Source of the DNA: Salinispora mooreana
GTDB lineage: Bacteria > Actinomycetota > Actinomycetes > Mycobacteriales > Micromonosporaceae
DNA length: 64,000 bases
Reading direction: 5' to 3'
Assembly: GCF_000379065.1 (NCBI RefSeq)
Contig: NZ_KB900614.1
Span: 1,486,850-1,550,849 of the forward strand
This document shows, in pieces, positions 1 through 64,000 of this stretch (position 1 is its first letter; each line of letters opens with the position of its first letter). The notes under the pieces are model-generated. The model was not told the DNA's origin and ran no database searches. It was given only the letters and a program-made list of their open reading frames with translations. Position numbers and translations under genes: made by a program.

Positions 1-632
1 CCCACCTGATCCGGGTTCTGGCCCTGGACACCGACCTGTGGCAGCACCCGGTGCGCATCGCCGACTCCACCCCGGTGGAGTGCGGACGCTCCCGCGAGAC
101 CGTCAAACGCTCTGATCTGGCCGGGTGGGCCACCTACGGCTACTGCGCCTCGCACTCACGTCGCTTCTGGGGCCTGCGTCTGCACCTGGTCACCACCGTG
201 CACGGACTGCCCGTGGCATTCGCCCTGGCCACCGCCAAGACCGACGAACGCGAAGCACTCATGGACCTGTTCGACCTGGACACCGGCCTGTTGACCCATC
301 CCGACGGGCTGACCCTGGCCGTGGACAAGGGCTACCGCGACGCTGCCACCGAACGACAGCTGACCGAACGCGGCGTCACCATGATCCGCCCCGCCTACCG
401 GACCGAGCAGCCACGCCCCGGACGGACGCTACTACGCGCAGTACGACAAGGCATCGAGTCCGTCAACCAGACCCTCAAAGGTCAACTCGACCTCGAAAGA
501 CACGGCGGCCGTACCGCCACCGGCGTACTCGTACGCGTCGCACAACGCATCCTCGCGATGACCGCCGCGATCTGGCACAACTGGACCACCGGCCAACCCG
601 TCATGCGCTCCCTCATCGCGTACGACCACTGA
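1..632 (+). CDS. IS982-family transposase, 5' end cut by the window edge
   Basis: C-terminal part of the DDE transposase of an IS982-type element. The frame is open from base 3 and ends in TGA six bases before the terminal repeat. The same protein lies on the minus strand near 14.0-14.9 kb. The two copies match wherever I compared them, except that this one has one G fewer in the CTGGCCGGGTGG run and so stays in frame through RFWGLRLHLV. Candidate catalytic acids are the Asp of IADSTPV, the Asp of LAVDKGY and the Glu of GIESVNQ. Family assignment rests on the N-terminal half of the other copy (ATALYVKIDD, IAPKITDAELITL), which is typical of IS982. The true start lies left of the window. Confidence 0.85.
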   Translation, partial: HLIRVLALDTDLWQHPVRIADSTPVECGRSRETVKRSDLAGWATYGYCASHSRRFWGLRLHLVTTVHGLPVAFALATAKTDEREALMDLFDLDTGLLTHPDGLTLAVDKGYRDAATERQLTERGVTMIRPAYRTEQPRPGRTLLRAVRQGIESVNQTLKGQLDLERHGGRTATGVLVRVAQRILAMTAAIWHNWTTGQPVMRSLIAYDH

Positions 633-638
633 TCCCTC

Positions 639-654
639 GGAATAGATCGTCTAG
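639..654 (+). repeat. Right terminal inverted repeat of IS982 copy 1
   Basis: GGAATAGATCGTCTAG, identical to one end of the complete copy at 14002-15033 and the reverse complement of that copy's other end. It marks the outer boundary of the element, 6 bases after the transposase stop. Confidence 0.85.
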
Positions 655-816
655 TGCACCCACTACGAATTCTCCGCGCTCAACGACCTAACCACCTGCC
701 TCGACGACCTGATCCGCCGGCTAACTGCACGCGGGCCCGCCCACCTGCGGCAGGCACGGCTGCTGGCACCGACCGGAAACATTCGTACACATGTTCTATC
801 CACATGCTGTGGATAG
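655..816 (+). pseudogene. Possible 3' remnant of a gene cut by IS982
   Basis: Directly after the IS982 end, one frame reads HYEFSALNDLTTCLDDL, IRRLTARGPAHLRQ and so on to a TAG at 814-816. The composition looks protein-like (amphipathic Leu/Asp/Arg pattern), but there is no start codon and no upstream partner in the window. It may be the tail of a gene interrupted by the insertion. I do not recognise the family. The remaining bases to the next gene hold only an AT-richer stretch around 780-815. Confidence 0.25.
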
Positions 817-875
817 GGAGCCGAGGTAGGGGGGCCGTCAACACCCGTTGGCGCGCTTGCCGACATCGCGGGTAC

Positions 876-896
876 TACCGAAGTAAGGTTTCGGTA
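876..896. promoter_or_regulatory. Inverted repeat overlapping the antitoxin start (candidate operator)
   Basis: TACCGAA, 7 bases, TTCGGTA: a perfect 7-bp inverted repeat whose last base is the A of the ATG of the next gene. There is no obvious Shine-Dalgarno upstream, so a leaderless transcript is possible. The position fits autorepression by the antitoxin, which is an inference. Confidence 0.5.
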
Positions 897-1210
897 TGAC
901 TGAGTTCCGTAAGTTGTCGATCAGCGTGCCTCCGGATGTGGCCGAGACCCTGGAGAGCCAGGGCAAGGGGCGGGCGAGCGCCTATGTGACGGGGGCGGTG
1001 CGTGCGCAGCGGGCGTGGGAGCAGTTCCGCGCCGAGCAGGCTCGGCGGGGCGTCGCCATCACTGAGGAAGGGATGGCGGCAGCTCGTGCTCGCCGGTACG
1101 CGGTGCAGGCCGAGTGGACGCCCGAGCGGTACGCCGCGCTGCAGCAGCAGGTGCGTGAGCACATGGAGCGCGGGTTGTCCGACGGCGACCAGCAGGCACC
1201 GGCCGCGTGA
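896..1210 (+). CDS. Putative antitoxin of a PIN-type toxin-antitoxin pair
   Basis: 104-aa acidic/basic mixed protein. The N-terminus FRKLSISVPPDVAETLE resembles the strand of ribbon-helix-helix antitoxins, and the remainder is strongly helical, as expected for a toxin-wrapping tail. The gene ends GCGTGA, overlapping the GTG start of the PIN-like gene by four bases, the usual antitoxin-first layout. The inverted repeat over its start codon is a likely binding site. The role as antitoxin is inferred from context and the N-terminal pattern. No DNA-binding domain can be named with certainty. Confidence 0.6.
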   Translation: MTEFRKLSISVPPDVAETLESQGKGRASAYVTGAVRAQRAWEQFRAEQARRGVAITEEGMAAARARRYAVQAEWTPERYAALQQQVREHMERGLSDGDQQAPAA

Positions 1211-1608
1211 GCGCCGAGGACCAGGGGGCTCCGATCACCCTGGTGTTGGACCGGTCGGCGGTGCTGGCGTACGTGGCCGGGTCGATCCACGCTGTCGAGC
1301 CGGTAGCGGAGGTGGTCACCGACCGGCAGCGGGTAGGCGTCACCAGCGTCACCGTCGCCGAGGCCCTGGCGCTGCTGGCCGATCCGAAAGGCCGCGAAGA
1401 CCTGCACGCGCTGCTGGGTATGGATGCCTGCGTGGTACTGCCGACCTGGGGTGAAGACTGGCTGGAGCTGGCCTACTGGCGCCAGGTCACCAGCCGCGCC
1501 GACCTGGCCACGACGGTACGGGCAGCGCTGGAACATCAAGCGTCGATCCTGACCAGCGAGGGGCACCGCTACGGCGACGGCCTACCCGTAATCCACATGC
1601 CCGGATAG
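1207..1608 (+). CDS. PIN-domain-like toxin (VapC-type)
   Basis: 133-aa protein with a PIN-like layout: the first strand carries an Asp (TLVLDRSAVLAYV), a helix after the next strand carries the conserved Glu (VTSVTVAEAL), and the C-terminal strand reads ASILTSEGHRY. PIN toxins are Mg-dependent ribonucleases that cleave tRNA, rRNA or mRNA. The third acidic position is not obvious (the C-terminal motif has TSEGH rather than TxDxD), so this may be a divergent or weakened nuclease. It is translationally coupled to the antitoxin by a GTGA overlap. It could also be an inactive PIN relative. Confidence 0.6.
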   Translation: MSAEDQGAPITLVLDRSAVLAYVAGSIHAVEPVAEVVTDRQRVGVTSVTVAEALALLADPKGREDLHALLGMDACVVLPTWGEDWLELAYWRQVTSRADLATTVRAALEHQASILTSEGHRYGDGLPVIHMPG

Positions 1609-1741
1609 GTCCTGCGGATGGACAGCGGGGTACAGCGCATCACCCATCCTGCCGCGTGAGGGCAGCGTCGATCAGTTGGATGGATCGGGGCTGGGCGCGC
1701 TGGCAGGTGCGGCAGGTAATGGGGGTCGGTGGCGCTCGGCG

Positions 1742-2644
1742 CTATCGGCCCGGCGCCGCCATGGACACACTCGACGTGGCAGGGCGGACAGTAGGCTGCT
1801 GTTCCTCACTGGCTGAGGCGACCTCGGTGACCGCCGAAATCGTTGACTGCGGAAACGCGGACGCGGCCACCGCTGCCGGCTCGGTGCCGTGTCGGCTCTG
1901 CATCCGCACTGTGCCGAGATCAACGGTTTCGTCGAGCTGGTCTTGCACCACCCGGCACGCGTAGGCGGCTGGCCGCTGGGCCCGGTCCACGAACCTGGAC
2001 ACGCCGCGTAGAAGCTGCTGCACGTCGTGGCCAGTGTGCTGCGCCTGGTCCAGGGTGTATGCCAGGGCACCCCAGGCCTCGCACCCGATCACCGTGTCGG
2101 CTCGCTGCCCAGGCCATGCCTTGTGCACCTCAGCGGCCATCCGCTCGTGCCTGTCGCTCACCGCCTCGGCGGACATCGGCAGCCGCTGAGACTGTTCCGT
2201 GTCCTCGGACACCGCACGGTCGACGGCATCAGACAGCGCCTCGATGCCGTCCGGTTCCGCTGCGGGCTTGTGTGTCTCGGGCCCCACCCGGCCCGCCCGT
2301 TTGGCGAGTTGGTCGACGACCATCTGCCGCGCCTGCTGCGCCCGGGGGTCGACGTGGTGCCACGTGGATGCGGCACGCCACACCCGGGCGATGTCCTCCG
2401 TCCCCGCGGTGCGCCACCACCCCGTCCGCATCGCTGGCCGCCACACCGCCGCGTCGGCCTGCTGCGCGGCACGGGTTTGGGCGCGTATCCGGCGGGCCTG
2501 CTCGTCGCTGGCACGCGCCGCGCGCTGCAGCTGCATGATGCGGGCCTCGATGAGTACCTGCGCCACCTCGCCGGCGGCCTGGATCATGGCGGTGACCGCC
2601 GCGGTAGCCCGCTGGTGGATCTCGGCCATCTCGTTGTCGGGCAC
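1742..2644 (-). CDS. Hypothetical protein of the mobilisation operon
   Basis: 300-aa protein with no recognised domain. It starts 13 bases after the relaxase stop codon on the same strand, so it is probably the third gene of a mobC-relaxase operon. The N-terminal ~75 residues are Ala/Gln/Arg-rich and look like a long helix or coiled coil (QRATAAVTAMIQAAGEV, ARIMQLQRAARAS). There is no signal peptide or membrane segment. Large plus-strand frames opposite it are mirror images of the high-GC codons. A role as an accessory relaxosome or transfer protein is an inference from position only. Confidence 0.6.
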   Translation of the reverse strand: MPDNEMAEIHQRATAAVTAMIQAAGEVAQVLIEARIMQLQRAARASDEQARRIRAQTRAAQQADAAVWRPAMRTGWWRTAGTEDIARVWRAASTWHHVDPRAQQARQMVVDQLAKRAGRVGPETHKPAAEPDGIEALSDAVDRAVSEDTEQSQRLPMSAEAVSDRHERMAAEVHKAWPGQRADTVIGCEAWGALAYTLDQAQHTGHDVQQLLRGVSRFVDRAQRPAAYACRVVQDQLDETVDLGTVRMQSRHGTEPAAVAASAFPQSTISAVTEVASASEEQQPTVRPATSSVSMAAPGR

Positions 2645-2657
2645 TACCTCGTCCTCC

Positions 2658-4169
2658 TCATCGCTGCGCTTCCCCGCCCCCGCTCAGATCTCGGGGTCGG
2701 ACCGGGCCGGGCACGGTGTGGGGCTGCGCCTGCGGCGTGCTGCTCTGGGCCGGCACCTGCACCTGGTCGACGCGCGGGACGCCGGGCTGCAGCAGGGGCA
2801 TCAGATGCGCCGCGGCGGCGGCAGCTGCGCCGGCGGCGTGGGCCTGCTGCTGGGCGGCCCGCAGCTCGGCCAGCGCCACAACCAGCCGCGCCGCCTGAAC
2901 CACCACGGCCAGCAGGATGGCTGCCTCCCCGCCGTTGCGGGCGTGCCCAGCGACCAGCAACGCATCCGCCACCCGGCCCAACTCGGCGGCCACCGACGAC
3001 GCTGCTGGCGCCGGTGCGCGACGCGGTGGTGCCGCCGCACGCGCCAGGGCATCGGCGGCGCGGGTCACCGGACCCCGCCCGGATGGTTCGGCGCCCGCCG
3101 CTACCCGGGCCAGCAGCTCGGCGCTGGCCCGGGTAGCGGCCGGCCACTGCGGCGAGTCGGGAGCGATCCGGGTCAGCCGGACGCTGATCGCCTCCAACGC
3201 GGTGGCCGAGGATCGCCACACCGCCATCCGGTCCTCACCGCTCAGCCGGATCCGCGGTGATTCCGTGGACCCCGCTGCTTTCCACTGGCTCGTCGTGGGT
3301 CGCTCGACATCGGGCCACCGTTTACGGACCTGGGGCAGACTGAGGTCCCCGTCCAAGCTGCCCCCCGCGTACCAGGTCGGTCGGCCAGAACTGGTCGGTT
3401 GCACCGCGACCACGTACCCGACCACCTGCTGCGAGTCCGTTGCCGCGGTGCGGGGTGCCACCAGTAGGCCCGCGGCCTTCATCCTCGCCACCCAGTCGGC
3501 TTCGCCCTCGGCTCCAGCGAGGGCTGCTCGGACCTGTCGGCGCAGCAACTCCCGCTCCGGTGTCTGGCCGCTGCGCCGGGCCCGGTCGACCTCCGGCCGG
3601 GTCAACTCCGGCCGCTTCGTCGTACCGGCCCGGCCGGGTGTCCACTTACCCAGGCCGAACTCGTCCTCCCGCAGGTCGGCGACCTGCTGGCTGCGCCGCT
3701 TGTCCTGCCGCAGCCACACCGGTGCCCCGTCCTCGGCAGCGAGGGTGACGACCACATGTATGTGGTCGTTGCCCTTTGCGGACAGGCCGTGGCGCACCGC
3801 GATCCATCGGCACCCGGCCCGCTCGGCGTCACCGGCGAAACCCATCCCGGTCACGAACCGGCCCGCGATACGCGACCAGGTGGCGTCGTCGAGCTGGCCC
3901 TCCTGCGCGGGCAGGCTCAACGAGCACTGCCACACGTACTGGCGCACTCCGCGCTCACCGGCGGCGATCTGCGGCGCGTCCAGCCGCGCCGCCAACTCCT
4001 CCAGCGACCAGCCGCCGTCGTTGTGCGCACGCTGCTGTGGGGCGAGCAGCGCGACGTCGTCGTACCCGGCAACCAAGTGCGGGTTGACATGTTCCTCAGC
4101 CTTTCCCGGCCCCCACAGGTACTCCAACAACCCGCGGACCCGACTGCCGTAGGTGACCTTCGGAATCAT
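2658..4169 (-). CDS. Relaxase / mobilisation nuclease
   Basis: 503-aa DNA relaxase of the MobP-like relaxase superfamily. It would nick oriT and attach to the 5' end of the transferred strand. The N-terminal ~180 residues hold the catalytic fold: MIPKVTYGSRVRGLLEYL at the start, VWQCSLSLPAQEG, and the metal-binding motif GNDHIHVVVTL (His-x-His) near residue 130. A nearby RQDKRRSQQVADLREDEFGL block follows. The C-terminal half is an Ala/Arg-rich helical tail without a helicase. The start overlaps the MobC stop (ATGA-type). A small relaxase without type IV secretion genes nearby suggests a mobilisable rather than self-transmissible element. Confidence 0.85.
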   Translation of the reverse strand: MIPKVTYGSRVRGLLEYLWGPGKAEEHVNPHLVAGYDDVALLAPQQRAHNDGGWSLEELAARLDAPQIAAGERGVRQYVWQCSLSLPAQEGQLDDATWSRIAGRFVTGMGFAGDAERAGCRWIAVRHGLSAKGNDHIHVVVTLAAEDGAPVWLRQDKRRSQQVADLREDEFGLGKWTPGRAGTTKRPELTRPEVDRARRSGQTPERELLRRQVRAALAGAEGEADWVARMKAAGLLVAPRTAATDSQQVVGYVVAVQPTSSGRPTWYAGGSLDGDLSLPQVRKRWPDVERPTTSQWKAAGSTESPRIRLSGEDRMAVWRSSATALEAISVRLTRIAPDSPQWPAATRASAELLARVAAGAEPSGRGPVTRAADALARAAAPPRRAPAPAASSVAAELGRVADALLVAGHARNGGEAAILLAVVVQAARLVVALAELRAAQQQAHAAGAAAAAAAHLMPLLQPGVPRVDQVQVPAQSSTPQAQPHTVPGPVRPRDLSGGGEAQR

Positions 4170-4639
4170 CAGCGGCGACCCGTCTGCGCGGCGGCGATCG
4201 CGGTGACGAGGTCGTCAACGCGCGCCGCGACCCGCGCCAGGTATGCCGCGGTCGCGGTCAGGTCCCCGGCCGGCTCACCGGTCGAGTGCAGCCGCGCCAC
4301 CGCCTGGTTGAGGTTGTGCGCCGCGCCCCGTACCTGCCGGTGCACACCCATCAGCTCAACCAACAATGGCCCGGTCTCCGCGGCGCCATCCGGGCCGGCG
4401 GAAGCGGGCACGAGCGGCGCCGACCCGGCTTCCGCCAGATACGCCGAAGTGGCCAACCGGGCCGCCGCCGCATTCGCCTCGACCGCCGCCGCCTCCGCCT
4501 CGGACAACCGCACAGTCACCCGATGCACACGCGGATCATCATCGGTATGGGCACGCCGCCGGCGGTGGCTCGCACCGAACCGGACCACACCGACCTGCGC
4601 CGGATCAGCCACATCGACCACCCTTCCGACGAGCATCAA
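4169..4639 (-). CDS. MobC-like relaxosome accessory protein
   Basis: 156-aa protein with the MobC pattern: an N-terminal ribbon-helix-helix-like segment (HRVTVRLSEAEAAAVEANA, roughly residues 38-60) followed by a helical C-terminus with GVHRQVRGAAHNLNQAVARL, the conserved Asn-Leu-Asn-Gln helix of the family. MobC proteins bind oriT next to the nick and help the relaxase open the strands. It overlaps the relaxase start by four bases, and a small inverted repeat in its upstream region is a possible oriT. The start could be the second ATG/GTG, because the first ~20 residues are not conserved-looking. Confidence 0.75.
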   Translation of the reverse strand: MMLVGRVVDVADPAQVGVVRFGASHRRRRAHTDDDPRVHRVTVRLSEAEAAAVEANAAAARLATSAYLAEAGSAPLVPASAGPDGAAETGPLLVELMGVHRQVRGAAHNLNQAVARLHSTGEPAGDLTATAAYLARVAARVDDLVTAIAAAQTGRR

Positions 4640-4792
4640 CCGCCGCGTTGCGGCCGGCCGCTACGCGGCCCGTCTGACCAAAAGTCAGACTTTTACTCCA
4701 ACTTCCTCCGTCAGGACGAGCGCGGTGGGCACGCCGAGGCTCCGAACGAAATCGACCTCCACCGGACGTAGTCGGACACCGTGTAGTGCCCA
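4640..4792. other. Candidate oriT / promoter region of the mobilisation operon
   Basis: Non-coding stretch upstream of the mobC-like gene. It contains a perfect 7-bp inverted repeat with a CAAAA loop (GTCTGAC at 4672-4678, GTCAGAC at 4684-4690), followed by an AT-rich TTTTACTCC tract that stands out in this high-GC DNA. Small hairpins beside an AT-rich tract upstream of relaxosome genes are typical of transfer origins. The nick site itself cannot be assigned from sequence. Confidence 0.4.
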
Positions 4793-5792
4793 TTACCGGG
4801 AGGCCGCCCGATCGCCACCTACACCCCTCACCGAGGATGTACCTGTAACGCTGCCCCGGTCACTTGTCGCCTGACTCAGAGTCGCCCTGGTCGGCGAGGG
4901 GAACGCCCGGACCGCGGTATCAGTGAACGTACGGTCGGCAGCAGAGTCGAGGTGAGCCACAGCCCTACGGACCGCCTCAGCGAGAGCCGGCTTGAGATGC
5001 TCACCAATGCGCTCTGCCGTAGAGCGTGCACGCTGCGAAAAGTCGTCGCGCTCCTCGGCCGTCCATGCCCGTGATCGCTCGCCTTCGATCGCCTCTCGCA
5101 AGCGGGCCGGCTCGCTCCAGCTGCCGCTCTCGTCCAGGGCGTTGCGGTAGAGAGTCTCGCCACCGCGGCGCACCACATACGCCGCGTCAACGAGACGCTC
5201 ATCCTCCAGCCGATCAGCTGTGACAAGCACGGCCGGGTACGCCCTGTCATGGATCTCGGGCGACACGAAGCGGCCAACACCGTGTTCGTTTCTCTCCCGC
5301 TGATACCGGTCAAGGACCGCTAACAGACTGCGCGCTTTGCACCGCGACGAAGACATACTCCACCCGGTACCCGGCCTGGTGGAACTCGTCGAACCGAGCC
5401 GCTGCCCAGTCCGCCCCGGCCAACGGTGCGCTGATGACGGCATCACACTGTTGCCCCCGAATGTGCTCGGCGAGCATCGTCCACCACCGGCTAGCAGCAT
5501 CAGCTAGCAGCGCACGCACGGTCTGATCGTTCTCGGCAGCCAGCCTGGCGTAGTCCGGGTGGTACTCAAAAAGGTCGTCCCCGTCAACCGCGACCGCTTC
5601 CTCACGCCCTAACTGAACAACAACCTGCGACTCGACGGTGGTCTTAGCCGCACCCGGCTGCCCGGCGATGAACACGACCACCGGGTGTTCCCGCGCGGCG
5701 CCGGTATACACCGGTCTGATCTGCTCTTCGAAGATGCGCCGCGACTCCTCCTCGGGAAGCCGGAACATCGACGGATCCGTGTTCGCGGTCAT
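4793..5792 (-). pseudogene. Zeta-type toxin kinase, frameshifted
   Basis: Homologue of zeta toxins, which phosphorylate UDP-N-acetylglucosamine and block wall synthesis. The first ~150 residues are intact, with a Walker A (FIAGQPGAAKTT) and VDGDDLFEYHPDY, the Asp-x-Asp/His region of zeta. At about 5335 the frame that reads VEYVFVAVQ runs into a stop after SAQSVSGP. The continuation KARSLLAVLDRYQRERN, then GVGRFVSPEIHDRAY, is in the next frame. A single extra base would explain it. The partner antitoxin upstream is intact and overlaps the start by ATGA. The toxin is probably inactive unless the base is a sequencing error or frameshifting occurs. Confidence 0.75.
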
Positions 5793-6082
5793 CGCGGCTC
5801 CGAGACCTCCCGCGCCAACGCAGGATAGTCACGCATGACTCGCTCGATCTGCTCCCGGTCATCCAGAGTCAACAGGCGTCTCTCCCGCGCATACCGCTGC
5901 TGCGCCGCCACCAACGCGGCACGCTCCTCAACATCCACCGTCTGACCCAAGCGACTGCTGTAGGCCGCGATCACCGCACCGATCGCCGCCCTGGCCGACT
6001 CGAAATCAGCGGCATCCTGCTCGCTCCACCTACCCAGATCGTTAAGCCGCCCTGCATACCGTCCCCGGTCACCCTCCACCAT
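5789..6082 (-). CDS. Antitoxin partner of the zeta-type toxin
   Basis: 97-aa protein starting at an ATG with a good upstream GAGGAGAG sequence. A longer reading of the frame upstream has no conserved look. The sequence is helical and charged (RYAGRLNDLGRWSEQDAADF, then VEERAALVAAQQRYARERRL). It ends in TGA overlapping the ATG of the zeta gene, so the two are coupled. Actinobacterial zeta toxins often have such small helical partners. I assign the role by position and size. Confidence 0.6.
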   Translation of the reverse strand: MVEGDRGRYAGRLNDLGRWSEQDAADFESARAAIGAVIAAYSSRLGQTVDVEERAALVAAQQRYARERRLLTLDDREQIERVMRDYPALAREVSEPR

Positions 6083-6140
6083 CCGCTCTCCTCTCAAATA
6101 CGCTTTGCTCGATCGAGCCGCCCTGTGAAAGGACGACGAC

Positions 6141-6350
6141 ATGAACCCTGACTTCCCTGCTGACCATGCTCTGTGGCGCAAGAGCAGCCGCAGCCTGAAC
6201 GAGAACGCCCAGTGCGTCGAGGTCGCCCTGACCCCGCACGCCATCGGCATCCGCGACTCCAAAGACCCCTCCGGACCAGCCCTACTGATTACCGCCACGG
6301 GGTGGAGCACATTCATCGACCTGATCAAGAGCAACAGGCTGCGTACCTGA
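6141..6350 (+). CDS. DUF397 domain protein
   Basis: 69-aa protein with the DUF397 signature: ALWRKSSRSLNENAQCVEVA near the N-terminus, then GIRDSKDPSGPALL and a C-terminal W-x-x-F-x-x-x-I segment. DUF397 proteins are common in actinomycetes, usually beside an XRE-type regulator, and some act as small partners of such regulators in development. Here no XRE gene is adjacent, so the gene is an orphan. An AAAGGAC sequence lies upstream at a suitable distance. It is divergent from the antitoxin gene. The following 268 bases (6351-6618) hold no gene I can support. Confidence 0.85.
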   Translation: MNPDFPADHALWRKSSRSLNENAQCVEVALTPHAIGIRDSKDPSGPALLITATGWSTFIDLIKSNRLRT

Positions 6351-6618
6351 TCTACACGACGGCCCTGACGGCACACACCAGGAGCCCACCCCGTGAGGGC
6401 TGCAGACGATAGCCGGCCGCCGTCCAGCGTCAAGGGCGCTACGCGTCGCTGCGCGATGGGCCCATGGCCCACCCTTGACCCTGGCCACCGTCCTTGGCTA
6501 ACAACCAGGACGCCCCCACGGGCCGGAAGCAAGGGTGGAAAGGCGGTAACACAAGGATCGATCTTGCCCACTATGCTCTGCCTCCACAGCACCCGGCCGT
6601 CGTATTGGGGAGGACTCC

Positions 6619-6945
6619 ATGGCCGACCAGACCGCTAAAGCCGTCCGTAGCCAAACCGAGAAAGCCGCGCTCGCGCTGCTGCGGGAGCGCACCAATCTGG
6701 TCGGGGAGGCGGCTACGGCGCGGCACGAGCGAGACCAACTCGCCGAGGCCCTGCGCCAGGCAACCGACCACTACAACACCCGGTACGCCGCCGCGGTGGC
6801 CGGCGGTTGGACCGCCGACGACCTGGCCCGCCTCGGACTGGGCGCACCAGAGTCCAACTCGCCGCGACGCCGACGCCCACCCCGCCCAGCTACCGAACCG
6901 GAATCGGCCGGCGAGCAGGGCGTCCAGGCGGGAGTCGAGCTGTAG
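6619..6945 (+). CDS. Small coiled-coil hypothetical protein
   Basis: 108-aa protein with a well-placed GGGGAGGA ribosome site. Residues ~5-60 form a charged helix (EKAALALLRERTNLVGEA, ARHERDQLAEALRQATDHY) likely to be a coiled coil. The tail is Pro/Arg-rich and probably disordered. There is no signal peptide and no known domain. Small proteins of this kind are frequent on actinomycete integrative elements, but I cannot name a function. A strong hairpin follows the gene. Confidence 0.55.
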   Translation: MADQTAKAVRSQTEKAALALLRERTNLVGEAATARHERDQLAEALRQATDHYNTRYAAAVAGGWTADDLARLGLGAPESNSPRRRRPPRPATEPESAGEQGVQAGVEL

Positions 6946-6960
6946 CGCGACAGCTCGCGT

Positions 6961-6994
6961 GGTGGCCTGCCCCGCCGTGGCAGGGCAGGCCACC
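6961..6994 (+). terminator. Hairpin terminator after the small coiled-coil gene
   Basis: Arms GGTGGCCTGCCC and GGGCAGGCCACC (12 bp, perfect) around a 10-base loop, 15 bases after the stop codon. There is no U tract, as is usual in actinomycetes. The following stretch to 7286 has no gene I can support. Confidence 0.7.
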
Positions 6995-7286
6995 CGGTTG
7001 GCTACCCGCATCACGTTGTAGGTTCTCGTTGATCTTGTCCCTGGTGGTGGCGGGTGACCTGGGCAATGCCGATGGCTTCTCAATGGTTTGTCATTGCTTT
7101 CCTCTCGCCGATCTGTCCCTTTCTTGATGACCTTGGTTCCGGTGTCGTGCGGGTGAGGCAGCCGGCGGGTTCCCGCTCGGTGGGGTCTTGTCACAGCACC
7201 GTGGTGCGCGGGACATCACCACTGGCGAGCCGCTTACTCTGCCCGTAGTCACGACAACCAGGTTGGCCTAACAGGAGGTGCTAGAA

Positions 7287-7748
7287 GTGACCAATGACTC
7301 GCCAGTCCTCAAATCTGACAGTCACCTGAGCGCAATCGTGCACTGGTCGCACCACCGCAACGGGCGGGCACATTGCCTGGTACGTCTATATCGTCTCAGC
7401 GATCAGGTTACCGCAGTAGCGTCTGAGATCCGCTCCAACAGCGACAGCTACGGCATTGCCGATGACATGGCCGGCGTTGCCATGCAGGCGCTAGAACTTG
7501 CACAGGAACACCTCAACGTCGAGCCCAGAAACATTACCTGGATCGCCCATCACGGGAATTTCTCCTATTACGACGCTTTTGATCCAGACACATTCACCGC
7601 CATCCCTTTAACCTGGGACGGCCACCGCTACCAGGACAAACTTGAGGATCACCGCCTGCTGACCGAGAATCAGGTACACGAATTACTCGGCGGTCGCATT
7701 CTGGAGCCGGTGCCCGCCACACTCGCGCACCTCGGCTGGCCCAACTGA
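7287..7748 (+). CDS. Hypothetical protein, first gene of the FolD-like/amidase operon
   Basis: Protein of 153 aa. The GTG at 7287 is chosen because AGGAGG sits eight bases upstream. The earlier GTG nine bases before it overlaps that site. There is no known domain. Visible features are a His-rich start (SAIVHWSHHRNGRAHCLVRL), an acidic middle (SYGIADDMAGVAMQALELAQEHL) and aromatic strands (ITWIAHHGNFSYYDAFDPDTF). It looks like a small soluble alpha/beta protein. It ends 3 bases before the FolD-like gene, so it probably serves the same pathway. Codon use is less GC-biased than its neighbours, which fits horizontal transfer. Confidence 0.65.
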   Translation: MTNDSPVLKSDSHLSAIVHWSHHRNGRAHCLVRLYRLSDQVTAVASEIRSNSDSYGIADDMAGVAMQALELAQEHLNVEPRNITWIAHHGNFSYYDAFDPDTFTAIPLTWDGHRYQDKLEDHRLLTENQVHELLGGRILEPVPATLAHLGWPN

Positions 7749-7751
7749 ACG

Positions 7752-8792
7752 GTGCCAAATATGGTCACTGGAACCGAAAACCAAATCTCAGGCCGAGAGA
7801 TCCTACGAAACGTCCATAATCTCTACGTCGGCTACCGCGACTCCATGGCATCTCTCGACAAGAGAGCAACAATCATCCGAGTCGAGGCCGCAACTCACGA
7901 CCCTGCGGATTGGAAAATACGCTCGGATGCCTCACGGATCTCAGCCGAACAGAAGGTCGCAAACTTTACCAAAATTGGCCTACATACCGACCATCTAGTT
8001 CTTCCGTCCCACGTCACCCCAGCGCAGTTCAGCGCCGCCATCGAAAGCGCTAACATCAGCCCCGCTGTAACCGCAATCATCGTGCAACAGCCAGTCCCGG
8101 CCCGGCTGCGTCAATTTGTGCAGGGTATCGCACCACACAAGGACATCGACGCCCTCACTGAGGCATCCAGCCGGCAGGTGTGTGCGACTGCCGAAGGGAT
8201 CTGGCGAGTGGTACGACCCTTCGCCCAGGATGCGCCATCCATCGCTGTCGTGGGAGCCCACGGGTTTGTCGGGCGCGGTGTCGTCAGCCGACTCGCCGAG
8301 CACGGTCACAAACCGCGCCAACTCGATCTCGGCGACGACCTGGACGCAGTTCGAGAAGCCGATATCGTCGTCTCGGTAACCGGCAGCCCGGGCATCCTTG
8401 GCCCACAGCACATACGTCCACACCACCGGCTTGTGGTCGACTCCGGATTCGTGCCAGCACCCAACGGGAAAGTAGTTGGTGACATCTCCCCCGAGGCCAC
8501 CAAGATCCCGCAAAACATTACCCCGGTACCTGGTGGTATCGGCCCCGTCGAGATGGCCGTCCTAGTCGAGCGGGCTATCCAAAAGGAGCTGCAACCTGAG
8601 CTGGAGTCGTGGCAGTACAAAGGACGTCCATATCAGGAACGCTTGAGTGAAGTCGACGCCTCCCGAGCTGCAGCCCTCGCCTTCCCCACCCCGACTCGCG
8701 TACCTCGCCAGGAGGGGCCGAGGACCACAAATCGGCCTCCCTACCAACAGGCTGGCCACGAACAAGGGACCGACCGAGACACACAGCGATGA
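7752..8792 (+). CDS. FolD-like methylenetetrahydrofolate dehydrogenase/cyclohydrolase family protein
   Basis: 346-aa protein with the FolD plan. The region SRISAEQKVANFTKIGL carries the catalytic Lys (about 68). VQQPVP has the Gln of the VQLPLP motif, and PHKDIDAL has the Asp of P-x-KDVDG. A Rossmann segment VVGAHGFVGRGVV replaces the usual VIGRSxxVGxP. ADIVVSVTGSPG and ITPVPGGIGPVEMAVLVE close the domain. FolD interconverts methylene-, methenyl- and formyl-tetrahydrofolate using NAD(P). The altered nucleotide loop, the long N-terminus and a ~55-residue disordered tail separate it from housekeeping FolD. It is coupled to the amidase by an ATGA overlap. A specialised one-carbon role, or a related cyclohydrolase reaction, is inferred. 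Confidence 0.75.
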   Translation: MPNMVTGTENQISGREILRNVHNLYVGYRDSMASLDKRATIIRVEAATHDPADWKIRSDASRISAEQKVANFTKIGLHTDHLVLPSHVTPAQFSAAIESANISPAVTAIIVQQPVPARLRQFVQGIAPHKDIDALTEASSRQVCATAEGIWRVVRPFAQDAPSIAVVGAHGFVGRGVVSRLAEHGHKPRQLDLGDDLDAVREADIVVSVTGSPGILGPQHIRPHHRLVVDSGFVPAPNGKVVGDISPEATKIPQNITPVPGGIGPVEMAVLVERAIQKELQPELESWQYKGRPYQERLSEVDASRAAALAFPTPTRVPRQEGPRTTNRPPYQQAGHEQGTDRDTQR

Positions 8793-10141
8793 GTTTGAAC
8801 CCCGACACTGACCCGGCGCCCCTCAACGCCGTCGAGATCGCAAGGATGGTCAACAGCGGTCAACTCTGCCCCGTGGATGTCGTCGAGGCCGCCTTGAGAC
8901 GTATCGCGGCCATCGACCACGAACTACGGGCCTTCCGAGAGGTCTGGCCGGACCAGGCACGTAGTGCCGCGTACGAGCTACAGCGCATTGTCAGCACCGG
9001 CGTCAACCTGCCTCTCGCCGGAGTCCCGATCGGCATCAAGGCCACCGAAGGCATCGCCTCGCTACACGCCAAACGCCTCATCGCCGCCGGGTGTATCCCG
9101 ATCGGCACCACGGCCGTGCCTCGCGGCACCGATTGGCAGACCTGGGGGCATACGGACCGCGGGCCCACCACCAACCCATGGCGAGTCGACCGCACCCCCG
9201 GTGGGTCATCCGCCGGCTCCGCAGCTGCAGTCGCCGCGGGTCTCGTACCGCTGGCTACTGGCAACGACGGTGCCGGATCTCTCCGGATTCCGGCTGCCTG
9301 GTGCGGCGTGCTCGGCGTTAAGACCACCAATGGCCTGCTGTCCTCCGTGAACGCTCTCAACGCACCTGGTCCGCTGGCCCGCACTGTCGCTGACGCCACC
9401 AGCTACCTCGACGCCATCCTCGGCACACGACTTGCCGAACACCTCGCCACCCCGCCACGAGGGCGACCAATCCAAGCAGTGTGGTCAGTCGACCTCGGCT
9501 ACGCCGAGGTCGACCAGCAGATAGCAAGAATCGCCCATGCTGCCGCAAACCGACTCGCCAAGGACGGATTCCTCCAATGGGTCGAACACGATCTAATCCT
9601 GAACGACCCTGAACCCGCATGGAAGGAACTCAGAACACAAACATCGACCGATAAAACTCACCCCAAAGAACTGCACATGCACAACACCCACCAACTAGCC
9701 AAACTGTTCTCTGCTGCCGATATCCTGGTCACCCCGACAACCCCCTACACCGCTCACGGCCATGCGGGACCAGGCAAGCGCCTGAATGTAGCTCTGACCT
9801 GGGCATTTAACGTCAGCGGCCATCCAGCAGCCAGCATCCCTGCCGGCTTCGCCCCTGACAACACGCCTGTGGGCTTCCAAATCGTCGCCCAACACAACCG
9901 CGAAGACCTACTTATACGAACGGCTGCAGCCTTACAACACACCCAACCGTGGCCGAGTGCATACGAAGAAGATGCCAAATGGGGCCCCCAAAGCCACCAC
10001 GGCGGCCGGGCACGGAGGCATCAGGGGCAAGGTGACCCGGACCGCAGCGCCGGCCACGGCGCGAGGACCGGAAGCACCGCGGCAGCACTGCTCTCACCAA
10101 CCCCGTGCTCGACTGAGACGTGTCGGCCTTCGCTTGAGTAG
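8789..10141 (+). CDS. Amidase-signature family hydrolase
   Basis: 450-aa serine amidase with the Ser-cisSer-Lys triad visible: Lys about 84 in VPIGIKATEG, the Gly/Ser loop TPGGSSAGSAAAVAAGLVP near 137-153, and the nucleophile Ser about 164 in GNDGAGSLRIPAAWCG. The segment between the Lys and the first Ser is about 40 residues shorter than in typical amidases, so the substrate pocket is probably different. The last ~65 residues after LQHTQPWP are low-complexity (HHGGRARRHQGQG) and look like read-through into unrelated DNA. It is the third gene of a tightly coupled operon. The substrate is unknown. Confidence 0.8.
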   Translation: MSLNPDTDPAPLNAVEIARMVNSGQLCPVDVVEAALRRIAAIDHELRAFREVWPDQARSAAYELQRIVSTGVNLPLAGVPIGIKATEGIASLHAKRLIAAGCIPIGTTAVPRGTDWQTWGHTDRGPTTNPWRVDRTPGGSSAGSAAAVAAGLVPLATGNDGAGSLRIPAAWCGVLGVKTTNGLLSSVNALNAPGPLARTVADATSYLDAILGTRLAEHLATPPRGRPIQAVWSVDLGYAEVDQQIARIAHAAANRLAKDGFLQWVEHDLILNDPEPAWKELRTQTSTDKTHPKELHMHNTHQLAKLFSAADILVTPTTPYTAHGHAGPGKRLNVALTWAFNVSGHPAASIPAGFAPDNTPVGFQIVAQHNREDLLIRTAAALQHTQPWPSAYEEDAKWGPQSHHGGRARRHQGQGDPDRSAGHGARTGSTAAALLSPTPCSTETCRPSLE

Positions 10142-10170
10142 CTGTCCCAGCCCGCCAAGTATTTGATCTT
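10131..10170. repeat. 40-bp sequence repeated in inverse orientation at 36148-36187
   Basis: CGCTTG...TTTGATCTT matches the reverse complement of 36148-36187 at 38 of 40 positions. It overlaps the last bases of the amidase gene. Neither copy sits inside a recognised element. It could be a recombination site, an insertion-sequence end or a gene fragment. Confidence 0.6.
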
Positions 10171-10306
10171 TATATCGGGGTCGGGAACGTGAAACGGCAC
10201 CCTCATCCACCGCCCCCGCACTCGACTGCGATACATCGATGCCATTGCTTTCTGCGATGCTTCTCTCGTCTGGTGTGGAGCGTGGGCGGATCGAGGTGGT
10301 GCCACG

Positions 10307-10628
10307 GTGATGGGGCGATCTCACGCGCTGTCCGGGGCGGTGATGTGGCTGTGTGGGTGCGCGGAGGTCGCGGTGTGGGGCGCCCAGCCCGCAGCGGGGA
10401 CGGTTGTGGTGGGTGCGGCGGTCGCTGCGGGTGCCGCGTTGCTGCCAGATATTGATCATCCAGGATCGGTTGTTGCTCGGTCGTTGGGCCCGGTGACGCG
10501 TGTGATCGCTCGAGGGACGGCGGCGGGGGCTGCGGCACTACGGCGCTCATCTTGTGGTTGTTGCACGGGCCGGGGCGGACATCGGGCGGTGACTCACACG
10601 CTAGTGTTCGCGGTGGCCGCCGGCCTAG
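10307..10628 (+). pseudogene. Membrane metal-dependent hydrolase (DUF457-like), N-terminal part, split by IS701
   Basis: First ~107 codons of a gene for an inner-membrane hydrolase of the YdjM/DUF457 type. The family marks are visible: GRSHALSGAVMWL at the start, AALLPDIDHPGS, and GGHRAVTHTLVFAVAAG (metal-binding His residues). Hydrophobic segments alternate with these motifs. The reading frame is cut at the CTAG duplicated by the IS701 element. Removing the element and one CTAG joins GCC GGC CTA GTG GTG in frame to the downstream part. The start may be the GTG at 10307 or the ATG at 10310. Confidence 0.75.
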
Positions 10629-12183
10629 TAGTGCTTTGTTAGGTTGGGACGAGTTGGTGGCAGAGGGGGCAGAACCCGAGCCAGGTCGCGAGTAGGTATT
10701 GCAGTTCGCGCAGGACGGCGTAGAGGCTCAGGTCTGCCCCGCTGCTTTTGGGCGTGTCAGCCTCAGTTGGGTGAGGAACAGGTGGGCGGCTGCGGTGAGG
10801 GTGACGTGGCGGTGCCAGCCGGTCCAGGAGCGGCCCTCGAAGTGGTCGAGGCCGAGGGCGGTTTTGAGCTCGCGGTAGTCGTGTTCGATGCGCCAGCGGC
10901 TTTTGGCCAGGCGGACCAGTTCGGCAAGCGGTGTGCCGGCGGGGAGGTCGGACAGCCAGTAGTCGCTGGGTTCGTCCTGGCCGGGGGGCCATTGCACGAG
11001 TAGCCAGCATTCGGGCAGGACCCCGTCGTCGCCGCGGTGGGGTCCGCGTCGGACGGCCCGGCCGGCGGGACGCACCCGCAGGGCGAAGAAGTGCCCGGAT
11101 AGTTCACCGGCGGGCTGGTCCGGGTCGCGGTCGGGTGTGGGTAGCCGGGCGCGCCAGCGCACCAGCGTCGTGGCGTCGGCGCCGTGGGTGAGGGCGAGGT
11201 GTTTCAGGCTGCGGGCCGGCTGGGGGTAGCGCGGTGTGGGGTGTGGGCCGACACCGGCGTAAGGCACCTCGACCGGTTGGGCGTCGCCGGGTTGCGCGGT
11301 GGTCGACGACGTGGTCGCGACAATGTAGCCGATGCCGCGTTCGGTCAATCCCTGACGGAACTCGGCGACCTGCCCGTAGCCGGCGTCGGCGGTCAGCAGC
11401 GGCGGACGTAGTCCCCACTGGGCCAGCTCGTCGAGCATGTCCAGGGCCATCAGCCGCTTCGGCCGGTACCGCTCGGCGTCCGGGACCTTCGACGCGGTGC
11501 GGCGCCGGCGGATCTGCGCGATCTGCTCAGCGGGCGGCAGCCGCACCCGGGTGTGTGGCTTCTTCGCCCCGGCCGCATCGAGGGTGACCGGCTGCTGACG
11601 CAGTCTGCGGGCGTGCACGTTGGCGGGCTTGCCGTCCGGGCCGGGCACGCAGCCCTCATCCCAGGACTCCGGCAGGAACAACCGCCAGTTCAGCACCGCC
11701 GACGCCGTGTCAGTCGCCGCGTGAACCGTGACGGCGATCTGGCAGTTGGCGACCTTTCCGAGAGTGCCGGAGTACTGCCGGGCCACACACGCCGAGGCCT
11801 TGCCGTCCTTCGGGAATCCAGTGTCGTCGACCACCCACACCTCAGGCGCCACCACCTCGACCGCGGCCGTGGCCAGCCGCCGCCGCACACCGCCGACATC
11901 CCAGGTGGACGAGGTCAGGAACTGCTGCAACTGCTGATGATCCACCCCGAGCCGCTGCGCCATCGGCTGCATCGACTTCCGCCGGCCATCCAGCATCAAC
12001 CCCCGCAGATACCGCAGACCCGTCGCCCGCTGATCCGACCGCCGCAACCCCGCGAAGATCCCCGCCGCGAAGTCCTCCAACCGCCCCCGCACCCGGGCGA
12101 GTTCCCGCTCATCCACGCACCGCAGCCAACACCGCCACCATGCTCACACAAGCGACACGCCACAACGACCTAACAAAGCACTA
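10629..12183 (-). mobile_element. IS701-family insertion sequence, complete
   Basis: The element is 1,555 bp, bounded by TAGTGCTTTGTTAGG and its inverted copy, and flanked by the 4-bp direct repeat CTAG at 10625-10628 and 12184-12187. Four-base duplications are known for this family. The element carries one intact transposase gene and splits the DUF457-like gene, so it inserted recently enough to leave the host frame restorable. Confidence 0.9.
10728..12116 (-). CDS. IS701-family transposase
   Basis: 462-aa DDE transposase, full length for the family. Catalytic acids are recognisable in VWVVDDTGFPKDG (first Asp), LLTADAGYGQ (second Asp) and RWRIEHDYRELKTALGLDHF (Glu, followed by the long helix that family members share). 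The N-terminal ~90 residues (LRYLRGLMLDGRRKSMQPMA) match the usual DNA-binding part. There are no frameshifts, so it is probably active. It lies antiparallel to the gene it interrupts. Confidence 0.9.
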   Translation of the reverse strand: MDERELARVRGRLEDFAAGIFAGLRRSDQRATGLRYLRGLMLDGRRKSMQPMAQRLGVDHQQLQQFLTSSTWDVGGVRRRLATAAVEVVAPEVWVVDDTGFPKDGKASACVARQYSGTLGKVANCQIAVTVHAATDTASAVLNWRLFLPESWDEGCVPGPDGKPANVHARRLRQQPVTLDAAGAKKPHTRVRLPPAEQIAQIRRRRTASKVPDAERYRPKRLMALDMLDELAQWGLRPPLLTADAGYGQVAEFRQGLTERGIGYIVATTSSTTAQPGDAQPVEVPYAGVGPHPTPRYPQPARSLKHLALTHGADATTLVRWRARLPTPDRDPDQPAGELSGHFFALRVRPAGRAVRRGPHRGDDGVLPECWLLVQWPPGQDEPSDYWLSDLPAGTPLAELVRLAKSRWRIEHDYRELKTALGLDHFEGRSWTGWHRHVTLTAAAHLFLTQLRLTRPKAAGQT

Positions 12184-12187
12184 CTAG

Positions 12188-12503
12188 TGGTGTCGCTGGT
12201 CTGCTGGCTGGAGGGCGATGTGGCCGCAGCGGTGGTCGCCGGGTTGGCGGCGGCGTTGGCAGCGCGTGGATTGCTGCGCCGCCGTACGCGGGGGATGTTC
12301 GGTGCGGCGGGAGTGGGGCTGCTTGTCGGGGTGATGGCGGCGGCGCTGCCGGGTCCCGGGGGTGGTTGGTGGTGGCTGGGTGTGCCGTTGGGGCTGGGTT
12401 GCCTGACTCATTCCCTCGGCGACGCGTTGACGCACTCGCGGGTTCCGCTGTTGTGGCCGATCCGGGTACGGGGCTGCCGGTGGGCGGCGTTGGGTATGTG
12501 GGC
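12188..12503 (+). pseudogene. Membrane metal-dependent hydrolase (DUF457-like), C-terminal part, truncated by ISAs1
   Basis: Continuation of the split hydrolase: SLVCWLEGDVAAAVVAGLAA, further hydrophobic segments, and LGCLTHSLGDALTHSRVPLL with WPIRVRGCRWAALGM, the conserved His/Asp motif near the family's C-terminus. The frame then runs into the left terminal repeat of the ISAs1 element, so the last residues are lost. Two independent insertions therefore hit the same gene. Confidence 0.75.
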
Positions 12504-13829
12504 AGGGCCCCGGCAAAGTCGTGGACGTGTCCGGGATGAGGCATTCGGCTGAGAAGCGCCGGAGTTGCGGGCAGTAAGGCGGGCATGGCCGGTTCAGATG
12601 ATCATCAGGGTGTCGAAGCCTTGATCGTCCGAAGTGAGCCATGCCCTCGCTGCCATCATCGCTGATCTCGTCTGTGTCCTGCGCACCGGCTGTTACGGTG
12701 CCCGAAACCGCTGCTGGGCTGGCCGCAGCGCTGGCCGGCCTGCCGGATCCTCGCGCCCGTCGGGGCGTGCGGCACCGGTTGGCAGTCGTGGTGACTGCGG
12801 CGGTGTGCGCCGTGGTGGCCGGCTATCGCTCGTACACCTCGATCGCGGAGTGGGTCGCCGACGTCCCGGCCGCGACCGCGCTGGCGTTGGGTATCGCCCC
12901 GGACCGGCGTCCGTCGGAGGCAATGATCCGCAGACTCCTTCAGGCCCTAGACCCGGACCAGCTCACCAGGGCGATCGGTGTCTGGCTCACCGCACGGTCG
13001 GCGACTGCGCCGTCAACGGCGTGGCGGGCGATCGCCGTGGATGGCAAGACCCTGCGCGGCTCCCGCACCACCGATACCGCAGCCCGGCATGTTCTCGCGG
13101 CCTGCGACCAGGCCACCGGTGTGGTCCTGGCCAGCACCGATGTGGACGGCAAGACCAATGAGGTCACCCGGTTCGCACCGCTGCTCGACCAGATCGGCGA
13201 CCTGCGCGACACCGTGATCACCGCCGACGCGTTGCACTGCCAACGCGATCACGTCGCCTACCTCGCCGAGCGCGGCGCGCACTGGATCCTGACCGTCAAG
13301 GCCAACCAGCCCAGCCTGCACGCCCAACTCGCCGGCCTGCCCTGGCAAGCGGTCCCGGACGCCGCACGCGACACCGACCGCGGACACGGCCGCCGCGAGA
13401 TCCGCACCTGCAAGATCCTCACCGTCTCCACCGGCATCGACTTCCCACACGCCGCCCAGGCTCTACAGGTCCGCCGCCGCAGACGCCGCCTCGACCAGCC
13501 GAAACGCTTCACCACCGAGACCGTCTACGCCATCACCGACATCCGCGTCCACCAGGCCAAACCCACCCAACTAGCCGGCTGGATCCGCGACCACTGGTCG
13601 ATCGAGAACAAGGTCCACTGGGTCCGCGATGTCACCTACGACGAAGACCGATCCCAGATCCGCACCGGCACCGGCCCCGAAGTCATGGCCGCCCTACGCA
13701 ACGCCGCGATCGGCGCCCTACGCCTGGCCGGCGTCACCAACATCGCCGCCGCCAACCGACATCACGCCCGCGACAGCACCCGCCCACTGGCCCTACTCGG
13801 CATCACCTAACGACTTTGCCGGGGCCCTG
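12504..13829 (+). mobile_element. ISAs1-family insertion sequence, copy 1
   Basis: 1,326-bp element with ends AGGGCCCCGGCAAAGTCGT and ACGACTTTGCCGGGGCCCT. A second copy of equal length lies inverted at 41291-42616 and encodes the same protein. Unlike that copy, this one has no matching direct repeats at its borders: the left flank is the DUF457-like gene and the right flank an unrelated remnant. That points to a deletion or recombination at one end after insertion. Confidence 0.9.
12641..13810 (+). CDS. ISAs1-family transposase, copy 1
   Basis: 389-aa transposase of the ISAs1 (H-repeat) family. The N-terminal domain is [20 protein letters not shown]. The catalytic core shows [12 protein letters not shown] (Asp), [12 protein letters not shown] (Asp-Ala-x-His) and the C-terminal [20 protein letters not shown] block with the Glu, all standard for the family. 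The frame is intact and the protein is identical to that of copy 2, so the copies diverged very recently or are kept alike by gene conversion. Confidence 0.9.
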
Positions 13830-14001
13830 GGGGGCTTGGCGGCTATGACGGTGAACTCGAGTTCGAGGGTGCCGGCGGCCGCCGCGGCGGCGAGCATGGC
13901 GGTGTACCCGGGGTCCGGGGAGTAGAGCGTCCATCGGCGGCCGCGGGCGTCGAGGACGAACAGCAGCCCCTGTGAGAGCTCCAAGCCCTCCGCCTAATCG
14001 C
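13830..14001 (-). pseudogene. Unidentified gene remnant trapped between ISAs1 and IS982
   Basis: The minus-strand frame reads GLELSQGLLFVLDARGRRW, then TLYSPDPGYTAMLAAA and LELEFTVIAAKPP before running into the ISAs1 end. It has a good protein-like pattern of strands and helices but lacks both ends: IS982 cuts the upstream side and ISAs1 the downstream side. I do not recognise the family. Confidence 0.4.
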
Positions 14002-15033
14002 CTAGACGATCTATTCCGAGGGATCAGTGGTCGTACGCGATGAGGGAGCGCATGACGGGTTGGCCGGTGGTCCAGTTGTGCCAGATCGCGGCGGTCATCG
14101 CGAGGATGCGTTGTGCGACGCGTACGAGTACGCCGGTGGCGGTACGGCCGCCGTGTCTTTCGAGGTCGAGTTGACCTTTGAGGGTCTGGTTGACGGACTC
14201 GATGCCTTGTCGTACTGCGCGTAGTAGCGTCCGTCCGGGGCGTGGCTGCTCGGTCCGGTAGGCGGGGCGGATCATGGTGACGCCGCGTTCGGTCAGCTGT
14301 CGTTCGGTGGCAGCGTCGCGGTAGCCCTTGTCCACGGCCAGGGTCAGCCCGTCGGGATGGGTCAACAGGCCGGTGTCCAGGTCGAACAGGTCCATGAGTG
14401 CTTCGCGTTCGTCGGTCTTGGCGGTGGCCAGGGCGAATGCCACGGGCAGTCCGTGCACGGTGGTGACCAGGTGCAGACGCAGGCCCCAGAAGCGACGTGA
14501 GTGCGAGGCGCAGTAGCCGTAGGTGGCCCACCCCGGCCAGATCAGAGCGTTTGACGGTCTCGCGGGAGCGTCCGCACTCCACCGGGGTGGAGTCGGCGAT
14601 GCGCACCGGGTGCTGCCACAGGTCGGTGTCCAGGGCCAGAACCCGGATCAGGTGGGTGATCTGCGTGCCGAGTGTCCGCAGCCGCTTGTTGTACCCGGGC
14701 TGTTTCGGGATGTAGGGGAACAGGTGGGTCAGGTTCATGCGGGCGTGACGGATCCAGCGGGCTTCCTTGTGGTAGCCGAGCAGGGCTTGCAACACCGACA
14801 GGGTGATCAGTTCGGCGTCGGTGATCTTCGGGGCGATCCCGATTGCGGGTCGCCAGCGGGTGAGCTGGGGCGACGACTTCAACACGTCGTCGATCTTCAC
14901 GTACAGTGCGGTGGCGAGGGTGTCCCGATCGACGTGCACGTGGCCTCCATGGTCATCGTTGCTCAGCAACGTCGATCATGGACGCCCTCGCCTCTCTTCG
15001 CTGTCCCCGTACCCCTTGGAATAGATCGTCTAG
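14002..15033 (-). mobile_element. IS982-family insertion sequence, copy 2 (complete but frameshifted)
   Basis: 1,032-bp element with perfect 16-bp terminal inverted repeats (CTAGACGATCTATTCC at one end, its complement at the other). No convincing target duplication is visible at the borders. The transposase gene carries a one-base insertion relative to the copy at the window's left edge. Confidence 0.9.
14024..14942 (-). pseudogene. IS982-family transposase, frameshifted by one extra G
   Basis: Starts at a GTG giving VHVDRDTLATALYVKIDD, the typical IS982 N-terminus (an ATG 27 bases further upstream is possible). The frame is good through IAPKITDAELITLSVLQALL and RIADSTPVECGRS. At about 14532 the run is CCGGGGTGG instead of CCGGGTGG, and the frame shifts into Arg/Pro-rich nonsense. 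The correct continuation (MHGLPVAFALATAK..., LAVDKGYRDA) is in the neighbouring frame down to the stop. The copy at the left edge lacks this G. Confidence 0.85.
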
Positions 15034-15054
15034 TCGTAGCTTCCAGCCCGGAAT

Positions 15055-15135
15055 CAACGGCAACGCTGGTCAAGCGGCGGCACGAGCGACACCCGTTGCC
15101 CTGCGGTAACGGGGCTCTGACCAGCGTTGCCGTTG
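15055..15135. repeat. Nested hairpin: 18-bp perfect inverted repeat around an inner hairpin
   Basis: Outer arms CAACGGCAACGCTGGTCA (15055-15072) and its exact complement (15118-15135) enclose 45 bases, within which CCCGTTGCC and GGTAACGGG form a second 9-base hairpin. It lies 21 bases outside the IS982 end. Possible roles are a strong terminator, a single-strand replication or transfer signal, or an end of a lost element. The sequence alone does not decide. Confidence 0.6.
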
Positions 15136-15326
15136 GTTTTCGGCCGTTTACTACGGCTAGGCCATGGTGGCACCATGACCCACGCTCATCGGCAAAGCGC
15201 GTCGGGTCAGCACGTCAGCCCGGTCCAGCGGAGCCGTGATCCACTTCACCGCGACGGCGGAAAGCCCGAAATAGACGTGACGTTGACCGCCAGGTCGTAG
15301 ATCTTGATGGCGTGAAGGCAGACGAC

Positions 15327-15878
15327 ATGAACGACGGCGAGAACTGGACCGGCGGTTTCTACGAGCTGTACCTGATTCTCGGTCCCGCCAATGATGACAA
15401 CCTCGACCGAGCCGTACGGACGCTCTGGCGTGCCGCAGGCGTCGACGGCTGTCGTGTTGCCGGAGTCGACGTTTCTGGACTCGTGGACGTCGCCGCGTTG
15501 CTCGAGCACGGTCACCTACGAGGGACGCTGACGCTGCCGTCCGGCGACCGCGTCGTCTGCGGCGGGTATTCTTCTCGATACGAGGACATCGACAGCTTGG
15601 GCCTCTATCTGCCACTCGGCGCTCTGGTCCGAGTTGATCGCGGAATCGGCGGCTACCCCTTCGACGAGCACAGCGGTGTGGGGTCGCTCTCTTGGCGTTC
15701 CCCGCTCGACCGTTGGCTCGCCGACGTGGCAGCCGTCGTGCACGGTGGCGTGCCTTTGCAGCGTGCTCTGATCGGCTTCGAGGTAGACGAGGATGCCGAC
15801 ATAACCGCCGACCGGCGATATGCCGCCGTCCTCGTGCCGTCTCCCGAAGGCTTGGACTACCGTCCCGCTACCGCCTGA
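15327..15878 (+). CDS. Hypothetical protein
   Basis: 183-aa acidic soluble protein from the ATG (a GTG 15 bases upstream is also possible). There is no recognised domain. Visible pattern: FYELYLILGPANDDNLDRAVRTLWRAAG suggests a beta-alpha start, then VAALLEHGHLRGTLTLPSGDR, YSSRYEDIDSLGLYLPLGAL, and RYAAVLVPSPEGLDY at the C-terminus. Composition and codon use are normal for the host. It stands alone, convergent to the regulator gene downstream. It may be an immunity-type or cytoplasmic orphan, but nothing here decides. Confidence 0.65.
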   Translation: MNDGENWTGGFYELYLILGPANDDNLDRAVRTLWRAAGVDGCRVAGVDVSGLVDVAALLEHGHLRGTLTLPSGDRVVCGGYSSRYEDIDSLGLYLPLGALVRVDRGIGGYPFDEHSGVGSLSWRSPLDRWLADVAAVVHGGVPLQRALIGFEVDEDADITADRRYAAVLVPSPEGLDYRPATA

Positions 15879-15941
15879 CATGGGCGTGGGCGAGAAGTGA
15901 GTTGGTTGGGTCGGCTGGTGGTCATGGTGGTCCTTCTCTAC

Positions 15942-16922
15942 CTATAGGTCGTTCCAGCCGCGTTGTGTGGCGCGTACGCCGGCTTGGAAGCGGCTACGGG
16001 CGTCGAGCCGTTCCATTAGGCTGGCGGTCATTCTTCGTATGGTGCGTAGAGAGAGGTTGAGTTTGCGGGCGGCGGCCTCGTCGGTGTGGCCGTCGGCGAG
16101 GATGCGCAGTAGTTCGCGTTCGGATGGTTCGATGCTGTGAATGTCGATGGGCTGTGCGAGGCCGATCGGCCGGGCGGTGCGCCAGATCTGCTCGAAGAGG
16201 GCGTAGATGACAGCAACTATGCTGGGGTCATCGACCTCAACGGCGCCCTTGCGGGTGTCGGTTGCATCGAGTGGCAGCAACGCCACTCGTCGGTCGATTA
16301 CGACTGTCAGCATTGGCAGGGTGGGGCTGGTGCGGATCTGCCCACCGAGATCGGTGAGCCAGCGTGCGTAGCCGACGACTCCACGGTCGTTGCGGTAGCT
16401 GTCCTGGTACACGCATCGGATGATGACGCCTCGTTCGAGGGCGAGTTGGTTTAACGGCTTGCTCGACTCCCTACCATCTGGGGCCTGGGCGCCACCGGGG
16501 TTAAGCGAGACGCACTCGACCTCAGCGCTGGCCGCCAGTTCCTCTAGTCGGAAGCGGACGGCGTCCACACTTTCGTGTCGATGTACGCCCTCCTGGTCGC
16601 GGGAGGCAAGATGACTTGTTGCCATGGATTTGATGGCTGCGCGAGTGGCTTCGACCTGACGCTGACGATGTAGTACCTCCGCCTCGGCCTGAACTAGGAG
16701 CGCTGCCAGACCCGTTTGTGGAGATACTGGTCGCAGGTCGCCTGATTTGTCCGAGGACGGCCGGACAAGGGCTAAATCGGCAAGTTCATCGAGCGCCGTG
16801 CGGACGGTCGTCTCGTCGAGTCCCATATGGGTGGCGAGGCCAAGGACGCCCACGTTGGGTAGCGCCAGCATGGCTCGGTAGACCTGTTCGGCCTGGCTTG
16901 ACACTCCCAGTGATTCCAGCAT
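15942..16922 (-). CDS. TrmB-like/LuxR-type transcriptional regulator
   Basis: 326-aa two-headed regulator. The N-terminal ~65 residues form a winged helix of TrmB type (LGVSSQAEQVYRAMLALPNVGVLGLATHMGL...). The middle is a sensor-like alpha/beta domain with the segments EVECVSLNPGG, RGVIIRCVYQDSYRND and MLTVVIDRRVALLPLD. The C-terminal ~60 residues are a LuxR helix-turn-helix (PSERELLRILADGHTDEAAARKLNLS, then RTIRRMTASLMERL). Such proteins often control small natural-product or peptide loci in actinomycetes. It is divergent from the short peptide gene at 17172, with GGAAG-type repeats between them, so that operon is its likely target. Confidence 0.8.
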   Translation of the reverse strand: MLESLGVSSQAEQVYRAMLALPNVGVLGLATHMGLDETTVRTALDELADLALVRPSSDKSGDLRPVSPQTGLAALLVQAEAEVLHRQRQVEATRAAIKSMATSHLASRDQEGVHRHESVDAVRFRLEELAASAEVECVSLNPGGAQAPDGRESSKPLNQLALERGVIIRCVYQDSYRNDRGVVGYARWLTDLGGQIRTSPTLPMLTVVIDRRVALLPLDATDTRKGAVEVDDPSIVAVIYALFEQIWRTARPIGLAQPIDIHSIEPSERELLRILADGHTDEAAARKLNLSLRTIRRMTASLMERLDARSRFQAGVRATQRGWNDL

Positions 16923-17128
16923 GGACAGCCCTCACCCTCCCCCATGGTGGGTTAATTATGCGTGCATGATCGGCGGCCTGCAAGCTCGAATCTTCTGTCG
17001 TAGACCGTGGGCAGCAAAGTGCCAGACACCTTGCTGCCAGTTTGGAAGTAGTGACATCGCAAGCCGCAGACGGAAGGCTTCCAGTCAACGGAACATCGAT
17101 CCGTAGGGAAGAAGTTCAGCGAACCGTC

Positions 17129-17145
17129 GGAAGTAAGTTGCTTCC
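17129..17145. promoter_or_regulatory. GGAAG inverted repeat upstream of the short peptide gene
   Basis: GGAAG, 7 bases, CTTCC at 17129-17145. Further GGAAG or CTTCC half-sites occur upstream around 17043 and 17082-17090. It sits 27 bases before the start of the peptide gene and in the intergenic region shared with the divergent regulator, so it is a candidate operator. Confidence 0.35.
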
Positions 17146-17171
17146 AATTCTTGCCACAAGAGGAGTATGTC

Positions 17172-17279
17172 ATGAACGTATCGATTCAGGGCTACGGTTC
17201 CCCCGTTCCCACAGTTCTTTTCCTCGAGTTGACGGTCGCGAGTTCTGCGTCGGCTGGCGGCGGTTTTGAGTGGTCTTAA
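17172..17279 (+). CDS. 35-residue peptide gene (possible RiPP precursor or signal peptide)
   Basis: Short gene preceded by AGAGGAG eight bases upstream. The peptide begins MNVSIQGYGSPVPTVLFLEL, followed by TVASSASAGGGFEWS. The C-terminal half is rich in Ser/Thr/Gly/Ala and ends in an aromatic/acidic tail, as in many precursor peptides, while the middle PTVLFLEL could be a recognition helix. It ends 2 bases before the next gene, so the two are co-translated. A TrmB/LuxR-type regulator is divergent. No modifying enzyme is adjacent, so a RiPP role is only a suggestion. Confidence 0.5.
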   Translation: MNVSIQGYGSPVPTVLFLELTVASSASAGGGFEWS

Positions 17280-17281
17280 CC

Positions 17282-17527
17282 ATGCGGATGGTGACCTTCG
17301 AACTCGACCGCCCGGCGCCCCTGCGGCATATCGGCGACGAGGTGCTACGGGACCTGGTTTGGGCGCATGTTCGACGTGAGGAGCAAGTTGAACACATTCG
17401 GGTACGAGCCGGGCCCGACCACGTCTCGGTTGCGTTGCTCGTGCTGGCTGCTGACCACGCTTCCGCCGAGAAGGTGGCCCGGGATATCAGCAGCCGCGTA
17501 CGCGCTCTACCCATATTCACGAATTGA
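17282..17527 (+). CDS. Small hypothetical protein coupled to the 35-residue peptide gene
   Basis: 81-aa soluble protein (MRMVTFELDRPAPLRHIG start, then HVRREEQVEHIRVRAG, VSVALLVLAADHASAEKVA, RDISSRVRALP). The pattern beta-alpha-beta-beta-alpha suggests a small ferredoxin-like fold. I know no function. The start is 2 bases after the peptide stop, and no ribosome site of its own is evident, which supports translational coupling. The 270 bases after it (17528-17797) hold no gene I can support. Confidence 0.55.
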   Translation: MRMVTFELDRPAPLRHIGDEVLRDLVWAHVRREEQVEHIRVRAGPDHVSVALLVLAADHASAEKVARDISSRVRALPIFTN

Positions 17528-17797
17528 AGGCAACGGCCTCCGGTCATTTCAGTAGCAGAGCGAGGGAATGGAATGGAGCTTCTAACAGGTTGTGGATTGA
17601 CTAAATTGACGACGCGAACGGGTCCGAGGCACGGTAATCGCCGGGACGGACTAGAGAGCGCGCCCGCCAGTCCGTAGCGCTTGAACTCATCGCAGCGCCG
17701 AGCCTGAGCGCACAGTAGCCGACCTGCGCCCGTCAGCCGCGTTCCTCGACACCGCGGCCGGCGCAACATATCCCGAATCAAGAATGACGAAAAGAGC

Positions 17798-19204
17798 ATG
17801 ACTGCCATGTTGTTTCGACGGCTAACCAGCCTGACCCTCGGCGCCGCTCTGGCCGCCGGCATCGGCCTGACCGCCGGCGTTGCCACCACCGTCACCAGCG
17901 CCCCGCAGGCAGCCCACGCTGCCTCCAGCGTGGGTGGCCAGATCACCCGTGACGAGATCCTGAACCGCGCCAAGTACTGGTACGACAACCGGGCAAGCAT
18001 CGGGTACAGCCAGACCGGGTGGTACCCGGACCAGAATGGTAGAAAATATCGGACGGACTGCTCGGGGTTCATCTCCATGGCCTGGCACCTCTCCGCTTCG
18101 GCATGGACCGGCAACCTCGACACCGTCGCAACCCAGATCAACAAGAACGACCTGCAACCGGGCGACGCCCTCAACTACAAGACCAAGCACGCCATCCTCT
18201 TCAAGCGCTGGATCAATCAGTCGACCGGCACCTTCGAGTACTACTCCTTCGGGAGCTATCCGGTGAAGATCGGGACGGAAACGCTTACGGGCGGCTCCGA
18301 CGGCCGGATCGACTCGCACCTGGCGAGCAGTTACGTGGCGCTTCGCTATCGAAACGTCGTCGGCAACACCGAGCCGCCCGTACACAACCCTTTCCCAGCC
18401 GATGTGACGGGTGATGGTTTCCACGACCTGATCGGGAGGAAGTCCGACGGAACGCTGCTGATGTACGCCAACAACTTCGTCCGGGACGACGGCGTCCCCT
18501 ACAACGCCTCCCAGCAGATCGGCAGCGGCTGGAGCAGTGCCGACCGGATCGTCCACGCCGATGCCACCGGTGATGGTTACGCTGACCTGCTTCTGGTGAA
18601 GGCCGACGGGAAGATGATCCTGTACCCGAACAACATCGAACGTGACAACGGAGTCCCGTTCAGCTCCCCGGACTCCCGCGAGATCGGCCACGGCTGGGAC
18701 GGCTTCGACATGATCGTCGGTGCAGACGTGACCGGCGACGGGTTCACCGACCTCGTGGCCCGCAAGACGGACGGAACCCTGTGGTTGTACCCGAACAACT
18801 TCGTCCGGGACGACGGCATTCCGTACAGCACCCCCCAGCAGATCGGCCACGGCTGGGACGGCTTCGACATGATCGTCGGAGCGGACGTGACCGGCGACGG
18901 CTACACGGACCTCGTCGGCCGCAAGACGGACGGAACGCTGCTGCTGTACGCGAACAACATCGAACGTGACAACGGAGTCCCGTTCAGCGCCTCCCAGCAG
19001 ATCGGCCACGGCTGGGACGGCTTCGACATGATCGTCGGAGCGGACGTGACCGGCGACGGCTACACCGACCTCGTCGGCCGCAAGACGGACGGAACCCTGT
19101 GGCTCTACCCGAACAACATCGAACGTGACAACGGAGTCCCGTTCAGCTCCCCGGACTCCCGCGAGATCGGCCACGGCTGGGACGGCTTCAACAGCATCAT
19201 CTAG
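17798..19204 (+). CDS. Secreted NlpC/P60-like protein with FG-GAP/VCBS repeats
   Basis: 468-aa exported protein. Residues 1-41 are a signal peptide (Arg-rich start, LTLGAALAAGIGLTAGVATTV, cleavage after AHA). Residues ~45-190 form an NlpC/P60-like amidase domain with TDCSGFISMAWHL (Cys about 88) and KTKHAILFKRW (His about 131). From ~199 there are five FG-GAP-type repeats of ~52 residues, each with a D-x-T-G-D-G-x-x-D-L calcium-loop core, K-x-DG-T and YPNN/YANN. Repeats 2-5 are nearly identical in DNA. The domain pair suggests a peptidoglycan- or peptide-cleaving enzyme held by a beta-propeller-like module. A terminator hairpin follows 14 bases after the stop. Confidence 0.8.
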   Translation: MTAMLFRRLTSLTLGAALAAGIGLTAGVATTVTSAPQAAHAASSVGGQITRDEILNRAKYWYDNRASIGYSQTGWYPDQNGRKYRTDCSGFISMAWHLSASAWTGNLDTVATQINKNDLQPGDALNYKTKHAILFKRWINQSTGTFEYYSFGSYPVKIGTETLTGGSDGRIDSHLASSYVALRYRNVVGNTEPPVHNPFPADVTGDGFHDLIGRKSDGTLLMYANNFVRDDGVPYNASQQIGSGWSSADRIVHADATGDGYADLLLVKADGKMILYPNNIERDNGVPFSSPDSREIGHGWDGFDMIVGADVTGDGFTDLVARKTDGTLWLYPNNFVRDDGIPYSTPQQIGHGWDGFDMIVGADVTGDGYTDLVGRKTDGTLLLYANNIERDNGVPFSASQQIGHGWDGFDMIVGADVTGDGYTDLVGRKTDGTLWLYPNNIERDNGVPFSSPDSREIGHGWDGFNSII

Positions 19205-19217
19205 CAGCGCCACCTGA

Positions 19218-19247
19218 CGGCGCGCCCGGCCTCGGTCGGGCGCGCCG
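19218..19247 (+). terminator. Hairpin terminator of the FG-GAP protein gene
   Basis: CGGCGCGCCCG and CGGGCGCGCCG (11-bp perfect arms, 8-base loop) immediately downstream of the stop codon. It is very GC-rich with no U tract, typical for actinomycete terminators. Confidence 0.75.
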
Positions 19248-19346
19248 CCGCAGCCCGAGGCCGGGGACAAGACCCTGCAAGGGATCGTCTTGGCGACCAA
19301 GCCCGCGGCATCGGTTGCGCAGTCACAGTCCGATGCCCACTGACAG

Positions 19347-19384
19347 TGGGTGTGGTGTTGGGGTGTACCCCAACACCACACCCA
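19347..19384. repeat. 38-bp near-perfect palindrome
   Basis: Arms TGGGTGTGGTGTTGGGGT and its complement (18 bp, perfect) with a 2-base centre GT. It lies 112 bases before the serine recombinase gene. It may be a second terminator, a recombinase subsite or an operator. The tight centre makes it more like a protein-binding palindrome or a cruciform than an ordinary terminator. Confidence 0.7.
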
Positions 19385-19495
19385 TGGCCGGCACCGGAAT
19401 ACGTCAGACTAGGGTCCAGTGTGGCGTTTCTTGACGCTTGTCTGGTCGGCCCATAGAGTCCAACCTGACAGAACCGGGTCGGAGAGGGCGAAACG

Positions 19496-20056
19496 ATGCG
19501 CGTCGGGTACGTCAGAGTGAGTACCGTCGACCAGAACACGGTCCGGCAGCTCGATGGGATCGAGGTGGAGCGGGTCTTCACCGACAGGGCGTCCGGCAAG
19601 GACACCGCCCGGCCGAAGCTCGACGAGCTGATCGCGTTCGTCCGCGACGGAGACACGGTCATCGTGCACTCGATGGACCGCCTCGCCCGCAACCTCGACG
19701 ACCTGCGCCGGCTCGTACGCACCCTGACCGGCAAAGGCGTGCGGGTCGAGTTCGTCAAGGAGAGCCTCACGTTCACCGGCGAGGACTCACCGATGGCCAC
19801 CCTGCTGCTGTCGGTGATGGGCGCCTTCGCCGAGTTCGAGCGCGCACTGATTCTGGAACGCCAACGCGAGGGCATCGCCGCGGCCAAGCAGCGCGGCGTG
19901 TACACCGGCCGCAAGCCCGCCCTCACCGCCGAGCAGGCGCAGCAGTTGCGTGAGCGCGTCGCCGCCGGTGAGCGCAAGTCCGCGCTGGCCAAGGAGTTCG
20001 GGATCAGTCGCGAGACGGTCTACAGCTACCTGCGCGCGGCGGCCGTCGCTGGCTGA
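19496..20056 (+). CDS. Serine recombinase (Tn3/TniR resolvase type)
   Basis: 186-aa small serine recombinase. The N-terminal catalytic domain begins MRVGYVRVSTVDQN (nucleophilic Ser about 9), with FTDRASGKDTARPKLDEL, VIVHSMDRLARNLDDL and the long E-helix GAFAEFERALILERQREGI. The C-terminal ~45 residues are the helix-turn-helix (TAEQAQQLRERVAAGERKSAL, FGISRETVYSYLR). It would resolve cointegrates or invert DNA. It overlaps, tail to tail, a broken tniQ-like gene. In Tn5053/Tn402-type transposons a tniQ and a resolvase gene are neighbours, so this is probably what is left of such an element. Confidence 0.85.
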   Translation: MRVGYVRVSTVDQNTVRQLDGIEVERVFTDRASGKDTARPKLDELIAFVRDGDTVIVHSMDRLARNLDDLRRLVRTLTGKGVRVEFVKESLTFTGEDSPMATLLLSVMGAFAEFERALILERQREGIAAAKQRGVYTGRKPALTAEQAQQLRERVAAGERKSALAKEFGISRETVYSYLRAAAVAG

Positions 20057-20930
20057 CTGGCGGGGAACTGCAGGTCCAACTCGGCGCCATCCGGCAGGAA
20101 GCCGGCCGCGACGCCGACGTCTTTCAGGAAGGTGATCTGCCGTTCCCATGTCTCCTGGCGGTGGCTGCACATCGTGAGTAGCCCCAGGAGTTGCCGGGCA
20201 CCGTTGGATTCGGCGCGGGCCTGATCGAGCGCGGTTTCCGCCGCGGCGGTGAGGTCCGGCCAAGCGGTACCGAATGGCGAGGGCCGGTCACCGTCGTACA
20301 CCCGAAACGGCGTGGTCGGCTGGATAGCGGCGCCGAGAACGCCGCGAGCGGTGATCCGACCGTCGGCGGCCAACTGCAACGCGACCGCCGCGGCGTGCAG
20401 CATCGTCTCCTGGGTGGGCCAGTCCATGTGCTCGTACGGCTTCCAGGTGCCCATGCCAGCTCGGACCGGTTGCCCAACGGTCTCCCAGATCAGCGTCAAC
20501 ACACGGCCTCCGATCTTGCCGGCGGCGCTCGGTGACAGGCCCACCTCGTGCAGCAACGTGCGCAGCAGCCGGAACCACACGCCGGCGGGCACGTCCCGGC
20601 CGAGCAGGCTGACCCGGCCGGTCATCAGCGCCTGGTGGGTGTAGCGGTCCAGGTCGGCAAGCGGCGCGGCCACCGGCACTGGATCCGACGGCCGGCCGTG
20701 CCGCCATCTCGATGTCGACGGTGGTGGCATCCTCCAGCCGGCAGCCGTGCTCGCCGCAACTGACCATCAGCGGTAGCCGACCCAACAGCGCGCGGCCCCT
20801 GCCCGGCAGGCCGGCGCTGACCGGGCACGTCCGGTTATGCCACTGCCGGGGCAGCCACGGTCCGCGCCACCGCCGGTATCGGGCGAGCCCGTTGCCGATG
20901 CCGGCGCGGGGTGCGTCTTTGATCCACGAC
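20026..20930 (-). pseudogene. TniQ-like transposition protein, 5'-truncated and frameshifted
   Basis: The C-terminal ~220 residues are in one frame (LADLDRYTHQALMTGRVSLL, RLLRTLLHEVGLSPS, then ARQLLGLLTMCSHRQETWER). The preceding zinc-finger-like region reads in another: RYRRWRGPWLPRQWHNRTCP, then RLPLMVSCGEHGCRLEDA. This resembles the W-x-x-PW-x-x-x-C-x-x-H block of TniQ/TnsD proteins. The frames meet near 20690, so there is a frameshift. The N-terminus is missing where the CRISPR repeat remnant begins. No tniA, tniB or tnsC gene is present. Confidence 0.55.
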
Positions 20931-20932
20931 CA

Positions 20933-20951
20933 GTTCGATCCCTGGTAGGGG
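20933..20951 (-). CRISPR. Distal half of a CRISPR repeat cut off from array 1 by IS21
   Basis: GTTCGATCCCTGGTAGGGG, matching the repeat GTTGCGATCC... except for one missing G. Its last eight bases (GGTAGGGG) are the target duplication of the IS21 element, and the rest of the repeat continues at 23172 on the other side. It is the leader-distal terminal repeat of array 1. Confidence 0.85.
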
Positions 20952-21018
20952 TGTCGACGACGCGCTGAGACTGACCCTCTAGCGGCGGATTGGGACTGAC
21001 CCCTCCGAGGCTGGAGGG

Positions 21019-22299
21019 GTGATCGCATTGGAAGACTGGGCTGAGGTCCGTCGGTTGCATCGGGCTGAGGGTGTTCCGATCAAGGAGATTGCGCGTCGGT
21101 TGGGTTTGGCGCGTAACACGGTCCGTTCGGCGCTTCGGGCCGAGGCGCCGCCGTCGCGTGAGCGCGGCCCTCGCGGTTCGTGTGTGGATGGGGTCGAGCC
21201 GCAGGTCCGGGCGTTGCTCGCGGAGTTCCCGCGGATGCCGGCGACGGTGATCGCTGAGCGGATCGGGTGGACGAAGTCGCTGACGATCCTCAAGGACCGG
21301 GTTCGGGAGCTGCGTCCGTTGTTCGTTCCGCCGGACCCGACCGACCGAGTGGAGTACGACCCGGGTGAGGTCGCCCAGTGTGATCTGTGGTTCCCACCTC
21401 AGCCGATCCCGGTTGGTGGCGGGGCTGAGCGGATCCTGCCGGTGCTCGCGATGACCTGCGGGTACTCGCGGGTCACGGACGCGGTCATGATTCCCAGTCG
21501 CAAGGCCGGAGACATCCTGGCGGGGATGTGGGAGATCGTGGCCGGGTGGGGTGCCTGTCCACGGACCTTGGTCTGGGATCGGGAGGCCGCGATCGGTGGC
21601 ACCGGGAAGCTCACGACGGAGGCGGCGGCGTTCGCCGGGACGATCGGGGTGCGTATTCGCCTGGCCCCGCCCAGGGATCCGGAGTTCAAGGGGTTGGTCG
21701 AGCGGCGCAACGGGTTCTTCGAGACCTCGTTCCTGCCTGGGCGTGTGTTCACCTCGCCGTTCGACTTCAACGTCCAGATCAGCGACTGGCTCGTGCAACG
21801 CGCGAACACGCGCGTCCTGCGCGCGATCGGCTTGACGACGCCCACGGCTAGGTGGGCGGCGGACCGGGCCGCGATGGTGGCTCTGCCGCCGGTGGCGCCG
21901 GCGATCGGGCTCACGCATCGGGTGCGGCTGGGGCGGGACTACTACGTGCGTATCGACGGCAACGACTACTCCGTGGACCCTCGGTGCATCGGCAGGTTCA
22001 TCGACGTGCTCGCCACCCCCGCCCGGATGGTCGCCTCGTGCGCCGGGCAGGTCGTGGCTGATCACGACCGTGACTGGGGCCATGCCCGCACGATCACCGA
22101 TCCCGAACATCAGGCCACCGCCCGGCTGCTGCGCCAGGACTTGGCTGCCCGCCGGCGGCAGGCCTCGACTCGTTCGCACGCTGATGGACACGTCGTGGCG
22201 ATCCGTGCCCTGCCGGACTACGACGCCCTGTTCGGCGTGGACTTCGACCCCCGCCCCGACGTCGAGGCGGTCCAGAAAAGCGCAGCTGAGGGGAAGTAG
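21019..22299 (+). CDS. istA: IS21-family transposase IstA
   Basis: 426-aa DDE transposase. The N-terminal helix-turn-helix is KEIARRLGLARNTVRSALRA. The core acids are in EVAQCDLWFPP (Asp), TLVWDREAAIGG (Asp) and FKGLVERRNGFFE (Glu). The C-terminal domain DYYVRIDGNDYSVDPRCIG is the conserved Mu-type C-terminal segment of IS21 IstA. It starts with GTG just inside the left end, and its stop abuts the istB start. Confidence 0.9.
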   Translation: MIALEDWAEVRRLHRAEGVPIKEIARRLGLARNTVRSALRAEAPPSRERGPRGSCVDGVEPQVRALLAEFPRMPATVIAERIGWTKSLTILKDRVRELRPLFVPPDPTDRVEYDPGEVAQCDLWFPPQPIPVGGGAERILPVLAMTCGYSRVTDAVMIPSRKAGDILAGMWEIVAGWGACPRTLVWDREAAIGGTGKLTTEAAAFAGTIGVRIRLAPPRDPEFKGLVERRNGFFETSFLPGRVFTSPFDFNVQISDWLVQRANTRVLRAIGLTTPTARWAADRAAMVALPPVAPAIGLTHRVRLGRDYYVRIDGNDYSVDPRCIGRFIDVLATPARMVASCAGQVVADHDRDWGHARTITDPEHQATARLLRQDLAARRRQASTRSHADGHVVAIRALPDYDALFGVDFDPRPDVEAVQKSAAEGK

Positions 22300-23094
22300 A
22301 TGACCACGATAACGAAGACCAGACCGGCGCCGGACGGGCTGGGATCCAAGCTCGCCTACCTCACCAGAGTCCTCAAGACGCCCACGATCGGGCGGACCTG
22401 GGAGACCTTGGCCGACCAGGCCAGACAGGCGAACTGGTCGCACGAGGAGTACCTCGCCGCCGTGTTGGAACGGCAAGTCGCCGACCGCGAGTCCGCCGGC
22501 ACGACGATGCGGATCCGCACCGCGCACTTCCCGGCGATCAAGACCCTGGAAGACTTCAACCTCGACCACCTGCCGAGCCTCCGCAAGGACGTGCTCGCGC
22601 ACCTGGCCACGGCGACGTTCATCCCGAAGGCGGAGAACGTGATCCTGCTCGGCCCGCCCGGCCTGGGCAAGACCCACCTGGCCATCGGGCTCGGGATCAA
22701 GGCCACCCAGTCCGGCTACTCGGTCCTGTTCGACACCGCGACGAACTGGATCGACCGCCTCGCCCGCGCCCACCACCGCGGCGCCCTGGAAGCCGAGCTG
22801 AAGAAGATCCGCCGCTACAAGCTCATCATCGTCGACGAAGTCGGCTACATCCCCTTCGACACCGACGCAGCGAACCTGTTCTTCCAACTCGTCGCATCTC
22901 GCTACGAGGCCGGCTCCATCCTCGTCACCTCGAACCTGCCGTTCGGGCGGTGGGGCGAGGTCTTCGGCGACGAAGTCGTCGCCGCCGCGATGATCGACCG
23001 CCTCGTGCACCACGCCGAGGTCCTCACCCTCGCAGGCGAGTCCTACCGCACCAGAGCCCGCCGAGAACTCCTCGCGAAGGACCGCAACAAGTAG
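22300..23094 (+). CDS. istB: IS21-family helper ATPase IstB
   Basis: 264-aa AAA+ ATPase that assembles on target DNA and recruits IstA. Walker A is LLGPPGLGKTHLAIGLG, Walker B is KLIIVDEVGYIPFD, and the sensor region is ILVTSNLPFGRWGEVFGDEV. It is full length. It is the protein that selects the target in IS21 transposition, which matters here because the element sits in a CRISPR repeat. Confidence 0.9.
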   Translation: MTTITKTRPAPDGLGSKLAYLTRVLKTPTIGRTWETLADQARQANWSHEEYLAAVLERQVADRESAGTTMRIRTAHFPAIKTLEDFNLDHLPSLRKDVLAHLATATFIPKAENVILLGPPGLGKTHLAIGLGIKATQSGYSVLFDTATNWIDRLARAHHRGALEAELKKIRRYKLIIVDEVGYIPFDTDAANLFFQLVASRYEAGSILVTSNLPFGRWGEVFGDEVVAAAMIDRLVHHAEVLTLAGESYRTRARRELLAKDRNK

Positions 23095-23163
23095 CACGAA
23101 ACGACCTCCGGGGGGTCAATCCCAAAACGTCGATAGGGGGTCAGTTCCAATCCGCCGTTGACA

Positions 23164-24313
23164 GGTAGGGGCGATGAGGACGTGGTGCCCATCTCGGTAC
23201 GCCCGGCCCGCTGGCTGGGTTGCGATCCCTGGTAGGGGCGATGAGGACCGCACATCCGCCGGGGTCCGCCGGCTGTCCTCCACGTATTGCGATCCCTGGT
23301 AGGGGCGATGAGGACCGCGCTGACGCCCCGTTTTTCCGGCCGATCACCTCAGGTTGCGATCCCTGGTAGGGGCGATGAGGACTGGCTGACACGTACCCCG
23401 TGCCGTACGTGGTGTCATGTTGCGATCCCTGGTAGGGGCGATGAGGACCGCACCATCCAGCACGTCAGCGAGCAGGTCCCGGTGGGGTTGCGATCCCTGG
23501 TAGGGGCGATGAGGACACGACGCGCAGCTGCTCCCGCACCTCCGCCGCCGTGGTTGCGATCCCTGGTAGGGGCGATGAGGACCGGATAAGGTGAGGTTCG
23601 CCGCTGTCCGGCAGGCTTTGTTGCGATCCCTGGTAGGGGCGATGAGGACACCCTCGGACGACGCAAAGTCGGAGCCGACCCCGTACCGTTGCGATCCCTG
23701 GTAGGGGCGATGAGGACGTCCGTTGCCGGCACTGCAGCACTCCTCGGCATGTCGTTGCGATCCCTGGTAGGGGCGATGAGGACACGGCGCGGCGTTGAAC
23801 GAGGTCCGGATCCGGTTACAGTTGCGATCCCTGGTAGGGGCGATGAGGACCGCCGGCCCCGCCGACCGGCATCCGGTATGGCCGCAAGTTGCGATCCCTG
23901 GTAGGGGCGATGAGGACTACCTCAACCGGGCGGTGACGGTCAAGGACTACTCGTTGCGATCCCTGGTAGGGGCGATGAGGACGCGGTCCCGGCCACAGCA
24001 GGGGTCGTCTGCTCACGCAGTTGCGATCCCTGGTAGGGGCGATGAGGACCGCCCAGTCCGACCCCACCATCGCCGCCCATCTCAAGTTGCGATCCCTGGT
24101 AGGGGCGATGAGGACGAGGTCAGAGGTCACTCCGGCCAGTCCGGCGGAGGTTGTTGCGATCCCTGGTAGGGGCGATGAGGACATGAACTCCGCGCCGCCT
24201 ACGAACGGTGGTGCCAGTTGCGATCCCTGGTAGGGGCGATGAGGACCGCCGAACCAGTCCAGGGCGAACCGCTGCGCCGACAAGTTGCGATCCCTGGTAG
24301 GGGCGATGAGGAC
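23164..24313 (-). CRISPR. CRISPR array 1 (17 whole repeats plus the split distal one)
   Basis: 30-bp repeat, in transcript sense GTCCTCATCG...GATCGCAAC, seen here as its complement. Whole repeats begin at 23219, 23284, 23353, 23419, 23487, 23553, 23620, 23688, 23754, 23821, 23888, 23953, 24020, 24086, 24153, 24217 and 24284, and the distal repeat ends at 23181. That gives 17 spacers of about 34-39 bp. Repeats are nearly invariant (one base differs at 23284). The leader lies on the right, next to cas2, so transcription is on the minus strand. No spacer obviously matched another part of the window by eye. Confidence 0.97.
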
Positions 24314-24425
24314 CCCAACGTTAAGTCCCTGGTGATGGGCCCTCTGACTGGCCAGTTGCGTGCTCAATTTGCAGCGAACCTCCGGTAGTGCAATCTACCT
24401 CGGCATGTCGCTGAACCGGCCAAGA
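24314..24425 (-). promoter_or_regulatory. Leader of CRISPR array 1
   Basis: Between cas2 and the first repeat. Its minus strand shares blocks with the region before array 2: ACCGGAGGTTC, CTGCAAA-TGAGC, GCAACT and CCAGGGACTTAA just before the first repeat. Shared blocks at the same distance from both arrays identify the leader end, and hence the transcription and spacer-acquisition side. Confidence 0.8.
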
Positions 24426-24689
24426 TCACAAGATATCTGAAGGGCTGGGTTGAGACCGCCCCCACTCCTGCCGCTGACCCGTCGTGCCGGGAGGGAACGT
24501 ATAGACGAGCACACTGTCGTACGACGCGTCGATCGCCCTGTCGACAGCGCTCCGAAACCGGCGCAGTTGAGCCTCGCTGAGCTCACCTTCGAACACGCTG
24601 CGTTGGACGTGATGCAGGTACTGGCGACAGGTACGCAGAATCTTAGGATTGCGGGTCGCGGCGGTGTCGTAGACGACGATCACGTACAC
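24426..24689 (-). CDS. cas2: CRISPR adaptation protein Cas2
   Basis: 87-aa Cas2, the dimer that bridges two Cas1 dimers during spacer integration. The N-terminal strand MYVIVVYDTAATRNPKIL carries the conserved Asp, followed by TCRQYLHHVQRSVFEGELS and the C-terminal strand SVLVYTFPPG. Usual length. It is the last gene of the cas operon, 3 bases after cas1, and its stop lies next to the array 1 leader. Confidence 0.95.
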   Translation of the reverse strand: MYVIVVYDTAATRNPKILRTCRQYLHHVQRSVFEGELSEAQLRRFRSAVDRAIDASYDSVLVYTFPPGTTGQRQEWGRSQPSPSDIL

Positions 24690-24692
24690 GGG

Positions 24693-25673
24693 TCACCACC
24701 AGATCCGGAACGGCTTGTACGGCTCGCGTTCCAGGCAGTAGCGGGCCAGCCGCAGCGCCTCCAGGTACAGCAGTTCGTCGTAGGCGACCTTCCGGCCGAG
24801 GCTGCGGTGCTGGACCGTCTTCGCCAACTCATCGCGTACGGTCTGCACGACCAGCTTCCGGCCGTTTTCGCTGAGCATGGCTTGGTTGACGTCAGAGTCG
24901 AAGTGGTGAGGTTTGAGCTGGTCCCGGCCGGCCAGTCGCAGGAGCAGTCGTTCGGCGAACAGAGGTTTGAACACCTCGGCCAGGTCGAGGACTAGCGAGT
25001 GTCGCTGCCGCTCCATGGTGCTGTGCAGGAAGGCGATGCCGGTATGCAGTGGGGTCAGACGCAGCGCGGTCAGCACTCGGGCGTAGACGATGCCGTTGAC
25101 GTATGAGATGAAGGCGTTGCCAGCGTTGCGCGGCGGTCTGCGGTGCCGGCCGCTGAGTTGCAGCCATCCGGGCAGGCGAGTGTCGAGCACCTGCCACGCG
25201 GAGCGGCGGAAGGTGCCTTCGGCGCCCATGAGTTGGCTGCTCGACTCCGCCACTCGCACCGATGTCTTCAGCGTGTCGTAGGGCTTGTCGAGCAGGTCAC
25301 GGTCAACGACGCGGCGGACGTTGAACGCGGTGGCGATCACCAGGTCCCGGGCGATGGGGAGGCTGGCGTGCGGGTCGGTGGCGAGCTTGGCCTGGGCGAT
25401 AACTGTCTCGCCGGAGGTGCTGGTGTCGCTGGTGAGCAGGGAGCCGGCGTAGTCGCCGTAGTGGCTGAGAAAGTGAAGGTTGACGCGATGCCGGTTGAAC
25501 AGGGAGACGACGGCCGTGTTGATGTCAACGGTGGAGCAGGCAACGATGTCGCGCACGTCGGTGATGGGGATGTGAACCTTGTCGCCGGTTTCACGTTCGA
25601 TGACGAGGGACTGGTCCTGCCGTCGAATGCGACAGGCGGTGGTGAGCCAGTAGGTGCGGCTCGCGGCTGGCAT
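24693..25673 (-). CDS. cas1: CRISPR integrase Cas1
   Basis: 326-aa Cas1, type I-B like. The N-terminal beta domain (YWLTTACRIRRQDQSLVIER) is followed by the helical catalytic domain. Metal ligands are the Glu in GAEGTFRRSAW, the His in IAFLHSTMERQRHSL and the acidic pair in LVLDLAEVFKPLF. NAFISYVNGIVYARVL is also typical. It ends with the Arg/Trp-rich tail YKPFRIWW. The start overlaps the cas4 stop. Confidence 0.95.
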   Translation of the reverse strand: MPAASRTYWLTTACRIRRQDQSLVIERETGDKVHIPITDVRDIVACSTVDINTAVVSLFNRHRVNLHFLSHYGDYAGSLLTSDTSTSGETVIAQAKLATDPHASLPIARDLVIATAFNVRRVVDRDLLDKPYDTLKTSVRVAESSSQLMGAEGTFRRSAWQVLDTRLPGWLQLSGRHRRPPRNAGNAFISYVNGIVYARVLTALRLTPLHTGIAFLHSTMERQRHSLVLDLAEVFKPLFAERLLLRLAGRDQLKPHHFDSDVNQAMLSENGRKLVVQTVRDELAKTVQHRSLGRKVAYDELLYLEALRLARYCLEREPYKPFRIWW

Positions 25674-26167
25674 CAGTCACTCCAGCAGTAGTCGAGGAAG
25701 CTACATCCGCGGCAGGCGCTGCGGGTCAGTCGGGGCGGCGGGGTGTCGGCGGAGACGACGGCGAGGGCTCTGTGGATGTCGGCCCGAGCCTGTTCGACCT
25801 CGCTGGCGCCATAGACAATCTTCTTCGTACGCCGGGTCTTGGGGTAGTGCAGGACCGCCCCTTGTGCCGGGACGTCGACTTCGTGCAGCTGGTGGCAGTA
25901 GTGGATGGCCTGTGCCTCATCGGCTGGGGTGGGCCGGGTCGAGGACTTCACCTCGTGAACCCAGTGCTGGCCGTCCATGTGATCGAGTCGGGCTGCACCG
26001 AGGTCGACCGGTGCGTTGCGCTGGTAGGAGGTGTCGTGCACGGCTTCGCCCAACTGCACGGCGATGTTGAGGTGTTCGGGGCGGATGCCTCGGGCGTAGA
26101 GCCAAAGCTGCCGTTGGCAGTGGTAGAGGTACTTGATGTGCACGCCACCGATGTCTGCTTCGCGCAT
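25673..26167 (-). CDS. cas4: CRISPR adaptation nuclease Cas4
   Basis: 164-aa RecB-like Fe-S nuclease that trims prespacers and sets PAM and orientation. GVHIKYLYHCQRQLWLYARG has the first cluster Cys. LGEAVHDTSY, ARLDHMDGQHWVHEVKSST (Asp and the Glu-x-Lys motif) and QAIHYCHQL build the nuclease core. CRGCSFLDYCWSD supplies the C-terminal Cys residues. It lies between cas3 and cas1 with start/stop overlaps on both sides. Confidence 0.95.
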   Translation of the reverse strand: MREADIGGVHIKYLYHCQRQLWLYARGIRPEHLNIAVQLGEAVHDTSYQRNAPVDLGAARLDHMDGQHWVHEVKSSTRPTPADEAQAIHYCHQLHEVDVPAQGAVLHYPKTRRTKKIVYGASEVEQARADIHRALAVVSADTPPPRLTRSACRGCSFLDYCWSD

Positions 26168-28599
26168 CAGATCACCTCGCCGGGCTGATACCGGTTAGCC
26201 CCGACGGTCCCCCGGATCGCGGTAAGGCCCCGGTCAGGGCGGTAGTCGCCATCGATGATTTCGACGCCGAGGGATCGATCCAGGCGGCTCAGGCCGACTG
26301 CCCAGCCGGGCAGCGGGATAAGCCAGTCTGCAGCGAGCAGGCGGCCTTCGGCGCGGCGGGTGGTCGAGGTCAGCGCGGCCTCATATTCGGGCAGGTCTTC
26401 GAGCAGGACCGCTTCCGTGCCGTCGAACATGCTGTCGAAGGCATCGGCGAGGTGGCTGCGATCGTCGTACGGTCGCTTGAAGGTGAGGAAAGCCTGTTGG
26501 AAGTCGACACGGGCGGTGTCGACCTGGTGCCGCCACTCCTGTCCCCAGGTGCTGGCGTAGATCTCGTCGAGCCACTTCGTGGCGTGTTCCTCGTCCACGG
26601 CGAGGTCGGCGTGCTGGTGGAGGATCCGCATCGCCGCGTGGGTGGGTTCGCTGTCGTAGACACCGTCGGCGTAGTCGACCTGCCGGCCCTCGCCGCGGCG
26701 GGGGCCGAAGGACGGCTCGTGCACGACGACGTCGGCGGGTTCCCGGGCACCGGCCCGGTTGACCCGCCCGAACCGTTGCAGCAACGCTTCCAGCGGCGCT
26801 CCGGAGGTGAACAGCAGGTCGAAGTCGACGTCGAGGGAGACCTCCACCACCTGTGTCGCCACGACGAGGCCGGGGAACCGACGCCCGGAATGGGTTCGGT
26901 GAGCGCCGTACCGGTCGATGATTTTCCGCTCGACGCGGGTGCGGTCCATTCGCCGGAACCGGGAGTGCAGCAGGATGGCACCGTCCGGGCCGTGGGCGGC
27001 GATGGCGTCGTCGGCTAGGGCGTCGAACGCTGTCTGGGCGTCGGCGACATTGTTCGCCACCATGAGTACGGAGCGGCCTGCGGTCAGGTGAGCTCGGGCT
27101 TCCCGCAGGGCCTCGTCGTCGGTGAGGTGGTGCGGGCGTAGCCGGAGCCGGTGGCGGGGCAGGGTCAGCCCAGCCGGAGCAGTGACCAACTCGACCGGAT
27201 CTCCGATGGCGTCACGGACCAGGTCCGCCAGCACGGCCGGCAGGGTCGCCGACATCACCGCGACGCGACCACCGAGCCGCACCCAGATTCCCGCGCCGGC
27301 CAGGATGAAGCCCAACCGCTTTGGGTCGTACGCGTGCAGCTCGTCGAAGACGAACACCGAGTTGGCCGAATCGAGCAGGATCCCAGCGTGCGCCGGCCCC
27401 GCCAGTGCCGCGCGCAGCAGCTGGTACGGCGTACCGACCCGGACGGTTTCGCGGAAGAGTTCGGTGGCGGCGCGCCGAGCTACCGCCTTGCGGGCGGCGT
27501 ACAGCGGCAGCGCTCCATCCGGGCCGGGGGTGTCCACGCTGGCGGCCTCGTCGATCGCGGTGGCGAGGTGGTACGACGCGGCGCGGGAATGCGCCACGCC
27601 GACGAGTTCCCGGTCGCCGAGTACACCGACGAGGCGGTCTGCCATCGCGTTGATCGACGCCAGGTAGGGCAGCACGAGAAAGACCCTCGGTGCTCCTGCA
27701 CCGGCGGCGATGAGGTCAGTGACCTGCCGGGCTGCCCAGAACAGGCCGGCCTCAGTCTTGCCGCTGCCGGTCGGCGCCCGCAGCAACAGGTGCCCCCGCA
27801 ACGCGCCGGACTGCTCTTGGTGCGGGTACGGCCGCCGGCCGTTCTCACTGAACCGCTGGCGTAGCCGTTTGGAAAAGCCCGGGCCGATGGGTTGCGTGAC
27901 ATGCAGAGTGCTGGGTGCCGACGACAGATGATCGGCAAGGGTGACGGCGCCCTGCAGCAGGATGGCGGTCAAGCCCTCATCGGCGGTTGCCCGGCGGCGA
28001 CGCCACCGTCCCAGTACGTCGGTCAGCACCTGATGTGCTCGAGCCACGACGTCAGGGCCGGTCACCGTGTCGTCGGCACGGTCGGCGGCGAGGAGATGTC
28101 CCCCGGCGTGGATCAGCCAACGCTCGAGTGCCGCAGCCACTGCCGGGTCCACTGGGCCGAAACGCTCGCGGAAGTCGGTGAGGGTACAGCCGCCGTACAG
28201 GGTCATGATCGACCGGAGGCCGGCCCCGGTCGGGCTGGTCAGCGGGCGGTGGTGAGTGACAACCGCCTCCGCCACCCACAGCAGCAGCCCACCATCCGGC
28301 ACCAACGGTGGCAGGAAGCCCAGAGACAGCACTTCGTGCCGCTCGCCCCACGGCCCGCCGCCGGTCACCATGGCCTGAAACCCGGCAGGGACCTTACCCG
28401 CGTCGTGAGTCAGCGCGGCAAGCAAGGACACCGGCCAGAACCGTTCACCCAAAATGGGTTCGATGACGGCGATCGGCCCGATCCGGCGCCGCAAGTCGAC
28501 GGCCGCGCCCAGCGTGGCATCCAAGTGCTCGATGAGCAGCTCGGCCGGGCGTCCCAACCGGGCACTCTTGGCCAGGACACGGTCGAGAACCTGGTCCAC
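26167..28599 (-). CDS. cas3: CRISPR nuclease-helicase Cas3 (HD and helicase fused)
   Basis: 810-aa Cas3 that unwinds and degrades target DNA after Cascade binding. The N-terminal HD nuclease has LLAALTHDAGKVP (about 65) and VVTHHRP. The helicase has LLLRAPTGSGKTEAG (about 275), VFVFDELHAYD (about 420), VMSATLP and the motif VI QRFGRVNRAG. DELH replaces the usual DExH sequence but keeps the catalytic acids. I take the GTG 5 bases after the cas5 stop as the start, with GGAGG upstream. The longer open frame further upstream only mirrors cas5. Confidence 0.93.
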   Translation of the reverse strand: MDQVLDRVLAKSARLGRPAELLIEHLDATLGAAVDLRRRIGPIAVIEPILGERFWPVSLLAALTHDAGKVPAGFQAMVTGGGPWGERHEVLSLGFLPPLVPDGGLLLWVAEAVVTHHRPLTSPTGAGLRSIMTLYGGCTLTDFRERFGPVDPAVAAALERWLIHAGGHLLAADRADDTVTGPDVVARAHQVLTDVLGRWRRRRATADEGLTAILLQGAVTLADHLSSAPSTLHVTQPIGPGFSKRLRQRFSENGRRPYPHQEQSGALRGHLLLRAPTGSGKTEAGLFWAARQVTDLIAAGAGAPRVFLVLPYLASINAMADRLVGVLGDRELVGVAHSRAASYHLATAIDEAASVDTPGPDGALPLYAARKAVARRAATELFRETVRVGTPYQLLRAALAGPAHAGILLDSANSVFVFDELHAYDPKRLGFILAGAGIWVRLGGRVAVMSATLPAVLADLVRDAIGDPVELVTAPAGLTLPRHRLRLRPHHLTDDEALREARAHLTAGRSVLMVANNVADAQTAFDALADDAIAAHGPDGAILLHSRFRRMDRTRVERKIIDRYGAHRTHSGRRFPGLVVATQVVEVSLDVDFDLLFTSGAPLEALLQRFGRVNRAGAREPADVVVHEPSFGPRRGEGRQVDYADGVYDSEPTHAAMRILHQHADLAVDEEHATKWLDEIYASTWGQEWRHQVDTARVDFQQAFLTFKRPYDDRSHLADAFDSMFDGTEAVLLEDLPEYEAALTSTTRRAEGRLLAADWLIPLPGWAVGLSRLDRSLGVEIIDGDYRPDRGLTAIRGTVGANRYQPGEVI

Positions 28600-28603
28600 C
28601 CCG

Positions 28604-29284
28604 CTACGCCTCCGCCAATCGCCCGGACGCTGCCGGCTCGGCGTGCGCGGGGTGAGTTGGCGGTAGCAGAACCACCACCTGACCGCCGGCGGCAGACCAG
28701 CCGGACGGCACCCGCTCGGCGGAGCCCGCCTCGTGGTAGCGGTAGTCGTCCCACCGGGTACGGGCCCGGTCGAGCGACACGGCGGTGGGCAGGCGCATCC
28801 GCGTGCCCGAACGCGTCGCCTCCCCCGGCAGCAGCGCATGGCCCTGCCGGCCGCCGCCCGGTTGCAGCTCCACCTCGCGGACCGCGACGGCGACCAGGTC
28901 CTGGCTGCGCCCCAACCGCAGCGGCCACACCGGCCGGCGTAGCCGACGCCGCCAATCGTCAAGGTCACCGACGAGCCAGACAGTGAGTTGCACCCCGGCA
29001 AGGAATTGCCGCCCCCGAGGGGTCGGATCCGGCTTACCGCCGGCCGCCGCCAGCGGATGGTACGTCTCCAGATCTTCTCCCCGCCCCCGCGCACGGAAGG
29101 CCATGGCGAAACGGGTGCCGGGGTCGACGCGCCCCCATCCGCCGGCGGCCGCCGCCAACAGTCCACCGACGGTGGCCGGTGGTGGACACGCGAGAGTCAG
29201 CTGAACGGTGGCATAGAGCGGGTTGCGGAACGAGGCGACCGGCGCGGTGACGGTCACCTCCAACGCGCTGACCGGCCCCGCCAT
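28604..29284 (-). CDS. cas5: Cascade subunit Cas5 (type I-B)
   Basis: 226-aa Cas5 that caps the 5' handle of crRNA. The N-terminal RRM-like half is LEVTVTAPVASFRNPLYATVQLTL with the conserved P-x-T-x-x-G-LL segment (PPPATVGGLLAAAAG). Downstream are WPLRLGRSQDLVAV, the LG-x-S-x-D motif of the family, and a Gly-rich loop. The start overlaps the cas7 stop by one base (TGATG). Confidence 0.9.
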   Translation of the reverse strand: MAGPVSALEVTVTAPVASFRNPLYATVQLTLACPPPATVGGLLAAAAGGWGRVDPGTRFAMAFRARGRGEDLETYHPLAAAGGKPDPTPRGRQFLAGVQLTVWLVGDLDDWRRRLRRPVWPLRLGRSQDLVAVAVREVELQPGGGRQGHALLPGEATRSGTRMRLPTAVSLDRARTRWDDYRYHEAGSAERVPSGWSAAGGQVVVLLPPTHPAHAEPAASGRLAEA

Positions 29285-30315
29285 CAGCGCTTTGGCTCCT
29301 CGAACCAGTCGTCGTGCCCACCCTGCTCGATCCGGTCGGCCAGGGCCTGCAGCATCGTCCGAGGGTGCCCGATCGTCACCTTCCCATCGGCGACCAGATC
29401 CGCCAGGTCGTTGCTCGCCTTGGCCCGCTGGTCACTCAGGAAGCCCGGGGCCCAGCCGAGGATCACCGGCGCTTCCAGCTCGTCTTCCCACGCGTGCAAC
29501 TCATCCCGCAGGACGTCCGCGCGGAAGACAGTGCGCCCGTCCTGGGCGGCCAGAATGCGGGTGAACGGGTTGATCCCGCCCTTCATCGGGGCCAGCAGCA
29601 GCATTGCCGGGGTCCGGTCGCCGTAGTGCAGCGACTGCTTGGCGCCGCCCCGCAAGGCGGCAAGCGTACGCAGCAGCACCGCTGTCCGTCTGCGCCGCTC
29701 CGCGATTCCCAACCGTAGGCAGGCGGTGTCCCGGAACTGCACTTCGTCGGCTCCGGCTGCCTTGGCTTGCGCGGCTGCCGCAGCTGTCAACGCCACCTTG
29801 AGCCCGGAACCGCCGGTCTCGAACACCCCGACCCGTGGCAGATCAAGCAGCAGGTCCCCGGCCAACTCGGCGCTGTAAAACTCGTGCCAATGCAGCACCG
29901 GGTTCTCGCCCGCCGCGAGCCCCCGGCTCATCGTGCCGAAGTCTTCCTTCGGCTGCCGGGGCGTGACCGCGACCATCGTGCCGGTCGCCAGCACGGTGTC
30001 CCGCTGGCAGGTGCCCTTACCACCCTTGATCGCCACCATGTACCCGAACAGGTCATCGTCGAGATACCGATCCGGGCGGCCTTCCGTGTACGCCTGCTGC
30101 TTCTTACCGGAACCCAACCGGGTCACCGGCGACCGCTTCTCCTCCGCCGGCATCGAGTCCCGCAACCACCGCCGGAACGCCTGCGCCGACACGTACGGAT
30201 AGACATCACGCCCGATCCGCATCGACTTTGCCTTGCCGACGTTGTCCTCGCTCTGACCATTGTTCGGCGCACCCGCGACGACCTCGACTAACACCTTGCC
30301 CGCCAGGAAGGTCAT
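29284..30315 (-). CDS. cas7: Cascade backbone subunit Cas7 (Cst2/DevR-type)
   Basis: 343-aa Cas7 of the DevR/Cst2 branch, the repeated backbone along the crRNA. Family features: the start FLAGKVLVEVVAGAPNNGQSE, the segment VYPYVSAQAFRRWLRDSM, the Gly loop AIKGGKGTCQRDTVLATG, and GVFETGGSGLKVAL. The length is normal. It overlaps cas8 by an ATGA and cas5 by one base, so subunit ratios are set within a polycistron. Confidence 0.92.
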   Translation of the reverse strand: MTFLAGKVLVEVVAGAPNNGQSEDNVGKAKSMRIGRDVYPYVSAQAFRRWLRDSMPAEEKRSPVTRLGSGKKQQAYTEGRPDRYLDDDLFGYMVAIKGGKGTCQRDTVLATGTMVAVTPRQPKEDFGTMSRGLAAGENPVLHWHEFYSAELAGDLLLDLPRVGVFETGGSGLKVALTAAAAAQAKAAGADEVQFRDTACLRLGIAERRRRTAVLLRTLAALRGGAKQSLHYGDRTPAMLLLAPMKGGINPFTRILAAQDGRTVFRADVLRDELHAWEDELEAPVILGWAPGFLSDQRAKASNDLADLVADGKVTIGHPRTMLQALADRIEQGGHDDWFEEPKR

Positions 30316-31775
30316 CGTGTCTCCCTACCCTCGACCAGGTCCTCGTCCTCCACCGCGTCCTCCTCGTCCTCGGCCAGTTCCTTGGCCGCCTGGTCCGCGT
30401 CCTGCGGCCGCCAGTCGAGCTGATGCAGCTTCTCCAGCACCGCGAACAGGAACAACTCCCGGTGGAACCACGCCTGGCTGTCCAACCCGGGATCGAACAA
30501 CAACTCGTACGCACGCGTGCTCACCAACGACTGTCCCGGCACCGAGGCGCCCACGCCGGCCGTCCGCGGACCATGCAACGCCCAGTCCGCCGCCTGCCGA
30601 CGCAACCATCCGCGCAGCAGAGCCGGCTTACGGAAGGCGGCGTAGAACTTGTTGAACTGCCCAGCGGTACCCTCGCCGAGCAGCTGACCGACCCGATCGG
30701 CCGTCGCCCGGATCTCCGCAAGATTCTCCTGGTCCATCCCCATGACCTCATCGACGTAGGACATACACAACGTCACCAGCTCAGACGTACCAGCCGGCAA
30801 CCGGCCAGCGCACGCTCGCCGACTCAGCCAGCCACCGGCCGTAGCCACGATCCGGCCCGGATCCCGGAAAGCGTTCCGCGCCAGCGCGACCACCCCGGGC
30901 CGATCCGCAGTCTTGTGCGCCCGCAGCAGAGCGGAGTAGCCGGCCCGAGCCGCCGGCGCCTGACTAGTCCGACGAAGCCATTCCGCCAACGGTTGATCCA
31001 TCACGTGCACGTCGAGCACCTGGCCGCGGTTGTTGTTGCTGTAGACCAACAACTCGACCCCGGCGTTCAGCTCATCGCGGTACTCCCGCAGAGCCCGCAG
31101 TGCGAGCACCTCCCGGGACGGCGGCTGCCGCGGTACGCCTCGCCCAACGAGAATCTCCCGTCGGTTGCGATCCACCTGCTCCGCAACGGTCCACGCCAGG
31201 AATTCCTCGTCCCAGCTGTGCAACGCCATCCCCGGACCGCCGCTCAGCTGGCTGCCGTACGGCAACGCGTAGAAACAGCACAGACAGGGCCAGCAGAGCG
31301 CCATCCCCTGATGACCACGGGGTGTGTTGTTCCGGTAGGCGTCGCTCTCCGCCAACGCCACGTCCAACTTGCCGTAGAACCCCACCCCCGGCCGACCGCA
31401 CAGCACGCACGGGGCTAACGGATCCCGGGCGGAGGACGGGCGGCCCCGCCACTTCCGGACCGCGTCCGCCACTACCGATGGGGCCTTCTTGCCGTTACTC
31501 GGGTGGTTCATCGGCGAGTTCGGAAAGAACGACAGACTGCACTTCAGCCAGAACCCCTCCGGTGCCTTGCTGTCGGGGCCCGTCGCCGCAGCGACAGCAT
31601 GATCAGCCATCAAGGCTGCTACCGACTCGAGGCGCCCACCCGACACCGCCGCCACGGAATCCACCTCGGCCAGCGCCGCCAACGCGTACGCACCGATGCG
31701 TTGCAGCGGATGGGCCGTAAGCTCCACGCAGTCCACCAGCGGCGCGTCGCCCTGCTCAGCCGCTATAGTGGTCAC
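30312..31775 (-). CDS. cas8: Cascade large subunit Cas8 (Cst1/Cas8b1-like)
   Basis: 487-aa large subunit for PAM recognition, with the zinc-binding layout of the Cst1 group: CVLCGRPGVGFYG and, about 40 residues later, CWPCLCCFYALPYG. The GTG start is chosen because it overlaps the cas6 stop (GTGA). The longer frame upstream lies inside cas6. The tail after ~475 is highly acidic (AEDEEDAVEDEDLVEG). Together with cas7/DevR and cas5 this points to subtype I-B. Confidence 0.85.
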   Translation of the reverse strand: MTTIAAEQGDAPLVDCVELTAHPLQRIGAYALAALAEVDSVAAVSGGRLESVAALMADHAVAAATGPDSKAPEGFWLKCSLSFFPNSPMNHPSNGKKAPSVVADAVRKWRGRPSSARDPLAPCVLCGRPGVGFYGKLDVALAESDAYRNNTPRGHQGMALCWPCLCCFYALPYGSQLSGGPGMALHSWDEEFLAWTVAEQVDRNRREILVGRGVPRQPPSREVLALRALREYRDELNAGVELLVYSNNNRGQVLDVHVMDQPLAEWLRRTSQAPAARAGYSALLRAHKTADRPGVVALARNAFRDPGRIVATAGGWLSRRACAGRLPAGTSELVTLCMSYVDEVMGMDQENLAEIRATADRVGQLLGEGTAGQFNKFYAAFRKPALLRGWLRRQAADWALHGPRTAGVGASVPGQSLVSTRAYELLFDPGLDSQAWFHRELFLFAVLEKLHQLDWRPQDADQAAKELAEDEEDAVEDEDLVEGRETR

Positions 31776-32563
31776 GCCTGAATCCAGCCGAAGCCCGCCG
31801 CGTTTGCCTGCCCCAACCCCCAACTCCAGATGGCCTGCAACGCCTCAACATCGCCGCTCAACCCCACTTCGATCGGTGCGCCCGGCTTGGCACCGCCGCC
31901 CACACCGAATGACCGCTTCGGCCCGACCCACGTGATCGATTCCAGCGTCACCGTGCCCTGCAGACCCAACGTCTCCACCTTGCGACGCAGGTTGCCCTGC
32001 ACGTACGCCGGGAACTCCGGATCGGTCGGCAGCAGCCACACCCGCTCCCCCGACGCACCGACCTGCGATCTGGCGCGGTCTGCCGGTGCCTCGACAACGC
32101 CAGCGTTACGCCGCGCCGCTACCGTCGCGGGAACCACACCGCCGCGCTTCATGACGACCGGTGTGGCAGTCCGCAGCCTCGCTCGCCCCCCAGCGAACTC
32201 CGGTGGCGAGACCACCTCCACGTTGGCGATCCGCATCGCCACCCCGCCCCAGTCGAGCATCTCCCGCTGCCGAAGCGCTCTCGCCCACGCCTCCACCACC
32301 TCCGGCAACGGGCTACCAAACTCCACCACACCCCGACCACCGGCCGCATACCGGCCGCGCTGACGTCGCGCACCAGGAAACACCGGAGCACCGTGCGCGA
32401 TCGGAGTCATGCCATAGGGCCCTGCACCCTTTTCATGTAGCCGCTCTCCGAGATCAGGATGCGCCACCGCAAGCAACTGGTACGCGATCCCCCGCCCGGG
32501 AGCCAGCACCATCGGCCACGGAATCTCCGACGCCCGCGTCACCACGTGCACCCGCAACCGCAC
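31772..32563 (-). CDS. cas6: crRNA-processing endoribonuclease Cas6
   Basis: 263-aa Cas6 that cuts the repeat transcript. The first ferredoxin fold starts VRLRVHVVTRASEIPWPM. The C-terminal Gly-rich RNA-binding loop is GLGQANAAGFGWIQA, as in family members. The likely general-base His is in the first ~60 residues (AHPDLGERLHEKG or IAHGAPV). The GTG at 32563 is preferred because GGGAGG lies at the right distance. A GTG two codons upstream overlaps that site. It is the first gene of the cas operon, divergent from array 2. Confidence 0.9.
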   Translation of the reverse strand: MRLRVHVVTRASEIPWPMVLAPGRGIAYQLLAVAHPDLGERLHEKGAGPYGMTPIAHGAPVFPGARRQRGRYAAGGRGVVEFGSPLPEVVEAWARALRQREMLDWGGVAMRIANVEVVSPPEFAGGRARLRTATPVVMKRGGVVPATVAARRNAGVVEAPADRARSQVGASGERVWLLPTDPEFPAYVQGNLRRKVETLGLQGTVTLESITWVGPKRSFGVGGGAKPGAPIEVGLSGDVEALQAIWSWGLGQANAAGFGWIQA

Positions 32564-32699
32564 CAGCACCTCCCTGCTCTCGTCAACGACGCGGTCACCC
32601 TAGACAGACCCACCGACAAAAGAAGTGATCTGTCACATGAACGACGCTCTGCGCCAACGCCAGATCCAGCACCCGACGGGACCGAGACCTTGATCATCT

Positions 32700-32809
32700 A
32701 AGCCGATTGCAGCGATACTCCGGGGTAAGCTGCAGCACCGGAGGTTCACTGCAAAATGAGCCAGCAACTCACCCAACACGAGCCCCCTGACCAGGGACTT
32801 AAGTTTCGG
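32700..32809 (+). promoter_or_regulatory. Leader of CRISPR array 2
   Basis: Stretch before the first repeat of array 2, between cas6 (opposite strand) and the array. It carries the same blocks as the array 1 leader: ACCGGAGGTTC, CTGCAAAATGAGC, GCAACTC and CCAGGGACTTAA ending about 8 bases before repeat 1. The bases 32564-32699 between it and cas6 should hold the cas promoter, though no clear -10/-35 stands out. Confidence 0.8.
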
Positions 32810-33634
32810 GTCCTCATCGCCCCTACCAGGGATCGCAACGGTTTCACGGACTGTACCGACCATCAATGTTATCCAGTCCTCATCGCCCCTACCAGGGATC
32901 GCAACGTGTTGGAGCACCGGCCCTTTCCGCTGTTTAGGGACGTCCTCATCGCCCCTACCAGGGATCGCAACAGACGTTCACGCCGCCACCCCCGGAAAGA
33001 TCGACGTGGTCCTCATCGCCCCTACCAGGGATCGCAACGGCATCTGTCGGTGAGCACGCAGGCGGACAACCTGCAGGTCCTCATCGCCCCTACCAGGGAT
33101 CGCAACATGCGCGGTGCCGGCCTGTCCGGGCGGGGCGGAGGTCCTCATCGCCCCTACCAGGGATCGCAACATACGCACCAGCGCCGTGTCGTGCATCTGG
33201 TGGCCGGTCCTCATCGCCCCTACCAGGGATCGCAACGTGACACCGACGAACGCCGAGCCGACAGAAGGCAGGAGTCCTCATCGCCCCTACCAGGGATCGC
33301 AACACCAGGCCGCCGCGGCAGCCACCGCCCGCAACGCCACGTCCTCATCGCCCCTACCAGGGATCGCAACAATGAGGAGGGGGCCGGTCGCTGACGGTGC
33401 ATCGCGGGTCCTCATCGCCCCTACCAGTGATCGCAACATCAAGTACGGCGCGCAGAGAATGGCGATGCAGCTCTCGGGTCCTCATCACCCCTACCAGGGA
33501 TCGCAACGCGTTCGCGGCAAGGCCGGTCAACGCGTGCATGTCAACGGGTCCTCATCGCCCCTACCAGGGGTAGCAACGGTTGGGGTGATGCCGGCGGCAT
33601 CACGGTGTGGTCCGCGGGTCCTCATCGCCCCTAC
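32810..33634 (+). CRISPR. CRISPR array 2 (12 repeats plus a truncated thirteenth)
   Basis: Same 30-bp repeat as array 1, in transcript sense. Repeats begin at 32810, 32876, 32942, 33009, 33077, 33141, 33207, 33274, 33341, 33408, 33478 and 33548. A thirteenth begins at 33618 and breaks off after GTCCTCATCGCCCCTAC. Repeats 1-9 are identical. Number 10 has AGTGATCGCAAC, 11 has ATCACCCC and 12 has GGGGTAGCAAC, so decay increases away from the leader. There are 12 spacers of about 34-41 bp. The break is the junction with an IS21-type end. Confidence 0.97.
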
Positions 33635-33676
33635 TGTCAACGCCGCCCCAATCCTGACCACCGTGGTCCGGGCGGG
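33635..33676 (-). mobile_element. Right end of a second IS21-family element, joined to the broken CRISPR repeat
   Basis: Begins TGTCAACGCCGCCCC and contains CTGACC, like the right end of the first IS21 element (TGTCAACGGCGG...CTGACCCCC). The rest of this element lies beyond the nested IS30, starting about 34930. It directly abuts base 17 of the CRISPR repeat. Confidence 0.7.
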
Positions 33677-34925
33677 TTCCAGTACTTGTCGCAACACACC
33701 TGATCATGTGAGGCGTGTTGATGGGACGACGAGGACGGAAGCGCCGGCTCGAGCTGGAGACGGAGTACTGGCGGCTGCTGCAGTCAGGCATGGGTACGTT
33801 CGAGGCTTGCCGCATTGTGGGGATCGGTCGCAAGACCGGCTATCGGTGGCGCGCGGAGAGTGGTGGTGTGCCGCCGGCCCGATTGGCTGAGGGCGTCTGG
33901 TCCGGCAGGTACCTGTCGCTGTTGGAACGGCAACGGATCGCCACCCTGCGCAGGCAGGGCCTGACGATCAGGGCGATCGCTGAGCAGTTGGGCCGGGCGC
34001 CGTCGACAGTGAGTCGGGAGTTGCGCCGCAACACCCGTCCGCATGACCAGGGCGTCTATGACGGCGATCTGGCGCACGCGCGGGCCCGGCAGCGGGCTCA
34101 GCGCCCGCGGGGAGGCCGGCTACTCGCCGACATCGGTCTGCGGGCCGTTGTTCAGACCAAGCTGGAGGAGGATTGGAGCCCGCAGCAGATCGCCGCGTGG
34201 CTTCGGCAGGCATATCCCGACCAGCCCTCGTGGCACGTCTGCCACGAGACGATCTACCAGGCGCTCTACCGCGGCGGCAGAGGTGGACTCAGCCGCCAGC
34301 TCACTCGCCGACTTCGCACTGGCCGGCCGCTGAGGAAGCGGCGTCGTCGGGCCGATCAGCGCCGCTGCCGCTTCGTGGCTCCCGCACTGTTGATCGAGCA
34401 TCGGCCGGCTGCGGCCATGCACCGCACCCGGATCGGTGACTGGGAGGGAGACCTCATCGTCGGTCGGCAGAGCCAGTCCGCCATCGCTACCCTGGTCGAC
34501 CGCACCAGTCGATACCTGCGGCTGGTGCACCTGCCCGTCGACCGCACCGCCGAATCCGTCCGCGACGCACTCCTGACCGTACTGGCGGGACTTCCCGAGG
34601 CCGCGCGCCTCACTCTGACCTGGGATCAGGGCGCGGAGATGGCCCACCACCAGCAGATTGCACCGCTGCTGCGGGACGGGGTGTTCTTCGCCCATCCCGG
34701 CCGCCCATGGCAGCGTGGCACGAACGAGAACACCAATGGCCTACTGCGCCAGTACTTCCCCAAGCGCACGGACCTATCGCAGCACACCGCGGCCGACCTC
34801 CGCGCCGTTGAGCAACGCCTCAACAACCGGCCCCGCAAGACCCTCAACTGGCGCACCCCGGCCGACGTCTTCCATACCGCTCTGGCACCCTGACGATCGT
34901 CACCGTTGCGACGACTGCTCGAATC
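33677..34925 (+). mobile_element. IS30-family insertion sequence nested in the second IS21 element
   Basis: Imperfect terminal inverted repeats share TTC-AG-A-T and GTCGCAAC: GGGTTCCAGTACTTGTCGC on the left, and on the right the complement of GGATTCGAGCAGTCGTCGC. Exact ends are uncertain by a few bases (a CCGG may be the duplicated target). The flanks on both sides belong to IS21 sequence, so it inserted after that element. Confidence 0.75.
33721..34893 (+). CDS. IS30-family transposase
   Basis: 390-aa transposase from the ATG (a GTG two codons upstream is possible). The N-terminal helix-turn-helix is GMGTFEACRIVGIGRKTGYRW, with a second one in GLTIRAIAEQLGRAPSTVSR. The DDE core shows RIGDWEGDLIVGR (Asp), LTLTWDQGAEMAHH (Asp) and GTNENTNGLLRQYFPK (Glu), all typical of IS30. 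There are no frameshifts. The C-terminal RKTLNWRTPADVFH closes the family pattern. Confidence 0.92.
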   Translation: MGRRGRKRRLELETEYWRLLQSGMGTFEACRIVGIGRKTGYRWRAESGGVPPARLAEGVWSGRYLSLLERQRIATLRRQGLTIRAIAEQLGRAPSTVSRELRRNTRPHDQGVYDGDLAHARARQRAQRPRGGRLLADIGLRAVVQTKLEEDWSPQQIAAWLRQAYPDQPSWHVCHETIYQALYRGGRGGLSRQLTRRLRTGRPLRKRRRRADQRRCRFVAPALLIEHRPAAAMHRTRIGDWEGDLIVGRQSQSAIATLVDRTSRYLRLVHLPVDRTAESVRDALLTVLAGLPEAARLTLTWDQGAEMAHHQQIAPLLRDGVFFAHPGRPWQRGTNENTNGLLRQYFPKRTDLSQHTAADLRAVEQRLNNRPRKTLNWRTPADVFHTALAP

Positions 34926-34929
34926 CGCC

Positions 34930-36060
34930 CCGGCTGAAAGTGGACCACCTCGGTTTGGTTGGTCTTTAGTTGTTGGTCTTGGTGGCTGCGGGGACGCGGC
35001 CGAGGTCGCGGTCTTTGAGTCGGTAGCTGTAGCCTTTGAGGGAGATGACTTCGGCGTGGTGAACGAGGCGGTCGATCATGGCTGCGGCGACGATGTCGGC
35101 GCCGAACACTTCGCCCCAGCGGCCGAAGGGTTTGTTGCTGGTGACGATCAGCGAGGCTCGTTCGTAGCGGCTGGAGACCAGTTGGAAGAACAGATTCGCG
35201 GCTTCGGCTTCGAAGGGGATGTAGCCGACCTCGTCGACGATCGGCGTCAGCGGTGATATCGACACGACGCCCGACGACCGAGGGATGCACCGAATAGTCG
35301 TTGCCGTCCAGACGCACGTAGTGATCTCGGGGCAGCCGCGTGGTCTGTCGCCAGCCGACCACCGGCGCCACCGGAGGCAGCGACAGCATCGCGGCCCGAT
35401 CGGCGTCCCACCGCTGCACCGGGCGGCAGCCCAACGCCCGGTGTTGGCGGTTGTTCGCCCGCACCAGCCACTCGGTGAGCTGTGCGTTGAAGTCCTCCGG
35501 CGAGCCGAACCGACGCCCAGGCAGAAACGACGTCTCCAGATAGCCGTTGGCCCGCTCGACCAGGCCCTTGGCCTCCGGGTCCGCCGGCCGGCACTGAATC
35601 ACCTTAATGCCGAGAGTGCCGCGGAAGGCGTTCATCGCCTCAGTCAGCTGCGGCCTGCCGGCCCGCCACTGCCCGACCGCGGACTCGTTATCCCACACCA
35701 GAGCCTTCGGCGTCCGCCCCCAGCCGGAGATCAACGTCCAGTGCCCGGCCAGCAGGTCCGGCGACTGCCGCGACGGGATCATCACCGCCGACAGCCACCG
35801 CGAATACCCCGACACCATCACCAACACCGGCGGCCGACCGACCTGCCCGAAACCCAACGCCACATCCACCGGCGGGAACCACAGATCACACTGCGCCAAC
35901 CTCACCCGGCAGGTACTCCGTGCGCTGAGCCGGATCCGGGCGCCGGAACAACGGCCGCAACTGCTGCACCCGATCACAGAACACCGTCTTACCCCGGGTC
36001 CACCCGACCCGCTCCATGATCACCGTCGAGGGCATGTCCGGGAGCTCCGCAATAGCGCTC
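34930..36060 (-). pseudogene. Decayed istB/istA of the second IS21-family element
   Basis: Read on the minus strand, an istA lacking its N-terminus starts near 36060 (IAELPDMPSTVIMERVGWTR) and is frameshifted near 35905 before AQCDLWFPPVDVAL. It continues through ALVWDNESAVG, KGLVERANGYLETSFLPGR and VRLDGNDYSVHP, then stops being IstA at about 35262. There it is fused to the second half of istB (IVDEVGYIPFEAEAANLFF, IVTSNKPFGRWGEVFG) ending at 34966. An internal deletion thus removed the IstA tail and the IstB Walker A. The element is distinct in sequence from the intact one at 20952. Confidence 0.85.
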
Positions 36061-36093
36061 GTCGCTGGTGGACGGGTTTCGTCGTCGCGGCTG

Positions 36094-36130
36094 GCGGTGT
36101 CCGTTGAGGGGTTCGGCTAACGGACACCGC
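36094..36130. repeat. 12-bp perfect inverted repeat
   Basis: GCGGTGTCCGTT and AACGGACACCGC around a 13-base loop, just outside the istA remnant. It may be a terminator or the end of a lost element. Confidence 0.6.
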
Positions 36131-36147
36131 GGCGACCAGCATCACTC

Positions 36148-36187
36148 AAGATCAAATATTTGGCGGGCTGGGACAGCTACCCAAGCG
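36148..36187. repeat. 40-bp sequence repeated in inverse orientation at 10131-10170
   Basis: Second member of the inverted pair (38 of 40 identical). It sits between the hairpin after the IS21 remnant and the MFS remnant. One frame through it reads IKYLAGWDSY in both copies, with one silent change, but no surrounding gene supports coding. Confidence 0.6.
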
Positions 36188-36189
36188 CT

Positions 36190-36859
36190 GGGCCGTCAAG
36201 GGCGGGGCTATCTACGTCACGGTGATCGGTCCGCTTGCCGCGCCCGTGATCGACCGAATGAAAACCGACGTCTGATCACGGCCGTCACGCTGGCGCAGGG
36301 CGCCTTCGTGGCGGTGATCGCATTCACCGATCACGTCGGCGTCGCGCTGGTGCTCGTGGTGGATGCGGTGACATTTCATGCTGATGGCTACTGGCCACGG
36401 CCATCTCCGCGTTGGCGGCGACGGTCGTCTTCACCGCGACGACGAACGTTGCCCGGGATCTTCTTCGCCCGCGAGGACATCGGCACCACGAACATCGGCC
36501 ATGGGCTGGTGGTGACCGCCCATGCCGTCGGCATGGGCGCGGCGTCGCTCCTTCTCGCCCCACACGTGCCAGTCGCCGCGCAGCCCCGCGTCCTGGCCGG
36601 GGCTGGGCTGGGCTGGGCTGCTCATGGGTATCGTGTTGACGGCGGTGCTCGTGCTCGCTCCCCTGGTGCAGCTACTGCCCGGCAAGCTCGGCGAATACGC
36701 CCATGCCTACCTGCCGACCGAGGCCGGAATCGGGATTGGCCAGGCCCTTCAGCATGGGGGAGATCTCCTCAGGCCCTGACCGGGCTTCGGGTGGCTACCC
36801 TGTGGACCGCTGCGTTGCTGGCACTTGTGGCCTTCCTCCTGAGCCGCCGCGACGCCTGA
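36190..36859 (+). pseudogene. MFS transporter remnant
   Basis: Fragments in different frames look like a major facilitator protein: RRLITAVTLAQGAFVAVIAF, then VVFTATTNVARD, NIGHGLVVTAHAVGMGAASLLL and the C-terminal LTGLRVATLWTAALLALVAFLL ending in SRRDA. There is no continuous frame and no start, and at least two frameshifts are needed. The whole N-terminal half is missing. It is unrelated in sequence to the intact MFS gene at 37670. Confidence 0.55.
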
Positions 36860-36958
36860 TCCACTCGCGTCGCCTTGGGCGCTCCCTGCTGCCGGGGAGC
36901 GCCCAGGGTCGGACGGCTGGCCGGTAGTGCCAGCGGTCCGACCGCAGCATCGGCCCCC

Positions 36959-37441
36959 TCAGCCCAGGGCAGCCCGCAGTAGCCTCTTGATCGTCGCCTC
37001 GGCTCTGTCGGTCAACTCGGCCAGGGCGAACGATGTCGCCCACAGACCGTGCTCCTCGTCGAGATTCGCCTCTGGCGTGAAACCGAACGTCGAGTAGCGC
37101 TGCTTGTCTCCCTGCCCGCTGCGGAAGAAGCAGACCACCTTTCCACTCCGGGCATAGGCAGGCTGGCCGTACCACAGCTTCGGCGCCAGCTCGGGCGCGG
37201 TCTCGGTAACGATGGCGTGCAGGCGTTCGGCTATGGCACGGTCTGGCTGCTCCATGTTGCTGATCTTCGCGAGGGCATCTCTCTCGTCAGCTGCCGCCTT
37301 GTTCGCGCTCTTGCTGCGGCGAGCCTCCGACTTCAGCTCCGCCGCCCGGTCCCGGATGGCGGCGCGCTCGACGTCGGAAAGCCCCGCCTTCTGGGAATTG
37401 GCCTGCTTACTTTCCTTGCTGGCTTTTGACGTAACGCTCAC
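36959..37441 (-). CDS. DUF1801 (YdhG-like) family protein
   Basis: 160-aa protein. The first ~55 residues are a charged Lys/Ala/Glu helix. The C-terminal ~95 residues are a DUF1801 domain: IAERLHAIVTETAPELAPKLWYGQPAYARSGKVVCFF (broken here into its two helices and strand), KQRYSTFGFTPEANLDEEHG, and AEATIKRLLRAAL. The fold is that of small YdhG/Fe-chaperone-like proteins, of uncertain function. It is monocistronic and convergent to the MFS remnant. Confidence 0.75.
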   Translation of the reverse strand: MSVTSKASKESKQANSQKAGLSDVERAAIRDRAAELKSEARRSKSANKAAADERDALAKISNMEQPDRAIAERLHAIVTETAPELAPKLWYGQPAYARSGKVVCFFRSGQGDKQRYSTFGFTPEANLDEEHGLWATSFALAELTDRAEATIKRLLRAALG

Positions 37442-37669
37442 GTACGCACTTCTCCTCTGGTCCGTCCAGTGGTGAACATGCTTCTCAGGCTAACCATCTA
37501 GTACGGGTACAGCCTTCTCGATTCCGAACCAATCCATCATCCGCGTGGTACCCAACGTGGTCCGCCGGCACTACCTCCTCCCGGTGAGGCGGAGACATTT
37601 CACATCGCAAACAACCCCGGCGGCGATGGCCCGAGGAGCAGGACGAACCATGATGTAGACCACCACAAC

Positions 37670-39244
37670 CTACCGATCTTGGGAGTCACGAAAGCTCCGG
37701 ATGAGGACCACCAGGACGATCAGGGCGACCAGGGCGGCGAACCCCAGGCTGAGCTGCATACCCCGGACAAAGGTGTGGTCGGCGACCTCACGAATCATCG
37801 GCACCTGGTCCGAGTCGGGATGGTCGACTGGTCGACCTGGCCCGACTATCGCCTCGAAAGCGTTCGGGTTGGTGTCGTCAACGATTTGCTCGACAACAGC
37901 AGCCCGCTCGTCACGGTCGGGAATTGTCCTGGAGAGGTCGCCGTCCAAGGAGATACCGACCCACACCGAAACGATCGTTCCCAGCACCGCGTAGCCGGCG
38001 GTGGATCCAAGACCTCGTTGGGTGGCCACGATGCCCGAGGCCATCCCGGCTCGCTCCACCGGCACCGAGTTCAACGCCAGCCCCTGCACCGGCGGGATGA
38101 TCAGGGAGAGACCGGCGCCCAGAAGCAGGAAGCCCAGTACGACGGCGACGACACTCTGCGCCACCCCGACCACCATGATGGCCAGTCCGACAACGAGTAG
38201 AACCTGGCCGGCGAGGGCCGGCAGTCGGGCACCACGGCGGGCAGCGATGAAGCCGGCCACCGGAGAGAACGCCACCGATGCGAGGGAGGACGGCAAGATA
38301 AGCAGACCCGCCTCGACCGGGGAGTAGAGCTGGACGTTCTGAAAATACTGGGTGACGATCAACAACGCACCATACACAGTAAACATACCAAAAAATATGG
38401 CCATGTTCCCGAGCCGGTAGGCGCGGCTGGTGAAAAGCCGCAGATCCATCATCGGCGACTGGGTGCGGAGCTCCCGGAAAATGAAGGCTACGAGACCAAC
38501 GGCGAAGACAACGAATGTCACAAGAATTATCGGCGATCCCCAGCCCAGATCATGGCCATCGATAACGGCAAAAGTAAACGCTCCGACTGTGATCACAAAA
38601 AGCAGCTGCCCAGGCAGGTCGACAACACGACGGGCTGACTCACGTGACTCGGCCACGAACCGAAGAGTGAGCCCGACCGCCAGCACGGCAACCGGAACAT
38701 TGACGAAGAAGACGAGCCGCCAGCTCGCGACCTCGGTCAGTATCCCGCCGAGCGGCGGGCCGAGTGCCAGCCCGATGTCCGCGACCGCCGCAAAGAGCCC
38801 GAGGGCAAAGAAGCGCTGCCGCTTCTGCGGGAAGGTCGCCGAGACCAGGGCCAGCGCGGAGACGGTGATGACGGCCGAAGCCACCCCTTGCATCCCCCGC
38901 GCCACCAGCATGACGGTGAAGTTGGAGGTTAGTCCGGCGGTCACCGAGGCCACGATGAAGACCAACACCGCGGTCAGGTACAGTCGCCGCCGCCCGAACC
39001 GGTCAGCCACGGTGGCCGCGGGCATGATGGCGACAGCCATTCCCATGCTGTAGATGGCGACGATCCACTGCAGCCCGGACTCCCCCAAATCATAGAAGGC
39101 CTGAATTCGGGGCAGCGCCACATTCGCTACCAGCACGTCGTGCAGGGTGATGAAGACACCAAGACCAGCGGCGACGATTGTCCACTTCTGGGCTCGCGTC
39201 CATGAGCGGGCCTCGCCCGTCGCGGTGTCAGCCCCAGTATCCAC
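37670..39244 (-). CDS. MFS drug-type exporter (DHA2, EmrB/QacA-like)
   Basis: 524-aa integral membrane exporter with the 14-segment pattern of the DHA2 group. Motif A appears in PAATVADRFGRRRLYL after segment 2. A motif C-like stretch is LGPPLGGILTEVASWRLVFF. LLFVITVGAFTFAVI and later segments follow. Drug:proton antiport at the plasma membrane is the family role. The C-terminal part has a long extracytoplasmic loop (RTIPDRDERAAVVEQIV). There is no regulator gene beside it. Confidence 0.85.
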   Translation of the reverse strand: MDTGADTATGEARSWTRAQKWTIVAAGLGVFITLHDVLVANVALPRIQAFYDLGESGLQWIVAIYSMGMAVAIMPAATVADRFGRRRLYLTAVLVFIVASVTAGLTSNFTVMLVARGMQGVASAVITVSALALVSATFPQKRQRFFALGLFAAVADIGLALGPPLGGILTEVASWRLVFFVNVPVAVLAVGLTLRFVAESRESARRVVDLPGQLLFVITVGAFTFAVIDGHDLGWGSPIILVTFVVFAVGLVAFIFRELRTQSPMMDLRLFTSRAYRLGNMAIFFGMFTVYGALLIVTQYFQNVQLYSPVEAGLLILPSSLASVAFSPVAGFIAARRGARLPALAGQVLLVVGLAIMVVGVAQSVVAVVLGFLLLGAGLSLIIPPVQGLALNSVPVERAGMASGIVATQRGLGSTAGYAVLGTIVSVWVGISLDGDLSRTIPDRDERAAVVEQIVDDTNPNAFEAIVGPGRPVDHPDSDQVPMIREVADHTFVRGMQLSLGFAALVALIVLVVLIRSFRDSQDR

Positions 39245-39403
39245 AAAATCACGGTAGGCGGATCATCGATGATCCGTGGGTGAATGGACGCTTCCGTGCG
39301 GCCACCATTCCCGCGAGGCACACTGCGCGGTGGGCACCCCGACCCCACGTGCGGGGCCGGCCTTCCACCGCGTCGTGGTCACTGACTGCCGTCGGGTCGG
39401 CCA

Positions 39404-40906
39404 TCACCCCGGAGCATCGGCGCCATCAGCACGGTCGCGGCGCGCCTCCCAGGTGAAGGGTGCGACATCACTGGCTGGATCACGCCAGTGCGGCTTCCGC
39501 AGTGTGTACATGACAAGCGGAACCGCGATGATCATAATGGCCAGCCCCACTAGCAGACCAATGTAGAGAGCAGGATTTCCGACACCGATCTGATCCGGCG
39601 GGGTGAGGCTGGAGGCGAGTGCGAGCGCTGAGGCGACGAAGCCAATCCCACCGATAACCCACATGCCCACAATCCCACCGGGTACACGGTATGGCCGTCG
39701 TCGGTCGGACTGGCTGTAGCGTAGATAGATTGCGGAGGCGAACATTCCCAGATAGACGACCAGATAGAGGAGCCCGGCGAGTTGACTGAGGACCTGGAAG
39801 GCCGCCTCCACGGACGGCATGACAACGAATAGAACAGCCAGGACGCTCACCGAAACTGCCTGGATAAACAGAATCTTGCTCGGCATTCCGTATTTGTTCG
39901 TGGAATGGAAGAACGGCGGCAGATAGCCTGCCTTCGCCACTGCCAGCATCGCGGTTGACGGGCCGACCACCCAGGTCACAATGCCAGCCAGCACACCGAT
40001 CACCAGCGCGACGGCAACCATCGGCGCAGCCCAGGCGACACCAAGCCAGGAGAAGATATCAATAAATGTTATCTACAATGACTGCGTCAAGTCTATCTCG
40101 GACTGCGGTATGACGAAGGCAATCGCCAGCGTGCCAAGCACCAGGATGCCCATCGCCCCCACAGCTGCGACCAGCACCGCTAGCGGATAGTGCCGCGATG
40201 GATTCGCTACATCTCGGACATGGATTGCATTCATTTCCATCCCGGCATAGAAGAGGAATATGCTCGCCGCCAGCACAAGGTTGCTCAACCGGGTGAGATC
40301 TGGGATTAATTCACCCCAACCCAGCGGGGTCTGCGACTGCCCACCGGAGCGCAGGTAGGCAAGGCCGAGGGCCACGAGGAGGAAGGCTGGGACGATGGTG
40401 CCGACGATGCCGCCCCACTTCGCGAGACGGGTAAACGCGGCGACTCCGTGGGCGCCGATCGCGGTGGCGATCCAAAAGACGGCAAGGACGGTAAGCAGGA
40501 TGTATATTCGGTTACCGGACAACTTCTCGTCCAGAGTCGCCTCCGGGCCAGTGTAAGCGAGGGAAATGGCGCCAAAGGTAAGGACCGCCGGAAACCAGAT
40601 AGTCACCTGAGCCATGAGCACAAACATGGCCACAAATCCCCAACGACCCCCGAACGCCTCGCCAACCCATCGGAAGGCGCCCCCCTTCTCCGGCCATGCC
40701 GTCGCCAGCTCGGCGGCGACCAGCGAGACCGGCACGAGAAAGAAGGCGGCGGCGAAGACGTAGTAGAAGGCGGCACTCAACCCATACTCGGCCTCGGCGG
40801 GCAGACCACTCAGGCTGACGACCGCGACAATGTTGAGCATCGCCAGCCCGAGTACGCTGATCTTCGTCGAGTTCTTGGTCGACGTCCTGCCGCCGGAAGG
40901 AGCCAT
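39404..40906 (-). pseudogene. APC-family amino-acid permease with an in-frame amber stop
   Basis: Reads as one frame of 500 codons except for a TAG at 40073-40075 (TTG TAG ATA ACA). Before it are MAPSGGRTSTKNSTKISVLG, segments like LNIVAVVSLSGLPAEAEYG, and GRWGFVAMFVLMAQVTIWFP. After it, TFIDIFSWLGVAWAAPM, AGIVTWVVGPSTAMLAVAKA and LLVGLAIMIIAVPLVMYTL complete a 12-segment GadC/YjeM-like antiporter. The amber falls in the loop after segment 7 or 8. No other lesion is seen, so the loss is recent, the base is a read error, or the stop is suppressed. Bases 40907-41279 hold no gene. Confidence 0.8.
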
Positions 40907-41279
40907 GGCGTTCCCCTAGCGATCAATGGTGGAAGCCAGCTTGCTGGCCAACGCCGACGCTGGAGCATCCTGTATCAGATTCGGTTCTCGTCGTGCACGG
41001 TCTGGTACGCGACATCCGACCAGCCAATATCTTCGATTGAAGTTCGGGATAAGCTCGGTCAAGACACCCAGGCTCCCGAACATCAAATTCGACCCAACTG
41101 AATTCGAATTACACGAATCAACATCTTGGCCCAGGTTCGGCATTAAAACTCCCAGAGTTCGCCAACGATGAAGACCCAGATGTATACACATCGATGGATT
41201 TCCGACAGCACTGGCTCCGTCGGCCACACCCTACGCCGCTGTCGTGCCCAGCGCCGGCAATCGCAACAACTGCCACCGA

Positions 41280-41290
41280 GGTCTCACCAC
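41280..41290. repeat. Target duplication, left of ISAs1 copy 2
   Basis: GGTCTCACCAC, repeated at 42617-42627 on the other side of the element (8-10 bp is usual for ISAs1; here 10-11 bases match). Confidence 0.85.
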
Positions 41291-42616
41291 AGGGCCCCGG
41301 CAAAGTCGTTAGGTGATGCCGAGTAGGGCCAGTGGGCGGGTGCTGTCGCGGGCGTGATGTCGGTTGGCGGCGGCGATGTTGGTGACGCCGGCCAGGCGTA
41401 GGGCGCCGATCGCGGCGTTGCGTAGGGCGGCCATGACTTCGGGGCCGGTGCCGGTGCGGATCTGGGATCGGTCTTCGTCGTAGGTGACATCGCGGACCCA
41501 GTGGACCTTGTTCTCGATCGACCAGTGGTCGCGGATCCAGCCGGCTAGTTGGGTGGGTTTGGCCTGGTGGACGCGGATGTCGGTGATGGCGTAGACGGTC
41601 TCGGTGGTGAAGCGTTTCGGCTGGTCGAGGCGGCGTCTGCGGCGGCGGACCTGTAGAGCCTGGGCGGCGTGTGGGAAGTCGATGCCGGTGGAGACGGTGA
41701 GGATCTTGCAGGTGCGGATCTCGCGGCGGCCGTGTCCGCGGTCGGTGTCGCGTGCGGCGTCCGGGACCGCTTGCCAGGGCAGGCCGGCGAGTTGGGCGTG
41801 CAGGCTGGGCTGGTTGGCCTTGACGGTCAGGATCCAGTGCGCGCCGCGCTCGGCGAGGTAGGCGACGTGATCGCGTTGGCAGTGCAACGCGTCGGCGGTG
41901 ATCACGGTGTCGCGCAGGTCGCCGATCTGGTCGAGCAGCGGTGCGAACCGGGTGACCTCATTGGTCTTGCCGTCCACATCGGTGCTGGCCAGGACCACAC
42001 CGGTGGCCTGGTCGCAGGCCGCGAGAACATGCCGGGCTGCGGTATCGGTGGTGCGGGAGCCGCGCAGGGTCTTGCCATCCACGGCGATCGCCCGCCACGC
42101 CGTTGACGGCGCAGTCGCCGACCGTGCGGTGAGCCAGACACCGATCGCCCTGGTGAGCTGGTCCGGGTCTAGGGCCTGAAGGAGTCTGCGGATCATTGCC
42201 TCCGACGGACGCCGGTCCGGGGCGATACCCAACGCCAGCGCGGTCGCGGCCGGGACGTCGGCGACCCACTCCGCGATCGAGGTGTACGAGCGATAGCCGG
42301 CCACCACGGCGCACACCGCCGCAGTCACCACGACTGCCAACCGGTGCCGCACGCCCCGACGGGCGCGAGGATCCGGCAGGCCGGCCAGCGCTGCGGCCAG
42401 CCCAGCAGCGGTTTCGGGCACCGTAACAGCCGGTGCGCAGGACACAGACGAGATCAGCGATGATGGCAGCGAGGGCATGGCTCACTTCGGACGATCAAGG
42501 CTTCGACACCCTGATGATCATCTGAACCGGCCATGCCCGCCTTACTGCCCGCAACTCCGGCGCTTCTCAGCCGAATGCCTCATCCCGGACACGTCCACGA
42601 CTTTGCCGGGGCCCTG
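41291..42616 (-). mobile_element. ISAs1-family insertion sequence, copy 2, with target duplication
   Basis: 1,326 bp, the same length and terminal repeats as copy 1 and inverted relative to it. The direct repeat GGTCTCACCAC flanks it, so this insertion is undisturbed. The right flank runs into a decayed ABC ATPase gene. Confidence 0.92.
41309..42478 (-). CDS. ISAs1-family transposase, copy 2
   Basis: 389 aa, identical to the protein of copy 1, with the same [21 protein letters not shown] and [11 protein letters not shown] motifs. The two inverted copies, 28 kb apart, could recombine to invert the segment holding the CRISPR-Cas locus. The intact target duplication here shows this has not happened since insertion. 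Confidence 0.92.
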
Positions 42617-42699
42617 GGTCTCACCACGTCGACATCATCCTGGTCAACAGGCATACCCGGCCGGCCGGTCAGCGCCCCGCCCTACCACTTCGCCGCTAC

Positions 42700-42960
42700 T
42701 ATTCCCACCGGGCTGTCACCGCAGCCGGGTCATCAGATCTTCGACGCTCTCGCCCCGAACGGCGCCGGCAAGACCACCGCCGTCCAGTGCGTGCAGGGTC
42801 TGCGCCGGTCTGAGGTGGGTGCCCGGTCTCGACCCCGCCGAGAACCGACGCGCGCCGTGCGAGCAGGTCGGCGTCCAACTCCAGGACACACAGCTACCGG
42901 ACAACCGCAAGCGCCGATCGGGCCGGTACCTGCTGACGGGCCCGCCCGACTGTGGGATGA
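42700..42960 (+). pseudogene. ABC transporter ATP-binding protein remnant
   Basis: One frame gives FDALAPNGAGKTTAVQCVQG, a Walker A block of an ABC ATPase (the usual first Gly is Ala). The next piece, GLDPAENRRAPCEQVGVQLQ then DTQLPDN, is in another frame. Both together match the start of drug/lantibiotic-type ATPases, but no Walker B, signature or C-terminus follows. It is cut on the left by ISAs1. Confidence 0.6.
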
Positions 42961-43003
42961 GCAGACAGCAGAATCACGAGACACCCGGTACGCACCGGTT
43001 CAG

Positions 43004-43759
43004 TTAGCTCATTTCATAGGACTTGCGCAATACACAGCCGTACTCGAACACGTGTTCAGGCTGCGGTTTCGGACTGCGCCAGACGTCGACCGCGCAGATG
43101 CCGTCGTCGGTAAGTTGCCAGCTCCCAAGTATCGGTCGGATTCGTTCCACGTCCCGTAGATACAACGGCTGGCCGGCCTGATCGAGGATCTTCGTCAGAA
43201 TCGTCGGAAATGAGGCCAGGGCTTCACCGTCAAAATCCGCCACCAGGAAGCTACCAGGAGGTGCCCAGTCGAAGAGAGCGGATAGCGTATTCTGGAGCGT
43301 CCGGTCGTCCAGGGATATCGAGAGTCCGACTAGCACCACGCCGAGCCGTGCGGTGGGATCGAGGATGCGCTCCGCTGCTTCCTGATCAAGGGTGTCAGGG
43401 TTCGCGGCGTCACAGTAGGCGTAGTCCACGTCCGGCACGGCACTAAGGAACTCACGCCCAAGTGCGATGTTCGTGGGGTCGATGTCGGTATAGAGAACAC
43501 GAGCCCTCGGCACGATCTCGTGCACGTTGCCCTGGGTTGGGATTCCCGCCCCGAGCACCAGGAACTGGTCGACTCCTTCGTCCGCCACGGCTCTGACGGC
43601 CCGCCCGACGAACTCCCGCAGGGTTCGGTACACCTGGGGGAACCCCGGGTACAGATCGGCGAATTCAGTCGCCGCCGCCGCGTCTACCGGGAAGTGATGT
43701 GTGCCGCCAAGCCAGTGATCGATAATACGCCCACTGTTAGGGATCTGTGGTTCTGACAT
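43004..43759 (-). CDS. DUF574-type SAM-dependent methyltransferase-like protein
   Basis: 251-aa protein of the actinomycete DUF574 group: SGRIIDHWLGGTHHFPVD at the N-terminus, QFLVLGAGIPTQGNVHEIV and RVLYTDIDPTNIALG for the SAM-binding fold, and RLGVVLVGLSISLDD further on. The substrate is unknown; such genes are scattered singly in many genomes. I take the second ATG as the start. It is not linked by operon to the sugar genes, so I do not count it as a staurosporine-type methyltransferase. The 553 bases to 44312 hold no supportable gene. Confidence 0.8.
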   Translation of the reverse strand: MSEPQIPNSGRIIDHWLGGTHHFPVDAAAATEFADLYPGFPQVYRTLREFVGRAVRAVADEGVDQFLVLGAGIPTQGNVHEIVPRARVLYTDIDPTNIALGREFLSAVPDVDYAYCDAANPDTLDQEAAERILDPTARLGVVLVGLSISLDDRTLQNTLSALFDWAPPGSFLVADFDGEALASFPTILTKILDQAGQPLYLRDVERIRPILGSWQLTDDGICAVDVWRSPKPQPEHVFEYGCVLRKSYEMS

Positions 43760-44312
43760 GTGAGCACCCAATAGCTAGATAGCCATCTTACCCTTATTGG
43801 TTTGGGCTCGTCGTCGAGGCTATCTGCGAGTGTAGCGCAGCCTGGCAAAAGATTGCTCGGCGTCAGGCCGGTATGCACCCAAGGCGTACTCGGCCATTTG
43901 TGTTGAGGTGACCCTTATCGCCCAAGCACCCCTATTGATCGTCCGACAGGGATGGCTGATCCGGCATACAATGAGATCATCCCTGACGGGGAGTTTGACG
44001 ATTTCGCCCCGCCTCCCGCTCGGTGTTGACCAACGATTTCGACGCCTTGGGATCACGTATCGTACACGTCGGTGATTTCGCAAAGATCAATTCATCAGGG
44101 CTGTCCGCAGGGGTGATTCACGACGCGGCGGGCGAGGGGGCGGGCGGTGCACTGCCGGCACCCCGCACACCGCACACACCCCAACGCCCCACGCCACCTG
44201 CCCACAGACGACCGCGCCCGGACCCGCTCGTGCGACACCGCGTCACGCTTGACTGGCTCGCCCACAGTCAGCACCGGGTGTGCGCCGATGTCGAAGTCCA
44301 CTACGTAGCCCC

Positions 44313-45710
44313 TCACCTGGGAGGATCCAGACACACAGTGCCGGCGTTGAGGCAGGCGAGCAAGGTGCGGGCCTGGACGTTGAGGTAGTGGCCGTGCTGG
44401 GCGAGATTGTTGAGCTGCCCCGGGGTCGCCCAGCGAAAGCCAGCGGGCGGTTCGACCGGCGCCTGCGCTTCGTCGGCCTCAACGAACAGATAGCTGTTCT
44501 CGGCGTTGAGAAACCTGCCGCCCTCCTCGGAGTGCACTGCCGCGTAGCGGACCCGTTCGGGGCCTGCCTCGCGGACGACCCCGAGGAGGTGCGGGCGCAT
44601 CGGCTCCGGCAGGTGCGCCCAGTTGGCCGGCGTGCACTGCACCGTCGGTGCCAGCTCGACGGTAGCCAGCAGCCCAGCCTCCACCTTTGCCTGCACCAAC
44701 AGGTGCGGCACTCCTGCGAAATGGCGAAACAGAAAGGCGCTCACACCGGTACCCGTCGGCTCGAACAGCGGCTGCGACCAGCGGGCAACCTCACGGTTGC
44801 CCGCCTCGACCGCCACGGCGACCAGGCGGAAGTATCGGCCGTCGTCTCGACCGAGCGTAAGGTCACCACGCTTCCACTCTTCGATACCGGCGAGCGGAAC
44901 CCGCTCGACGGCCAGGGTGTGTCGGGACCGTTCGGCGGTGAACCAGGACCGCAACTCCGTGTCGGTGTACAGGGCACCCGGCTCGGTTGGCGTCACCGGG
45001 CAACTGGCCAGAACTGTCCGGGCATCCATGTTGATGACATTGTCGTGACGCAGCAACTCACCGATCTGCCCGAGGGTCAGCCAGCAGAAGTCGTCGTCCA
45101 CCCGCACCTCGCCCAACGCTTCCAGCACGATGTTGCGGTTGGACTTCCGATAGAACCAGGAGCCGTGCTCCGACTGGAGGACATCGGTCAGAACACTTCC
45201 ACGCCGGGGGTCGGTGAAGTATTCCAGGTACTTCACCGGCGCTCCCCGGTGTGCGCCGGTGTAGTTACTGTGGGTGGCCTGCACCGTCGGTGACAACTGT
45301 AGAAGATTGCGGTTACCGGGTTCCATCTTCGCCTGAAGGAGGAAGTGCAGCACACCGTCGATCTCCTTGGCCAGGATTCCGAGGATTCCCACCTCGGGCT
45401 GCCGAATTATCGGCTGCTGCCACCGCCTGATTGCTCCGTTGCTATGCCTGACATCGAGTCCCTCAACCGAGAAGAACCGGCCGGTGTGGTGGTGCAGATT
45501 ACCGGTGTCCGCCGCGAAGAACCAACCATCCAGGTCATTCAGCGCGATCCGCTCGACGCGGAAGTGATGAGCCCGCGCCCGCTCCGCGAGCCATCCGGCA
45601 ACCTCGGTCGTACGCAGCCCGGAGCCCTCGGCCCGCTGGGCCGCCGAGCGGGCAAGCCGTTGAGCCAGAGTGTCGTCGGTACGGCGGCGCAACACCGTCG
45701 GCGCGGTCAC
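44313..45710 (-). CDS. staJ: NDP-hexose 2,3-dehydratase (StaJ-like)
   Basis: 465-aa enzyme that removes the C2 hydroxyl in deoxysugar synthesis. It is a duplicated-domain protein: DLDGWFFAADTGNLHH with GRFFSVEGLDVRHSN in the first half and GIEEWKRGDLTLGRDDGRYF in the second. Each is followed by the family strand LLQAKMEPGNRNLLQLSPTV or LVQAKVEAGLLATVELAPTV. The GTG giving VTAPTVLRRRTDDTL is chosen; the frame is open further upstream into staK. It is the last gene of the minus-strand sugar operon. Product: the 2-deoxy intermediate for the aminosugar. Confidence 0.9.
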   Translation of the reverse strand: MTAPTVLRRRTDDTLAQRLARSAAQRAEGSGLRTTEVAGWLAERARAHHFRVERIALNDLDGWFFAADTGNLHHHTGRFFSVEGLDVRHSNGAIRRWQQPIIRQPEVGILGILAKEIDGVLHFLLQAKMEPGNRNLLQLSPTVQATHSNYTGAHRGAPVKYLEYFTDPRRGSVLTDVLQSEHGSWFYRKSNRNIVLEALGEVRVDDDFCWLTLGQIGELLRHDNVINMDARTVLASCPVTPTEPGALYTDTELRSWFTAERSRHTLAVERVPLAGIEEWKRGDLTLGRDDGRYFRLVAVAVEAGNREVARWSQPLFEPTGTGVSAFLFRHFAGVPHLLVQAKVEAGLLATVELAPTVQCTPANWAHLPEPMRPHLLGVVREAGPERVRYAAVHSEEGGRFLNAENSYLFVEADEAQAPVEPPAGFRWATPGQLNNLAQHGHYLNVQARTLLACLNAGTVCLDPPR

Positions 45711-45780
45711 CGAATGGCCTGGATACGAGGTTGCCGGACGGGCTGCCGGGCCGGCCGTGGGCGAACGGTGTATCGCCGGG

Positions 45781-46785
45781 TCATGACAGCTCCGCCTCGA
45801 CACCACTGACGCAGAAGTTGACCGTGTGACGCAGGGCCTCGGTCAACGACATCTGCGGGCGCCAGCCGCTGACGGCCCGGAACGGGGTCGCATCGATCGT
45901 GATGTGGTGAAAGTCGCCTGGTTCCGCGTGTGGGGGTGGGGGAACCGAGACGACCGGCACGGGCGGCCTACCGGTGCGCTCAGCGACCAGATCCGCCACT
46001 GCGGTGAATACCTCACCCAGGGGCAGCCCGCGCCCGGACCCGAGTAGCCACGGCCGCCCGGCCAGGGCATCGACGTGATCAACCGCTGCGACGAGCGCCC
46101 GTGCCGCGTCCTCGACGTAGAGTAGGTCTCGGCGCACGGTGCCGTCGTGCCACATGGTGATCGATTCGCCGGCCACGGCCCGTCGCACCATGGTGGACAC
46201 CACGCCTTTGTCCCGGGCGGTGGAATGTGGGCTGTATCCGAACACTGTGGGCAGCCGAATCGACACCGCCTGCAGGGTCCCTTCGGCGTGTGCGTTCAGC
46301 AGCACCTGTTCAGCGGCGAGCTTCTGCCGATCGTACTCGCCCTGGGGCCGGTCGGGCTCGCTGCCGTCCAGCACTTCCTTGTCGATGGGCCCGACCTGCG
46401 AGACGGCGCCCGCGAAGACCACGGGCAGGGGTGGGCGGTTCCGGTCGCCGTCACGCAGCACCGCGACGAGGTCACGGACCAGCCCGACATTGACGCGCTC
46501 CGCAGCCGAGTTACCTTCGCTGATACGCCATGTCGTCGAGCCGGCGATGTAGGCGATGGTGTGGATGACGGCGTCCGCTCCGGCCACGGCTTGGGCCAGC
46601 CGGCCGGGCTCCGTGAGGTCGACGGTGTGCACCTCGATCTCGGCGCGGACACCTGCGGGGATCGACGCCGCGCCGCGCGAGACCGCCCGCACCCGAACAT
46701 CACGTACGGCGAGCTCGCGTAGCACAGCGGAACCGACGAAGCCGGTCGCACCGAGCAGCACGATGAGGGGACGTTCTACTGCCAC
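45781..46785 (-). CDS. staK: NDP-hexose 4-ketoreductase, NAD-dependent epimerase/dehydratase family (StaK-like)
   Basis: 334-aa Rossmann protein. The dinucleotide site is IVLLGATGFVGSAVLREL, followed by FAGAVSQVGPID and the YDRQKLAAEQVL segment with the active-site Tyr-x-x-x-Lys. The GTG at 46785 is taken as the start because GGAGG lies seven bases upstream; an ATG 24 bases earlier is possible. It overlaps the end of staE. By position and family it reduces the 4-keto sugar. Confidence 0.85.
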   Translation of the reverse strand: MAVERPLIVLLGATGFVGSAVLRELAVRDVRVRAVSRGAASIPAGVRAEIEVHTVDLTEPGRLAQAVAGADAVIHTIAYIAGSTTWRISEGNSAAERVNVGLVRDLVAVLRDGDRNRPPLPVVFAGAVSQVGPIDKEVLDGSEPDRPQGEYDRQKLAAEQVLLNAHAEGTLQAVSIRLPTVFGYSPHSTARDKGVVSTMVRRAVAGESITMWHDGTVRRDLLYVEDAARALVAAVDHVDALAGRPWLLGSGRGLPLGEVFTAVADLVAERTGRPPVPVVSVPPPPHAEPGDFHHITIDATPFRAVSGWRPQMSLTEALRHTVNFCVSGVEAELS

Positions 46786-47432
46786 AGCTTTGCCTCCACG
46801 TCGCGGCACATTCCGTAGTCGCTGAGCAGGCCGCGCTCCAGCGCTTCGGCGAGCGTGGGGGCGGCCCGGTCCCGGTCGGACTGCACCGGACTCATCCCGG
46901 CGGGCAGCGGCAGGCCCAGTGCCGGGTCTAGCGACGAGATGGCCAGTTCGTCCTCCGCCACGTAGCCCTTGGACATGGCGTAGACGATCATGGAGTCATC
47001 GGCCAATGACAGGAAGGCGTGGCCGACTCCCACCGGAACGTAGATCGCTCGGCAGGTATCGCCGCCGAGTTCGGTGCTGTCCCAACGGCCGAAGGTGGGT
47101 GAACCGACCCTCAGATCAATGAGAAAGTCCTGCACCTTCCCGTACGGGCAGTAGACGTACTTCGCTCGCCCAGGTGGCGTCGAGGTGTAGTGGATGCCAC
47201 GCAGCACGCCACGAGCCGACACGTTGTGGCTGAGATCGCGTACCGGGAACAGCGGCCACCCGAACGTCGCGGTGAAGGCCGCCTCCTGATAGGGCGACGC
47301 GAACAACCCTCGCTCGTCCCGGTAGACGGAGGGTGTGAATTCGACGGCGCCGTCGATGGCGAGTCGGCGCACCGTCACTCCGGGAACGTCATCGTGCCGA
47401 TGCCCACTGTTCGTGGAATTGTCCTCCGGCAT
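46776..47432 (-). CDS. staE: dTDP-4-keto-6-deoxyhexose 3,5-epimerase (StaE-like)
   Basis: 218-aa RmlC-type cupin. YRDERGLFASPYQE and VLRGIHYTSTPPGRAKYV (catalytic His region), then KVQDFLIDLRVGSPTFG, GHAFLSLADDSMIVYAMSKGY. It inverts C3 and C5 of the keto sugar to give the L-series. The ATG used has GGAGAT upstream. The frame continues without a start much further upstream. It overlaps the staK start and lies 65 bases after staI. Confidence 0.92.
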   Translation of the reverse strand: MPEDNSTNSGHRHDDVPGVTVRRLAIDGAVEFTPSVYRDERGLFASPYQEAAFTATFGWPLFPVRDLSHNVSARGVLRGIHYTSTPPGRAKYVYCPYGKVQDFLIDLRVGSPTFGRWDSTELGGDTCRAIYVPVGVGHAFLSLADDSMIVYAMSKGYVAEDELAISSLDPALGLPLPAGMSPVQSDRDRAAPTLAEALERGLLSDYGMCRDVEAKLWQ

Positions 47433-47497
47433 CAGGAGATCTCCTTCCGGGAACGGTTGTCGCTGCCGGTCCTTGGTTCCGGGATTCTGGTGCGGGC

Positions 47498-48619
47498 TCA
47501 CAGTCCGGCCAACACCTCGCGCAGGGCCACGGCCACCCGCTCCTGCTCCGACTCCGGCAGGGACGGGTACATGGGCAGTGAGAAGATCTCCTTCGCCAGC
47601 CGCTCGGTCACCGGCAGCGCGCCCTCGGCGTAGCCAAGGTGCGCGAAGCCGTCCATGGTGTGCACCGGCCACGGGTAGCTGATGTTGAGCGAGATGTCAT
47701 ACGCCTGCAGCGCCTGGATGATCGCATCTCGTTGCGGATGCCGGACCACGTAGACGTAGTGAACGTGGGTGTTGCCCGGGTTGGTGGCCGGCAGCCGCAG
47801 TCCACCGGGGCCGGAGAGGTCGCCGAGCAGTTGCTCCCACCGCCGGGCGACCGCATTGCGCCCGGCGACATACTCGTCCAACCGGCCAAGCTTGCGCCGC
47901 AGAATCTCGGCCTGCACCTCGTCGAGACGCGAGTTGTGCCCCGGCGTACGGACAACGTAGTAGACCTTGTCCATGCCGTAGTACCGCAGCTGCCGGAGAT
48001 GACGGTCGACCGACTCATCCGCGGTGATCACCGCTCCACCATCGCCGTAGGCGCCAAGAACCTTGGTGGGATAGAACGAGAATGCGGCCGCATCGCCCAT
48101 GGTGCCCGCGAGACGTCCGTGGTGACGTGCACCGTGCGACTGCGCGCAGTCCTCCAGGACTCTCAGGCCGTGCTCCTCGGCGAGCCGGGTGAGTGGCGCC
48201 ATGTCAACGCACTGACCGTAGAGGTGCACCGGCAGAATCGCGCGAGTCCGGGGCGTGATGGCGGCGGCGACCTGGTCTGTGTCCATGAGGAAGTCGTCCT
48301 CGCGGACGTCAACGAAGACCGGTGTCGCTCCGGCCCCCACGATAGCGACCACGGTGGGAGCCGCCGTGTTGGAGACCGTGATGACCTCGTCACCGGGTCC
48401 GACGCCGAGCGCCTCCAGGCCCAACTTCACCGCGTTGGTACCGTTGTCGACCCCGGTGGCGTACGGCAGCGAGTGGTAGGCGGCGAACTCCTGCTCGAAA
48501 CCGCGGACGCTCGCACCGAGCACCAACTGCCCCGAGGCGAACACTGTGTGCACCGCGTCGAGGATGTCGTCCTTTTCCTTTGTGTATTCCGGTAGGTAGT
48601 CCCAAACCCGGGTTGTCAT
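47498..48619 (-). CDS. staI: NDP-hexose aminotransferase, DegT/DnrJ/EryC1 family (StaI-like)
   Basis: 373-aa PLP aminotransferase. [20 protein letters not shown] near residue 57, [47 protein letters not shown] and the Schiff-base Lys in [16 protein letters not shown] are the family landmarks. It adds the sugar amino group, expected at C3. Its ATG overlaps the stop of the staB remnant (ATGA), so the coupling of an old staB-staI pair is still visible. Confidence 0.92.
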
Positions 48620-48863
48620 TTCAGTGACTCCTGGTTTCGATACGGATCCCGCACGTTCGCCCCGGTGCCGTACCCGGGCACCGGCAGACCCTCGAGCAGG
48701 TTGGTGATGAATCGCGGAATGAGTCTTTCGGGGCGCTGGTAGGGCCCGTAGTTGTTAGCGCATCGGGTGGTTGAGACGTACAGGCCATGGGTACGCCAGC
48801 GAGAAGGGATTGGACGTAGTGTGCGCCGATATGGCCGGCGCCGCCGGTGACCAGAATCCTCAC
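48616..48863 (-). pseudogene. staB: NDP-glucose 4,6-dehydratase (StaB/RmlB-like), internally deleted remnant
   Basis: The first ~21 residues are a proper start, MRILVTGGAGHIGAHYVQSL, with the Rossmann Gly-x-x-Gly-x-x-Gly. The frame then breaks. Out of frame comes a piece from the middle of Rml[20 protein letters not shown] then [19 protein letters not shown] and ANVRD, and it stops there. Roughly 150 residues including the catalytic Tyr-x-x-x-Lys, and the whole C-terminal third, are gone. It cannot make the enzyme. The gene remains between staA and staI, where an intact staB would be expected. Confidence 0.9.
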
Positions 48864-49067
48864 TGTCGTCTCCCAGCTACTGCGACAAACCGGCTGGCGA
48901 GGGCATTCGGTCCGGAACTATCGACAGCAAGGCCACTGTTCCGCAGATTCGGGGACCGGCCGTCACCGGATCCCACTTCGTTCCACATGAAGGCGCTCAG
49001 GTGACGGCAACTACCTGGAATCAGCGGCATGGGTATCACCAGTCTCGGCGGCACGCGATCGGGGCAG

Positions 49068-49964
49068 TTACGGGGTGGCACCGGCGGTCCGACACCGGGC
49101 GGCTGCGGTCACCTCCATCACGTACTGTCCATAGGGTGACTTCGCGAGTTGGCGACCAAGACGATGACAGTCATCTTGATCGATAAATCCCATGCGCCAG
49201 GCGATCTCCTCCAGACAGGCAACCCGAACGCCTTGGCGGTGCTCCATGATCTGCATATACTGGCTCGCCTCGGTCAGCGCGTCGTGAGTTCCGGTGTCCA
49301 GCCAGACGAAGCCGCGCCCCAGTGAGATCAGCTCGGCCTTTCCGCGCTCGAGGTACACGCGGTTGACATCTGTGATCTCCAGCTCACCGCGGTCGGAGGG
49401 CTGGAGATCGCGGGCGATCTCGACCACCTCGTTGTCATAGAGGTAGAGCCCCGTGATAGCCAGGTTGGAACGGGGTCGAGACGGCTTTTCCACAAGGTTG
49501 ACGAGCCGTCCGTGCGCGTCCACCTCACCCACTCCGTAGCGCTCCGGGTCGCGTACGGGGTAGCCGAACAACACGCAGCCGTCCATGTCCACCACGGTGC
49601 GCTGCAACAGGTCACTGAAGCCTGGGCCGTGGAAGATGTTGTCACCTAACACAAGGGCAACGGAGTCGGCACCAATGTGGTCGGCGCCGATGCGAAAGGC
49701 ATCGGCCAGACCCCGAGGCTTGTCCTGTTCTGCGTAGCTCAGCGACAGCCCAAACTGGGAACCATCCCGCAACAGCCGCTGAAAAAGAGGAAGATCGTCT
49801 GGCGACGAGACGATCTTTATGTCTGTGATGCCAGCGAGCATGAGAACGGATAGCGGGTAGTAGATCAATGGCTTGTCATAGACTGGCAGAAGATGCTTCG
49901 ACACACCCAGAGTGATCGGATGCAGCCGGGTCCCGAACCCACCGGCCAGGACTATTCCTTTCAT
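49068..49964 (-). CDS. staA: Glucose-1-phosphate thymidylyltransferase (StaA/RmlA-like)
   Basis: 298-aa nucleotidyltransferase making dTDP-glucose. MKGIVLAGGFGTRLHPITLG is the pyrophosphorylase signature, YDKPLIYYPLSVLMLAGI follows, and ALVLGDNIFHGPGF has the metal-binding Asp. VVEKPSRPRS-type and GFVWLDTGTHDAL complete the fold. The start with GGAGG upstream is used. An upstream extension of the frame is not conserved. It begins the sugar arm of the operon. Confidence 0.93.
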   Translation of the reverse strand: MKGIVLAGGFGTRLHPITLGVSKHLLPVYDKPLIYYPLSVLMLAGITDIKIVSSPDDLPLFQRLLRDGSQFGLSLSYAEQDKPRGLADAFRIGADHIGADSVALVLGDNIFHGPGFSDLLQRTVVDMDGCVLFGYPVRDPERYGVGEVDAHGRLVNLVEKPSRPRSNLAITGLYLYDNEVVEIARDLQPSDRGELEITDVNRVYLERGKAELISLGRGFVWLDTGTHDALTEASQYMQIMEHRQGVRVACLEEIAWRMGFIDQDDCHRLGRQLAKSPYGQYVMEVTAAARCRTAGATP

Positions 49965-50031
49965 ACCACTGCCTCCATGTGTGTTTCGACCTCCCCGGTC
50001 AGAGCTGCGTCCGGAAGTGAGGCTGGGAAGC

Positions 50032-51642
50032 TCAGGACTCACCCCGAACCGTGTCGACGAAGGTCACGAGATCGGTTGGCAGGTCGTCGCCCCGCCATGC
50101 GACATGGCCATCTGGGCGGACCAGCACGAAGGGACGCTCGTAGAGCTTGGCGATCTCCGGGTCGGTTCCGCGCCGTACGGTCAGTGGTACGTGCCGTTCG
50201 GCGAAAGCACGTTCCAGGGCGAACAATCTCGTGCTCTCGGCAAAGGACATCAGAACGAAGTCATGACCAAAAAGGTCGAGCGTGGATGTGGTGGCGTCCC
50301 ACCAGGCGTGTGCGGCGCGAGAACCGGGGTCACTGCCCGGACGCCAGTGGGGGTCCGGCTTGCCAGGACGTGGCGCAACCAGGGGATCAGCGATAATGGC
50401 CGCGGACTGGTAGGACAGCCCGAAGTGAATCTCTGGCGCGTCGAACTCACTGTGCGCTCCGCCACGCACCAGTTTGCTGGCCATTTCTGCGCGAGCCGAC
50501 TCGCCGATGGGATCATCGGCGTGGAGCTCGGGCGGAACCTGCCGATGCATGGTGCGTTGCAGGTTGAGATTCGCCTCCTGCAGGCTCTCCAGCGCGATCG
50601 GCCTGCGCTCGGTCTCGTACGTGTCCAGCAGGCGGCGCCCGGCCCAGCCGTTCAGTGCGGCGGCAAGCTTCCAGCCCAGGTCGGCGACATCACCAAAACC
50701 GGTGTTGAGGCCGAATCCACCGGAGGGTGAGAGCGTGTGGGCGGCGTCGCCGGCGAGGAATACCCGCTCCGCTCGGTAGCTGTCGGCCACGCGATGGGTG
50801 AGATGCCACTCACTGTCGCTGAGCAGCTGCACCGGGGTCTCGAAGGCGATGGCATCAGTAATCAACGACGTGCCATCAACCTGGGCCGCGGCGTCCACAC
50901 CAACAACCAGGTTGTAGAGGTCACTGCCGTTCAGCGAGCGCATGGGGAAGCGCAACGTGGATGACAGCATGAGGAAGTAGACGAGGGCGACCCGATCGCC
51001 GAGTTGCCGTTTGAGCTCAGGGGCTCGGAAGAGAATATTCCGAAAGATTTGGGTCCGGTGACGAGGCGGAGCGCCGATACCGCACGCCTGCCGGATGGGA
51101 GAGGCAGCACCATCACAGGCAACCAGGAACTGTGCACGGACAGTGCTGGTCCTTCCGGACTCCCCCGCGATGAGGGTCGCCTCGACGTGGTCGGCCGCCT
51201 GGCGTACGCCCTCCACGGTCGTCTTGAGTCGCAGCGGACCGGTGGGGTGCACTCCGACGGCGCGTTGCAGCAGCGGGTTCAGCCAGTGCGCCGGACAAAT
51301 CTGGTCCGGCTCTGGGGTGTGCGCGAAAGGTCCACGGCTCGCCGTCGTGCCCCGGCTGTAGCGGTGCACCTCGTGTCCGCCGACCCTGGTGACCCAGGCG
51401 ATATCCAGCGGATGATCGGCTGGCCAGCCCGCACCACGGATGGTGGCTGCGAGGCCCCAACGGCGAAACAGCTCCATCGAACGGGGACCGATCGTACTCA
51501 CCTTGGGATGCCGGACTTCGCCGTCACCCGATTCGACCACCATGCAGTCGATTCCGCGGTATCTCAGATCCAGAGCCAACGCCATTCCGACCGGTCCTCC
51601 GCCCACGATCAGCACGTCGGTCCACTCTCCGGAGTTAGACAT
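50032..51642 (-). CDS. staC: FAD-dependent indolocarbazole aglycone enzyme (StaC-type)
   Basis: 536-aa flavoprotein monooxygenase-fold protein: VLIVGGGPVGMALALDL (FAD), RVFLAGDAAHTLSPSGGFGLNTGFGDVADL (second FAD motif, split here for length). It works with StaP on the oxidised chromopyrrolate intermediate. At the two positions that distinguish StaC from RebC in the literature I recall (RebC Phe216 and Arg239), this protein has Val221 and Asn244, with a constant offset of 5. This is the StaC pattern, so the product should be K252c rather than arcyriaflavin. The ATG has AGGAAAG upstream. Confidence 0.9.
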   Translation of the reverse strand: MSNSGEWTDVLIVGGGPVGMALALDLRYRGIDCMVVESGDGEVRHPKVSTIGPRSMELFRRWGLAATIRGAGWPADHPLDIAWVTRVGGHEVHRYSRGTTASRGPFAHTPEPDQICPAHWLNPLLQRAVGVHPTGPLRLKTTVEGVRQAADHVEATLIAGESGRTSTVRAQFLVACDGAASPIRQACGIGAPPRHRTQIFRNILFRAPELKRQLGDRVALVYFLMLSSTLRFPMRSLNGSDLYNLVVGVDAAAQVDGTSLITDAIAFETPVQLLSDSEWHLTHRVADSYRAERVFLAGDAAHTLSPSGGFGLNTGFGDVADLGWKLAAALNGWAGRRLLDTYETERRPIALESLQEANLNLQRTMHRQVPPELHADDPIGESARAEMASKLVRGGAHSEFDAPEIHFGLSYQSAAIIADPLVAPRPGKPDPHWRPGSDPGSRAAHAWWDATTSTLDLFGHDFVLMSFAESTRLFALERAFAERHVPLTVRRGTDPEIAKLYERPFVLVRPDGHVAWRGDDLPTDLVTFVDTVRGES

Positions 51643-51727
51643 GTTGTCCCGCTTTCCTCGCGCCAAAATCGGATAGCCCTTCAGGTGCCGGGAGGCATTG
51701 GACACCGCCCCCCGGCACCGAATTGCG

Positions 51728-52567
51728 CTACGGGCGTTCCGCCGTTGCCAGGAGGCAGCCGAAGTCGTCAACGCCTTCCAGGTCGGACGGTTTGAAAGCA
51801 TCGCCGGAAAATTCGAAGTTTCCTTCGTTCAGAGCAGCGGGGCGTTCCCGGAGTACGGACAACTTGGCCAGCTCGTCCGCCAGGCGCAGCGTGGTCTTTT
51901 CGGTAACGTCGAGGAGCTCACGCATCCGCAGACCGGAACGGTGCAGCAGGGCGACGTAGTCGTCGATGTCTGCCGTGGTCGACATGAGGTCGTTGCAAAA
52001 CTTGTCAATTCCCTGATGCCGAACCGCCTTACGCGGGAAGCGCTCGAACACATCGGTCAGGACGAGCCGGCCACCCGGGACAAGTACCCTGCACACCTCG
52101 CTGAGCACCTGCTGGCGATCCGGCATGTGGCACATCGACTCGAGCGCCATCACGGCATCGAACGACTGGTCCGGGAATGGCAGTCGCATCGCGTCCCCAT
52201 GCTGGAACACGGCGCGGTCGGCGACTCCCGCCTCGGCCGAGAGCCGGTTAGCGCTCTTCACCTGTTCCTTACTGATGCTGATGCCGGTGACACGCGCGCC
52301 GGTCTGCGCCACCAGTCGCAGTGCGGGCCCACCGACCCCGCAGCCCAGATCGAGCACATGATCCGAAGCACTGACCCGCAAGCGCTCGATAAACACATCG
52401 GTCAGCCGGTCCATCGCCTCGTCTACCGAGGCACCCGACTCCGGCGAGTCCCAGAATCCGATGTGTACGTTGGGGTTGAACGTCCCGTCACTCATGGCGC
52501 TCAGGGTGAGACGGTCGTAGAGTTCGCCGACCGCCTGCGGCACGGGCTGGGAAGACACGGTGGTCAT
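51728..52567 (-). CDS. SAM-dependent sugar methyltransferase (StaM/RebM type)
   Basis: 279-aa class I methyltransferase: [19 protein letters not shown] (SAM loop), [34 protein letters not shown] and [19 protein letters not shown]. The layout is close to RebM, the rebeccamycin sugar O-methyltransferase. It may be the O- or the N-methyltransferase of the aminosugar; sequence alone does not tell. It overlaps the staP stop (ATGA). No second methyltransferase of this kind is in the window. Confidence 0.85.
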
Positions 52568-53820
52568 GAGCAGAACCTCTCTCCTGGGTTGACGAGTAGC
52601 AGCCGGCTCGGTCCGTGGAAGACCATGTCGTCGGCGTAGTCGACGTACTGGACCGAGTAGTCCAGGGCGGGAAGACCGTCCAGCAACGTCTGGAGCCCGA
52701 TCTCGAGCTCGGCACGGGCCAACGTCGCACCGAGGCAGTAGTGGATGCCCAGGCCGAACCCAAGATGCCGGTCGGCAGTGCGACGCACGTCCAGGGCATC
52801 AGGCAGCGGAAAGCGTGCCGGATCCCGATTCGCCGAGCCCAGCAGCGCCACCACTCGGCTACCACGGGGTACCTCCCAGTCGCCGAGGGTGGTGTCCTGG
52901 TGCGTCCACCGGGTCACGGCCTGCACGGGCGGGTCATAGCGCAGGAACTCCGCAATCGAGTCGGCCGTCAGGCCGTCAGCGCTCCGCAGCTCCTCGAGTA
53001 CCGCTGGGTGTGCCCGAAGGGCAAGCACCGCCTTCGCCAGCGAGTTGGTGGTGGTCTCGTGTCCGGCGGTCAGTAGGTGAACACAGGTCCCCACGACCGC
53101 TTCCAGACCTACTGGTGCACCGCGTAGCTGCGCGTTGGCGAGGATCGTCATCAGGTCATCACCGGTGCTGCCTCGCCGTAGGTACACCTGCTCCCGAAAG
53201 TATTCGGTGAACTCCTGTGCGGCCGATTCGGCCCGTGCGTAGCCATCCACATCCCGGCGTGCACGGGAGGAGCTGGCTTCCTGTAGCGCCATCGCGTTCG
53301 CACGCAGCCACCCGTGACGCTCCGCCGGAATCCCGAGCAACTCGGCGATGACAAGGATCGGTAGCGGCGCGGCGAAGCCCGCGACGAGGTCGGTTTCCAC
53401 CTGCTGGCCCAGTCGTGTCAGGAGCTCCTGCGCGATCCGCGCGATCCGGGGCCGCAGTCCGGTGACGATCCGGGGCGAGAAGCTTCTGTTGAGTAGCGCG
53501 CGTAGTTCGGTGTGCCGTGGCGGGTCCATGAACACCAGCCAGTTTTCGACTATTGCTCGGAGGGCCTTCTGGTCGGTCGGCACCGGGACAGCTGCCGCTG
53601 CGGCGTCGAGGGACCTCCCCCTACCGAAGCAATTACTCGACAGCACCTGGGCGACCTCGTCGTAGGAGAACACGTAGAACGTTTCCGGGGCATCGCCGCT
53701 CGCTTCGCCCCGGTGTACTGCAGCGGCCTCCCGGTAGCGCTGGTACACCGGGTAGGGATTGATGATGTCCTCCCTGGCCCAGCCGGTCAGGGTGAATCGC
53801 GGCAAGGTCGCGGACGGCAT
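52564..53820 (-). CDS. staP: Cytochrome P450 StaP (chromopyrrolate aryl-coupling enzyme)
   Basis: 418-aa P450 that makes the C-C bond of the carbazole from chromopyrrolic acid. The start [19 protein letters not shown] closely resembles known StaP. Landmarks: [19 protein letters not shown], the I-helix [20 protein letters not shown], the ExxR helix [17 protein letters not shown], and the heme loop [25 protein letters not shown] precedes the ATG. It lies between staD and the methyltransferase in the core operon. Confidence 0.93.
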
Positions 53821-53884
53821 GCGTTCTCCCTCCAGAAAGTCGGCCCGGGTTGCTGCTCAGGCACCGCGGGAAGCCAGGTCACCA

Positions 53885-56800
53885 TCACCGCCGGAAGTGG
53901 TCGGCCCAGAACGCGCTCATCTCGCCCACCCGCTTCGGCACCAGGGAAGATGTGCGGCACTCTGCCGCGAGGGCGTCGAGACGCCGGGCGATACCGCGTC
54001 GGGCCGCTTCTGGGCGGGACACCGGTGCGGGGTGTTCCACCAGTTCGAACGACGGTCCGGCAGTCCTACCGCGGCGTCCCGACGGGAGCGTCACCAGCAG
54101 TTCGGCGAGGGGGCGCATCAGGCCTGTCATCATGTCGATCGCCGCGTTCATCAGGTCGGACCGCCGCAGGCTCCCGTCCGGACGTTCGCCGAAGTGTTGC
54201 GCCATGAGCTGCAGTGCCATGTGGTACGCGCGATTGAACAGTGCCATAACCGTTCGGGCATCCGGGTCAGTGACCGTCTCCATGGCCCGTTCTCCACACC
54301 GAAGCGTCGGATTCCGCAGCACGGGATAGGCCGGGTGCCACGAGTCGCCCCCTGGGGTCACCGCACCACGGAGAAGTTCGCCGATCCGCAGGAACGAGGT
54401 GTAGTGCGACTCCTCGCCCGTTCCTGCGGTGAGTACTCCACCCTCGCCCTGCTCGGTGATGATATCGATTGCGAACAGCGCACTCGACAGGTTGTCGACC
54501 TCAAGCTGGTAGTCGGGATAGCGGCGGTTTACCGATTCGCGTAGGAAAAGGTGATGTTCCCCACCACCCCGACCCTGGTCGACCAGAAAGAGATCGGGGA
54601 TGTCTTCCAGGCCCTCCCGGATCGCGGAGTAAAGGTCACTCAGCGAGGCATAGGTGTCGCCGCACTCCGGAGCCGCTGCGCCATCCTCACGTCGCACATC
54701 GGGTACAAGATTTTCGGGCTGTTCGATCAAGGTGAAGCGCTCGACACTACCGATTCCTATGCCTTCGAGGCAGAAGTCCAACGGTACGGGAAGCTCACCG
54801 TTGATGGTGGCGAAGTCAATCCGCGGCACGTGGAAGGGCTCGCCCATCGCCACGAGGATGTTGTTGACCAACAGGAAGTGGATCATTTCTTCGCGGGCGA
54901 TGTTCAGCAGCATGCTACGGACACCCTCGTCAAGAGTTTCGCCGCCGTCACCACAGGCCAGCAGCAGCTGCGCGGGCGTCCACACACCTCGCCGTACGTA
55001 CTCCCGCCCAGCGCCGTAGGTGGGCACGGAGTAGGCTGCGTAGAGGTACTGAAGCATGACGGCTAATTCGATCGCCGCCGCCTCGCGCAGCACACGCACA
55101 AGTTGATCACGTGTGGCGATCCGGCGGCTACGGCGACTCGTCGCCGGTGCGGTGCGGAGGAGCACATCCGGCACCTGCTGCGCACGTAGATATTTCAGCA
55201 GGAGCCGGGCCTTCGGCTCAGACAAATCCCGGGTCGGCGGCATGTAGTAGGTCTTCGCCTTGTTCCGGGGGTCGCACATCTGCCAGATCAACTTGGCGTA
55301 CGTTTCCACCTTGCACTGGTCCGCCAGGCTGAAAACCTCTGCTTTCATGAAGGAGAACAGGTGCTCGTAAAAGGCGAAGACCTCCCGGTAGACCAGCTCG
55401 AACGTCACGTCCTTTTGCGCGAGCCCGGCCAACCGCCAGTCGTCGGGTAGGACGCGTATCGACAGGTAGCCGGCGCCCGGCCAATAGTCGAGGACGTCGT
55501 CATGGTCGTAGGCCAGCGCCGCGGAGCCGGGAGCATCCACCTCACAGGGCAGGTCGTCGGTGTCGGTGGAGAGCAGCACCAAGGTCGTACCGGCCGTCGC
55601 ACCCCGTATAGTGAACCATCCATACCCATCCTGGTCAGTGCCGAGAACGCAGGCGCTCGACCAACTCCCGGGCTGGTTCAGCCGTCCCGGACGCAGCCGG
55701 ACCACGTCGATGTCGGCACAGCGAGCCTTGGGGGAACAAGCTGCCGCCGCACCGGGCAGAGCCCGGGGGTTGAAGAACTGCCGGACCCCGATCTCGTGGA
55801 CGGCGCTCGGCCGGCCCCGCACGAAGGCCCGCACGGGAACTTCACTGTCGTGGTGCGCATCCTCGGCGTCTCGTGGGTGCTCAAGGATGCGGGCCGACTC
55901 GTCGACCTGTACGTTGACCTCCCGCTCGCGCAGCTGTCGCACCGCGCCGCCGGGCCCGCTGGTGACCAGGCTCAGTGGCTCCTCGGACGCGGCCCCGGCG
56001 GAAGTCTCGATGGGAACAGTCACCAGGCCACAGGCCAGGATGTACTCCTGGCCGAGATACGCCTCCCGGGGTAGGCGGGCCACCAGTCGATCACTGCCGG
56101 CGGTACGCAACTCGAGATCCCCGAGGTCAACCGGTCCGTTGCCGTCGACGGGCACCGCCGTAATCATATTGAGGAGGGCGTGGGTATCGGTCAGTTCGAC
56201 TGACAGGTTGTGCAGCCGGCCGTCGGCGCGGCTCGGACCTCGGTGGTCCGGGACGAGCAGGCGACCCGCCGGGTAGGTGCGCAGTTCGGGCGGGTACCAG
56301 GGGGCTATTGTCCCGTTCAGCTGCCACCGGCTCGGCTGGTCAGGCGCGGTCGGGACCGCCATCTGGCTGAGCGAGAACTGCACCACCAGGCCGCTTGCGT
56401 CGGTGTCTCTGAGTAGACGCACGGCCGGGAAGGCTGTTGCCTCATCGAGCCAGGTTAGTTCGTCCTTTTCCACAACAAACTGGTGTACGACGGACCGACG
56501 CAGGTCCTTGGCCTGCCAGTGGTCGTCGATGTCGATCGCGTGGTCCGCGTTGTGCCACCTCGGCGGCACGAAGCCGTGGACGGATCCGGTGGCGAGGTAG
56601 CCGACGTCATGGGACCGTCCGTCGCGCCCGAAGCCAAACTGCCCCACCATCAGCGTCGTGGTCCGCTCAGAGGCCGGGTCAATATCGAAAACCCGGGCCC
56701 GGTTGACCGTCGTGCCAAGGTAGTCGTTGTAGTGCCCCCACATGTCGACGGTCCGCCCGATCAACGGGTCCGTAGTATTGATCTCGCCCGTGCGAACCTC

Positions 56801-57094
56801 GACGCTGACGATCCGCGCGTCCACCGAAACGTGCCCGTTGCCGGCGAAGTCCCTGCCCTTGACCGCGCTGAAGGGTCCGTCGGCGCAGGGGCTGCCGGTG
56901 CGGTCAAAGCGCGGCCCCAACTGGTCGAGATAGTCGTGGTAGGCGTGCGCCGGACGCGCCACGGGAAATGCCCTGCCGTCCTCGGTGAGCGCCGTGTTCG
57001 TGGCAAGATCCACCAGGCCGCTACGTGGGCCGGTGGGCAGGTGTGTCGTCGCGGCTCCCCGGAAGTGCAGCCGCGGCAGATCGAAAACACTCAT
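53885..57094 (-). CDS. staD: Chromopyrrolic acid synthase (StaD/RebD/VioB family)
   Basis: 1,069-aa heme-containing condensing enzyme that joins two indole-pyruvate imines. MSVFDLPRLHFRGAATTHLP is the conserved start. The C-terminal third carries the ferritin-like block AAAIELAVMLQYLYAAYSVP, with NIAREEMIHFLLVNNILVAM and HVPRIDFATINGELPVPLDF. Length is normal for the family. It overlaps the staO stop by ATGA, as expected for a two-step pair, and StaP follows 64 bases later. Confidence 0.95.
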   Translation of the reverse strand: MSVFDLPRLHFRGAATTHLPTGPRSGLVDLATNTALTEDGRAFPVARPAHAYHDYLDQLGPRFDRTGSPCADGPFSAVKGRDFAGNGHVSVDARIVSVEVRTGEINTTDPLIGRTVDMWGHYNDYLGTTVNRARVFDIDPASERTTTLMVGQFGFGRDGRSHDVGYLATGSVHGFVPPRWHNADHAIDIDDHWQAKDLRRSVVHQFVVEKDELTWLDEATAFPAVRLLRDTDASGLVVQFSLSQMAVPTAPDQPSRWQLNGTIAPWYPPELRTYPAGRLLVPDHRGPSRADGRLHNLSVELTDTHALLNMITAVPVDGNGPVDLGDLELRTAGSDRLVARLPREAYLGQEYILACGLVTVPIETSAGAASEEPLSLVTSGPGGAVRQLREREVNVQVDESARILEHPRDAEDAHHDSEVPVRAFVRGRPSAVHEIGVRQFFNPRALPGAAAACSPKARCADIDVVRLRPGRLNQPGSWSSACVLGTDQDGYGWFTIRGATAGTTLVLLSTDTDDLPCEVDAPGSAALAYDHDDVLDYWPGAGYLSIRVLPDDWRLAGLAQKDVTFELVYREVFAFYEHLFSFMKAEVFSLADQCKVETYAKLIWQMCDPRNKAKTYYMPPTRDLSEPKARLLLKYLRAQQVPDVLLRTAPATSRRSRRIATRDQLVRVLREAAAIELAVMLQYLYAAYSVPTYGAGREYVRRGVWTPAQLLLACGDGGETLDEGVRSMLLNIAREEMIHFLLVNNILVAMGEPFHVPRIDFATINGELPVPLDFCLEGIGIGSVERFTLIEQPENLVPDVRREDGAAAPECGDTYASLSDLYSAIREGLEDIPDLFLVDQGRGGGEHHLFLRESVNRRYPDYQLEVDNLSSALFAIDIITEQGEGGVLTAGTGEESHYTSFLRIGELLRGAVTPGGDSWHPAYPVLRNPTLRCGERAMETVTDPDARTVMALFNRAYHMALQLMAQHFGERPDGSLRRSDLMNAAIDMMTGLMRPLAELLVTLPSGRRGRTAGPSFELVEHPAPVSRPEAARRGIARRLDALAAECRTSSLVPKRVGEMSAFWADHFRR

Positions 57095-58605
57095 GCCGTT
57101 TTCCCCAAACGGCTCGACCTGGTGGTGGCGAACTCACGGTCGGCCCGGAGCTCATGCCACTCGATTTCGTGTGCGGCATCAATGGCCGACTCGATGGCAC
57201 CCTCGATCCAGGCGGGCTTTGACGAACAGTGTTCACCCGCGAAAAACAGTCGTCTCTGCGGCCGTGCCGCCTCTCGTCGCTCCGCTTCGCGGAGTGCGGC
57301 CTCCTGCCCCCACCGCACGGTGGCTGCCCCAAGTGACCACGGGTGCCGGCCCCAGGCGCGACTTGCCACGTTGCGAATCATGCCCGGTTCACGCAGCTCA
57401 GGGTGCATTTCACTCAGCTCCCTGATAATCAGCGCGTTACGTTCCGCCTCGTTCAGCCGACCGAGTGCGTCAGCATCAGGCCCGATGCTGTAGCTGGCAA
57501 GCAGCACGGCCCCGAGTGCCGGATCACCATCGACAGGAGGATAGTAGGTCTGCCGTACATGCCGACCGGTGAAGGAGGCACCGCCGCTGATTCCGTCCTT
57601 CTTCCAGAACGCTTCGCGGCAATGGAGGGCGACTTTCGTGGCTGACCAGTACTTCGTCTGGTGGACGATGTCGAGCTTGTCGTCGTCGAATCCGACCAGC
57701 CGCATTCCCCGGAGCACCGTGAACGGAATGGTGCAGACCACATAGTCACAGCTCGTCGTGACGGTCTTCGCACCCTGCCGAACATGGAGCAGCACCGTGT
57801 CGTTCTGGACCTCGATTCCCACCACCTCGTGACCCGTCGAGATCGGTCCACGGATCTGGGCCGCGAGCCGTTGGGGCAACATGTCCATTCCAGACCGCAG
57901 CCGAATGATGTTGGAGCCGGTCTCGTCGAGCACGTCGTCCAGGAAGCGCTCCAGATGCGGCGGACAGAGGGACCGGATCAACGGATGGTCAGCGTAGAAT
58001 GCATGCAGGTCAATCCGGTTTCCCGAGCTACCACATCGGTACGGCGTCAGATCGATGTCATCGATGAGGTCGAGTAGTTCCGCACCGATCTCGTTGTGCA
58101 TGCCGTCGTAGAACTGGCGGGGCGCGACAGCTCTGATGGTGGCGTCCAGCCAAGCACCAAAGAGTAGGGTGTTTTCGCGGTAGCGCCGGTTCGGCAGCCC
58201 AGCAACAAACTCTTTGACCAACGTTTCGTGCGCATCGGCGACACGGACATAGCCCATGGAACTGGGCAGATAGGCAGCGTCATCGGAAAAGAGCGTCTCG
58301 AACCGATGAACCTGATCCTGGAGACCGAGCTCGGCGATGTAGTGCCTGGTCAGCCTATGCCCTGCGGGAATCCGCATCGCTCCTAGTTCAACAAAAGGCC
58401 CGACTCGACCATCGACGGCAAACCGGTGTGTGTCGATTCGGCCACCGACCTTACGGCTCGCTTCGAGCGTCTCGACACGGTGTCCGAGGCGCTCCAGTTC
58501 ATAGGTCGTCACCAGCCCGGCAATGCCCGCGCCTATCACAGTGACCCGCTTCTGCCCATTAATGGCGATATCCGGCCCGCCACTGTCTCGCAAGGCTGCC
58601 ACCAC
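57091..58605 (-). CDS. staO: L-tryptophan oxidase, flavin amine oxidase family (StaO/RebO)
   Basis: 504-aa FAD enzyme giving indole-3-pyruvate imine from tryptophan, the first step. KRVTVIGAGIAGLVTTYELE is the dinucleotide motif. GGRIDTHRFAVDGRVGPFVE and ELGAMRIPAGHRLTRHYI follow, and FFAGEHCSSKPAWIEGAIES is the second FAD motif. The GTG at 58605 has AGAGGA 5 bases upstream. The frame is open back to an ATG at 58683 with poorer sequence, so the start is uncertain by about 26 codons. Confidence 0.92.
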   Translation of the reverse strand: MVAALRDSGGPDIAINGQKRVTVIGAGIAGLVTTYELERLGHRVETLEASRKVGGRIDTHRFAVDGRVGPFVELGAMRIPAGHRLTRHYIAELGLQDQVHRFETLFSDDAAYLPSSMGYVRVADAHETLVKEFVAGLPNRRYRENTLLFGAWLDATIRAVAPRQFYDGMHNEIGAELLDLIDDIDLTPYRCGSSGNRIDLHAFYADHPLIRSLCPPHLERFLDDVLDETGSNIIRLRSGMDMLPQRLAAQIRGPISTGHEVVGIEVQNDTVLLHVRQGAKTVTTSCDYVVCTIPFTVLRGMRLVGFDDDKLDIVHQTKYWSATKVALHCREAFWKKDGISGGASFTGRHVRQTYYPPVDGDPALGAVLLASYSIGPDADALGRLNEAERNALIIRELSEMHPELREPGMIRNVASRAWGRHPWSLGAATVRWGQEAALREAERREAARPQRRLFFAGEHCSSKPAWIEGAIESAIDAAHEIEWHELRADREFATTRSSRLGKTA

Positions 58606-58883
58606 AGGTGTCCTCTCAACACGACGCGCATAGACAGGAAACTGCTCGAAGGGCGATGACGAGATCGACCTCGCGATAATCATTCCGCCCAGGCCATCGT
58701 CCGCACATCACGCGATGAGCGCGGCCACCGATGGTTTGCCCAGCGAACCGGTCGGTCTCACTCCGCCGTGGCGTGCCGTCATCCTACGTGGATACGTGGG
58801 ATTCACCCCGAGGTGATGCTCACGACCCCGACGCTCGGTGACACTGGCGGACGGTGAAGCGAGGCCCGACGGAGGCGATGACG
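58606..58883. promoter_or_regulatory. Divergent promoter region between staO and staG
   Basis: Non-coding bases between the two transcription units. The direct repeat TACGTGG occurs at 58785-58791 and 58793-58799, a spacing of eight. This is the likely control point for both arms, possibly by the LAL regulator at the right edge, which is an inference. No clear -10/-35 is assigned. Confidence 0.5.
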
Positions 58884-60191
58884 ATGCGAGTATTGATCGC
58901 TACCACGCCGGCACCCGGACATATCGTCAGCATGCTGGATGTCGCGGGCGAACTAGCTCGACGTGGGCATGAAGTGCGGTGGTACACCGGCCGCGCCTTC
59001 CAGGACCAGGTCGAGCAGGCCGGGGCGCAATTCGAGCCCATGAGTGCGGCACTCGACTTCGGCGGCAGGAGTCGGGAGGAGGCGTTTCCACGCCACGCTG
59101 GCCTGACCGGACTCGCCAGCTTCAAGATCGGCGTGCGTGACATCTTCTACCACACCGCGCCCGGCCAGCTCACTGACCTGCTCCACGTACTTGAACGCTT
59201 TCCCGCCGACTGCATCCTCGGCGACGACATGTGCTACGGCGCGTGCTTCGCAAGCGAACGAACCGGTCTGCCGCTGGCCTGGCTGAGCAACTCGATCTAC
59301 ATCCTGGGCAGTCGGGATACCGCACCGCTCGGGTTGGGACTGCAACCGAGTCCGTCCCCACTCGGACGAGCACGGAACGCTCTGCTGCGGTTCGTCGGGG
59401 ATCACGTGTCCATGCGGGACCTACGCCGGGAGGCCGATCGCGTACGAGCCTCGGTGAATCTGCCACCCCTGGGGACGCGAGCCATGGAGAACATCGCACG
59501 TCCCCCACACCTGTATCTGGTGACCACCGTGCCGTCCTTTGAGTTTTCCCGCACCGACCTCCTACCGGGGACGCACTTCATTGGCGGCCTCTTCGGAATG
59601 CCCCCAGAGAGGTTCGACCCGCCCGCTTGGTGGCACGAGCTGGAAGCCGACCGACCGGTGGTGCTCATCACCCAGGGCACGACCGCGAACGATGTCGACC
59701 GGTTGCTTGTTCCCGCAGTCCGTGCGCTGGCACGCGAGGACTTCCTGGTTGTGGTGACCACGGGGAGCGATCTGGATGTCGAGCTGCTACGGCCACTACC
59801 CGCCAACGTCCGGCTGGAGCGGTTCGTTTCCTACCATCACCTACTGCCACACGTGGACGTGATGCTGACAAACGGAGGTTACAACGGCGTCAACGCCGCC
59901 CTCGCCCACGGAGTGCCCCTGGTCGCCGCGCCGGCGACCGAGGAGAATCCCGACGTCGCGGCACGGATCGCATGGTCCGGAGCGGGTGTCGTACTCCCCC
60001 GCCGTGCGGTATCGGAGGGGGCTCTGCGTAATGCCGTGGTCACCGTACTGCGCGACGGTCGCTACCGGCAGCGGGCACGCGTGCTGTCCCGCGAACACCA
60101 ACGCTACGACGCCGCGCAACGAGCGGCCGAGCTGATCGAGGACATGGCTGAAACCCAGGGTCGAGTCCCTACCGGAGGTCCCACACCATGA
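58884..60191 (+). CDS. staG: Indolocarbazole N-glycosyltransferase (StaG/RebG-like)
   Basis: 435-aa GT-B glycosyltransferase that joins the aglycone indole N to the deoxysugar. RVLIATTPAPGHIVSMLDVA is the acceptor-side start. The donor side is PVVLITQGTTANDVDRLLVP, then VRLERFVSYHHLLPHVDVML and TNGGYNGVNAALAHGVPLVA (NDP-sugar loop). The ATG with GGAGG eight bases upstream is chosen. A GTG 30 bases earlier is possible. It overlaps the next P450 by ATGA. Confidence 0.9.
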   Translation: MRVLIATTPAPGHIVSMLDVAGELARRGHEVRWYTGRAFQDQVEQAGAQFEPMSAALDFGGRSREEAFPRHAGLTGLASFKIGVRDIFYHTAPGQLTDLLHVLERFPADCILGDDMCYGACFASERTGLPLAWLSNSIYILGSRDTAPLGLGLQPSPSPLGRARNALLRFVGDHVSMRDLRREADRVRASVNLPPLGTRAMENIARPPHLYLVTTVPSFEFSRTDLLPGTHFIGGLFGMPPERFDPPAWWHELEADRPVVLITQGTTANDVDRLLVPAVRALAREDFLVVVTTGSDLDVELLRPLPANVRLERFVSYHHLLPHVDVMLTNGGYNGVNAALAHGVPLVAAPATEENPDVAARIAWSGAGVVLPRRAVSEGALRNAVVTVLRDGRYRQRARVLSREHQRYDAAQRAAELIEDMAETQGRVPTGGPTP

Positions 60192-61414
60192 GTGTTACCA
60201 CGAACGCTGAATTGGGCGAAGCTCCCGAGACAAACATGCCGGTCGACCCGGGGCTGTTTGACTGCTTGCCAGATCTGATCGCGGCCGCCCGGATAGCACC
60301 GGTCGTGCGCATTCCATACCTCGGTCGGCACGCCTGGGTCGTGTGCGACCGCGAGCTGGTACGACAGGCTCTCACGCACCCCAAGATGGGGAAGGACATC
60401 ACCCTTGTCCCAGAGTGGATGCGTCAACCGGGACTGATGGTGACAGCCCAGCCGCCGCCGGAGTACGCACGAGCGATGATCATGAGCGATGGTGAGAACC
60501 ACGCACGGATCCGACGGATCCACGCCCCGGTGCTCAGCCCTCGGAACACCGAACGATGGGGCGAGCAGGTCGCTGACAAGGTCGAGGGGTTCCTGGACGA
60601 GCTCGGTCAGGCCGCTTCTGGAGGCAACGCCGAGGTCGATGTGGTCACCAACTACACCCACAAGATCCCGCTGGCGTTCATCTCCGAGATGCTCGGCCTC
60701 CCCCCAGAGGCCGAGCACCGACTACGCAGCATCACTGACATCATGCTGTACTCCTCTGACTACGCCGCCCGCCGAGAGGCGATCGGAGGTCTCTTCGGGG
60801 CGGTCGAGGAGTGGGTACGCGACCCGGCTGGGCTACGCGACGGTGTGATTACCGGGCTGCTGGCCGCCTCCGACGGACCGGGTGCCGCGGTCACCGAGGG
60901 CGAGGTCATCGTCTGGACCCTGGGCATGATCATTACTGGGTACGAAACCACGGGGAGCCTGATCTCCACTTCGCTGTACGAGGCCCTACGCCGACCACCA
61001 CACGAGCGACCGAAGACTGACGAGGACATCGCAGCCTGGATCGAGGAGACCCTGCGGGTGCACCCACCCTTCCCGCACCCGACCTGGCGGTTCCCCCTGG
61101 AGGATATTGAGCTTGGCGGCTACCTCATCCCCAAGGGTGCCCCCGTGCAGGTCAGCATCGCGGCCGCGAACCGGAAGCCAGACGAGGGAGCCGACAGCTT
61201 CGACGCGGAGCGCCGGGGGCACGGGCATCTCTCCTTCGGCCTCGGCATGCACTACTGCATCGGCGCCCCGCTGGTCCGGCTCGAGGCGAAGATCGCGGTG
61301 CGTGGGTTCCTGCGACGCTTCCCACGGGCGCGCCTCAGCGCCGACACCGCCGTCCAGTGGGAGTCAGAGTGGATGATCCGGCGGATGAGCCTCCTGCCCG
61401 CCGTGCTCTCCTGA
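60188..61414 (+). CDS. staN: Cytochrome P450, StaN-like (second C-N bond to the sugar)
   Basis: 408-aa P450. The I-helix reads LGMIITGYETTGSLISTSL (GYETT instead of GHETT). The ExxR helix is AAWIEETLRVHPPF, and the heme loop is FGLGMHYCIGAPLVRLE. It is coupled to staG and clearly separate from the StaP gene, which fits StaN, the enzyme that closes the second bridge to the sugar. The N-terminus is usual for a soluble bacterial P450. It ends convergent to the regulator gene. Confidence 0.85.
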   Translation: MSVTTNAELGEAPETNMPVDPGLFDCLPDLIAAARIAPVVRIPYLGRHAWVVCDRELVRQALTHPKMGKDITLVPEWMRQPGLMVTAQPPPEYARAMIMSDGENHARIRRIHAPVLSPRNTERWGEQVADKVEGFLDELGQAASGGNAEVDVVTNYTHKIPLAFISEMLGLPPEAEHRLRSITDIMLYSSDYAARREAIGGLFGAVEEWVRDPAGLRDGVITGLLAASDGPGAAVTEGEVIVWTLGMIITGYETTGSLISTSLYEALRRPPHERPKTDEDIAAWIEETLRVHPPFPHPTWRFPLEDIELGGYLIPKGAPVQVSIAAANRKPDEGADSFDAERRGHGHLSFGLGMHYCIGAPLVRLEAKIAVRGFLRRFPRARLSADTAVQWESEWMIRRMSLLPAVLS

Positions 61415-61471
61415 GGTGGTGCGCGTCCTGGCCGTCCGACACACCCGACCATCCACCTCCCACAACACGCC

Positions 61472-64000
61472 CTAGGCGATGATGCTACGGGGCTGGGATA
61501 CGCGTGACGCATCAGTTCGGATCAGCGCGGAGCGGGATCGAATACCAAGCTTTCGGTAGATCTGCCGCAGATGGAATCCGACGGTGTGCGGTGAGATGAA
61601 CAAACGGTTGGCGGCCTGCTGGTTCGTAAGGCCGCCGGCCACTAGTTCGGCTACTTTTCGTTCGGTCTCGGTGAGACTTTCCCAGCCGGATTCTGGACGC
61701 TTCGCATGCTTCCAGTGCCGACGCCACACTCCGAGTCCCCGCAGCTGGGCGCGTACGCGGGCGGCCTCTCGCTCGGCACCAAACCGGACGTAGGCGTTCA
61801 TGGCACGGTCAAGTTCGACAACGGCGGACTCGTGGTTCCCCTGGAAGAGAAAGAGCCGGGCACGGTCCTCGGCTGTTGCGGCCTGGGCCCAGGGGTTTCG
61901 GTGTAGTCGACCGGCCTCCGCGAGGGCGTCGGTGTCCGCCTCAGCAAGCGCCCGGGCGTGTGTGGCCGCGGCGAGTAGCGCGGGAGTCTCCGGATTGAGC
62001 CTGCTGAGGTGGTCGATTGTGTCGACGATTGCTCCTGCGGTGTGGGGCTGGCCTGCCGTCAGTGCGCACCGTACCCACCAGGCGGCGACCGCCGGATCCT
62101 CCAGAACGATCTCACGAGGTGTGATGGGCTGCGCCCCGGTCTCGGTCAACACCTCCAGTGCTGCTGCGGGGCCGTCGTTCACCTCTGCCAACTGCGCCTG
62201 TAGCAGGAGATACTCGGCCTGCCAAGGGCTGGAAGAGTGCTGTGGGCCCTCCCCTTCCAGGGCCGTGAGATGGGTTGCGGCCAGCGCTGGATTTCCACGA
62301 CGTAGGGCTACGTGGGCCAGGACCAGCAACGCCTGTGGGGCGAATATCGGCATGTACGCGCCGTCCTGCCGCAAGGCGGCCCGGGCAACCGTTTCGGCGT
62401 CGTTCAGCTGCCCCTGGGCGAGATGCAGGGGCGCGCGAAGCGCGGCCTGCACCGCGGTCGCCGGGGTATTCGCCGTCGAGGCGGCTGTGTGGGCGAACCC
62501 TCGAAAGACCCCCTCCGCTTCGCCGTACTCATCGATCCGGATGAGCGCGAAGGTGAGGAACCAGCACGGGTCGAGGACCTGGACGGTGTCGCCAACGTAG
62601 TTGAGCGCCACAGCCTCCCGCAGGGTCCCCACCGCATCCGCCACCCGACCATCTCGCCACTGGTCCAATGCACGGACAGTCATTGCGCTAACCCTCATCG
62701 CCAGATCACGTCGGTTCGGTCTGCTGAGGATCTTGCGGGCTTGCTCGACCGCCGTACCGTCACCAATCAGGTAGGAAGCGGCGAGGTGGGTGACAACGGC
62801 TTCGGCACGCGGAAGTCCCCCCGCCTGCCTGGCCAGCACGTCGTCGGTGGCTTGGCGGGCGGCCGGCACGTCGCCTCGTAACAACAGGGCGGTCGACATC
62901 GATGCCTGCAGGGCAGCGATGTCGCGGGCAGGCGGTACCGACGCGGGCGCCATGCTCAAGGCCACGTCAATCTCGTCCCTGGCCAGGGTGACCGCCTCGT
63001 CCAAGCGCCCCGACTTGGTGAGCGCCTTGGCCGCGGTGTTCGCAAGACGCACGCGTTGGTCCTGTCCCGGGGCTAGCAGTTCCATCCCACGAATCGCCAG
63101 GGAGGCTGCGGTTGTGGGATCGGTGGCGACTAGACGTCGGGCTCCTGCCACGATGATCTCGATGTCCCTGGCGTTACCGGGCTCAGCTACGTGCGCCAGC
63201 TGAAGGGCAGCGCGTTCAGCCCCGTCAGGGCGTTGCAGCAGGACCTCCGCCGCCTGCCGATGCAACAACGCGCGTACCGGCGGCGGCACAGAGTCAAGGA
63301 CGACCCGCCAGATGGGGTCGGTGCGGAAGGCCAGTTTCGGCCCACGACAGACCAGCATCCTGCGTTCCATCGCCTCGTGCACCGCCGTCAGTAGGCCTGC
63401 CGGCGATTCGCCGAGCATCGCGGACAGTTCCTCCGGTGCGAACGGCGATCCGAGCACGGCCGCCAGCCGAAGGGACTTGACAGTCGACTCGGAGAGCTGC
63501 AGGAGATTTTCCTCGATCATGGAGGACAGCCGCCTCGGCACTGGTGCGGGTAGGTGAACAGCGTTGGCGTCACGCGAACCGCCCGACCCACCTGGAGTCA
63601 GCCCCAGGGTGCCCTCGACCGTACGGATGGCGCCATCTTCCATGAGCCCGCGTAACAGTTCGATCACTGCGGAGGGGGTATCGTTGATGCTTTCCACCAT
63701 GGCGAGCAGCGTTGAGTCGGGGACGGATCCGGTATGGTCGGCGACCAGTTGCTCCAGTGCCCTGGTCGAGAGCGGACTCAACCCTCGGATCGGTTCGACG
63801 GCCACTCGGCCCCGAAGTCTGCTCACGCACATCAACACCTGCTCGGAAGGCTCGGAACTGATCAACGAGGTGAAGGCCAGTAGCCACAGGACCGGTCGGC
63901 CCTTGAGCGCCAGAATTTGGTCACACAATGCTGTCAGGGTGGGGAAGTCAGCCAGGTGCAGGTCATCGAGCGTCACCACCGTGGGGACGTCCTCCGCGAC
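61472..64000 (-). CDS. staR: LAL-type LuxR regulator (StaR/RebR-like), N-terminus beyond the window
   Basis: C-terminal ~840 residues of a large ATP-binding activator. The first visible residues include VVTLDDLHLADFPTL, the Walker B strand of the STAND-type ATPase, so the Walker A part lies past the right edge. TPR-like helical repeats follow. The C-terminal ~60 residues are the LuxR helix-turn-helix: LTETERKVAELVAGGLTNQQ with ANRLFISPHTVGFHLRQIY. LAL regulators activate this kind of cluster. The gene is convergent to the staN-like gene. Confidence 0.9.
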   Translation of the reverse strand, partial: VAEDVPTVVTLDDLHLADFPTLTALCDQILALKGRPVLWLLAFTSLISSEPSEQVLMCVSRLRGRVAVEPIRGLSPLSTRALEQLVADHTGSVPDSTLLAMVESINDTPSAVIELLRGLMEDGAIRTVEGTLGLTPGGSGGSRDANAVHLPAPVPRRLSSMIEENLLQLSESTVKSLRLAAVLGSPFAPEELSAMLGESPAGLLTAVHEAMERRMLVCRGPKLAFRTDPIWRVVLDSVPPPVRALLHRQAAEVLLQRPDGAERAALQLAHVAEPGNARDIEIIVAGARRLVATDPTTAASLAIRGMELLAPGQDQRVRLANTAAKALTKSGRLDEAVTLARDEIDVALSMAPASVPPARDIAALQASMSTALLLRGDVPAARQATDDVLARQAGGLPRAEAVVTHLAASYLIGDGTAVEQARKILSRPNRRDLAMRVSAMTVRALDQWRDGRVADAVGTLREAVALNYVGDTVQVLDPCWFLTFALIRIDEYGEAEGVFRGFAHTAASTANTPATAVQAALRAPLHLAQGQLNDAETVARAALRQDGAYMPIFAPQALLVLAHVALRRGNPALAATHLTALEGEGPQHSSSPWQAEYLLLQAQLAEVNDGPAAALEVLTETGAQPITPREIVLEDPAVAAWWVRCALTAGQPHTAGAIVDTIDHLSRLNPETPALLAAATHARALAEADTDALAEAGRLHRNPWAQAATAEDRARLFLFQGNHESAVVELDRAMNAYVRFGAEREAARVRAQLRGLGVWRRHWKHAKRPESGWESLTETERKVAELVAGGLTNQQAANRLFISPHTVGFHLRQIYRKLGIRSRSALIRTDASRVSQPRSIIA

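What the first reader, a model, noticed from the sequence alone, without database searches (positions are those of the whole stretch)
7287..10141. Tight operon of an unknown protein, a FolD-like enzyme and an unusual amidase
Three genes with a 3-bp gap and an ATGA overlap. The FolD-like protein keeps the Lys, Gln and Asp of the active site but has an altered nucleotide loop. The amidase keeps its triad but lacks about 40 residues between Lys and the first Ser. The 153-aa partner matches nothing I know. This looks like a mobile metabolic or modification module based on one-carbon chemistry and amide hydrolysis.
Basis: partly seen in the sequence, partly recalled or inferred. Interest (0 to 1): 0.6.

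Follow-up and report, generated by a model that had tools for sequence, protein, structure and literature searches.

The report
FolD-like conjugation effector with immunity partner
Three linked genes on a Salinispora mobile element look less like metabolism than like a weapon carried by conjugative elements: a folate-enzyme look-alike that is probably pumped into other bacteria, a small protein that probably keeps the owner safe from it, and an amidase whose role is unclear.

Summary
The operon is real (153-aa protein, FolD-like protein, amidase; 3-bp gap, ATGA overlap) and not accidental: the small gene lies beside this FolD subfamily in 14 of 14 FolD-anchored genomes, though in only 6 of 14 plasmid records, and all three genes recur together in related, Pseudonocardia and Streptomyces-like genomes. 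A one-carbon metabolic role is not favoured. (1) The catalytic Tyr is an invariant Ser, the nucleotide loop is changed, and the host has its own folD. (2) In four Pseudonocardiaceae the same domain ends 1,100-1,700-aa proteins beside a type VII-associated gene, with the small gene convergent: a polymorphic-toxin layout. (3) Elsewhere it often follows a conjugative coupling protein and bears a disordered C-terminal tail that the type VII versions lack. In the window the tail pattern FPx[PS]T...R* also ends an unrelated zeta-toxin remnant and a 300-aa protein beside the relaxase (3 hits; 0.02 per shuffled window). Best reading: a FolD-fold effector exported by a conjugative T4SS, its immunity protein, and an accessory amidase. 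Translocation, toxicity and substrate are inferred; the window has no coupling protein. My paper searches found no FolD fold as payload.

The parts
7287..7748 (+). 153-aa protein, candidate immunity protein of the FolD-like effector
   Evidence: no family; beside the FolD-like gene in 14 of 14 FolD-anchored genomes; co-diverges with it (rho 0.86, 17 loci); AF2 model pLDDT 92, no clear PDB match
7752..8792 (+). FolD-like protein, candidate effector (core about residues 10-290)
   Evidence: Pfam; AF2 model, VIA Z 28.8 to FolD 4cjx; Y50->S64 invariant
8682..8789 (+). disordered C-terminal tail from the FPTPTR motif to the final Arg, candidate T4SS translocation signal
   Evidence: mean pLDDT 44-61 in blocks from residue 301 on; motif exactly 30 aa before the stop, as in the zeta remnant and in the G144 and G054 orthologues
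8789..10141 (+). amidase-signature (AS) hydrolase, accessory; C-terminal ~55 residues not conserved
   Evidence: Pfam 4e-56; K84/S140/S164 invariant 7 of 7; part of the 3' end also on plasmid-sized contig C2
4793..5792 (-). zeta-toxin gene broken into two frames (5310-5792 and 4793-5500); the second piece ends in the same tail (FPSPTR, 30 aa, last one Arg)
   Evidence: Pfam Zeta_toxin 1.3e-26 (first piece) and 1.7e-7 (second piece); tail; an open frame exists in S. cortesiana
5789..6592 (-). ORF in the same BLAST cluster as the gene upstream of a Streptomyces-like zeta toxin; candidate zeta antitoxin
   Evidence: clusters with L140:11711-12223; no Pfam match
1742..2644 (-). 300-aa protein behind the relaxase with the same tail (FPQSTI, 31 aa, last one Arg)
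   Evidence: no Pfam match
2658..4169 (-). MobA/VirD2-type relaxase
   Evidence: Pfam Relaxase 5.8e-7
4169..4639 (-). NikA-like mobilisation protein
   Evidence: Pfam NikA-like 3.1e-7

Best explanation
The cassette is a conjugation-linked effector module. The FolD-like protein is the payload. In the donor it is made together with the 153-aa protein, which binds it and keeps it harmless (immunity). During mating the disordered C-terminal tail (AFPxPTR 30 residues before the stop, last residue Arg, in the genus of the window; an Arg-ended Pro/Gly-rich tail, often with an AAxRLR motif, in the Streptomyces-like genomes) is read by a VirD4-type coupling protein, and the protein is passed through the T4SS into the other cell. 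There, without its partner, the FolD fold acts on the recipient's folate one-carbon pool or NAD(P). The kept Lys/Gln/Asp pocket and the Tyr-to-Ser change suggest an altered folate or pterin reaction. A recipient that gains the element soon makes the 153-aa protein and is protected. The amidase is an accessory cytoplasmic enzyme, perhaps acting on the effector's product. Shown here: gene linkage, fold, active-site changes, the type VII polymorphic-toxin-like versions, closeness of many relatives to coupling proteins, and the shared tail. Inferred: translocation, toxicity, immunity, substrate, and the amidase's role.
For: Small + FolD pairing in 14 of 14 FolD-anchored genomes (anchors; small gene) and in 6 of 14 plasmid records of the clade. 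Pairing survives a change of strand (convergent) in 4 loci. FolD-like domain at the extreme C-terminus of large proteins in 4 loci; L123 also has a Scabin-like ADP-ribosyltransferase domain (PF22596, 4e-16); the neighbour gene has a TNT domain (L124, L127 tested) and, in L124, NCBIfam lone7para_assoc 5.7e-27. T4SS coupling protein within 9 kb in 13 of 26 loci, same strand 0.9-2.9 kb upstream in 9. Tail after W287: 5-8 residues in the 4 type VII versions, 43-219 in every other aligned member. FPx[PS]T...R* tail: 3 hits in the window (FolD-like, zeta remnant, 300-aa relaxase neighbour) against 0.02 per shuffled window; of 30 sites examined (of 32 found) in three genomes, only 4 have the stop exactly 30 aa on: 3 FolD-likes and the window zeta. 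Open zeta-toxin frames in G050 and G076 end in a matching tail. In Streptomyces-like clusters some zeta-family kinases and FolD-likes share AAxRLR...R* tails. Tail disordered in the model.
Against: No coupling protein in the window: the PF12696 matches of the genome lie on contigs C2 and C3 and far away on C1, so export would need help in trans; 13 of 26 loci show none in the stretch held. The tail is lineage-bound: the Pseudonocardia and cyanobacterial members have other tails, and the cyanobacterial MxL ending was on no ORF of three cyanobacterial plasmids but the FolD-likes. Eight Nostocales plasmid records have no recognisable small gene. The small gene also occurs without FolD in Pseudonocardia pFRP1-2 (L022) and as a fragment in G374. 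The motif was found after looking, not predicted. No toxicity or immunity evidence exists here for any member. K, Q and D are kept, so an active metabolic enzyme cannot be excluded. Some members are broken (L121, L122, L026 FolD; L140 amidase; pMB08 FolD).
Confidence: 0.58

Rival explanations
1. Mobile metabolic module: a plasmid-borne methylene-THF dehydrogenase/cyclohydrolase variant with an amidase supplies or rewires one-carbon chemistry for the element or its host.
For: FolD fold with Lys, Gln and Asp kept; AS amidase with intact triad; tight operon.
Against: Separate housekeeping folD (E 4e-59) in the same genome; catalytic Tyr lost in all aligned members; no amidase found in the L128, L142 and L143 loci and in the 4 type VII loci; shared tail with zeta toxins; C-terminal in large type-VII-linked proteins.
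Confidence: 0.15
2. Intracellular toxin-antitoxin (addiction) pair: FolD-like toxin and small antitoxin stabilise the element in its own host; the tail is unrelated to secretion.
For: Two-gene pair on plasmids and elements; zeta, a known TA toxin, next to it; a possible VapBC-like pair (PIN match below its cut-off) also in the window.
Against: Does not explain the shared tail, the place behind the coupling protein in 9 loci, or C-terminal placement in type-VII-linked proteins.
Confidence: 0.15
3. Leading-region establishment factor: a translocated but non-toxic enzyme that helps incoming DNA, for example by counter-defence or by supplying a cofactor to the recipient.
For: Tail and T4CP linkage only argue for transfer, not harm; Pseudonocardia copies lie near a DUF932 gene and, in L012, a ParB gene.
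Against: The same domain with the same partner at the C-terminus of polymorphic-toxin-like proteins; no PADLOC match.
Confidence: 0.12

Closest known systems
VbhTA of Bartonella plasmid pVbh (Fic toxin with C-terminal BID signal, conjugative T4SS; PMC5675462, abstract and section 10 read)
   Same: TA-like toxin/partner pair near the conjugation genes, toxin with a C-terminal T4SS signal; that paper also names a PezTA pair with a C-terminal BID domain on a Chelativorans plasmid (PezT is zeta-related: recalled)
   Different: Payload here is a FolD fold; the tail is short, disordered and unlike a BID domain as far as Pfam tells; Actinobacteria; no transfer shown here
Xanthomonadales X-T4SS effectors with XVIPCD (PMC6536674, passages)
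   Same: Unrelated toxin domains, zeta toxin among them, share one C-terminal signal that binds VirD4
   Different: XVIPCD is about 120 residues with a Gln-rich end; here about 36-50 residues with an Arg end; here a relaxase is present
Polymorphic toxin systems (PMC3482391, passages)
   Same: C-terminal domain of large multidomain proteins, ART domain, small gene next to it, type VII link
   Different: The words folate and tetrahydrofolate do not occur in the held text of that paper (300,000 of 357,715 characters)
FolD (bifunctional MTHF dehydrogenase/cyclohydrolase)
   Same: Fold (Z 28.8), Lys, Gln, Asp, PGG motif
   Different: Tyr->Ser, GxxGFVGxG in place of the GxSxxVGxP of FolD, far below the NCBIfam FolD cut-offs shown (best 88.8 against 355 bits), linked tail

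Membership tests
FolD enzyme | two-domain FolD fold | tested here: met
   Pfam over both cut-offs; VIA Z 28.8, rmsd 2.6 over 266 residues to 4cjx
FolD enzyme | catalytic Lys, Gln, Asp | tested here: met
   K68, Q112, D133 in 18 of 18 and 11 of 11
FolD enzyme | active-site Tyr (E. coli Y50; its role is recalled) | tested here: not met
   Ser64 in 18 of 18 and 11 of 11; position
FolD enzyme | curated family cut-off (NCBIfam) | tested here: not met
   best 88.8 bits against 355
FolD enzyme | dehydrogenase and cyclohydrolase activity | not testable with these tools
   -
T4SS interbacterial effector (VbhT / X-Tfe type) | known signal domain (BID, XVIPCD) | tested here: inconclusive
   no Pfam match in the tail at E<=1; I did not check that Pfam holds both domains
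T4SS interbacterial effector (VbhT / X-Tfe type) | C-terminal tail shared with unrelated proteins of the same element | tested here: met
   FolD-like, zeta remnant and 300-aa protein; that they are substrates is inferred
T4SS interbacterial effector (VbhT / X-Tfe type) | encoded with a T4SS | tested here: inconclusive
   T4CP near 13 of 26 loci; none in the window, others elsewhere in G000
T4SS interbacterial effector (VbhT / X-Tfe type) | T4CP-dependent transfer into another cell | not testable with these tools
   -
Polymorphic toxin C-terminal domain | extreme C-terminus of large secreted multidomain proteins | tested here: met
   4 of 4 in L123, L124, L125, L127; secretion itself is inferred from a neighbour's NCBIfam match
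Polymorphic toxin C-terminal domain | adjacent cognate immunity gene that protects | tested here: inconclusive
   adjacent gene in all 4; protection not testable
Amidase signature family | Lys / cis-Ser / Ser triad | tested here: met
   K84, S140, S164 in 7 of 7

The most novel reading that the evidence does not exclude
A folate-enzyme (FolD) fold has been turned into a deliverable antibacterial payload that attacks the recipient's one-carbon or NAD(P) metabolism. It is shared between type VII polymorphic toxins and conjugative T4SS effectors by swapping the delivery part (large N-terminal region against short C-terminal tail) while keeping one new immunity family. The actinobacterial Arg-ended tail is a so far undescribed T4SS signal that also carries zeta toxins.
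Probability: 0.4. Interest if true: 0.85.

Novelty: new variant of a known kind. Interest (0 to 1): 0.74.

Why it matters
If true, central folate metabolism is a target of conjugation-linked warfare, a new immunity family is defined, and actinobacterial conjugative systems gain a readable protein-export signal that lets other cargo be found by sequence alone. It also makes a direct test possible of why conjugative elements carry toxins for their own recipients.

Tried and rejected
Metabolic reading: weakened. Anti-phage defence: no PADLOC match. Phage origin: no small-protein match in phages and only FolD relatives of 24-29% identity among the 20 listed of 39; viral contigs gave none for the small protein and, for the FolD alignment, only 28-30% identity among the 80 kept of 446. 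Cyanobacterial C-terminal MxL ending as a shared signal: negative (ORFs of 100 aa or more; two other ORFs of pLS2-2 also end so). FPx[PS]T tail on the genome's other contigs C2 and C3: none (one hit of a looser pattern on C2 looks like chance). Fold of the small protein: Foldseek best E 3.5e-3 with TM under 0.35 in the rows shown, VIA best Z 5.0, so no usable match; viral library best E 2.2e-3. A profile search of the small family against PDB sequences gave only E 0.24 and above. The single genome-contig scan gave only S. cortesiana and five distant FolD relatives of 25-29%.

Rows left out. In the 'ends in Arg' count (11 of 11 FolD-likes: window, L024, L025, L128, L129, L138, L140-L144) I left out L139 (cut by the contig end), L026, L121 and L122 (broken frames) and the Pseudonocardia and cyanobacterial members, which end otherwise except one Nostoc member (L017) that ends in Arg. 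The 9 zeta-like rows were picked after seeing their tails, and the background of 48 of 225 includes some of the same proteins. In one search only the first 30 kb of the window were in the script, though its printout says 64,000; the statement that the window has no coupling protein rests. 'Caspase-like' and 'WXG100-like' in my notes for parts of the type VII proteins are impressions only: Pfam found nothing in either stretch tested. Genus names: the genus of G1231 and the other eight is unnamed by the tool and is called Streptomyces-like from genome size and the SCO6880 family (inference); family f15 is called Pseudonocardiaceae because contigs of G697 and G739 have the lengths of Pseudonocardia plasmids pLS2-2 and pBCI1-1.
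Full report
OBSERVATION. Three + strand ORFs stand as described: 7287-7748 (153 aa), 7752-8792 (346 aa) and 8789-10141 (450 aa), with a 3-bp gap and an ATGA overlap. The window is a stretch of a 5.2-Mb genome; its nearest named relative here is Salinispora cortesiana CNY-202, 98% identical over 2,716 bp of the cassette region. The cassette has 61.6% G+C against 66.1% for the window.

WHAT THE PROTEINS ARE. The second protein is a FolD homologue (Pfam 4e-18 and 7.5e-11) whose predicted model matches FolD/MTHFD structures at VIA Z up to 28.8 (rmsd 2.6, 266 residues), but it scores 88.8 bits against a cut-off of 355 for the best NCBIfam FolD model. By the alignment with E. coli FolD 1b0a, Y50, K54, Q98 and D121 correspond to S64, K68, Q112 and D133; all four are invariant in 11 of 11 and 18 of 18 aligned members. 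The loop GxSxxVGxP reads GxxGFVGxG. The same genome has a full-strength folD elsewhere (E 4e-59), and so do the three other genomes of that call, G144, G054 and G1309. The third protein is an amidase-signature enzyme with its triad and a Lys-to-Ser stretch about 19 residues shorter than in GatA. The first protein has no family and a confident model (pLDDT 92) without a clear structural match.

THE GROUPING IS REAL. With the FolD-like protein as query I found it in 4 of 160 genomes of the genus, 3 of 397 of the order, 2 of 300 of the family, 3 of 396 of the phylum and 9 of 295 of a genus that I take for Streptomyces (the sets overlap). In all 14 distinct FolD-anchored genomes the small gene is adjacent (in G022 and G328 it is cut by a contig end). 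Starting from the small family, 10 of 297 genomes of the family of G328 matched and 9 of these 10 have the FolD-like gene beside it, three of them broken (L026, L121, L122); G374 has only a small-gene fragment. In plasmids 16 records matched; 14 of them, at 42-48% identity, form the clade and the other two are at 28-29%. The small gene is adjacent in 6 of the 14 (four Pseudonocardia, two Acaryochloris) and not recognisable in 8 Nostocales records; in L014 and L016 a glycosyltransferase follows FolD. One further Pseudonocardia plasmid has the small gene without FolD (L022). The amidase accompanies the pair in L024, L025 and L027, in L012, L013, L019 and L122, and in L129, L138, L140, L141 and L144; a fragment is left in L121; none was found in L128, L142, L143, in L026, in L139 (contig end) or in the four type-VII-type loci. 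Two gene orders occur: small-FolD-amidase and amidase-small-FolD. Pairwise divergence of small and FolD core correlates at rho 0.86 over 17 loci, 0 of 2000 permutations reaching it; this is expected of any co-inherited pair and only shows that they travel together.

A TOXIN-LIKE CONTEXT. In four genomes of the family of G328 (L123, L124, L125, L127) the FolD-like domain is the last domain of large proteins, with only 5-8 residues after W287. The ORFs of L124 and L125 as called are too long at the start, where codon-position G+C points to another frame, so I put the true proteins near 1,100-1,700 aa. The one from L123 also has a Scabin-like ADP-ribosyltransferase domain (PF22596, 4e-16); L124 and L125 show the same segment by eye, and L127 gave no such match. 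The small gene lies convergent a few bases away. The next gene belongs to one BLAST family in the four loci; the copies tested, L124 and L127, have a TNT domain, and the L124 copy matches NCBIfam 'type VII secretion system-associated protein' over its cut-off. Upstream of the L127 protein lie a YbaB-domain gene and a gene with a sub-threshold WXG100 match. This is the layout of a polymorphic toxin with its immunity gene.

A CONJUGATION CONTEXT AND A SHARED TAIL. In 13 of 26 loci a VirD4/TraG-type coupling protein lies within 9 kb, in 9 of them on the same strand 0.9-2.9 kb upstream of FolD; in 0 of 4 type-VII-type loci (Pfam check of L128 and L017). All standalone members aligned carry 43-219 extra residues after W287, disordered in the window model. 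In the window protein and in its G144 and G054 orthologues the tail holds FPxPTR exactly 30 residues before the stop. The only other such site among 30 examined of 32 DNA-pattern matches in three genomes is in the second piece of the window's broken zeta-toxin gene, also exactly 30 residues before the stop. A scan of the 64-kb window in six frames for FPx[PS]T-x(24-38)-R* gives three hits: the FolD-like protein, the zeta piece, and a 300-aa protein directly behind the relaxase; the mean is 0.02 in 200 shuffles of three-base blocks. The motif was drawn from the first two and loosened after seeing zeta toxins of G050 and G076, whose frames are open and which carry AFPTSTR with 31 residues to the stop, the last one Arg. 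In S. cortesiana (G022) the zeta frame is open and the tail diverges slightly (AFLSPTR); in G112 and G122 the zeta tails hold GSTR in that place. In G050 the zeta gene lies close to a stretch that resembles the C-terminus of the G144 coupling protein, read by eye. In the Streptomyces-like clusters FolD-likes end in Arg in 8 of 8 complete cases, 5 of these 8 with an AAxRLR motif 42-44 residues before the stop; two zeta-family kinase copies of one cluster have it 32 and 37 residues before the stop, a third (L147) has AAAGKLR, and the zeta toxin of L145 has an Arg end without the motif (Pfam zeta matches 4e-9 to 6e-37 for the three kinases tested). Over all, 11 of 11 scored FolD-likes and 9 of 9 scored zeta-likes end in Arg against 48 of 225 called ORFs. 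These rows are related and were partly chosen by eye, so I give no weight to the binomial values.

MECHANISM. The simplest account of both contexts is one payload with two delivery parts: a large N-terminal region for the type VII route, and a short C-terminal tail for the conjugative T4SS. The constant partner is then an immunity protein. The kept Lys/Gln/Asp with Tyr-to-Ser point to chemistry on folates, pterins or NAD(P), but no substrate is shown. The window itself has no coupling-protein match; the genome has them on contigs C2 and C3 and far away on C1, so this mobilisable element would borrow one. The window's element is partly decayed (zeta in two frames; non-conserved amidase end).

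LITERATURE. PMC5675462 (abstract and section 10 read) reports VbhT transfer by a conjugative T4SS and names a PezT with BID and a FicT with a BID-like end as further candidates; PMC6536674 (passages) lists zeta toxin among X-T4SS effector domains; in PMC3482391 (held part; words folate, tetrahydrofolate) and PMC5512222 (words folate, one-carbon) these words do not occur (passages only). Searches for FolD or MTHF dehydrogenase as a toxin, and for actinobacterial T4SS tails, found nothing to the point in title or abstract start (one search is weak because 'FolD' also matches 'fold'). Other papers were seen only as listings.

VERDICT. A real, conserved, mobile module; the metabolic reading is unlikely; a conjugation-delivered FolD-fold effector with immunity partner is the best-supported reading, at 0.58.

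Noticed in passing
window 1-654 and 14002-15033: Copies of one insertion sequence lie in inverted orientation (99.8% over 655 bp; a further copy upstream of the window at 96.8% over 1,021 bp) and flank the segment with relaxase, zeta and FolD cassette, like a composite element.
   Followed up: partly
window 896-1608 (+): Small two-gene pair, the second with a sub-threshold PIN match (E 0.0044), VapBC-like by layout.
   Followed up: no
window 9986-10088 and 10207-10633; L253: The non-conserved 3' end of the amidase gene and the stretch behind it match contig C2 of the same genome (95% over 103 bp, 92% over 428 bp), so a mobile sequence may have replaced the original end.
   Followed up: partly
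L148 18038-19899, L147 7801-8877: Streptomyces-like T4SS clusters hold zeta-family kinases with Arg-ended tails; in L148 two copies stand in tandem, each preceded by an 80-81-aa gene, a likely further effector/antitoxin array.
   Followed up: partly
L015, L018 (Acaryochloris plasmids): In pMB04 the small-FolD pair is duplicated in tandem beside a MobF relaxase; in pMB08 the FolD gene is split into two annotated ORFs.
   Followed up: no
L014, L016 (Nostocales plasmids): FolD-like gene is preceded by an ~80-aa gene and followed by a family 2 glycosyltransferase in place of the amidase; perhaps another partner set.
   Followed up: no
window 18398-19201: Internal repeats with a period near 160 bp in the gene of an FG-GAP-repeat protein.
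   Followed up: no
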